Origin: a virus | Length of the DNA stretch: 30,326 bases | IMG/VR virus record: IMGVR_UViG_3300012000_000088 | Location: 1 to 30,326 of that record | Strand: one strand, 5' to 3' | Shown here: in pieces, positions 1 through 30,326 of the stretch | Layout of the letters: every line of letters starts with the position of its first letter | Position numbering within the stretch: the stretch's first letter is position 1 | Notes under the pieces: model-generated | What the model was told of the DNA's origin: nothing | Databases searched by the model: none | Seen by the model: the letters and a program-made list of their open reading frames with translations, nothing else | Translations under genes and position numbers: made by a program

Positions 1-257
1 CTTTAAATGCTGATGGATCTATTAGTGGAATTAATAATATTTTAGATTTAAAAACGGCCGTATTTCCTATTTATCTTAAACTAACATTAGATGGTATTAA
101 TGGATTTTTATACGGAAATGCTATTAAAACAAATTGGCTACCAAAACAATATAGAGATTCAAGGATTTATTGGACAGTAACTAAAATTCGTCACATGATA
201 CAAAATAATGATTGGACTACAGAATTAGAAGCAATATATAGAGTAAAAGAAAGATAA
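1..257 (+). CDS. C-terminal end of a tail/baseplate-type structural protein (partial)
   Basis: An open frame read from position 3 runs 84 codons to a TAA at 255-257, so only the C-terminus is visible. It contains LDGINGFLYGNAI, WLPKQYRDSRIYWTVTKIRH and NNDWTTELEAIYR. This is the pattern that ends many baseplate hub and tail-associated proteins of contractile-tailed phages: a beta-rich stretch, then 'VTxxxHxIxxNxWxTxL'. The stop overlaps the next start by one base (TAATG), so the two genes are translationally coupled. The family assignment rests on recalled motif shape and not on a search. The 5' part lies outside the window. Confidence 0.55.
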   Translation, partial: LNADGSISGINNILDLKTAVFPIYLKLTLDGINGFLYGNAIKTNWLPKQYRDSRIYWTVTKIRHMIQNNDWTTELEAIYRVKER

Positions 258-1312
258 TGGCAAAAAGACCTAAAATATATTATCTGCCGGAACAAATAAC
301 AACAGGGCTTAAAACATCTGGTAAAGAATGGATGTTACAAGATGGCACTGAATTTAAAGGATATTATCATAGATATGTTGATGGATTAGTAATGACCGGA
401 TTTAATTATAATGAAGCTACATCTAATTATTTAGTACCGTATTTGCCACAATCTTCATTTAAATATGATTCATTAGTTAATATTAACGTTAAAAATTTTG
501 GTACACCACAACAATACTATCCTAGACCATCAAAACAAGATTATGATCAAGGATATGTAACACGTTATTTTATAAGAAAATCAAATAATGTAGATGCTAG
601 AATTATTGAAATTGATAAAAAAACTGGTAAAAAAATATTTATTAAAGAGCCAGTAATTGATAATATTATTTTAGATGATACCAGTTTATCAAAAATAGAA
701 AATGATGATTTAGTTTTATTCAGCTCTTTAAAAGCTGATGCAAAACCAATTCTTCCATACAAAATAAATGTTTCAGGAATTGAATACCCACAGCTTTATT
801 CTTCAAAATGTGCTATTTGCAATTCGCCACACAGAACATTACTAGAACATGTTTTCATTGATTGCGGAAAAAAAGTTAATACAACAATTAAATTTTTTGA
901 AAAACATTTTGGCGCCAGGTTAAATTGGACTCAAATTAGTCAACATGTAAAGTATCATTGTGATTTAAATAAAATTGAAACACCAGGTTTATTGCACTAT
1001 GAAGATAGAGAAAATGAACTATCTAGATGGAAATACAGAGAATTTGAATTAGCAGAAACTATGATTCTGATGGAAATAAACGATGTTAGAGGCATCACTG
1101 CTAAAAACTCTGATGATATTTTGAGAAGAGCGGCCATGATTGAAAAACTTTCTGGCAAGCTATTGATGATTAAAGAGAAAAGAGATGATAATTCACTTGG
1201 ATTGCCAAATGTGTTTGAAGTGTTACATGAAATTCATGAACTTATGATTAATGATGAAGACAAACGAATCATAAGAGAAAAGACTAAACAATTGAGAAAG
1301 TCTATTACATAA
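257..1312 (+). CDS. Cys/His-bearing protein upstream of terminase; possible small terminase subunit with a structural N-domain
   Basis: This 351-residue protein starts at the ATG that overlaps the previous stop. The N-terminal half (about residues 1-165) is rich in Tyr, Gly and Asn. Its 'GxxYxGYYHxYxDGLxMTG' pattern I associate with virion proteins of T4-like phages. Residues 180-240 form a likely metal-binding or helix-turn-helix region with C185, C188, H192, C203, H230, H234 and C235. The last 100 residues are helical and charged. Its position directly before the large terminase, one base from that ATG, is where a small terminase subunit usually sits, and the C-terminal half could serve that role. 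No single hallmark proves this. A neck or tail-completion role for the N-terminal half is equally open. Confidence 0.45.
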   Translation: MAKRPKIYYLPEQITTGLKTSGKEWMLQDGTEFKGYYHRYVDGLVMTGFNYNEATSNYLVPYLPQSSFKYDSLVNINVKNFGTPQQYYPRPSKQDYDQGYVTRYFIRKSNNVDARIIEIDKKTGKKIFIKEPVIDNIILDDTSLSKIENDDLVLFSSLKADAKPILPYKINVSGIEYPQLYSSKCAICNSPHRTLLEHVFIDCGKKVNTTIKFFEKHFGARLNWTQISQHVKYHCDLNKIETPGLLHYEDRENELSRWKYREFELAETMILMEINDVRGITAKNSDDILRRAAMIEKLSGKLLMIKEKRDDNSLGLPNVFEVLHEIHELMINDEDKRIIREKTKQLRKSIT

Positions 1313-1313
1313 T

Positions 1314-3416
1314 ATGGATAAGAAAAAGCAACAAAAACAATTAGTAGAGCAACGCGAAAAAATGCTTAGAGATGCTGCAAAACTTGAGCAGCTTTTTGCA
1401 GAATTTGATGGTGAATCTATAAATGTAGAATATGCATCCCGTTACGAAGTTCCGCCCCCTGAAACAAAAGACCAATCTAAATATAATCCAAATAAAATGG
1501 TGGATATTGAGACTTTTATTACTCACCCATACTTTTTAAATTTAAGACCATATCCTTGGCAAATTTTAGCTCTTAAGTTATTTTACGCTGGTTCAGAAGG
1601 CAACACTATCATAGAATTTAACGATGCAAAAAAGGATGAAGTAGATGGATGTTCAAGTTGTGTGTGGAAATATGTCTTGGACAATGAAACTGAATGTGCT
1701 GAAAAAATTGAAAAAGAAGAAAATTATCAACCAGTTTTAAAACCAATCAATTCTAAATGCTTAAAGTGTTTAAGATGTCCGCTTAAGGTAAAACAAACTA
1801 GGCTTAATCATGAAATAAATATTTCAGCTGATAAAGAATCGGAAAGCATATTGCGTGATATTTTAGAATGTGAGCCTGAAGATTTATTCCAGTCAGAAAT
1901 TGATTTAATAGAAGAAATACCCGACGAAGCAGTAAAGATGCAAATAAAAAATAAAATGAGAAATAAATTCCAAGAATTAGTTCTCATCATTGGAAGGCGA
2001 GGCTCTAAGTCCTTTATGACAGTGGCAATTGCTTTATATGAACTTTACAGATTGCTTTCTATAAAACATCCACAAAAAAAATTAGGTCTTCCAGATTTTG
2101 GTGAAATTTTTATTCTCAACGTAGCGAAAAATGAAGACCAAGCAAAAGATTCTATATTTACTCCCATGAAAAATAGTGCTGTTGCATCTCCATTTTTTCA
2201 AAAATACATCGGCGTAGACAACGCATTAGAAATGAAATTTTTGACTGAGAAAGATATTGAAGAAAATCAACGAAGAAGTGAAAGAGGGCTTACAGCTTTA
2301 GATGGAACAATTATTTTAAAATGCGGCTCTTCATCTGCTTCGGGCTTGGTTGGTAAAACTTGTTGGTGCGTGATTCTTGATGAGCTTGCTGCCATGGCGG
2401 GAGATAATCCTAATTCTGGATTAGATAAAAAACTTTATGATGATTTGAAGCCTTCAATTGCAACATTCGGTAAAGAAGGCAAGATAATTTGTTTGTCTAA
2501 CCCGAAAGGACCTTTTGGACAACTTTTCACTCTTTACAATTCGCGTTTAGAAGATAGCATGACTCTTGTTCTAAAAATACCCACATGGCAAATAAATGCA
2601 AATATAGACAAACTTTGGCTTGAAGCACAAAAGAAAAATGACCCTATAGAATATAATATGCAATTTGGAGCTGAATTTGGAAATAACTCACAGAATCCAT
2701 TTTTATCTCCAGAAGATGTTGATTATGCCTTTGCAAACTCTACGCAGGTCACTAGGATGGAAAAACGAGAAACAGGTGGTGAATATTATTGCCATGTTGA
2801 CCCAGCTAACCGTTCTGATTACTATTGCGTAGTAGTGACAGAGGCTGTTCCTACAGGCGTGAGAGATTTGAATGGAAAAATGATTAAGTCATTCAATATC
2901 ATTCACATACATTTTTGGGCTCCACAAAAAATGAAACAGCCTGTGCCAGTTAGAGAAGTGGAGGAATATTTGATGAACTTGCATAGTAATTTTCGATTCA
3001 AGCAAATTAGCTTCGACCAATGGGGCTCTATGGAAACAATCAATAAACTTCAGCAACTTGGTCTTCCAATTGTTTTGAGAGTGTTTAATAAGGAATATAA
3101 AGATAAAATTTATCTAAATCTGTTGGAAGTTTTTAGAGATAAAAGAATTAAGTTTTACAGAATGTCAAATGGCAGGGTGAAAGACTCTAAGGGGCAGCTT
3201 ATGGAAATTAATGAAATACCTGAAGCTAAAGACCAGTTTACATTTTTGCAAAAGAAATGGAGGAATGGCAGACAGATAATTGAAGCTTTATCAGGTTATA
3301 AAGATGATATCCCCGACGCAACAGCCGCAGCAATTTATGAGGCTGATTCAGAGTCAATGATTACCAGAACTTTGCCAAGGTCAAGGGTGGCTTATACTGG
3401 TGGCAGATTTAGGTAA
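1314..3416 (+). CDS. terL: Terminase large subunit (packaging ATPase-nuclease)
   Basis: The large terminase is the DNA-packaging motor: an N-terminal ATPase pumps DNA into the prohead and a C-terminal RNase H-like nuclease cuts the concatemer. The Walker A-like loop is GRRGSKS at residues 227-233. Walker B is VILDE at 353-357. The coupling motif LSNPKG is near 394-399. The nuclease acidic triad is visible as D496 (HVDPANRSDYY), D568 (ISFDQW) and D668 (DIPDAT). At 700 residues it is at the long end for the family. Before the ATPase is an extra Cys-rich stretch (C113, C116, C128, C149, C152, C155) that looks metal-binding. It starts two bases after the preceding stop. I am sure of the family; the Cys insert is the unusual part. 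Confidence 0.95.
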   Translation: MDKKKQQKQLVEQREKMLRDAAKLEQLFAEFDGESINVEYASRYEVPPPETKDQSKYNPNKMVDIETFITHPYFLNLRPYPWQILALKLFYAGSEGNTIIEFNDAKKDEVDGCSSCVWKYVLDNETECAEKIEKEENYQPVLKPINSKCLKCLRCPLKVKQTRLNHEINISADKESESILRDILECEPEDLFQSEIDLIEEIPDEAVKMQIKNKMRNKFQELVLIIGRRGSKSFMTVAIALYELYRLLSIKHPQKKLGLPDFGEIFILNVAKNEDQAKDSIFTPMKNSAVASPFFQKYIGVDNALEMKFLTEKDIEENQRRSERGLTALDGTIILKCGSSSASGLVGKTCWCVILDELAAMAGDNPNSGLDKKLYDDLKPSIATFGKEGKIICLSNPKGPFGQLFTLYNSRLEDSMTLVLKIPTWQINANIDKLWLEAQKKNDPIEYNMQFGAEFGNNSQNPFLSPEDVDYAFANSTQVTRMEKRETGGEYYCHVDPANRSDYYCVVVTEAVPTGVRDLNGKMIKSFNIIHIHFWAPQKMKQPVPVREVEEYLMNLHSNFRFKQISFDQWGSMETINKLQQLGLPIVLRVFNKEYKDKIYLNLLEVFRDKRIKFYRMSNGRVKDSKGQLMEINEIPEAKDQFTFLQKKWRNGRQIIEALSGYKDDIPDATAAAIYEADSESMITRTLPRSRVAYTGGRFR

Positions 3417-3445
3417 AAATTATTTTTGGTCAGAAATAACAATTA

Positions 3446-4483
3446 ATGAGTATTAGGCTTGGTCAATTTGGTGGTGTAGGCAGTCAGTATGCACCTAACG
3501 CTCCAGGTGGTTCACCAAATTTTCAAGGTGGACAAAGTGGCTATGCTGGTTATGGTATAAATAATTTTTCTGGAGAAATGTCCATGGATGATATTATGGG
3601 ATTTTATCGAAAACCAGATATTTTGTCTTTTGACAGGCCTTTAGAAAGTTTACTTGAAACTTTTCATGATAATTTAGAAAAAGACGCAGAGCCTTATCTT
3701 TTAGATTTTGACGAAAGAGTAAAACTAAATCTAAAAAAGAAAATTAGAAATAAAGAACAGCATCTTAAAGATTTAGCTAAAGAAAAGACTCCTGAAGAAA
3801 ATCCTATTCCTAAAAAAATTAAAACAGTGGAAGAATTGCTTCATGAATTTAGAAGAAATGATGATATAGATTTTTCTAAAATGGCCTCAAAAACATCAAG
3901 CTATTATCGGCCTAAAAGTGCACCTCCTTTACCTGAATACATGGATGACATTTTACCCACAGTAGAAGAATATGAAAATGAAGACAATTCACTAAATTTA
4001 ACTGGAAATAAATTAAAAGAGCCATGGCTTGGTCCTTATGACGCAATCTATGAACCTGAAGATGGAATTGATAAGTATGTTCAGCAAAAACAAAATCCTC
4101 AAAGAATTGACATGCATGCTTATTTTACAGGATTAATGGACGCATGGCAGCCAGGAACATCTCCTAGTTTTAATAATCCAAAACCACTTTATAACTTGCC
4201 TTCCAGTGTTACTCCAGAATCAAAAAAAAATAATAAAAGCTTAGAAGGAAAATTAGAGGCACTAAAAAATAACCCTAACAACATTGGCGGCCAAGGTACT
4301 AATCTTGAAGATACTTTGGATTGGGATAGAATGCTTAAAGGTCAATTCCCTCAAAGAGGCGTGACAAATGAAGGCCCTTATACCAATTCTGGCTTGAATG
4401 ACTATTCACAAAATGATATGCTCAGTGTGTCAAGTAACCCAATGTACAGTAGAAATCCTTATTTTGGAGTAAGCGTTTTATGA
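3446..4483 (+). CDS. Unknown protein with Gly-rich N-terminus
   Basis: This 345-residue protein matches no family I recognise. Residues 1-45 are rich in Gly, Ser, Asn and Gln. A motif around PDILSFDRPLESLLETFHD follows, then a Lys/Glu-rich probable helix (about 85-130), then a Pro/Asn-rich, probably disordered C-terminal half. There is no signal peptide or membrane segment. It follows the terminase after 29 bases with no clear Shine-Dalgarno sequence. Its TGA stop overlaps the next ATG (ATGA), so the two are coupled. Its place between terminase and portal suggests a head- or neck-associated protein, but this is inference from context. Confidence 0.7.
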   Translation: MSIRLGQFGGVGSQYAPNAPGGSPNFQGGQSGYAGYGINNFSGEMSMDDIMGFYRKPDILSFDRPLESLLETFHDNLEKDAEPYLLDFDERVKLNLKKKIRNKEQHLKDLAKEKTPEENPIPKKIKTVEELLHEFRRNDDIDFSKMASKTSSYYRPKSAPPLPEYMDDILPTVEEYENEDNSLNLTGNKLKEPWLGPYDAIYEPEDGIDKYVQQKQNPQRIDMHAYFTGLMDAWQPGTSPSFNNPKPLYNLPSSVTPESKKNNKSLEGKLEALKNNPNNIGGQGTNLEDTLDWDRMLKGQFPQRGVTNEGPYTNSGLNDYSQNDMLSVSSNPMYSRNPYFGVSVL

Positions 4484-4929
4484 AAAATGTTTTGAAAGCT
4501 ATTGATTTGCTGGAGCAAAATGGTCAATATAAAATGGCTGATATTTTTTTACATCAATTAGTTAAAACAGCGGCTTGGCCATACAATTTATCAGCAATTG
4601 ATGAGCTTCCTCTTTCGGCAAGATTTTATACATGGGAAAGAAATAAGCAAGATTTTATGGAATTTGACATAAAATTCTTCAAAGAGCTTAATTTCAGACT
4701 TCCTGATTATAAGAATTTAAAAACTGATTCAAGTGAAAAACTAAATCTCGAAGGTGCTATGCATGGGCCTGATGCGGTTCCTGGGCCAGCAAGAGTAGAC
4801 CCTGAATATTTGGTGAACTCTCCTTCTATGAACGGAGGATTAGATTACTTTACATGGGACCAAGTGCATGATATTAATTCGGGTCCAGAATATTGGAAAA
4901 ATCTCAAACCACGAGGACCAGGAGGATAA
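4480..4929 (+). CDS. Unknown protein with the recurring N-terminal helical module
   Basis: This 149-residue protein overlaps the previous gene by four bases. Residues 8-31 (DLLEQNGQYKMAD, then IFLHQLVKTA) align without gaps with the N-terminal module found in the proteins at 23446, 23909, 26640 and 28329. Shared features are a Leu-rich start, a Gly at the centre, an Ala four residues later, and an ending of hydrophobic-x-K-x-A. The rest (PYNLSAIDELPLSARFYTW, then a Pro/Gly-rich tail) is not recognised. The module suggests it shares a targeting or processing signal with the later proteins. Function is unknown. Confidence 0.65.
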   Translation: MKNVLKAIDLLEQNGQYKMADIFLHQLVKTAAWPYNLSAIDELPLSARFYTWERNKQDFMEFDIKFFKELNFRLPDYKNLKTDSSEKLNLEGAMHGPDAVPGPARVDPEYLVNSPSMNGGLDYFTWDQVHDINSGPEYWKNLKPRGPGG

Positions 4930-4953
4930 ACCAAACAAGGAGAAAGATAAATT

Positions 4954-5403
4954 ATGCCACAGCCTATTGTACCTATTCATAAACAAGAAAGCATGCCTAT
5001 TACGTTTGGCGAATCAATGCAACCAGAATTTCAATTATCTGAACTTCAAGCAATTGTTTTACAAACAACAGCATCTGCAAAAAACAATACCAGATACTCA
5101 GTGAACACTATTGCGGCTTTACAAGATATTGATAAAAACACAGATTTTATTGTTACGGCAGTAACTGATTCTAATGAAAGATATTGCTCAGTTCCTACAG
5201 AAATTGATGAAAACACCGTACTAGCTCTAAAAGCTGAGGGCTTAATTTCTGGTTATGGTCGCTCTGTAAAAATTACTGAAAGAGGAAGAACAGCATTGAG
5301 AGATGCATATTTATCGACAAAAAATAGCCTCAAAGAAAATAGAACATCAGATAAGTTTGATTTTAGGTCTTTTTCAAGAATCGCAAATAAAAAAGGAGAA
5401 TAA
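4954..5403 (+). CDS. Probable winged-helix protein
   Basis: This 149-residue protein starts at ATG 4954, about 11 bases after AAGGAG. The middle (about residues 45-120) has helical segments ending in 'LKAEGLISGYGRSVKITERG' and then RTALRDAYL. This is the usual look of the third helix and beta-wing of MarR/PadR-like winged-helix domains, which bind DNA. The N-terminus (first 30 residues) is extended and Pro/Gln-rich, and the C-terminus is basic. A longer overlapping frame from 4868 has no codon or ribosome-binding support and is not chosen. It lies between structural genes, so it could be a regulator or a DNA-contacting head protein. The fold call is moderate; the role is open. Confidence 0.6.
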   Translation: MPQPIVPIHKQESMPITFGESMQPEFQLSELQAIVLQTTASAKNNTRYSVNTIAALQDIDKNTDFIVTAVTDSNERYCSVPTEIDENTVLALKAEGLISGYGRSVKITERGRTALRDAYLSTKNSLKENRTSDKFDFRSFSRIANKKGE

Positions 5404-5405
5404 AG

Positions 5406-7196
5406 TTGCAAAACAAAAGCATATTAGAATTATTGGCAAAGCATGCTCAATTATCATCAAAAAGTAAAAAAACTTCAGACATTTTTTTTAGCATGATAAA
5501 GCTTTCGCAAAGCGACAAACTCTATGATGAAATGCTTTCACTTCCAGAAAAAAGAATTAAAGACATTCTTTCAGAGCCTGGTAAATATGAGTACAAAAAA
5601 AATGATTTAAGAAAAATTCTGAATGACAACTTAAACATCTTAAGTACTTATGCGTTTACAAAGGCAGCAAATGATGATGTTGCTGCTGTAGTAAGCGAAT
5701 ACATGCCTGAAAAATTTGTTGAAAAAAATGTTGAAGATGTATTAGAAAAATATAATGGCGCAAATGCTTTAAGTTTTTCTTTAAAAGGATTGATAAGTGG
5801 GGTTCTAAGTAATGCTGCAGCTTTAGTAAAACAGCGACAATTTAAACAAGAGACCCAAGGAAGAACACAATCTCTTGAGGGCGGGGCGGAAACATTTGGC
5901 CAGCAAACTCAAGACGCTGGAGCATTGGATGCTTTTGAGTCAATGTTTGAATTAGGGGCGGAAGGAGACATTGAAGATAAGGAACAAGCTCTTGATAAAA
6001 TGTTTAATAAAATTATCAATGACCCAAAAAGTGATATTTTGAGTATTTTTGTTGAAAACAAATTAATGCCAGAATATGAAAGGCTTAAAAAAAGATTGAC
6101 TGGCGATATTTCTCAAAAAGTACTAGAAAAAATTCGTCCTTTAATAACACCTGGAATGTCTGATGATGAAAAAAGACAATTAGTCTCAAAAGCAATACAA
6201 CAAGATATGGTTGAGGCTTCTGCTGAGCTTGATGCTTTTTACTTTAGTACATTCAAAAAAATCAAAGAAAATTATGGTGAATCAAAAAGAGTTTATGAAC
6301 AAAGAGGCCAAAAACGTGAATATAGTTTAAGAGAAGTGCAAGAAGAAGTAGACAGACAAGTAGAAAACCTTAATTTAGATGAAATTTTAGACTACATTTA
6401 TAAACAAAATTTTTATGAGCTTCCCAAATGGGCAAAAAAATTGGATGAAAATTTAGTTAAAAGAGTTTTTAAAGCAATCATTAAATCTGAATTAATCATA
6501 AATGCTAAAGAAGCTATGGATGTAAGTTTGCCTGGAGCCAGTGTCAGAGGTCAAGGTGGACATGCAAAATTAGCACAAATTTCGATTGTAGCACATATTT
6601 TGAAAAAAGAAATTAGACAGTTAGTTTCTGACCCTGAAACTCAAGAAGCATTCATAAATCAAGCGCTGAATGCTTTAGGCTCAAAGGTAGATAAAGAAAC
6701 TGGGGAATGGGTTCATAAACCAAAAGATACTTTGCAATATAAAGTATTTCAACATGTTACTCCAGCGGTGATGGCGGCATATTTGCAAAAATCCATGGAA
6801 ATGTACGGTGAAAAATTTGCAGAGCTTACTCCTGAAGAGCAAGAGACCGTTATTGAGCAAGTGCATTCAGCTGTATATAAAGGTGCAAAACTTCCTTATA
6901 CATATGACGTTGGAATGAATGAATTAAAAGCTGAGCCTTACCACAAGGTAAAAGATGCAGATGTAGTAACACGCCAAAATATTCAAGAAAGATTACAGCA
7001 AGCTATGGATATACAATCTGGAAAAGGTATGGCTGGAAAATTCATGAAACCAAGAATACAACCTGCTATCCAACCTGCTGTACAAACATCAGATTTTGAT
7101 TTCAACTCAGACCTTGATGACCTTGATGACCTTGATGATTTTGGAAAAGAAAGTTCTTTGTCTTACATGATTAAAAAATATGCATTTAAACATTAG
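5406..7196 (+). CDS. Large helical protein of unknown function, head-region
   Basis: This 596-residue protein starts at TTG 5406, seven bases after a good AGGAG. It is largely helical and charged with no recognised domain. Notable parts are a Gln/Gly/Ala linker near residues 145-170, a GQGGHAK stretch near 380, a Gln/Pro/Ala linker near 550, and an acidic run of DLDD repeats near the end. It closes with SLSYMIKKYA, four residues from the C-terminus. The same [L]xxΦIKKYA motif occurs three times in the protein at 25732. It overlaps the DUF192 gene by 17 bases. Length, linkers and position suggest a structural or scaffold-associated protein, but I do not recognise it. Confidence 0.65.
   Translation: MQNKSILELLAKHAQLSSKSKKTSDIFFSMIKLSQSDKLYDEMLSLPEKRIKDILSEPGKYEYKKNDLRKILNDNLNILSTYAFTKAANDDVAAVVSEYMPEKFVEKNVEDVLEKYNGANALSFSLKGLISGVLSNAAALVKQRQFKQETQGRTQSLEGGAETFGQQTQDAGALDAFESMFELGAEGDIEDKEQALDKMFNKIINDPKSDILSIFVENKLMPEYERLKKRLTGDISQKVLEKIRPLITPGMSDDEKRQLVSKAIQQDMVEASAELDAFYFSTFKKIKENYGESKRVYEQRGQKREYSLREVQEEVDRQVENLNLDEILDYIYKQNFYELPKWAKKLDENLVKRVFKAIIKSELIINAKEAMDVSLPGASVRGQGGHAKLAQISIVAHILKKEIRQLVSDPETQEAFINQALNALGSKVDKETGEWVHKPKDTLQYKVFQHVTPAVMAAYLQKSMEMYGEKFAELTPEEQETVIEQVHSAVYKGAKLPYTYDVGMNELKAEPYHKVKDADVVTRQNIQERLQQAMDIQSGKGMAGKFMKPRIQPAIQPAVQTSDFDFNSDLDDLDDLDDFGKESSLSYMIKKYAFKH
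7111..7137 (+). repeat. Three tandem copies of a 9-base unit (ACCTTGATG)
   Basis: ACCTTGATG occurs three times in a row inside the gene at 5406. The unit encodes the acidic repeat Asp-Leu-Asp near the C-terminus. Whole-codon repeats like this expand or shrink by slippage without breaking the frame. Confidence 0.9.
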
Positions 7197-7545
7197 ATTT
7201 ACTGCGCAAACGCCAGAGCAATTAGCTAAGGGATTAATGTTTTCAAAGCCTTTAGCTAATGATGAATGTGCTTTTTTTGTTTTTAAAAATTTAGATGAAC
7301 ATAGTTTTTGGAATAAAAATGTAGATTTTCCAATTTCGTTACTTTTCATGGATGAAAATTATGAAATTAAGAATATAGGTAAGCTCGATGCTCACCAAGA
7401 AAAACCATGTAGGTCAGAGTATCCTTTAACAAAATTTGTTTTAGAAGGTCATTCTGATTTACCAAAAGAATATGATATTAAGGTGGGAGATTATTGCCTG
7501 CCAGAAAATCAGAAAATAAAACTAATAAGAGGTAGAAATAAATAA
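7180..7545 (+). CDS. DUF192 family protein
   Basis: This 121-residue protein covers almost exactly one DUF192 domain: 'FTAQTPEQLAKGLMFSKPL' near the start, then FFVFKNLDEHSFWNKNVDFP and ISLLFMDENYEIKNIG. It ends with FVLEGHSDLPKEYDIKVGDY. DUF192 proteins are small beta-rich proteins of unknown biochemical role, found in bacteria and archaea, where many copies are secreted or lipid-anchored. Here there is no signal peptide, so it should be cytoplasmic or virion-associated. The start lies inside the preceding gene (17-base overlap), implying coupled translation. I am confident of the family. What it does in a phage is unknown. Confidence 0.85.
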   Translation: MHLNIRFTAQTPEQLAKGLMFSKPLANDECAFFVFKNLDEHSFWNKNVDFPISLLFMDENYEIKNIGKLDAHQEKPCRSEYPLTKFVLEGHSDLPKEYDIKVGDYCLPENQKIKLIRGRNK

Positions 7546-7575
7546 TCTTAGAATATAGAATTATTGGAGTAAAAT

Positions 7576-8595
7576 ATGGCAGATAGAGTTTTTCCTAACA
7601 ACACAAACGTAGACATGGGTTCTAAAATTTCGTTTAGCGGAATTGATTGGAATTCCGTGGAGCAAAACATACAAAAAAATAAGTATGCAAGTTCCCAAGA
7701 CGAGCAAATTGCACATCTTCTTAAAATGGCTGAAATGATGGACATCGAAAAGAATGCTGAAGATTGTGAAGCTGAAAAAATGCATGGCAAAAAAGCTAAA
7801 ACAAAAGAAGAAGAAGAGCATGAAGAGGAAGGCGAAGAAGAACTTAAGCACCGAGACCCAAAACACACACTTGCCAGTGATTCAAACAAAATGAAAAAAA
7901 TAGCATTTACACATCCAAGTCAAATTAGTGCTGAAGCAATCGAAGCTGCTGAAGCTGCTGGTGACACAAAACTTGTCAACACAATCTTAGCTGCTAGAAA
8001 AGCTAATCGACAAAGAATCGCAAGTGCGATTGAATCAAAAATGACTAAAGAAGCAGGACTTGCTAAAAGACAAGCTCAAAGAGCAGCTATAATCAAGATG
8101 GCTGAAGATATGGAAACAGCTGTTCCTCAAAGCCAGCTTGATTCAATGAGTGTAACAGATATACAACAGCTTGTAGATTCTTTTAAAGGGAACGCCCCAG
8201 ATTATTTCACAAAAGCTTTAGAAGAAAAGAAAAATTCAAATCCTGAAGTGATGGCTTTTACATCTCCAACAAAATTTAGTACAGCGCAAAGAAATGCTTT
8301 CAATAAAGTGGCTTTATCTTTGGGTATGCCAAAAGAGTACATAGATTCAATGTGCACTCCTTCGTATTCCCAAGAAGTATTGGGCCTAGCTAATGAAATT
8401 AAAGGAGTGTATGCTTCAAATGTTTCCTCAAAAACAAAACAAGCTCTCGCAAAATCTTTGATAAAAGAGGCTAAGCTTTCGTCTGATTCAAAATCAGAGT
8501 TCATTAATTATTGGAATAATGTTCTAGGTTATCAAGCGAAAGATTTTTGGCCAATGGTTGCTTCTGACTACGACGATGGAAAAAAGGTGAACTAA
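7576..8595 (+). CDS. Acidic, Ala/Lys-rich helical protein, possibly a head-core component
   Basis: This 339-residue protein starts at ATG 7576 after TTGGAG. It has a very acidic patch (residues about 75-92, mostly Glu) followed by long Ala/Lys/Arg-rich helices. Short K-hydrophobic-A motifs recur (KMAEMM, KKIAFT, IKMAED, NKVALS). Such composition is common in phage scaffold and internal head proteins and in substrates of prohead proteases, but no family is recognised. The C-terminal 60 residues look globular (FINYWNNVLGYQAKDFWPMV). It sits between the DUF192 gene and another unknown, four bases from the next start. Confidence 0.65.
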   Translation: MADRVFPNNTNVDMGSKISFSGIDWNSVEQNIQKNKYASSQDEQIAHLLKMAEMMDIEKNAEDCEAEKMHGKKAKTKEEEEHEEEGEEELKHRDPKHTLASDSNKMKKIAFTHPSQISAEAIEAAEAAGDTKLVNTILAARKANRQRIASAIESKMTKEAGLAKRQAQRAAIIKMAEDMETAVPQSQLDSMSVTDIQQLVDSFKGNAPDYFTKALEEKKNSNPEVMAFTSPTKFSTAQRNAFNKVALSLGMPKEYIDSMCTPSYSQEVLGLANEIKGVYASNVSSKTKQALAKSLIKEAKLSSDSKSEFINYWNNVLGYQAKDFWPMVASDYDDGKKVN

Positions 8596-8599
8596 TTAA

Positions 8600-9418
8600 A
8601 TGTCAATTTTCAGAAAAGCCTCTGAACTAAACAATCTGCCAAATTCGGTGAGTGATGCTCTTTTTGAAAATCATGACATTTCTTTCACCGATGAGTTTGA
8701 AGGACTTTTAAGAGAAGCTTCAAGCAATAAATCTGTTTATGAAAATAGATTGAAAAACTTCAAAGAAGCTGGCTTACTCAAGCATGAGTTTGAGGCACCT
8801 AAGCCAGCTTTGTATGAAGAAAGCAATGGTGGAATTCGAAGAGCTGGATATGGTCAAAGATTTGCTGGTGAAAAATCTGAATTATTTAATCAAGATAGCA
8901 TTCGTTCTATTAATTTTGATAACAATAGATACGCTGAAAATCTTTTAGACAATGGATTTTCTATTTGGGAAACTGAATTCGATGAGCTAACAAGTGCTTT
9001 TGAGCAATCTCAAAGACAACATGATTCTATGTTTGACAGAAGAACAGCTGCTGAGAAAAAAGCAATAGCACATAAAAATTGGGAAAGAGAACAGTCTAGC
9101 CAAATTAGAAAAGCAAATGTACTTCCTTATAGGGGTCTTGGTGTAGCTAGATTAGCAAATGAAAGCCCAATTCATCATGGTAACTTTAATACTTTTGACG
9201 AATTTTATGCTGACACTCAAGACAGCATTCGGGAAATGATTCGAGAATCAAATAGCACACGAAAGGCTAAAATTTCAAGAAAGGGTGTAGACCCTGCTGA
9301 AAAGCTTGACCAATGGCAAAATAAGGAGGCTATTGCGGCACGAACAATGAAAGCTCTTGAAAATAGCTCGCTCATTGCAAGATTCGCTGATAGTATCGGT
9401 GAATCAATAGATGACTAA
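8600..9418 (+). CDS. Unknown protein of the head region
   Basis: This 272-residue protein starts at ATG 8600, nine bases after AAGGTGA. It is hydrophilic, rich in Glu, Arg, Asn and Ser, with no membrane segment and no Cys. Sections such as FDELTSAFEQSQRQHDSMFD and the Lys/Arg-rich 'KKAIAHKNWEREQSSQIRKA' suggest extended helices. No family is recognised. Its last eight bases overlap the next gene, so it belongs to the same translation-coupled series. Likely virion-associated, by position only. Confidence 0.6.
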   Translation: MSIFRKASELNNLPNSVSDALFENHDISFTDEFEGLLREASSNKSVYENRLKNFKEAGLLKHEFEAPKPALYEESNGGIRRAGYGQRFAGEKSELFNQDSIRSINFDNNRYAENLLDNGFSIWETEFDELTSAFEQSQRQHDSMFDRRTAAEKKAIAHKNWEREQSSQIRKANVLPYRGLGVARLANESPIHHGNFNTFDEFYADTQDSIREMIRESNSTRKAKISRKGVDPAEKLDQWQNKEAIAARTMKALENSSLIARFADSIGESIDD

Positions 9419-10202
9419 AGTATCACAAATGGGGGGCGTTACGCTCGATGAAATTATTCAAGTTTTGAATCATTGCATGGATGAAAACGACCCCAAAATA
9501 ATTTGCGTACAAATAGAAAATTTAAGAAGTAGATGTCAAACTCCAGAATATTCTGATAGATTAGGGCAAATTTTAGGAGCTTTTAAAGTACCAGATGCTA
9601 AAATGGGAATTGTAACAAAAGACCCTATAAGCGGAAACCCATATCCTAATTCAAAAGGTTTAATTCAAAAGTTATTACAAGATTTAGAAGGGCATAAAAA
9701 AATGAGTAACAATAGTTTCAATTTCGAAAAATTTGCACAACAAAAACAGAAAGAAAAAAAGAAATCCAGAGGCAATCCATTTCGTGTATTGATGGGTAAA
9801 GTGGGAAAGCTTCTTGACCATGGTCTTGAAAAAAGAGAAATCGTTCGATATCTTTTAAAAGAAAAAATTTGGAATGAAGATACTATTTCAAACGCTGTAA
9901 AAATTGTTAAAGAATATAATAAAAAGAAACATAGAAAAGTTCATAAGAAAGAAGCACAAACTCTTCTAAATACTGCTGAAGATTGGCCAAGATTAGATTT
10001 AGATTATTCCAAAAGGTCAAATGCTGAATTAATTGCTTCTATATGTTGGTTAAATTCTTTACAAAAGATGAATAACAAAGATAATTCATTTGGAAAAGAG
10101 GTGGCAGACCGTTCTGGCGTGAAAACTATGATTAGTAAAATCAAGAGTGTTCTTAAAGAAAGAGGCATGTCTGAGGAAGCTCTTAACGAAATAATGAAGT
10201 GA
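9411..10202 (+). CDS. Unknown basic helical protein
   Basis: This 263-residue protein starts at ATG 9411, overlapping the previous stop. It has a helical N-terminal segment (GVTLDEIIQVLNHCMDENDP), a strongly basic middle (about residues 108-185, many Lys) with 'ILMxKVGKLLDHGLEKREIVRYL'-like helices, and a helical C-terminus. The middle part looks like a nucleic-acid-contacting helical domain, but it matches no motif I can name. It ends four bases before the next ATG. Confidence 0.6.
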   Translation: MTKVSQMGGVTLDEIIQVLNHCMDENDPKIICVQIENLRSRCQTPEYSDRLGQILGAFKVPDAKMGIVTKDPISGNPYPNSKGLIQKLLQDLEGHKKMSNNSFNFEKFAQQKQKEKKKSRGNPFRVLMGKVGKLLDHGLEKREIVRYLLKEKIWNEDTISNAVKIVKEYNKKKHRKVHKKEAQTLLNTAEDWPRLDLDYSKRSNAELIASICWLNSLQKMNNKDNSFGKEVADRSGVKTMISKIKSVLKERGMSEEALNEIMK

Positions 10203-10206
10203 GATT

Positions 10207-11259
10207 ATGAGAAAATTAGCAGGCACAGATGTAATCGTTTTAATAAAAACAGCTTTAAATGATGAAGCAGTTTTGAAAGAAGCTCAAGCTTTGAACAAAA
10301 ATGATTTTGCATCTAATGATTTGCTTGTTAATTGTTTCTTTAGAGCTTGTCCAGATGGTTTTTCATCAGAAGTATTTAAAAATAAAACTGCTGGTACAAA
10401 AATTTTAACAACACTTGAAGCAGTAAAAAAAGAAATTTTAAACACAGGAATAAGAAAGGCTTTTAATTATTTACAAAATGTAAGAAATGCATCTGATGAT
10501 GCTGTTGTTTTAGAAAATCAAATCAATGAAACACAATCTCATACCAGTGTGGAATTTCAGCACAAAGCAGCAAAACTTATCAACTTTTTATCTAAATATG
10601 TTGATGGTGAAAATAACAGAAAAGCACTATCCTCTTCATGCAGCAAAGTAATTCATGGCGAGCTTGAAGATGCATCTAAAAATCTTCATCAGATTTTTGC
10701 ACGTACAAATCCAACACAAAATATTAAAACAGCGTTTGTTACAATCAAGCAGCAAATTGGCGAAGGATATCAAATGTGCCCTAAAGGAATTTATCAATCA
10801 GGTAGACCTGTTCCTATGGCTATATCAAGTTGCAGAGATTATTGTGTTGATTCTAGATTGAATCCTGATGGAACTGTAGGTTGTAATTATGTTAAATGGC
10901 TAAATGACCATGTGATAACTCAAGAACAAGCACTAAACGTTTATGACAAGATGCCTGTAGAGCAGGTTACTTCAAATCTTGAGCCAGGTCAAAGAACTAA
11001 ATTCCCAATGTCAGACCAAGATTCTCAAGATATGCGAGTAACAAGAGAAGAAGCACTTACAGAAAGAATCACTACCAAACCCTGGGAAGAGCAGCTTGAA
11101 GAAGTACACAAAAAAAATACTACAGATAAAAAACAAAAACCTACTGTTTTAGCTACAGATGAAGCTTTAGAAAAAATGTTAAAAACTGTTAGAGATGTTT
11201 TTGATGAAGATGAACTTGACACTCTTGAGGAACAGCTAAGAGAAGCTATGGGTGAATAA
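10207..11259 (+). CDS. Unknown protein with a four-Cys motif
   Basis: This 350-residue protein starts at ATG 10207. The N-terminal 180 residues are helical. A compact Cys motif follows at C191, C209, C213 and C226 (MCPKGIYQ, SSCRDYCVDSR and GTVGCNYVKWL), which could bind zinc or form disulfides. The C-terminal 100 residues are acidic and include a probable coiled region (DVFDEDELDTLEEQLREAM). I recall similar CRxxC...DGxVxCxY patterns in environmental phage structural proteins but cannot name the family. The stop is just before, or overlaps, the next start. Confidence 0.6.
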   Translation: MRKLAGTDVIVLIKTALNDEAVLKEAQALNKNDFASNDLLVNCFFRACPDGFSSEVFKNKTAGTKILTTLEAVKKEILNTGIRKAFNYLQNVRNASDDAVVLENQINETQSHTSVEFQHKAAKLINFLSKYVDGENNRKALSSSCSKVIHGELEDASKNLHQIFARTNPTQNIKTAFVTIKQQIGEGYQMCPKGIYQSGRPVPMAISSCRDYCVDSRLNPDGTVGCNYVKWLNDHVITQEQALNVYDKMPVEQVTSNLEPGQRTKFPMSDQDSQDMRVTREEALTERITTKPWEEQLEEVHKKNTTDKKQKPTVLATDEALEKMLKTVRDVFDEDELDTLEEQLREAMGE

Positions 11260-11260
11260 A

Positions 11261-11599
11261 ATGTCTTGGTATAAATTAGCCAAAGACTATGTAAACACAT
11301 ACAACCAAAATGCCCTCACACAATATTATCAAGCTCAAGATAAAACAAAATTCACAAATTCGCCCGATATACCTGAGTTAAATAATGAAACAGAAGAAAT
11401 AGGATTAGAAAACTCATTGAATCCAGAAAGAGAAAATGTGATTAAAAATCCCAAACTAATGAACGAAATAAAGCAACCTGTAACAGTGAAGGCAACAGGA
11501 CAAGGCTCTGATGGATTATTAAATATAAATAAAGATATGCCAATTTATAATAATGGCGGAGACAACTTTATAAACACTACGGATTGGAATACTAACTAG
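11261..11599 (+). CDS. Small unknown protein upstream of portal
   Basis: A protein of 112 residues from ATG 11261 (MSWYKLAKDYVN). A GTG at 11252 would add three residues and overlap the previous stop, but the ATG just after that stop fits better with the MSWYKLA start. The protein is hydrophilic, rich in Asn and Pro, and probably disordered. Function is unknown. It ends 57 bases before the portal start. Confidence 0.6.
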   Translation: MSWYKLAKDYVNTYNQNALTQYYQAQDKTKFTNSPDIPELNNETEEIGLENSLNPERENVIKNPKLMNEIKQPVTVKATGQGSDGLLNINKDMPIYNNGGDNFINTTDWNTN

Positions 11600-11656
11600 G
11601 TTTTATATCAACAATCTCATAAAATCTATGTACAATCTAAATTAGGAGTATAAAAT

Positions 11657-13351
11657 TTGCCTAACGATTCTAATATACCGTCACTTACATCAGTCATGAC
11701 CTCAATGGCACAAAATGTTTTCAAAAAAACATCCGCTAGACAACCTAATGCTCAAGCATCGAATAAAAATTGGGCTGAATTAAGAACAGCAAAAGGTATT
11801 GGTCCTACAGGCGGGAGATATGCACAAATGTCTTCTAATGTGCTTAATAACACTACTACGGCACCTAATTTTTATTCTCCATTTCTTACGCCATCATCAT
11901 TCCAAATACCAAGCACAAGAAAGGAAATATATCTATGGGCAAACTGGTGGCGAAATAATGAACCTAAAGTAGCTGCGGCAATTAATTTTTATACAAACTT
12001 TCCTTTTAATGGGTGGAAACTTGAATGTAAATCTGGAGTAGTGAAAGACTACTTTGAAAAATTAATAAGAAAATTAAATTTTCAAAAATATTTACCGCTC
12101 ATATCTAACTCATACCATTTATATGGAGATTGTTTTGTTCTTACTGAAATAGATTGCCCTTCTTGTAAAGGCTCTATGATTGACCCCAAAACAGGTGATT
12201 TATGTGAGCATCAAGGTGCAAGCTGGAAGTCATTATCAATTTTAAATCCTGATTCAGTGATGATTACTCCAGGTTTTGTTTCTATGGAGCCCGCATACGC
12301 TTATCTTCCAAATGACAGGGAAATAAAAGTGGTTATGGAAGGCAACCCTAGAGAGCTTTTTGACCAAATTCCAGATGTTGTAAAAGCAAAGATAAGGTCA
12401 AAACAGCCCATTCCTCTTGACCCAATGTGTATTCATCATTTTAAATATGGCTCAGATTATTGGTCAGATTATGGCACATCAATTGTTAAGCCATTATTTG
12501 TTACTTTGGCATACAAAGATAAACTCAGACAAGCACAATGGTTGATTGCAGAAAGGCATATTATTCCTACCAAAATTGTAATGGTAGGGGATAATGAAAG
12601 GCCTGCATCACAAGCTGACCTTGATTCAGTACAAGACCAGCTCTCTGCTGTAGCAAATGACCCAAATCTTACTCTAGTTGTCCCACATGCATTTGATTAT
12701 AAATTCGTTGGAGCAAATGGACAAATACTTCCTGTTTCTAATGAATTTGAGTTGCTAGACCAAGAAATTTTAGATGGCTTGATGGTTAATAAAGCTTTGC
12801 TTAATGGCGAAGGTCCTGCTTATGGAAACGCGCAAGTAGGGTTACTTGCCATGAATGAAAGACTAGAAACTTGGCGAAGAGAAGTGGCTCAGTGGATTGA
12901 GGAAAAAATATTTAAAAAAGTGGCAGAATGGAATGGTTTTTACACTGAAGGCGAAGGCGGTCAACAAGAATTAGTTTATCCAACAATTATTTTTGACCCA
13001 CTTAGATTGAAAGATAATACTGGAACACTTCAAATGCTAGTAACAGCTCAGCAAAATGGTGTAATTTCTGCTGAAACACTTGTAGAAGAATTTGGATTAA
13101 ATTGGGACCAAGAAGTAGAAAGACTCAGGTTTGAGCAAGGAATGAATTTCGTTAATTCTTCTGAAATTATGAACACAGATATGAACATTGGGTTCGGTGG
13201 CGTAACAGGCGAAGGATTTGGTGCTGGTGCGGCACCAGGAGGCGCTCCTTTAGGCGGACCAATGGGCGGACCTCCAGGGGGCGCTATGGGTGGAGCCATG
13301 GGTGAGCTTGGAGGCATGGGTGGCGAAACACCTGCAGCAGCAGGGAATTGA
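11657..13351 (+). CDS. Portal protein
   Basis: The portal is the dodecameric ring through which DNA enters and leaves the head. The start is TTG 11657, eight bases after TTAGGAG. The core is recognisable: LWANWWRNNEPKVAAAINF (93-111), 'ISNSYHLYGDCFVLTEID', HHFKYGSDYWSDYGTS, a long stem-like stretch (VTLAYKDKLRQAQWLIAERH) and the C-terminal domain with LDGLMVNKALLNGEGPAYG. A Cys cluster at C167, C170, C183, H185 looks like a zinc knuckle. The last 55 residues are a Gly/Met/Pro/Ala tail. Length is 564 residues. The TGA at 13349-13351 lies inside this low-complexity tail, and the frame stays open for another 219 codons (see the entry at 13415 and the finding). Confidence 0.88.
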   Translation: MPNDSNIPSLTSVMTSMAQNVFKKTSARQPNAQASNKNWAELRTAKGIGPTGGRYAQMSSNVLNNTTTAPNFYSPFLTPSSFQIPSTRKEIYLWANWWRNNEPKVAAAINFYTNFPFNGWKLECKSGVVKDYFEKLIRKLNFQKYLPLISNSYHLYGDCFVLTEIDCPSCKGSMIDPKTGDLCEHQGASWKSLSILNPDSVMITPGFVSMEPAYAYLPNDREIKVVMEGNPRELFDQIPDVVKAKIRSKQPIPLDPMCIHHFKYGSDYWSDYGTSIVKPLFVTLAYKDKLRQAQWLIAERHIIPTKIVMVGDNERPASQADLDSVQDQLSAVANDPNLTLVVPHAFDYKFVGANGQILPVSNEFELLDQEILDGLMVNKALLNGEGPAYGNAQVGLLAMNERLETWRREVAQWIEEKIFKKVAEWNGFYTEGEGGQQELVYPTIIFDPLRLKDNTGTLQMLVTAQQNGVISAETLVEEFGLNWDQEVERLRFEQGMNFVNSSEIMNTDMNIGFGGVTGEGFGAGAAPGGAPLGGPMGGPPGGAMGGAMGELGGMGGETPAAAGN

Positions 13352-13414
13352 GCTGCTCCGCCACCAGCTACAGCAGATTCAATATATAAGCAATATAAAT
13401 TTGCATCTTCATTG

Positions 13415-14011
13415 ATGAATGAAATAGCATTTAATAGAACTTCAATGGCTTCTTTGTCTGAGCGTAATTACATTTCTGAAGTAGATAAAGAGTTAAATGA
13501 AAAATTGGCAGTAACAGGAAGAGGATATGGAGAAGAAATTCCTGAAGATTTAGAGCCAGCACAGCCTTGGAATTGGCATCCAATAGGCGAGCCAATGAAT
13601 TATAATGCTTTAAAATTAGTGAAGCAAGCTAAGGTTAAACAAAAACAGAATATTCATGGATATACTTCGCTAGAAAAACAACTTTATCAGATTGTGATGC
13701 AAATAGGAGCGCCATTAGCGTTTTATGCTCAATACGAAGCTGGTCCAGGAAAAGAATATATTCTTGATGGAGCTTTTCCACAAATAAAACTTGCAGTAGA
13801 AGCAGATGGGGAAATCTGGCATAATAATCCGCAAAAGATACAATCTGACAAGAATCGAGACGTTTCAATTTCAAGGCAAGGTTGGACAATTTTAAGGTTC
13901 ACGGATAAAGAAATAACCAAGCAACCAAAAGATGTAGGCATGGTTATTAAGCAAGCCATCCAAAAGTTACTTGGTAATTATGGTGCACCCAGTGGGCAAC
14001 AAACTATTTAA
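13415..14011 (+). CDS. DUF559/Vsr-like endonuclease domain, in frame with the portal
   Basis: From ATG 13415 this encodes 198 residues; a TTG lies one codon upstream. The C-terminal 110 residues have the layout of the DUF559/very-short-patch-repair (PD-(D/E)XK-like) nuclease fold. Numbered from the TTG: E88 in SLEKQLYQ, D119 in YILDGAFP, E130-x-D132-G133 with H137 (VEADGEIWH), D146 and R149, then GWTILRFTDKEI with R162. These proteins usually cut or nick DNA. Neither start has a Shine-Dalgarno sequence, and the frame runs without interruption back to the portal TGA at 13349. Either it is a separate, coupled gene, or it is made as a portal extension by readthrough of TGA. The nuclease call is good; its mode of expression is open. 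Confidence 0.75.
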   Translation: MNEIAFNRTSMASLSERNYISEVDKELNEKLAVTGRGYGEEIPEDLEPAQPWNWHPIGEPMNYNALKLVKQAKVKQKQNIHGYTSLEKQLYQIVMQIGAPLAFYAQYEAGPGKEYILDGAFPQIKLAVEADGEIWHNNPQKIQSDKNRDVSISRQGWTILRFTDKEITKQPKDVGMVIKQAIQKLLGNYGAPSGQQTI

Positions 14012-14279
14012 GAAAACTTGATAAAGCTTTTTTAAGTCGCTCAAAAAACGGCGGCCTAGAAGCAACAGGCACTTCTGTTTTGTTTATTTCGTTGATTTTA
14101 GGGACAGGCGGAACATTGACAATAACATCCATAGTTTCTTCAACAATGTTCAGATTGTGTGATTTGATGTAATCTAAAGCTTCTTGTTTTGTTTTGAAAA
14201 CACGCAAAGCTCTTTTGCCACCTTGCTTAATAACAGAATACTTACCATCATTTTCTTTTAAAGATACAGAATTATTCAT
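14004..14279 (-). CDS. DUF2188-like small protein, antisense within the head operon
   Basis: A 91-residue protein on the minus strand. Residues 13-45 (GKYSVIKQGGKRALRVFKTK and then EALDYIKSHNLNIVE) resemble the DUF2188 domain, a short beta-beta-alpha fold with a 'xWxVxxxGxxRAxxxxxTxxEAxxxA' pattern and unknown function. A Val/Pro-rich linker and a basic amphipathic C-terminus (FFERLKKALSSFLK) follow. It is the only minus-strand gene between terminase and capsid, and its 3' end overlaps the nuclease gene by eight bases. There is no Shine-Dalgarno sequence; a TATAAATA box ends four bases before the ATG (see the promoter entry). It looks like a separately transcribed insertion. Confidence 0.65.
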   Translation of the reverse strand: MNNSVSLKENDGKYSVIKQGGKRALRVFKTKQEALDYIKSHNLNIVEETMDVIVNVPPVPKINEINKTEVPVASRPPFFERLKKALSSFLK

Positions 14280-14283
14280 TAAT

Positions 14284-14317
14284 TATTTATACGTGAAAGG
14301 GTGAGGAAAAGTTTCAA
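14284..14317 (-). promoter_or_regulatory. Candidate leaderless promoter of the antisense DUF2188-like gene
   Basis: On the minus strand, TATAAATA at 14291-14284 has its -10-like hexamer TATAAA exactly six bases before the ATG at 14279. A TTGAAA at 14317-14312 is upstream, but with a 20-base gap, longer than usual. Transcription would start at or next to the ATG. TATAAATA is also the T4 late promoter box; I cannot tell the two readings apart. Confidence 0.3.
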
Positions 14318-14334
14318 AGAAATATAAGTTAGGC

Positions 14335-17300
14335 ATGATTAAAAGAGGCATAAGCGGCGGAATGATTTCTATCAGTTCTTTAATTGATAAAAGTGAAAGA
14401 ACAGCTCTGGCAAATAGCACAATGATTAAAACTTCTTCTACTATTAGAGAAGCTGCCAAGATTGGCTTGCAATCATTATACGCCAATGCGGATGAGGTAT
14501 TAGAAAAATATAAAGACTTTGATATCATCAAAGAGATGAAAGCCAGAAATGGTGCTAACTTACTTTGGGTAAGGGCTAGAGCAATTGATGCTGATGTGTG
14601 TAATGCAAATGGGGACTACTTTGAAGAAGCTGAGCTAATAAAAGAAGTGGACTATCAAGGCAAAAAAATGCCTGCATATAAAACATTTGAAGGTGTGCCT
14701 ATCTACACAAACCACAAAAATGATAACATCGAAGAAGCAAAAGGCATGGTTGTTTATGCAGAATGGGATGATGAAGAAAAATGTGTATATTGTGTTTTCT
14801 TCATTGATGAAGATGCTTATCCAGATATTGCCAGGGGTGTAAGACAAGGATATATTCATGATGTCAGCATGGGATGTTTTCCAAAGGGCACACTTGTTTT
14901 AACACAAGATGGTTACAAAGAAATAGAAATTGTTCAAGAAACTGATAAGTTAGTAGATGCAAATGGTTTATTGACAAACATCATCAATAGACAAATAAAA
15001 CTAGAAACAGAAAAAATTTATGAAATTACTTTTGAAGGTGGATATGCAATAAAATGTACTAAAGAACATCCTATTTTAGCCGTAGACCAAAAAACCTGGA
15101 ACAAAAGAGTAAAAAGAAATAATAAAAATAAACCTCAAAGAGCTTACCATCCAGTAAAGCCAAATTTTATTGAGGCACAAAATTTAAAAATTGGTGACAT
15201 GCTTGCTGTAAAAACTGGTGGCGAAATTATCGAAACCTCTTTAACAATTGACCAAGCAAAATTATTAGGACTTTTTGCAGCAGAAGGAAATTATCTTAAA
15301 TATAAAAATGAAATTAAAGAAATTGAATTTACTTTTTCTATAGATGAAAAAGAAACATTGGTTCAAGAATGCGCTGATTTAATAAAAAAAGTTTTTGATG
15401 TAGACGCAAGAATTTATGAAAGAATTCCAAAAAATACAATTATTGTAAGAGTTTATTCAGAAGAAATTGCAAAATGGTTCAAATATCACATTGGTGAATA
15501 TTCATACGGCAAAACTCTAAGTGAAGATTTAAGATTTGCTAACGAAGAAATACAAAAAGCTTTTATTTGTAGCTGGATTAAAGGCGATGGTTGCGTTACG
15601 CATAAATCTTTACCAAGTAATGGAATTTCAGTGACTACTTGTTCATTAAATTTTGCAAAAGATGCAACATATATTTTAACACGACTTGGTTTTTATCATA
15701 AAATTTATGCAAAATACGAAAATAAATTTTATAGTTTTAATGAAGCATTAAAAATTTATACGAACTCAAAAGGATTTGATGGAAGACATATGTCTTTCAA
15801 CATTGAGTTACCATCATTTGAAGCAAATAAAATTGCCAAAGATTGTAATTTTATCTGTAATACTCATAAAGTAGTTCAATCAAATAAAAACTATACCGAT
15901 GGCTATATTTTAAGAAAAATCAAAGATATAAAAGTTTTACCATATAATGGGCCTGTTTATAATTTTGAAACTGCATCTCATACTTATACCGTATCAAACA
16001 TCGGAGTTCATAACTGTTCTGTTGAAGAAGGTAAATGTTCTATTTGTGGAAACAAAGCTACCACAGAAAGAGATTATTGTGATTGTTTAAAGAAGTATAA
16101 AGGCAAAATGCATCCATCTGGAAAGAAAGCATTTGAATATAACTATGGAATTAAGTTTATTGAATTGTCTTGTGTTGGTGATGGAGCTTTTGAATCATGC
16201 GAAATTATGGAGCTTTACGACCAAGATGAATTACTTCAAAAAGCCGAAAAAACAATTAAATCAGCACAATCTTTAAATTCATCAATTACTTTGGCTGCCT
16301 CAATGAATGAAGACATTTCACAAAAACGAGAAATTGAACAAGCTCTTAGGCAATTACAAAATTTGAATAAAAGTATTGTTAAAATTGCTCAAACCGCAGG
16401 TACTCTTGTTGGTGGACAACTAATTGGAAATGCTGGTGCTCAAAACGCTACAGTGGTAAAAGTTTTACAAGGTTTAGGAATTGACCCGAGCGGAAGTTTA
16501 AACATTCTTGATTTAGTCAATTTAGCATTGAACTTTCTTGAAGTAGCAGTTTTGAATCTATTCTCAAGAAAAGATAATATTGACCTTACCCACGTTGCAA
16601 AACTTACCAAAGCAATGGGTGAACTTCAAAATACACTTCAAGATATGATTGATGATGGAATTGAAACAGCAGGTCAAAAAGCTGCTCAGCCAATGATTCC
16701 AGCCCAAGGCCAACAACCTGCACCTGCTCAGCCTGTTCAGCCTGTTCAAGAGCCTGCACCAGCCCAACAAGCAGCTAATATGGCATTTACGCCAGCTGTA
16801 GGACAAATGATTTCGCCATTTTCTCAACAACCTATGGTTATGCCACTGGGCGGAGGAGTGTCTGCGAGCAACAACAATGTAAGAATGGTTTGGGCTTCAA
16901 CAAAAAATGAAGACGAGATTATTCCGACAATCAAAAACAATCTTAGTAAATTTGGAAAATTTGCAATTGCTTTAAATAACTTAAGAGAAGCATGCGGTAT
17001 TCCAGAAAAAACAAATAATGAGGTAGTTTCTTATACTCCTCAGAACAATAAAATATCAGCTTCTAGTGGAGATAAAAAAATTATGGACCATTTCAAAAAA
17101 ATTGCATCAGACCTTAAAAAGCAAAATACAGTTGCTTTAGCAATCGACATTAAACTGGATGACCAAAGTGGAAACCGCGTGGTTCTCTCCACAGATAAAG
17201 GAATTAAAGGTTATCACAACGGCCATTTAACAAATTGGTCACCAAACTTAACAGAAGCGCAGCTTTCCCAAATGGAAAGTGGCGATGGCTATAGAGTGGC

Positions 17301-19638
17301 GGCTGATTTATTAAAAGATTTTTCACAAGTAGTAAAAACAGCAGCTGATATTGATGCACTTATTGTTCTTGATAAACAAGTGGGAAATCATCATGAACAC
17401 ACTGAAGTGGCAATCGTTGATGTCCTTGATAAGGGTCACAAGGGCCACAATGATGAAACAATGCAACAAAGATTGAACGCAAGAAGAAAAGACAAAGAGT
17501 TAAATATTGTTATGGAAGAACTTTTGGGACCTGACAGAACTAATGATTTAGTGCGAATTGTTACTGAGCTTGGAAAACATGCTAAGAAAAATATTGGTGA
17601 CAAGCAATTAGAAGAAATGCTTCATCCAAATTTTGGACACTCAGTGGTACCTGGCAAAGAAATTATGTGCGGTGTAATGGACGCTGTTGCAAAAACATGC
17701 GTAGCCACTTCTTCAAAGCCTGAAGCAGTATTAAATTTCTTAACAAAATCAGCATCAAGTAAAGATTTTGCTAAAATTCTTAAATTAGCAAGACTCGGTA
17801 CTCCATCAAGAGAATACAATTCAATTATGAGCAAATTTGCTCAAGCAGAAATGCCAGAAGAGCCCATGCCAGCACTTCCTGAAACGGCAGAGCCTGCACC
17901 TATGGAGCAAACTGCAATTGAAGATATTGCCGACACCACAGCACCTGAAGCTACAGAGGGTGAAATTATTTCTGCTCTTAATGTCATCAAAGACAATTTT
18001 TCCACAGCTGTAGAAAAATTAACAGAACTTCTTGATAAAATGAACCCAGCTGAAGAAACTAAAGAAGATGAAATGAAAGAGGCTTTAGAGTCTGATGAAG
18101 CTGATATGGATAATGACAGCATGAAAGGCGCTGTCACAGGGCTTTCAATTGCTGGAGAGGAAACAGGTGCTCAACCTGAAGATATGGTTGATGCTGTCAA
18201 CGAAATGCCTATTGATGTTTTAGCATCAAGCATAAATGAAGCACGAAAAGCTTCTGCTGCTTCTGCAAGAGCAAAGCAACGAGCAACTAGAAAAGCTTCT
18301 ATTAAAGATTTAAACGAGAACATCGTGGGATGGCTTGCCGATGTCGCTAATGACAGAAAACTTTCTACAGATAAAGTGGCTTTGGCTGCTAAACTTTTCT
18401 GCTCATATAAAGAAGCTGCAATTAAAGTGCTTAATAAATCTATCAAAACATCTGATGTTCATGTGGTTGATGAAACTACGCACACAACAACTATTATGGC
18501 TACTTTAGAGGACATTGGTGCAAAAGTAGAAGATGCGGCTTTCAATCAAAAGTTCAGAGATTTTGCTGTTGATTTACTTTCGCAATCTGGTTACGAAGTG
18601 GACCCAACAACATTTGCTCTTACAGAAATAAATGTATCAGCTGATGGTATGGTTTGTGGAAAAGTGAGTACTAAAGCCACAAAAACTTTCAGACCAGAGG
18701 TAGCAGAAGATATGAAAATTGATAATTATGTTGACAAAGATAGGCAAATGATGGAAATAAATTCGCCAGCATTGATGCCAGAAATGATGCCAGAAGCAGA
18801 AGTTATTCCTTCTTCTCCTGGGATGGGTGTAGAAATGGTGATGTCTAACTCAGCAAAACAAATGAGAAAACTTGCTCGAATTAAAAATATTGTTAAGGTG
18901 GCTCAAGGATTAGGATTGCCAGGTGCTCCTGCTGGAGCTCCAGGTGCTGCTGCTCCTGCTCCTGCTATGCCAGGCGCCGCTGCACCAGACCCAATGCTAG
19001 GCGGAATGGCAGGAGGAGGAGCAGACTTAGGTGTAGGTTCTCTTACTGGTGCATCGCCAGAAATGGGTGAGCCAACAATTGACGAAACACCAGAGCCAGG
19101 AAATAAATCACCTTGGGGCTCAATTTGCCCACAATGTGGCTCGAAAGATGTTGACATAGCAAACGGAGAGGGTAATTGTAATGCCTGCGGAGCTAAACTG
19201 AAATACAAGTTTATTGTAGAAGTGGCTCCACCTGAAGAAAAAGGAGCAGAAGGTGAAGTGCCTTCTGAACCTATGGGAATTGGAGCTCCAGCCGCCCCTG
19301 TGGGAGGTCTTGGAGCTCCAGAAGCTGGTTTGGGCGCAGCTGCACCACCTCCAGCCGCACCAGGAATGGCTCCTCTTGCTACATCATTAAGAGTTATGAA
19401 AAGAATTGCATACAAAACTTCAGCAGAAGTTTATGCAAAATCACTTTCAGAAGGGTTCAATCCACATACAGCAGAGAAGCTACCAGTAGGTATGTGCTGC
19501 CCAGCTTGTGGCTCTAGAACAGCTTCTAAGAAACAAAAACATACATATTGCTATGATTGCGGAACAATGTCCGTGTCAGAAGTTAAAAAAGTAGCTGGTG
19601 AGCCAGGTGCTTTAGAAGCAAGTATTGTATGGATATAA
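14335..19638 (+). CDS. Prohead protease with an intein, fused to a long scaffold-like C-terminal region
   Basis: This 1767-residue product becomes about 1387 residues after intein removal. Residues 1-180 plus 561-640 form a T4 gp21/herpes-assemblin-type prohead protease. H127 (IYTNHKND) is the likely catalytic His, and S178 in HDVSMG the likely catalytic Ser. After splicing, VSMG joins CSVEEGKCSICGNKA, with Cys at 561, 568, 571, 582 and 584. The intein is residues 181-560. The remaining 1,100 residues are helical with Pro/Ala/Gly/Gln linkers (about 785-820, 1540-1580, 1650-1690). Two zinc ribbons (C1598, C1601, C1615, C1618; C1722, C1725, C1739, C1742) lie near the end. Usual phage proteases have 200-300 residues, so the protease appears fused to a scaffold or core protein, as in herpesvirus UL26. 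Start choice is uncertain: ATG 14362 is an alternative. Confidence 0.88.
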   Translation: MIKRGISGGMISISSLIDKSERTALANSTMIKTSSTIREAAKIGLQSLYANADEVLEKYKDFDIIKEMKARNGANLLWVRARAIDADVCNANGDYFEEAELIKEVDYQGKKMPAYKTFEGVPIYTNHKNDNIEEAKGMVVYAEWDDEEKCVYCVFFIDEDAYPDIARGVRQGYIHDVSMGCFPKGTLVLTQDGYKEIEIVQETDKLVDANGLLTNIINRQIKLETEKIYEITFEGGYAIKCTKEHPILAVDQKTWNKRVKRNNKNKPQRAYHPVKPNFIEAQNLKIGDMLAVKTGGEIIETSLTIDQAKLLGLFAAEGNYLKYKNEIKEIEFTFSIDEKETLVQECADLIKKVFDVDARIYERIPKNTIIVRVYSEEIAKWFKYHIGEYSYGKTLSEDLRFANEEIQKAFICSWIKGDGCVTHKSLPSNGISVTTCSLNFAKDATYILTRLGFYHKIYAKYENKFYSFNEALKIYTNSKGFDGRHMSFNIELPSFEANKIAKDCNFICNTHKVVQSNKNYTDGYILRKIKDIKVLPYNGPVYNFETASHTYTVSNIGVHNCSVEEGKCSICGNKATTERDYCDCLKKYKGKMHPSGKKAFEYNYGIKFIELSCVGDGAFESCEIMELYDQDELLQKAEKTIKSAQSLNSSITLAASMNEDISQKREIEQALRQLQNLNKSIVKIAQTAGTLVGGQLIGNAGAQNATVVKVLQGLGIDPSGSLNILDLVNLALNFLEVAVLNLFSRKDNIDLTHVAKLTKAMGELQNTLQDMIDDGIETAGQKAAQPMIPAQGQQPAPAQPVQPVQEPAPAQQAANMAFTPAVGQMISPFSQQPMVMPLGGGVSASNNNVRMVWASTKNEDEIIPTIKNNLSKFGKFAIALNNLREACGIPEKTNNEVVSYTPQNNKISASSGDKKIMDHFKKIASDLKKQNTVALAIDIKLDDQSGNRVVLSTDKGIKGYHNGHLTNWSPNLTEAQLSQMESGDGYRVAADLLKDFSQVVKTAADIDALIVLDKQVGNHHEHTEVAIVDVLDKGHKGHNDETMQQRLNARRKDKELNIVMEELLGPDRTNDLVRIVTELGKHAKKNIGDKQLEEMLHPNFGHSVVPGKEIMCGVMDAVAKTCVATSSKPEAVLNFLTKSASSKDFAKILKLARLGTPSREYNSIMSKFAQAEMPEEPMPALPETAEPAPMEQTAIEDIADTTAPEATEGEIISALNVIKDNFSTAVEKLTELLDKMNPAEETKEDEMKEALESDEADMDNDSMKGAVTGLSIAGEETGAQPEDMVDAVNEMPIDVLASSINEARKASAASARAKQRATRKASIKDLNENIVGWLADVANDRKLSTDKVALAAKLFCSYKEAAIKVLNKSIKTSDVHVVDETTHTTTIMATLEDIGAKVEDAAFNQKFRDFAVDLLSQSGYEVDPTTFALTEINVSADGMVCGKVSTKATKTFRPEVAEDMKIDNYVDKDRQMMEINSPALMPEMMPEAEVIPSSPGMGVEMVMSNSAKQMRKLARIKNIVKVAQGLGLPGAPAGAPGAAAPAPAMPGAAAPDPMLGGMAGGGADLGVGSLTGASPEMGEPTIDETPEPGNKSPWGSICPQCGSKDVDIANGEGNCNACGAKLKYKFIVEVAPPEEKGAEGEVPSEPMGIGAPAAPVGGLGAPEAGLGAAAPPPAAPGMAPLATSLRVMKRIAYKTSAEVYAKSLSEGFNPHTAEKLPVGMCCPACGSRTASKKQKHTYCYDCGTMSVSEVKKVAGEPGALEASIVWI
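14875..16014 (+). other. Intein with LAGLIDADG homing endonuclease inside the prohead protease
   Basis: This 380-residue protein intron runs from C181 (CFPKGTLVLTQDGYKEI, block A) to H559-N560 (block F: VYNFETASHTYTVSNIGVHN), followed by the +1 nucleophile C561. Block B is visible as CTKEHPILAV with the T-x-x-H signature (T242, H245). Between the splicing halves are two dodecapeptide motifs of a LAGLIDADG endonuclease: LLGLFAAEGNY (about 310-320) and CSWIKGDGCVT (412-422). All splicing residues are present, so it should self-excise. It interrupts the protease right after the catalytic VSMG. The intein is AT-richer than the Pro/Ala-rich part of its host gene in the lines I counted. Confidence 0.93.
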
Positions 19639-19729
19639 TAAAGGAGATTTGTATTAGCTTATAGAATGATAAAATAAAGACCTTAGAAATGAGGTTGTTT
19701 ATTAAAACTATAAACAATAGGAAATAAAA

Positions 19730-21535
19730 ATGATAGACGGTCAAAGCGAACAATTAAAAATCAAAAAAGCAATGAAGATACATGAGATTGTGTCTTCGGA
19801 TAAAGAGTCTTTTGCAGAATGCAAAACAGACCTGATGAAAAGAATTTCCATGGATGAAAGCGAAGCTAAAGACGTGGCAAGTTCAATTCGGGACATGTTT
19901 CTTCCAAAACTGATGAAATCAGAAGGATTGGAAGAAGATGATATGCCAGAAGATTTTATTGGTAAAATGACCGATGACGACGATAACTTCGAAGAAGATG
20001 AAGAAATGGACGAACATGTTGAGGAAGATGAGGATGAAGATTTTGATTTCTCTGAAGACGATGAAGAACATGAAGATGAATTTAATGCTGACGAAGACGA
20101 AGTAGATGCAGATGAAATCGCCACGCTCCACATCACAGTCCCTGCAGATAAAATTAGAGAAGTAGAAAAAGCTCTCGAAACTGTTCTAGGTGATTCTGAT
20201 GCTATGTCCGAGGCAAAAGCAATAGGTCACGAAGAAAATAAACAAGGAGATAAAAATATGAACAAAGAAATTGAAGCAAGAAAAGCTTTACGAAAAACAA
20301 TTCTCGCAGCTATGGCTGATGACGAAGAAGTAGAACATGTCTCTAGAAAAGAAGGTTTCGACCATGCTGCAAGTGAGCAGTATGATGAAGAGGGTTTCTA
20401 CGACACAGTCAAGGGTTCAATTACTGACCCCGAATTCGACACTCTAGATTATGCAAAAAACAAAATTCCTAATTTCACTGATTTAGTCGATGGACTCAAA
20501 CCAGATTTAGGATTACACGAATCATTGGAAACTTTCAAATTTGATGGAACACCTCATGATGTTGCAGATTACGAATTGAATTTCAATCCATTTGAAATTC
20601 CTTCTCAAGGTGATGAAAATCTTTACCACAATCTGGAAATTCCATCTGAAGGAAAATTACCATTAAAAAGAACAGTTAATTCCTCAACACTTGGCGAATT
20701 TGACGCAGATGCAGCTGAAGAAGCTTTAGCGTTTGCATTGAAAACAGCAGGTGTAGAAGACGAAGACTTAGGCAAATTAACATATGCTGAAGCGCTTACT
20801 CTTTTCAAAGCAATCAAAACAGCCGAAGCCGAAGGGCAAGCACATTATACCGAAGATGGTGTAATGGATGAAAAAAATGGTTTTGTTCAAAACCATCCAA
20901 AAGCCATGGATAAAGAAGCTGTTACAGAAAAAGAACTTCGCGAACACGCTGGAACTCAAGAAATTGACCCTGTAAAGGCGCACACGAGAAAAGGCCCGAA
21001 AGAGCTTTACTCTTCTACAGATGACCAGTATGCTTCTATGCTCCGCAAACTCATGAAGGGCGCGTCTGAGCACGATAAAGAAGAAAAAGAAGCACAAGAA
21101 GTTAGCGTTTCAGACGGAGAAGTTAGCGTCAAGGCTAAAAAAGAATACGCTAAAGATGACCACAAAAAAGAAATGGAAAAAGAAGCAGAACTTTTCAAGG
21201 CACGACTCAAAACAGCTTATGCTATGTCAACAAAACTTGCAACAGCAGGTCTTTTGCCAACAGAAGAGCTTGACGCTTACGCAGAAGGTATGATTAGCGA
21301 TGGTCTTACCGTTACCGCAATGATTCGACAAACAAAACTTATGCTCAATTCAGCAGCTGCAAATGTTGAGAGGCTTGCCTCTAGCAATAAGGCTACACGA
21401 ACTGCTTCCACTGGGATTTCCTTCAACCCATCAGTGAGAGGAGCTAGTGCAGATTTGAGCGGTGTTTCTGAAATCCAAAACGCTTTAAAGAATATTGGAT
21501 GGACAGCACCACAAGTTACTGGGATGGAGGACTGA
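19730..21535 (+). CDS. Acidic scaffold-like head protein
   Basis: This 601-residue protein starts at ATG 19730 after an AGGAA element. Residues 75-130 are extremely acidic (almost all Asp/Glu). A short globular segment (ATLHITVPADKIREVEKALE) follows, then a long, mostly helical, charged region rich in Lys, Glu and Ala. The C-terminal 130 residues include 'FKARLKTAYAMSTKLATAGL' and IRQTKLMLNSAAANVERLAS. Composition and position, after the protease and before the decoration and capsid genes, fit the prohead scaffold or core. An internal in-frame ATG at 20258 with a strong ribosome binding site divides it into an acidic part of 176 residues and a 425-residue remainder. The family is not recognised by motif; the role is from context. 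Confidence 0.65.
   Translation: MIDGQSEQLKIKKAMKIHEIVSSDKESFAECKTDLMKRISMDESEAKDVASSIRDMFLPKLMKSEGLEEDDMPEDFIGKMTDDDDNFEEDEEMDEHVEEDEDEDFDFSEDDEEHEDEFNADEDEVDADEIATLHITVPADKIREVEKALETVLGDSDAMSEAKAIGHEENKQGDKNMNKEIEARKALRKTILAAMADDEEVEHVSRKEGFDHAASEQYDEEGFYDTVKGSITDPEFDTLDYAKNKIPNFTDLVDGLKPDLGLHESLETFKFDGTPHDVADYELNFNPFEIPSQGDENLYHNLEIPSEGKLPLKRTVNSSTLGEFDADAAEEALAFALKTAGVEDEDLGKLTYAEALTLFKAIKTAEAEGQAHYTEDGVMDEKNGFVQNHPKAMDKEAVTEKELREHAGTQEIDPVKAHTRKGPKELYSSTDDQYASMLRKLMKGASEHDKEEKEAQEVSVSDGEVSVKAKKEYAKDDHKKEMEKEAELFKARLKTAYAMSTKLATAGLLPTEELDAYAEGMISDGLTVTAMIRQTKLMLNSAAANVERLASSNKATRTASTGISFNPSVRGASADLSGVSEIQNALKNIGWTAPQVTGMED
20244..20260 (+). promoter_or_regulatory. Internal Shine-Dalgarno and in-frame ATG inside the scaffold-like gene
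   Basis: AAGGAGA at 20244-20250 precedes an ATG at 20258-20260 by seven bases, in the same frame as the gene (residue 177, MNKEIEARKALRK). The spacing and sequence resemble the strong sites before the decoration and capsid genes. A shorter 425-residue product lacking the acidic N-terminus could be made. Confidence 0.6.
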
Positions 21536-21550
21536 TTACGAAAGTAATTA
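21533..21550 (+). other. Hairpin with GAAA tetraloop between scaffold and decoration genes
   Basis: TGATTAC (21533-21539), loop GAAA, then GTAATTA (21544-21550) make a seven-pair stem with one G-T pair. The scaffold stop codon TGA forms the base of the stem. No run of T follows, so it is not a terminator. It could protect or mark a processed 5' end of the decoration-capsid message. Confidence 0.4.
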
Positions 21551-21597
21551 ATCTACAAAAAAAAGGAAACTATAAAAATTAAGGAGAAAATAATAAA

Positions 21598-22386
21598 ATG
21601 GCATTAAGAGCATTAAATTCAGTTGTGGCAGCTAACTACGCAAAGCTGTCTATCGACCCTGTTCTTGCTGGCGATATTGTAACATTCTCAAACTCAGCAA
21701 ATGGTACAGCAGTAAACCCTGCTGCCGTTTTCCGAGCAGATAGATACAATAGCAGCGCAGCAGGCTACACTGGTGCAGTACAAACAATCACCGCAGTTTT
21801 GCGAGGATTAATTATTGGAGTGTGTGCAGACGACGCAGTGGGAACCAACCCTGCTGGTGAAACACCAACAATGATTAACAACGACCCAGCTGGTTCTAAC
21901 TTTGTCAATGGTTCGGCTTTCCAAAGCTATACCAATGGCTTCTATGTTGGAGTTAAGAGAGCAATCTCTGATTTCAAAGATGAATCAATTGATGTTGTAA
22001 CCAACCTCACTGCAGGTATTCCTACCTACTCACAAAGAGGCGTGAGTGTTTACACTACACCTTCGTCACAATTCGTTACAGACCGATTTGCACTTTTGAC
22101 AGCACAAAATGCTGGCAACGATACTGCAAACTGGACAGGAACTACTGGTAGCACATCTCCAGCTCCTGGCGACCTTCTCACTGTTGGTTCAAGTAATGGT
22201 AACGCTACTTCCGTAGCTACAGGATATACAAATACACCTTTGCAGCCTACTGTAACTACTGCATTGACATCAACTAACAATCGTGGACTTCTTGTTTCAG
22301 CATCCACTGCGAATGCTGTACCTATCATTGGGCGAGTAGACTACTATGACTCAGGTGCAGGTCTTCTGTACTGGACACTTATCTAA
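21598..22386 (+). CDS. Probable head decoration or capsid-accessory protein
   Basis: This 262-residue protein starts at ATG 21598 after AAGGAG (11-base gap). It is rich in Ala, Thr, Ser, Asn and Gly with few charged residues, looks all-beta, and lacks Cys except one. It begins MALRALNSVVAANYAKLSID and ends GRVDYYDSGAGLLYWTLI. This composition and its place directly before the major capsid gene suit a decoration or cement protein of the outer head surface. It has its own strong ribosome binding site, in line with a high copy number. No exact family is recognised; a head fibre or second capsid protein is an alternative. Confidence 0.6.
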   Translation: MALRALNSVVAANYAKLSIDPVLAGDIVTFSNSANGTAVNPAAVFRADRYNSSAAGYTGAVQTITAVLRGLIIGVCADDAVGTNPAGETPTMINNDPAGSNFVNGSAFQSYTNGFYVGVKRAISDFKDESIDVVTNLTAGIPTYSQRGVSVYTTPSSQFVTDRFALLTAQNAGNDTANWTGTTGSTSPAPGDLLTVGSSNGNATSVATGYTNTPLQPTVTTALTSTNNRGLLVSASTANAVPIIGRVDYYDSGAGLLYWTLI

Positions 22387-22387
22387 T

Positions 22388-22394
22388 AAGGAGG
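22388..22394 (+). promoter_or_regulatory. Strong ribosome binding site of the major capsid gene
   Basis: AAGGAGG lies ten bases before ATG 22405. It is the longest Shine-Dalgarno match I found in the window, as expected for the most abundant virion protein. Confidence 0.75.
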
Positions 22395-22404
22395 AAATAA
22401 AGAA

Positions 22405-23259
22405 ATGGCACTTACTAAAAATAGCGTTGAAGAAACAAGAAATCAAATCGTGGCCATGGCACTTGAGACAAACGAAGGCAAAACTGCTCTCGCTCAAGCT
22501 ATGGTCGAACCAATCAAGAACAGCTTGATGTATCAAGCAATCGGACGAAAACTCCTGCTCGTTGATGAACTCCCACAAGGTGTTCTTCCTCGATACGAAA
22601 GAGATATTACAGCAAAATCATTTGTCATTGGCAAACGAGGTGCTGTTCCTACTTCTGAAATCGAAGCAGAAGAGCTCTTGGTTCCTACATTCGAAATTGC
22701 TGCTAACCCAGTAATTCGATACTCAGAAGTTAAGGCACGACGATTCTACATCGTTGACCGAGCACAAATCCGAGCTAAGGATTCCTTGCAGCGACAAGAA
22801 GACACCGAAGTATTCAAAGTTATCAATGCAGGTACTCCACAAGACCAAACAATTAACGTTAACGGTACAGTTCAAATTGAGCAAGTAAACCTCGCTCTTA
22901 CTCTTATCGAAGAGCACGAACTTATCGGTGCGAAAATTGTTGTTCCTCCTGCACGATACAAGGACTTCCGAGGTTGGGGCCCAGACGTGTACGACCAAGC
23001 AACACAAAGAGACATTCTCCAAACTGGTTTGTATGGTCACCTGTACACAGCTGACATCCACCTTTCGACAATGGTTCCAAAGAACTGCGTGTTTATCATG
23101 GCTCCTGCTCAATTCGTTGGTGCAATGCCTATTCGACAAGACATCACAGTTCTGCCAGCAGACGACACACGAAGACTCCGATTGGGTTGGGTTGTGTACG
23201 AAGAATTGGGCTTCGCTGTTATCAATGACTTTAGCTTAAGTAAGATTTTGGTAAGTTAA
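22405..23259 (+). CDS. Major capsid protein (HK97-fold type)
   Basis: This 284-residue protein has the features of a small HK97-fold major capsid protein. There is a helical N-arm (about 1-50), then LPQGVLPRYERDITAKSF and an E-loop-like region with VPTSEIEAEELLVPTFEIAA. The P-domain helix region contains RRFYIVDRAQIRAKDSLQRQ. An A-domain-like end follows with 'IVVPPARYKDFRGWGPDVYD', MVPKNCVFIMAPAQFVGAMP and LRLGWVVYEELGFAVIND. It is the last gene of the head operon and is followed by a strong terminator. Arg codon use is striking: 14 of 18 Arg codons are CGA, against mainly AGA in most neighbours. Confidence rests on the combination of family look, position and expression signals. Confidence 0.85.
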   Translation: MALTKNSVEETRNQIVAMALETNEGKTALAQAMVEPIKNSLMYQAIGRKLLLVDELPQGVLPRYERDITAKSFVIGKRGAVPTSEIEAEELLVPTFEIAANPVIRYSEVKARRFYIVDRAQIRAKDSLQRQEDTEVFKVINAGTPQDQTINVNGTVQIEQVNLALTLIEEHELIGAKIVVPPARYKDFRGWGPDVYDQATQRDILQTGLYGHLYTADIHLSTMVPKNCVFIMAPAQFVGAMPIRQDITVLPADDTRRLRLGWVVYEELGFAVINDFSLSKILVS

Positions 23260-23286
23260 CAGCTTCAAAATTATACTTATTAATCA

Positions 23287-23321
23287 AAACCCTGGATTTC
23301 TCCAGGGTTTTTTGTTTTTTT
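23287..23321 (+). terminator. Intrinsic terminator after the major capsid gene
   Basis: A perfect ten-pair stem, AAACCCTGGA with TCCAGGGTTT around a TTTC loop, is followed by a T-rich tract (TTTGTTTTTTT). It lies 27 bases after the capsid stop and should end the head operon transcript. Confidence 0.92.
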
Positions 23322-23371
23322 AAGATTATAACAAGTTAAAAATACATTGGTGAAATTATCAATTTTTTTGA

Positions 23372-23401
23372 TTACGAGCATTTTTGTAGGAAGATTATAC
23401 T
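23372..23401 (+). promoter_or_regulatory. Weak candidate promoter for the accessory block
   Basis: After the terminator, TATACT at 23396-23401 resembles a -10 box. The only -35-like hexamer at a fair distance (18 bases) is TTACGA at 23372-23377, a poor match. A promoter is expected here because the strong terminator is just upstream and the next gene starts at 23446. Confidence 0.3.
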
Positions 23402-23445
23402 TAAGTATAGAAATACCTATCATACACAATCTGCGTGAGGAATCT

Positions 23446-23907
23446 ATGAACAAACACAATCTGATGAAAAAAATGGCTTCAATTGCCACAGAGCTTGATT
23501 ATGCTGGTTTTACAAAAGAGGCAAAAACTGTAGACCAAATTTTTCTTAAGCTATCCATGGAAAATATGCCTGAAATGAATGAATTTCAATTAGCAGAGGG
23601 CGATTATGGATATGGGAAAAATCAAGAACATCAAGAAAAGTTTTTTAACGCTAAAGACAAACTTAGAAATAAATTGAAAGATATGGCTTCGACCATGGGT
23701 ATTTTAAGTAAAGACGGATACATTTCTCCAAGAACATTTGATAGCCGAGAAGAAGCTGAAGGTGCAATGAAAATTATACGAATGCTTGATGAGTATTCAA
23801 GCGACCCAAGACTTTCTGGAAGCTATAGATATAGAATTGTTGAAAGCCCTAATGGTTTTGAAATTATAGAACATTTAAAAGGATTTCCTTACGACCCATT
23901 GAACTAA
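23446..23907 (+). CDS. Unknown protein with the recurring N-terminal module
   Basis: The start is set at ATG 23446, six bases after GTGAGG, and not at the upstream ATG 23347. From here the protein begins MNKHNLMKKMASIATELD, almost the same as the next gene's start. It has 153 residues. Residues 1-37 form the shared helical module (ending VDQIFLKLS). The rest is hydrophilic: FNAKDKLRNKLKDMASTMGI, then 'REEAEGAMKIIRMLDEY' and GSYRYRIVESPNGFEIIEHL, which looks like a small alpha/beta domain. Function is unknown; it may be a packaged virion protein (see finding). The following gene starts one base after its stop. Confidence 0.75.
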   Translation: MNKHNLMKKMASIATELDYAGFTKEAKTVDQIFLKLSMENMPEMNEFQLAEGDYGYGKNQEHQEKFFNAKDKLRNKLKDMASTMGILSKDGYISPRTFDSREEAEGAMKIIRMLDEYSSDPRLSGSYRYRIVESPNGFEIIEHLKGFPYDPLN

Positions 23908-23908
23908 A

Positions 23909-24163
23909 ATGAACAAAAACAATCTGATGAGAAAATTAGCTTCAATTGCAACAGAATTAGATTCTGCTGGATTCAACGTGGAAGCAAAAACAATCGACAC
24001 TATCTTTGTTAAAATTGCACAAGATTACAAATGCAAAGAATGCAAAAAGAAATTTGATGAAGAACCTTATAAAGTAACAGAGGAAGGCGAGGCTTTTTGT
24101 AGTTACGAATGCCGAGAAGAAAATAAGAAAAAGAATAAACTTAAGAAAAAGCCTGTAAAATAA
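23909..24163 (+). CDS. Small zinc-finger protein with the recurring N-terminal module
   Basis: This 84-residue protein has residues 1-37 (MNKNNLMRKLASIATELD to VKIA) nearly identical to the previous protein's start, also at base level, so the module was recently copied. After it comes a treble-clef-like zinc site, CKECKKKFDEEP with a second CSYEC pair, similar to small MYM/TRASH- or FCS-type fingers, and a Lys-rich tail (KKKNKLKKKPVK). It is probably a basic nucleic-acid-binding or protein-binding peptide attached to a targeting module. Role unknown. Confidence 0.75.
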   Translation: MNKNNLMRKLASIATELDSAGFNVEAKTIDTIFVKIAQDYKCKECKKKFDEEPYKVTEEGEAFCSYECREENKKKNKLKKKPVK

Positions 24164-24167
24164 AATC

Positions 24168-24416
24168 ATGAACGAATACGAAAAGTTTATTCAGAAAGAA
24201 AATGAAAGAAAAGCAAATATAGATAAATTATCTCAAGCATTAAAGTCAAACTTTGAACCAAAAAATGCAGAGAAAATTCTTCCAGATGGTTCAAAACAAA
24301 TGGTAACTAAAACATTTAATCCATTTGGAAAAGAAATATATACAGCTAGTAAAGATGGAAAAAATGTGATGACATTTTCTAATAAAAAACAATTACTAGA
24401 TTACTTAGGAGATTGA
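24168..24416 (+). CDS. Small unknown protein
   Basis: This 82-residue protein starts at ATG 24168, five bases after the previous stop. It is hydrophilic with a charged helical N-terminus (MNEYEKFIQKENERKANIDK). The C-terminal part appears to be a small beta-alpha fold (MVTKTFNPFGKEIYTASKDG and then VMTFSNKKQLLDYLGD), somewhat like the DUF2188-type layout. It lacks the N-terminal module of its neighbours. It is the last gene before a terminator. Confidence 0.6.
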   Translation: MNEYEKFIQKENERKANIDKLSQALKSNFEPKNAEKILPDGSKQMVTKTFNPFGKEIYTASKDGKNVMTFSNKKQLLDYLGD

Positions 24417-24420
24417 GATT

Positions 24421-24443
24421 AGCCCCCTTTCGGGGGCTTTTTT
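24421..24443 (+). terminator. Intrinsic terminator between convergent genes
   Basis: A seven-pair, G+C-rich stem AGCCCCC / GGGGGCT with a TTTC loop is followed by six T on the + strand. It ends the 23446-24416 transcript. The minus-strand gene ends three bases away; on that strand no T run follows the hairpin. Confidence 0.9.
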
Positions 24444-24445
24444 AA

Positions 24446-25429
24446 TTATTGTCCAAGGCCCCAAAGAGGATATTGCACCATTAGGTTAGGATTTGCCCCA
24501 AGACCAACAGTGCCACCTGTAAAGCCTCGAAGAGTGCCAGCATTAAGATTCATTCCAAAAGCTGGAGTGGCTGAAACACCATACTCAAATGCAGTGGGTG
24601 TATTTGCGAGGAACTTGCCAAGTTGATAATATTTGGCTGAGCCATCAGCATGGCCTACAATTATTCCTTGGAATGCAGCTCTGAGTTCATCAGCCTGAGC
24701 ATTCCGATTAGCAGAGTAATTTGCCACTTGCAGACCAAGCTCCCAAGCCCAATATTCTCTCACTGCTGGAGGAAATACTGTGACAGAGTTGGAGGATGAA
24801 TCTGTACCATAAGCGATTGGAACCACACCAATTTGAAGATTTCCAGATTCCATAAGAATTCCCGCAGCTGATGTATTAGGAATGGCAGTCATAGAGCCTC
24901 CTAGCCATGAATTTCTAAACATTGTAGCTGAGCCAGCTGCTCGATTCCAGGTATTAAGCTGTCCTGTCAGAGAAGTATTGAGAAGATAACTTCCTGTTAC
25001 CTGACCACATTGAGTCCAGGACCCACTTGGGCAAGATGGAGTGGGAGCATTAACGTTTCCTCTTGATGTATTAAAGTACAATTGCACATTCTTTACATAA
25101 GGTTGGGTCCATTTTTGCCAGGAGAAGTGATTAACGCGGTGGGCGAAACCTGCAGAAACTCCACAATTTACTGTGGTTCCAGCTGGAATAGTATTTAAGT
25201 TACCATTCAAACTTGAGTTTGCAATGCAGTCGTCATTACGTGGATACATATCGTCATTATCAGCACCATACATGGTGATACCAAGAGAAATTTGCTTTTG
25301 GTTACTAATACCTGCGGCTTTCTTAGCGGCAGCTTTTGCTTGAGCGAAAACTGGGAAAAGGATGGCGGCAAGGATAGCGATAATGGCAATTACTACGAGA
25401 AGTTCGATTAATGTAAATGCTTTTTTCAC
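24446..25429 (-). CDS. Type IV pseudopilin-like protein with prepilin N-terminus, bacterial origin likely
   Basis: This 327-residue protein starts at GTG 25429. Residues 1-30 form a class III signal: MKKA then FTLIELLVVIAIIAILAAIL, with cleavage expected between A4 and F5 and the conserved Glu five residues into the mature protein. A hydrophobic helix follows. Next comes LFPVFAQAKAAAKKAAGISN and 'LGITMYGADNDDMYP', typical of large pseudopilins of Armatimonadota and Planctomycetota (DUF1559-like). A VGHADGSAKYY motif near residue 260 recalls the H-X9-DG processing-associated domain. Lines of this gene that I counted have 50-52% G+C, against about 32% in the next gene. It is antisense to the operon and flanked by a terminator and its own promoter: an accessory gene acquired from a host. 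It could alter or block host pili. Confidence 0.9.
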   Translation of the reverse strand: MKKAFTLIELLVVIAIIAILAAILFPVFAQAKAAAKKAAGISNQKQISLGITMYGADNDDMYPRNDDCIANSSLNGNLNTIPAGTTVNCGVSAGFAHRVNHFSWQKWTQPYVKNVQLYFNTSRGNVNAPTPSCPSGSWTQCGQVTGSYLLNTSLTGQLNTWNRAAGSATMFRNSWLGGSMTAIPNTSAAGILMESGNLQIGVVPIAYGTDSSSNSVTVFPPAVREYWAWELGLQVANYSANRNAQADELRAAFQGIIVGHADGSAKYYQLGKFLANTPTAFEYGVSATPAFGMNLNAGTLRGFTGGTVGLGANPNLMVQYPLWGLGQ

Positions 25430-25435
25430 AATTAT

Positions 25436-25465
25436 ATTATACGTATTTAGGAATAAGATTGTTAA
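25436..25465 (-). promoter_or_regulatory. Good sigma-70-type promoter for the pseudopilin gene, probably leaderless
   Basis: On the minus strand, TTAACA (25465-25460) and a perfect TATAAT (25441-25436) are 18 bases apart. The -10 box ends six bases before the GTG start and there is no Shine-Dalgarno sequence. Transcription should begin at or beside the start codon. Confidence 0.65.
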
Positions 25466-25472
25466 GATTGTA
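25455..25472 (+). repeat. Tandem direct repeat at the divergent promoter region
   Basis: AAGATTGTT is followed at once by AAGATTGTA, two nine-base units differing in the last base. The repeat covers the -35 box of the pseudopilin promoter and lies 10 bases before the FeoA-like gene, so it could be an operator for both. Confidence 0.4.
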
Positions 25473-25482
25473 AAACAAAATT

Positions 25483-25710
25483 ATGAAAGTTTCTTTTCAA
25501 AACTTGAAAAAAAATGTTCCTGCCACAATTAAAGATTGCGTGTGCGAAAAACGTTTTTTAGAGCTAGGTATTTTACCTGGAAAAGAAATTGAGATTGTGT
25601 CTGAGTGTCCGTTTGGTGGAACAGTGGTAATAAAAACTGAATTTGGAAGTTTATGTGTTAGAAGAAATGAATTAAATCTTGATTTGGAAACTAAAGAAGG
25701 GAACAAGTAA
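25483..25710 (+). CDS. FeoA-domain protein
   Basis: This 75-residue protein is one FeoA-type SH3-like domain: a KVSFQNLKKNVPATIKDC start, RFLELGILPGKEIEIVSECP, then FGGTVVIKTEFGSLCVRRNE. In bacteria FeoA is a small cytoplasmic partner of the ferrous iron transporter FeoB; the same fold also forms the C-terminal domain of DtxR-type regulators. No feoB or other iron gene is in the window. It starts at ATG 25483 with no clear ribosome binding site, 53 bases from the divergent pseudopilin start. The domain call is good; an iron role is not shown. Confidence 0.8.
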   Translation: MKVSFQNLKKNVPATIKDCVCEKRFLELGILPGKEIEIVSECPFGGTVVIKTEFGSLCVRRNELNLDLETKEGNK

Positions 25711-25731
25711 ATGCATCTTTAAAAAATAAGT

Positions 25732-26640
25732 ATGAGTTTTTCTGAGATTTTAATGAAACTTGCTGAAAAAAAAGCATTAGAAGGTGACGTGAGCATGGCA
25801 TATAGTTTGATGTCAGAAGCTGAAGAAAAAGACAAGAAAGATGAGTCTTTAGCTGAAATGATTAAGCGAGGAAAAGACACCAAAGAGGCTTCTGCTCTTG
25901 AACTAATGATTAAGAAATATGCTAATAAGGGTGGCAAAGGCTCATACAAAGATAAAATTAAATCTATGGATGGATTTATGAAGATGGATGGAAAAGCTTT
26001 TTGCTTTACCAATAATGCACAAGCCAAAAAAGCTTTAGCTGTGGCTGAGCAAGCTGCAAACTTTTTGAATTGGCAAGTGATGAAGGGCGACGGTTGTTTC
26101 AAGTTAATGGAAGTGGGGATGGATAAAAAAGCTAATGTGCTTGAGCAAATGATTCATAAATATGCTGGCGATTTAGATGAGATTGGAATGAGTAAACAAA
26201 ACGAACCAGACGACCAAGAACTTTTTGACTTTTTGAAAAAAAATCCTGGTTATTTCGATGACCTTTTGAAACCTAAAAAAGAATATGATGAACCAGACGA
26301 CCAGGAGCTTTTTGAAAAATTAAGAATAAATCCTGACCTTTTAAAAAATCCTCGCTTTTCTAGTTTAAAAGATTTGATTAAAAAGTATGCTAAAGAAGAT
26401 TGGGAAATAACAAGTGAAGAGTTTTATGAACCTCCTGCTAATACAGATGTTGACCCACTTAAGTTTGATGATGTTTTTGATGCTATGGGAAGAGGTTTTG
26501 AAGATGGAATGAGGCACCCTGATGATAAAAAAAATCCTTACAATCCAGTAGAGCATGAAGATGATTTATTCAATGCTTATGAAAATGGATTCGCATCAGC
26601 TTTAGACCAACATACCAAAAACATGTCAAGAGGAATGTAA
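25732..26640 (+). CDS. Unknown protein with repeated IKKYA motifs
   Basis: This 302-residue protein starts at ATG 25732. Three short motifs of one type recur: ALELMIKKYA (55-64), VLEQMIHKYA (136-145) and LKDLIKKYA (212-220). A fourth copy ends the protein at 5406. Two EPDDQELF repeats (from residues 158 and 187) lie in the middle. Residues 75-128 look globular (FMKMDGKAFCFTNNAQAKKA). The C-terminus has GRGFEDGMRHPDDKKNPYNP and FNAYENGFASAL. The first 34 residues loosely resemble the shared N-terminal module. The next ATG overlaps its stop. It may be a virion protein cut at the KYA motifs, by inference only. Confidence 0.65.
   Translation: MSFSEILMKLAEKKALEGDVSMAYSLMSEAEEKDKKDESLAEMIKRGKDTKEASALELMIKKYANKGGKGSYKDKIKSMDGFMKMDGKAFCFTNNAQAKKALAVAEQAANFLNWQVMKGDGCFKLMEVGMDKKANVLEQMIHKYAGDLDEIGMSKQNEPDDQELFDFLKKNPGYFDDLLKPKKEYDEPDDQELFEKLRINPDLLKNPRFSSLKDLIKKYAKEDWEITSEEFYEPPANTDVDPLKFDDVFDAMGRGFEDGMRHPDDKKNPYNPVEHEDDLFNAYENGFASALDQHTKNMSRGM
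26203..26334 (+). repeat. Two copies of a 15-residue coding repeat (EPDDQELF...NP)
   Basis: Bases 26203-26247 and 26290-26334 encode EPDDQELFDFLKKNP and EPDDQELFEKLRINP, with high identity over the first half at base level. This is an internal duplication in the gene at 25732. Confidence 0.85.
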
Positions 26641-27539
26641 TGAAAAAATTAGCACACAATCTAGCATCAGTGGCAGAAGAACTATACACAATCGGCTTTG
26701 TTAAAGAAGCAAAAAATATGCTTTTCACTTCTTTGCGATTAGCACATATGGACCATCCTTTACATGGTGTTATTGAAGAAATGGGCTTTGAAAAAGCTGA
26801 TGATAATTCTCCAGTTTCTAAAAGATTAGAAATTTTTATTCATGTACATCCAGATGGTAAAACAGAATACGAATTAGTAAAAGACGATGATTCTCATGGT
26901 TTTGATAACTTTGAAGAACTTGTGTCACATCTTACTGAAGAAGATGAATCAGATTGTGGCTGTGGATGTGGAGGTAGTGGAAATTGCAAAGAGGCATCCT
27001 CAGGTATCTTCAGAAAAGCGGATTCATTAATGGATTCGCTAAACAAAGAGAGAGATAAAGCTGAATATTTGAGATATATTGATGGGTATGGTTATACGCC
27101 TGGTGGTTACATAACTTATGAAGATTGGTTTGCAAAAAAAGAGAAAGAGAGAAATACAGTTGAATATTTGAAATATATGGATGAGTTTGGTTACATACCT
27201 TATAAAGATTGGTTTGCAAAAAAAGACAGGGAATCTTATCGAACAAGTGCTAAAAAGAAAAAGAATCAGAATAAACCACTCAATAAGCCATTTCGAACTC
27301 CAGGCGGCCCTAAGAAATTCTCAGTTTATGTTAAGAATGAAAAAGGCAATGTTGTTAAGGTAAATTTTGGTTCTCCAGATATGGAAATAAAAAGGGATGA
27401 CCCTAAAAGAAGAAAAAGTTTTAGAGCAAGACACAAATGTGACACAGCAAAAGACCCGACAAAGCCAAGAACATGGTCATGCCGAATGTGGCAGAAAGGC
27501 AAATCTGTGTCTGACATGACAAGTCGAAAGAAAAAATGA
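26640..27539 (+). CDS. Basic modular protein with the recurring N-terminal module
   Basis: This 299-residue protein overlaps the previous stop by one base (TAATG). Residues 1-35 (LAHNLASVAEELYTIGFVKE to LRLA) are the shared module. A small alpha/beta segment with IFIHVHPDGKTEYELVKDD follows, then a Cys cluster (CGCGCGG...C), two tandem YLxYxD...DWFAKK repeats, and a very basic C-terminal domain. That domain contains KFSVYVKNEKGNVVKVNFG, RRKSFRARHKCDTAKDP and RTWSCRMWQKGK. I recall this last pattern (RRKSFRARHxC... SCxMW) from several phage structural proteins. It suggests a packaged, DNA- or capsid-binding protein. Its stop overlaps the GIY-YIG gene (ATGA). Confidence 0.75.
   Translation: MKKLAHNLASVAEELYTIGFVKEAKNMLFTSLRLAHMDHPLHGVIEEMGFEKADDNSPVSKRLEIFIHVHPDGKTEYELVKDDDSHGFDNFEELVSHLTEEDESDCGCGCGGSGNCKEASSGIFRKADSLMDSLNKERDKAEYLRYIDGYGYTPGGYITYEDWFAKKEKERNTVEYLKYMDEFGYIPYKDWFAKKDRESYRTSAKKKKNQNKPLNKPFRTPGGPKKFSVYVKNEKGNVVKVNFGSPDMEIKRDDPKRRKSFRARHKCDTAKDPTKPRTWSCRMWQKGKSVSDMTSRKKK
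27060..27224 (+). repeat. Two tandem coding repeats (EYLxYxD...DWFAKK)
   Basis: Bases 27060-27140 encode AEYLRYIDGYGYTPGG through DWFAKK; 27159-27224 encode VEYLKYMDEFGYIPYKDWFAKK. The second copy lacks a five-residue GGYIT-type insert. The base sequences remain clearly similar, so this is a recent duplication. Confidence 0.85.
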
Positions 27540-28321
27540 AATATTTTTTAATCTATAAAATTACTAATCTCATAAATGAAAAATATTACATAGGGCGTCA
27601 TGCCACAAAAAATCTTAATGACGGATATTTGGGTAGCGGCAAAGGAATTAAAAATGCGATTGCAAAGTATGGAAAAGAAAATTTTAAAAAAGAAATTTTA
27701 GTTTTTGCAAATTCTGCTGAAGAATTATGGAAATTGGAAGAAGAAATAGTTAATAAACAAGTTTTGCAAGACCCGAAATCTTATAATCAGACACTAGGTG
27801 GAAAAAATTGGATGATTAGCTTAGCAAAGAGTGATGAAGCTATTTTTAAAAAACATCAATCTGAAGCTGGGAAGAAAGGCGCCAATGCTTCAAAAAATAT
27901 CAGAACAAAGGAATGGCATCAGAAAGGCGGAGCAAAATCTAGAGAAAAAATAAACTCAGAATACAAATACGAAATAAACACTCCTGCTGGAGATTGTTTG
28001 CATCTAGACGGTAATACATTAAGAAAGTTTTGTTTAGAAAATGATTTAAGCTATGATACAATGTTCAAAAATTCCAAAATTGGAAGAATAATAAAAAAGG
28101 GCAAGTGTGCAAACTATATCATCAAGCAAATATCCAACCCAAATCATCATTCAACAAAATCTAAAAATCATCAAAAAGAATCTTCAAAAAAAAGAAAAAA
28201 ATACACTTGTGAAATTTGCAATAGAGAAAATCTAGATGCGGGCAACTTAAAACTTCATTTGCTCAAAAAACATAATTATTCGCAAGAAAATTATCAAAGT
28301 TATATTAACAAAATTATTTAG
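27536..28321 (+). CDS. GIY-YIG endonuclease with C2H2 zinc finger (homing type)
   Basis: This 261-residue protein starts at ATG 27536, overlapping the previous TGA. The nuclease domain (1-90) has IYKITN (6-11), YYIGRHATKN (17-26, with catalytic-type R21), GYLGSGKGIKNAIAKYG and the acidic residue region KLEEEIVNKQ (E68-E70), ending SYNQTLGG. This matches the Seg-type free-standing homing endonucleases of T4-like phages. The middle is Lys-rich with a DNA-binding linker and a NUMOD-like stretch (LDGNTLRKFCLENDLSYDTM). The C-terminus has a C2H2 finger, YTCEICNRENLDAGNLKLHL and then LKKH. It sits between two virion-type genes and is AT-rich. It probably spreads itself and its flanks by cutting related genomes. 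Confidence 0.9.
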   Translation: MKYFLIYKITNLINEKYYIGRHATKNLNDGYLGSGKGIKNAIAKYGKENFKKEILVFANSAEELWKLEEEIVNKQVLQDPKSYNQTLGGKNWMISLAKSDEAIFKKHQSEAGKKGANASKNIRTKEWHQKGGAKSREKINSEYKYEINTPAGDCLHLDGNTLRKFCLENDLSYDTMFKNSKIGRIIKKGKCANYIIKQISNPNHHSTKSKNHQKESSKKRKKYTCEICNRENLDAGNLKLHLLKKHNYSQENYQSYINKII

Positions 28322-28328
28322 GTAAAAT

Positions 28329-28592
28329 ATGTCATTTGAAAAGCCTCACACAATCTTACACAAACTGGCATCTATCGCTAATGATTTAGACGAGCAAGGT
28401 TTTTGTGAAGAGGCGAGCGGAATTGATGATTTGCTTATTAAACTTTCAAAATATAATGCTCCAAGAGCTGGCAAGAAAAAGAAAAGGTGGAGCGTAAAAT
28501 ACAAGAAAAACATAAACTGTGATAATCCTAAAGGCTTTTCTCAAAAACAATATTGTAAGAGAAAAAAGCGGGGTGGTGGATATAAATCCTAA
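28329..28592 (+). CDS. Small basic protein with the recurring N-terminal module
   Basis: This 87-residue protein starts at ATG 28329 after TTAGG. Residues 9-40 (ILHKLASIANDLDEQGFCEE, then IDDLLIKLS) are the shared module in its clearest form. The C-terminal 40 residues are very basic with two Cys: KKKKRWSVKYKKNINCDNPK and GFSQKQYCKRKKRGGG. I recall 'NCxNPKGFSQxxxC' tails from other phage proteins of unknown role. The layout, targeting module plus basic tail, is like a small packaged DNA-binding protein. Function is inferred only. Confidence 0.75.
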   Translation: MSFEKPHTILHKLASIANDLDEQGFCEEASGIDDLLIKLSKYNAPRAGKKKKRWSVKYKKNINCDNPKGFSQKQYCKRKKRGGGYKS

Positions 28593-28607
28593 CTGTACAA
28601 TTAATGT

Positions 28608-29474
28608 ATGATTAAAAAAGGAATTATTCTTGCTGGAGGAACAGGCTCTAGATTATTCCCAGTAACACAATCTGTGAGCAAACAACTTTTACCTGTATAT
28701 GACAAGCCGATGATTTATTATCCTTTGTCAATCTTAATGAGATGCGGTATCCAAGATGTTCTTATCATCACCACTCCTCATGAACAAACTTTGTTTAGAA
28801 ATCTTTTGAAAGATGGTTCCCAATGGGGAATGAGAATTTCTTTTGAAATTCAAGAGTCTCCTGATGGATTAGCACAAGCATTCATCATAGGAGAAAAATT
28901 CATTAATAACGAGCCTGTGGCTTTGATTCTGGGTGATAATATATTTTATGGAGGAAATCTTATGGAAGAATGTGAAAAGGCTGTGCAGAGCAACCAGGCC
29001 ACAGTATTCGCCTATCGTGTGAATGAACCTGAGCATTATGGAGTGGTGGAGTTCGATAAACTAAACAAGCCATTAAGCATTGTGGAAAAACCAAAAAATC
29101 CAAAATCTAATTATGCTGTGACAGGGCTTTATTTTTATGATGAAAATGTAGTGGAAATTGCCAAAAATGTTAAACCATCAGACAGAGGAGAATTAGAAAT
29201 CACTTCTGTGAATAATGAATATCTTAAAATGGGGAAACTTTCTGTGGCAAAATTATCTCGCGGCTCCACCTGGTTTGATGCTGGCACATTTGATAATCTT
29301 CTAGAAGTAAGTAATTATATGGCATCTATTCAAAACAGACAAGGAATGATAATTGCCAGCCCAGATGAAATAGCATTTAGAAATCAATGGATTACACAAT
29401 CTGAATTAGATGAATTAATTAATTCTTATGGAAAGAGTTTGTATTCAAAGCAATTAAGATTAAGTATGGAGTGA
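28608..29474 (+). CDS. rmlA: Glucose-1-phosphate thymidylyltransferase
   Basis: RmlA joins glucose-1-phosphate and dTTP to dTDP-glucose plus pyrophosphate, the first step to dTDP-L-rhamnose and related sugars. At 288 residues it is full length. Motifs present are KGIILAGGTGSRLFPVT (nucleotide-binding loop), SKQLLPVYDKPMIYYPL, ESPDGLAQAFIIGE, LGDNIFYG (metal-binding Asp), IVEKPKNPKSNYAVTGLYFY, GELEITSVN and STWFDAGTFDNLL. No residue looks missing, so it should be active. No rmlB, C or D follows within the window. The start at ATG 28608 has no Shine-Dalgarno sequence. It could feed glycosylation of phage or host surface components. The family is certain; rfbA/rffH paralogues share the same activity. 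Confidence 0.95.
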   Translation: MIKKGIILAGGTGSRLFPVTQSVSKQLLPVYDKPMIYYPLSILMRCGIQDVLIITTPHEQTLFRNLLKDGSQWGMRISFEIQESPDGLAQAFIIGEKFINNEPVALILGDNIFYGGNLMEECEKAVQSNQATVFAYRVNEPEHYGVVEFDKLNKPLSIVEKPKNPKSNYAVTGLYFYDENVVEIAKNVKPSDRGELEITSVNNEYLKMGKLSVAKLSRGSTWFDAGTFDNLLEVSNYMASIQNRQGMIIASPDEIAFRNQWITQSELDELINSYGKSLYSKQLRLSME

Positions 29475-29771
29475 TTAATCTCTTCCCAGAAGCATATCGC
29501 GTATTTCAGACCATCTATAGCCTTGGAAATGAAATCTTGCAATAAGTAAAGCTTTTTCACGATTGCCATGTTTGTATTCATAATTAAACCAATCTGCTAC
29601 TTTTTCTTCATTGCTCATATTTTGAGAAAGATGCTTTGACCAAGAATCGTCAATTTGCTTTCCAAGCTCTGCTTGTTCAAAAGCAGGGTCTGTATTATTC
29701 TCGTCGTCAATACCCTGGCTAATAACAGTGCGAACGATTGGGGCTACAGAGGCTTTTTTAAATATTGGCAT
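29475..29771 (-). CDS. Small unknown protein, minus strand
   Basis: This 98-residue protein is convergent with rmlA, with no bases between the two stops. It starts MPIFKKASVAPIVRTVIS and continues hydrophilic and helical (LGKQIDDSWSKHLSQNMSNE, WFNYEYKHGNREKALLIARF, then GYRWSEIRDMLLGRD). No family is recognised. The start (ATG 29771) is preceded by an A-rich stretch (GAAAAGAAATAAATAAT) with only a weak Shine-Dalgarno match. No terminator is visible between it and rmlA. Confidence 0.6.
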   Translation of the reverse strand: MPIFKKASVAPIVRTVISQGIDDENNTDPAFEQAELGKQIDDSWSKHLSQNMSNEEKVADWFNYEYKHGNREKALLIARFHFQGYRWSEIRDMLLGRD

Positions 29772-29820
29772 ATTATTTATTTCTTTTCAAATTAAAATTG
29801 TCCTTTGTGTTGAATTAAAA

Positions 29821-30326
29821 TTACCATCTGTTATTGTAATTAAATCTCCGAATATTACCTGCTTGTTTTGTTTTCCATTCCTCAGATACATTGGTTTTGT
29901 AAGTTGGATTATTTTGCATCCAGCCCCATTCATTAGTAATATCAAGCAAAAAATTAGCTATTTGGTCAGATAATTCTATTTCTTGTGCTATAGCTCTCCA
30001 GTCTAAATTTTTGTTTTTATGTTTTTTTACCCAGTCAAAAGTTAGCAAACCTGCATGTGCAAGTGCATTAGATTCATTATACCAACTAAATTTATCTGGA
30101 TATTTCGCAAGTATTTCTTCTACAAACTCTTTGGGAAAAGTAACTGAGTTTACTTGTTCAATAAACTCGTCAATAGGAAATTCTCTAATTAAATTAGGTG
30201 ATAGTTCTTGTCTATTTGCTATAGTTTCTAGAACATTATTTTTTTTAAAATATTTAAAATATCTTCTAATAAAATCTTCGCTCAAACGCCCATAAAGAGC
30301 AAGGTTTGTCCAATGAATATAGGATT
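29821..30326 (-). CDS. Repeat protein with LSxxFI-type helical repeats (partial, runs off the window)
   Basis: The minus-strand frame is open to the window edge: 168 codons are visible. A TTG at 30285 is the first possible start codon here, but it encodes the Leu of GRLSEDFIRRY inside a repeat, and upstream codons (SYIHWTNLALYG) continue the same pattern, so the true start is outside. The repeats follow 'W..(I/L)A...xLSxxFIxxF': LSEDFIRRYFKYF, 'TIANRQELSPNLIREF', and LDWRAIAQEIELSDQIANFL. I recall such repeats from large DNA viruses and phages, with no known activity. It ends at TAA 29823-29821. Confidence 0.65.
   Translation of the reverse strand, partial: SYIHWTNLALYGRLSEDFIRRYFKYFKKNNVLETIANRQELSPNLIREFPIDEFIEQVNSVTFPKEFVEEILAKYPDKFSWYNESNALAHAGLLTFDWVKKHKNKNLDWRAIAQEIELSDQIANFLLDITNEWGWMQNNPTYKTNVSEEWKTKQAGNIRRFNYNNRW

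Follow-up and report, generated by a model that had tools for sequence, protein, structure and literature searches.

The portal protein of the phage group studied here and a PD-(D/E)XK (DUF559/Vsr-like) nuclease tethered to its C-terminus are probably normally encoded by one gene, which an in-frame TGA splits in the present record only. This reading was based on sequence, namely the fusion in 85 other contigs, invariant catalytic residues and relatives without the stop; all folds are predicted. Sequence comparison supports well that the fusion is the rule in this group. Tailed phages have few parts more conserved than the portal, which is usually regarded as a passive channel. A conserved portal-fused nuclease, present in 56 clusters, would mean that a DNA-cutting step is physically tied to the packaging vertex, beside that of the terminase itself, and raises the question of how the packaged genome survives beside it. 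The private TGA itself matters little, but it led to the fusion, the halves of which a gene caller would list in the window (the whole stretch of 30,326 nucleotides analyzed) as ordinary separate genes.

Layout of the portal-nuclease locus

The following features, all on the plus strand, were delimited in the window.

1314..3416, plus strand: terminase large subunit (PHROG terminase 5.8e-24)
11657..13348, plus strand: portal part of the portal-nuclease gene (564 codons; conserved core 11867-13150)
13151..13384, plus strand: Gly/Pro/Ala-rich flexible linker from the portal core to the nuclease, with the TGA inside it here
13349..13351, plus strand: private in-frame TGA stop, missing from all 85 fused relatives
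13385..14008, plus strand: C-terminal nuclease region, a helical N-terminal segment followed by the DUF559/Vsr-like PD-(D/E)XK domain
about 13655-13981, plus strand: DUF559/Vsr-like PD-(D/E)XK domain proper
14009..14011, plus strand: TAA, the natural end of the fused frame; relatives end at an equivalent position
14335..19638, plus strand: head maturation protease gene with an intein, adjoining the portal-nuclease gene (PHROG head maturation protease 9.7e-14)
22405..23259, plus strand: major head protein (PHROG major head protein 3.9e-65; 98% identical to that of contig L113)

The portal ORF starts at TTG 11657, with AGGAG upstream. After the TGA at 13349-13351, 219 codons are open in the portal frame, from 13352 to the TAA at 14009-14011. 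As only 0-34 open codons follow in frame after the other stops of the window, and as a conserved domain is encoded, this open frame is not a product of chance. In the initial annotation the portal ends at TGA 13349 and 219 stop-free codons of the same frame lead into a DUF559/Vsr-like nuclease, with a Gly/Pro/Ala-rich composition on either side of the stop, and both points were confirmed. It was also correct that TTG 13412 and ATG 13415, the first in-frame starts past the TGA, are without a Shine-Dalgarno sequence; many window genes have one. The range it gave (13322-14011) covers the portal end and the nuclease only, and the full unit is 11657-14011.

In profile searches the portal part matched Portal_Mu (E 9.5e-9, above cutoff) and PHROG portal (1.2e-33). 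In an AlphaFold model of the orthologue from relative L002, the portal part matched many solved portals by Foldseek (best E 1e-10), including those of T4, lambda, HK97 and SPP1. Sequence profile and predicted portal fold both place this part in the portal family. The linker (G+P+A about 53%) has 78 residues in the window and 49-88 in 41 distinct relatives; it is predicted to be disordered, with pLDDT <50 over residues 490-592 of the L002 model, the full-length version of which was of low confidence overall (57.6). Large intein-like insertions were seen to split the portal parts of some fused relatives (L183, L255, L256, L257, L260, L261, L335, L339 and L340), at several different places in the conserved portal.

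The frame downstream of the TGA matched DUF559 (E 5e-11, above cutoff), and the predicted nuclease fold matched those of a DUF559 protein (3hrl, Z 13.6), I-Bth0305I (3r3p, Z 13.1) and Vsr (1cw0, Z 10.7). These share the nuclease fold and a common core motif with the domain described here, but they are not part of a portal. With residues counted from 13352, E108, Q127, D139, E150, D152, H157, D166, R169 and D170 were invariant in 85/85 relatives and kept in the window; the conservation of these nine catalytic/core residues suggests that the enzyme is probably active. Compared with L002, the nuclease had a non-synonymous difference of 0.085 and a synonymous difference of 0.81, indicating purifying selection, with synonymous change saturated so that dN/dS proper is not computable. 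The window branch carried no excess of nuclease change (5 in the window vs. 8 in L002), and these comparisons show no relaxed constraint on the window nuclease at the sequence level.

For the terminase large subunit, alignment with two relatives and phage G gave conserved Asp motifs, and its RNase-H-type nuclease motifs look intact. The intein of the protease gene gave Intein_splicing and LAGLIDADG matches, and residues about 182-560 are missing in the two closest relatives; the protease frame runs about 1,200 residues beyond the intein. Three other ORFs were recorded. The one at 24446-25429 (minus strand), among the structural genes, has a prepilin-type N-terminal methylation motif and is 89-94% identical in two relatives. 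That at 28608-29474 has a nucleotidyl transferase match (E 2e-69) and is 85-86% conserved in relatives. A DNA methyltransferase-like ORF (TSPPYY motif) lies between the portal-nuclease and protease genes in a relative (L171:6185-7000).

The fusion across related phages

IMG/VR was scanned for relatives with the portal and, independently, with the nuclease; the nuclease-based scans are biased toward nuclease presence, and the portal-based scans are free of that bias. The nuclease scan gave 61 relatives, all with one stop-free frame from portal to nuclease (61/61). The portal scan, in which the nuclease was not required, gave 43 loci; all that were long enough were fused, and the remainder were cut by contig ends. 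By portal profile, divergent members with at least about 45% portal identity were fused (L158, L167, L169, L171, L183), and the phage G branch (L184 to L187), at about 30% portal identity, was without the nuclease. Seven more distant loci were added by a nuclease-profile scan (7/7 fused), nine further contigs were also fused, and in a scan with distant nucleases the best 80 loci all had portal and nuclease in one frame (80/80). No free-standing nuclease was found among the 80 closest viral relatives.

In total, the two domains occur together in 85 distinct contigs, and in 85/85 a single uninterrupted frame runs through portal, Gly/Pro/Ala linker and nuclease, so that at least 85 related phage sequences, all metagenomic contigs, carry the fusion. 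They form 56 clusters at 95% nuclease identity and 12 at 50%, on contigs of up to 476 kb. Five contigs of 300-379 kb each have exactly one DUF559 copy, which lies within the portal frame.

A scan of genome contigs with the portal core returned nothing, and one with the nuclease returned six proteins, none with a portal match. Among the annotated phage records searched, none had the pair, and the fusion was seen in no cultured phage; nuclease hits in these records fell mostly within genes for helicases and homing endonucleases, and the portal hits left the nuclease uncovered. The nearest annotated portal is gp14 of Bacillus phage G (28.9% identity to the window over 86% of the query), which has a similar Gly/Pro-rich C-terminal tail but is a 649-residue frame without the nuclease, with no DUF559 match in the 497-kb genome. 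No paper on a portal-nuclease fusion was found in the open-licence literature searched, and an earlier description elsewhere is possible.

Nature of the TGA

The initial annotation had proposed that relatives be aligned for conservation of the TGA, and 0/85 had a stop between the domains, the window alone having one. Among its readings of the stop, a nonsense mutation in a once-fused gene, or the variant of a sequencing error, fits the 85/85 related contigs that are fused and stop-free. There is roughly an even chance that the TGA is an assembly or sequencing error in the low-complexity, GC-rich linker, and it could quite possibly be a recent nonsense variant; that the split is too recent, or too well compensated, to have left a trace is improbable. 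When the DNA was scanned for exact matches to the junction, allowing any codon in place of the TGA, no second copy turned up. No truncation by stop or frameshift was found in other window genes when compared with two relatives.

Under programmed readthrough the portal would be made alone, apart from a small extended fraction, and a ring would hold one or a few nuclease domains. Both sides of the TGA lie in open frame and the nuclease is conserved, as would be consistent with such a mechanism, but the stop is missing from 85/85 relatives, which encode the fusion with nothing to read through. There is also no stable RNA structure 3' of the TGA (z -0.32 over 100 nt), TGA terminates other window genes in the normal way, and neither a suppressor tRNA nor indeed any tRNA was found in the window, which is a fragment. 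Readthrough is thus extremely improbable. The initial annotation was right that a nuclease at the packaging vertex is unusual, but the fusion is the rule of the group and not a minor readthrough product. An alternative code (TGA as Gly, table 25) was rejected on the grounds of the normal use of TGA as a stop; several other window genes end in TGA, and two such TGAs overlap the next ATG.

A gene truly split in the lineage of the window, with a free nuclease now made from TTG 13412 or ATG 13415, would agree with the presence of these in-frame starts and with the nuclease domain proper starting downstream of them. Against this, no Shine-Dalgarno motif stands at either start, the distance of about 60 bases from the stop to either is too great for tight coupling, only some relatives share the Met (V, I or others elsewhere), and a free nuclease occurred in 0/80 of the closest viral relatives. 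A real split was accordingly considered very improbable. As the arrangement of the family, a separate coupled gene is refuted, since relatives are not clearly separate genes but are fused in 85/85 cases.

Possible function of the tethered nuclease

In the portal fold the C-terminus follows the crown, and the C-terminus of the fused portal would therefore lie on the crown side inside the head. With this placement, and by analogy with the general portal fold, the lumen of the head would hold as many as twelve nuclease domains at the packaging vertex. They may process DNA in connection with packaging or in the head, for example by trimming, by removing branched or damaged DNA or by cutting unprotected DNA, and base modification, a limited metal supply or geometry would protect the packaged genome. 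In T4, the stem, wing and crown of the portal are inside the capsid (PMC9958956), and particles with portals fused at the C-terminus, and with a foreign nuclease in the head, have been produced (PMC9026906).

Two T4 nucleases offer precedents. Endonuclease VII (gp49) associates with the portal gp20 and frees stalled branched DNA (PMC10893049, PMC9958956); it is likewise a nuclease at the packaging portal, but it is a separate protein, bound non-covalently. The head completion nuclease gp4 was reported as required for packaging (PMC7824862) and is a virion-associated nuclease with a restriction-endonuclease fold, as may be the present one; gp4 differs in being described as TnsA-like and in being a separate head completion protein. 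From the lumen placement given by the tether and from T4 nucleases that act with portals, we infer, tentatively and for this functional step alone, that the likeliest role is DNA processing linked to packaging. Quite possibly, in this broad group of uncultured, often very large phages each subunit of the portal ring carries a tethered, catalytically conserved nuclease, and DNA entering the head is cut or proofread at the packaging vertex or just within it, for instance to remove damaged, branched or unprotected DNA. If true, these phages would have in covalent form what T4 has as an association of separate portal and nuclease proteins.

Why these phages would need a further packaging nuclease is not evident, which counts against this explanation, as the terminase motifs look intact and a RusA-like resolvase is present in several relatives; on the same evidence the nuclease probably supplements those enzymes and does not replace them. 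Replacement of a lost terminase nuclease was rejected given the intact-looking motifs, and replacement of a missing resolvase was unsupported (RusA found in 5/8). A RuvC-like gene was found in phage G (G009:257469-257819) and, by the same search, not in five fused relatives. EndoVII (PF02945) gave no match in these phages in a search without a positive control, and the Pox_A22 search had no positive control either.

The chief functional alternative to DNA processing linked to packaging is that the nuclease is delivered into the host. Polymorphic toxins have a variable C-terminal domain and accompanying immunity genes, and the nuclease could be an effector that travels in the head and is set free in the host upon infection, in the way of toxins attached to MuF-type head proteins. 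The adjoining head maturation protease gene would suit such a role, and for MuF-toxin fusions, packaging into phage heads has been predicted (PMC3482391). The same nuclease domain, however, is found throughout 85/85 contigs and shows no exchange, no clear immunity gene was identified, and no conserved T4-type L/I-X-E cleavage motif sets off the nuclease; an effector was judged unlikely on this evidence. Protease cleavage between portal and nuclease was also considered. The T4 gp21 site is L/I-X-E (PMC9026906), which an I-N-E at the start of the nuclease region resembles, but relatives have D, S, N or Q in place of the E, and cleavage was set aside. A small antisense ORF at 14004-14279 (minus strand) overlaps the end of the nuclease frame; it is DUF2188-like, below the Pfam cutoff, and partly conserved in relatives.

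The nuclease might instead be a homing endonuclease lodged behind the portal as a tolerated selfish element, as its fold is near that of the homing endonuclease I-Bth0305I (Z 13.1), a weak PHROG homing endonuclease match was obtained, and intein-like insertions occur in these portals. An element of this kind is nonetheless very unlikely. The C-terminal position and the domain are the same in 85/85 contigs, and so are not sporadic; 0/80 of the closest relatives are free-standing, and the domain is conserved to distant members. The nuclease-less portals of the phage G type are about 30% identical and are not empty alleles.

The portal C-terminus may accept different domains. A portal frame of the phage G branch (L184:3665-6715, 1016 codons) is extended at the C-terminus by a different segment, which contains a C..C motif, and a similar-looking motif was seen in phage G gp15 (L106:13962-15338), which is a separate downstream gene.
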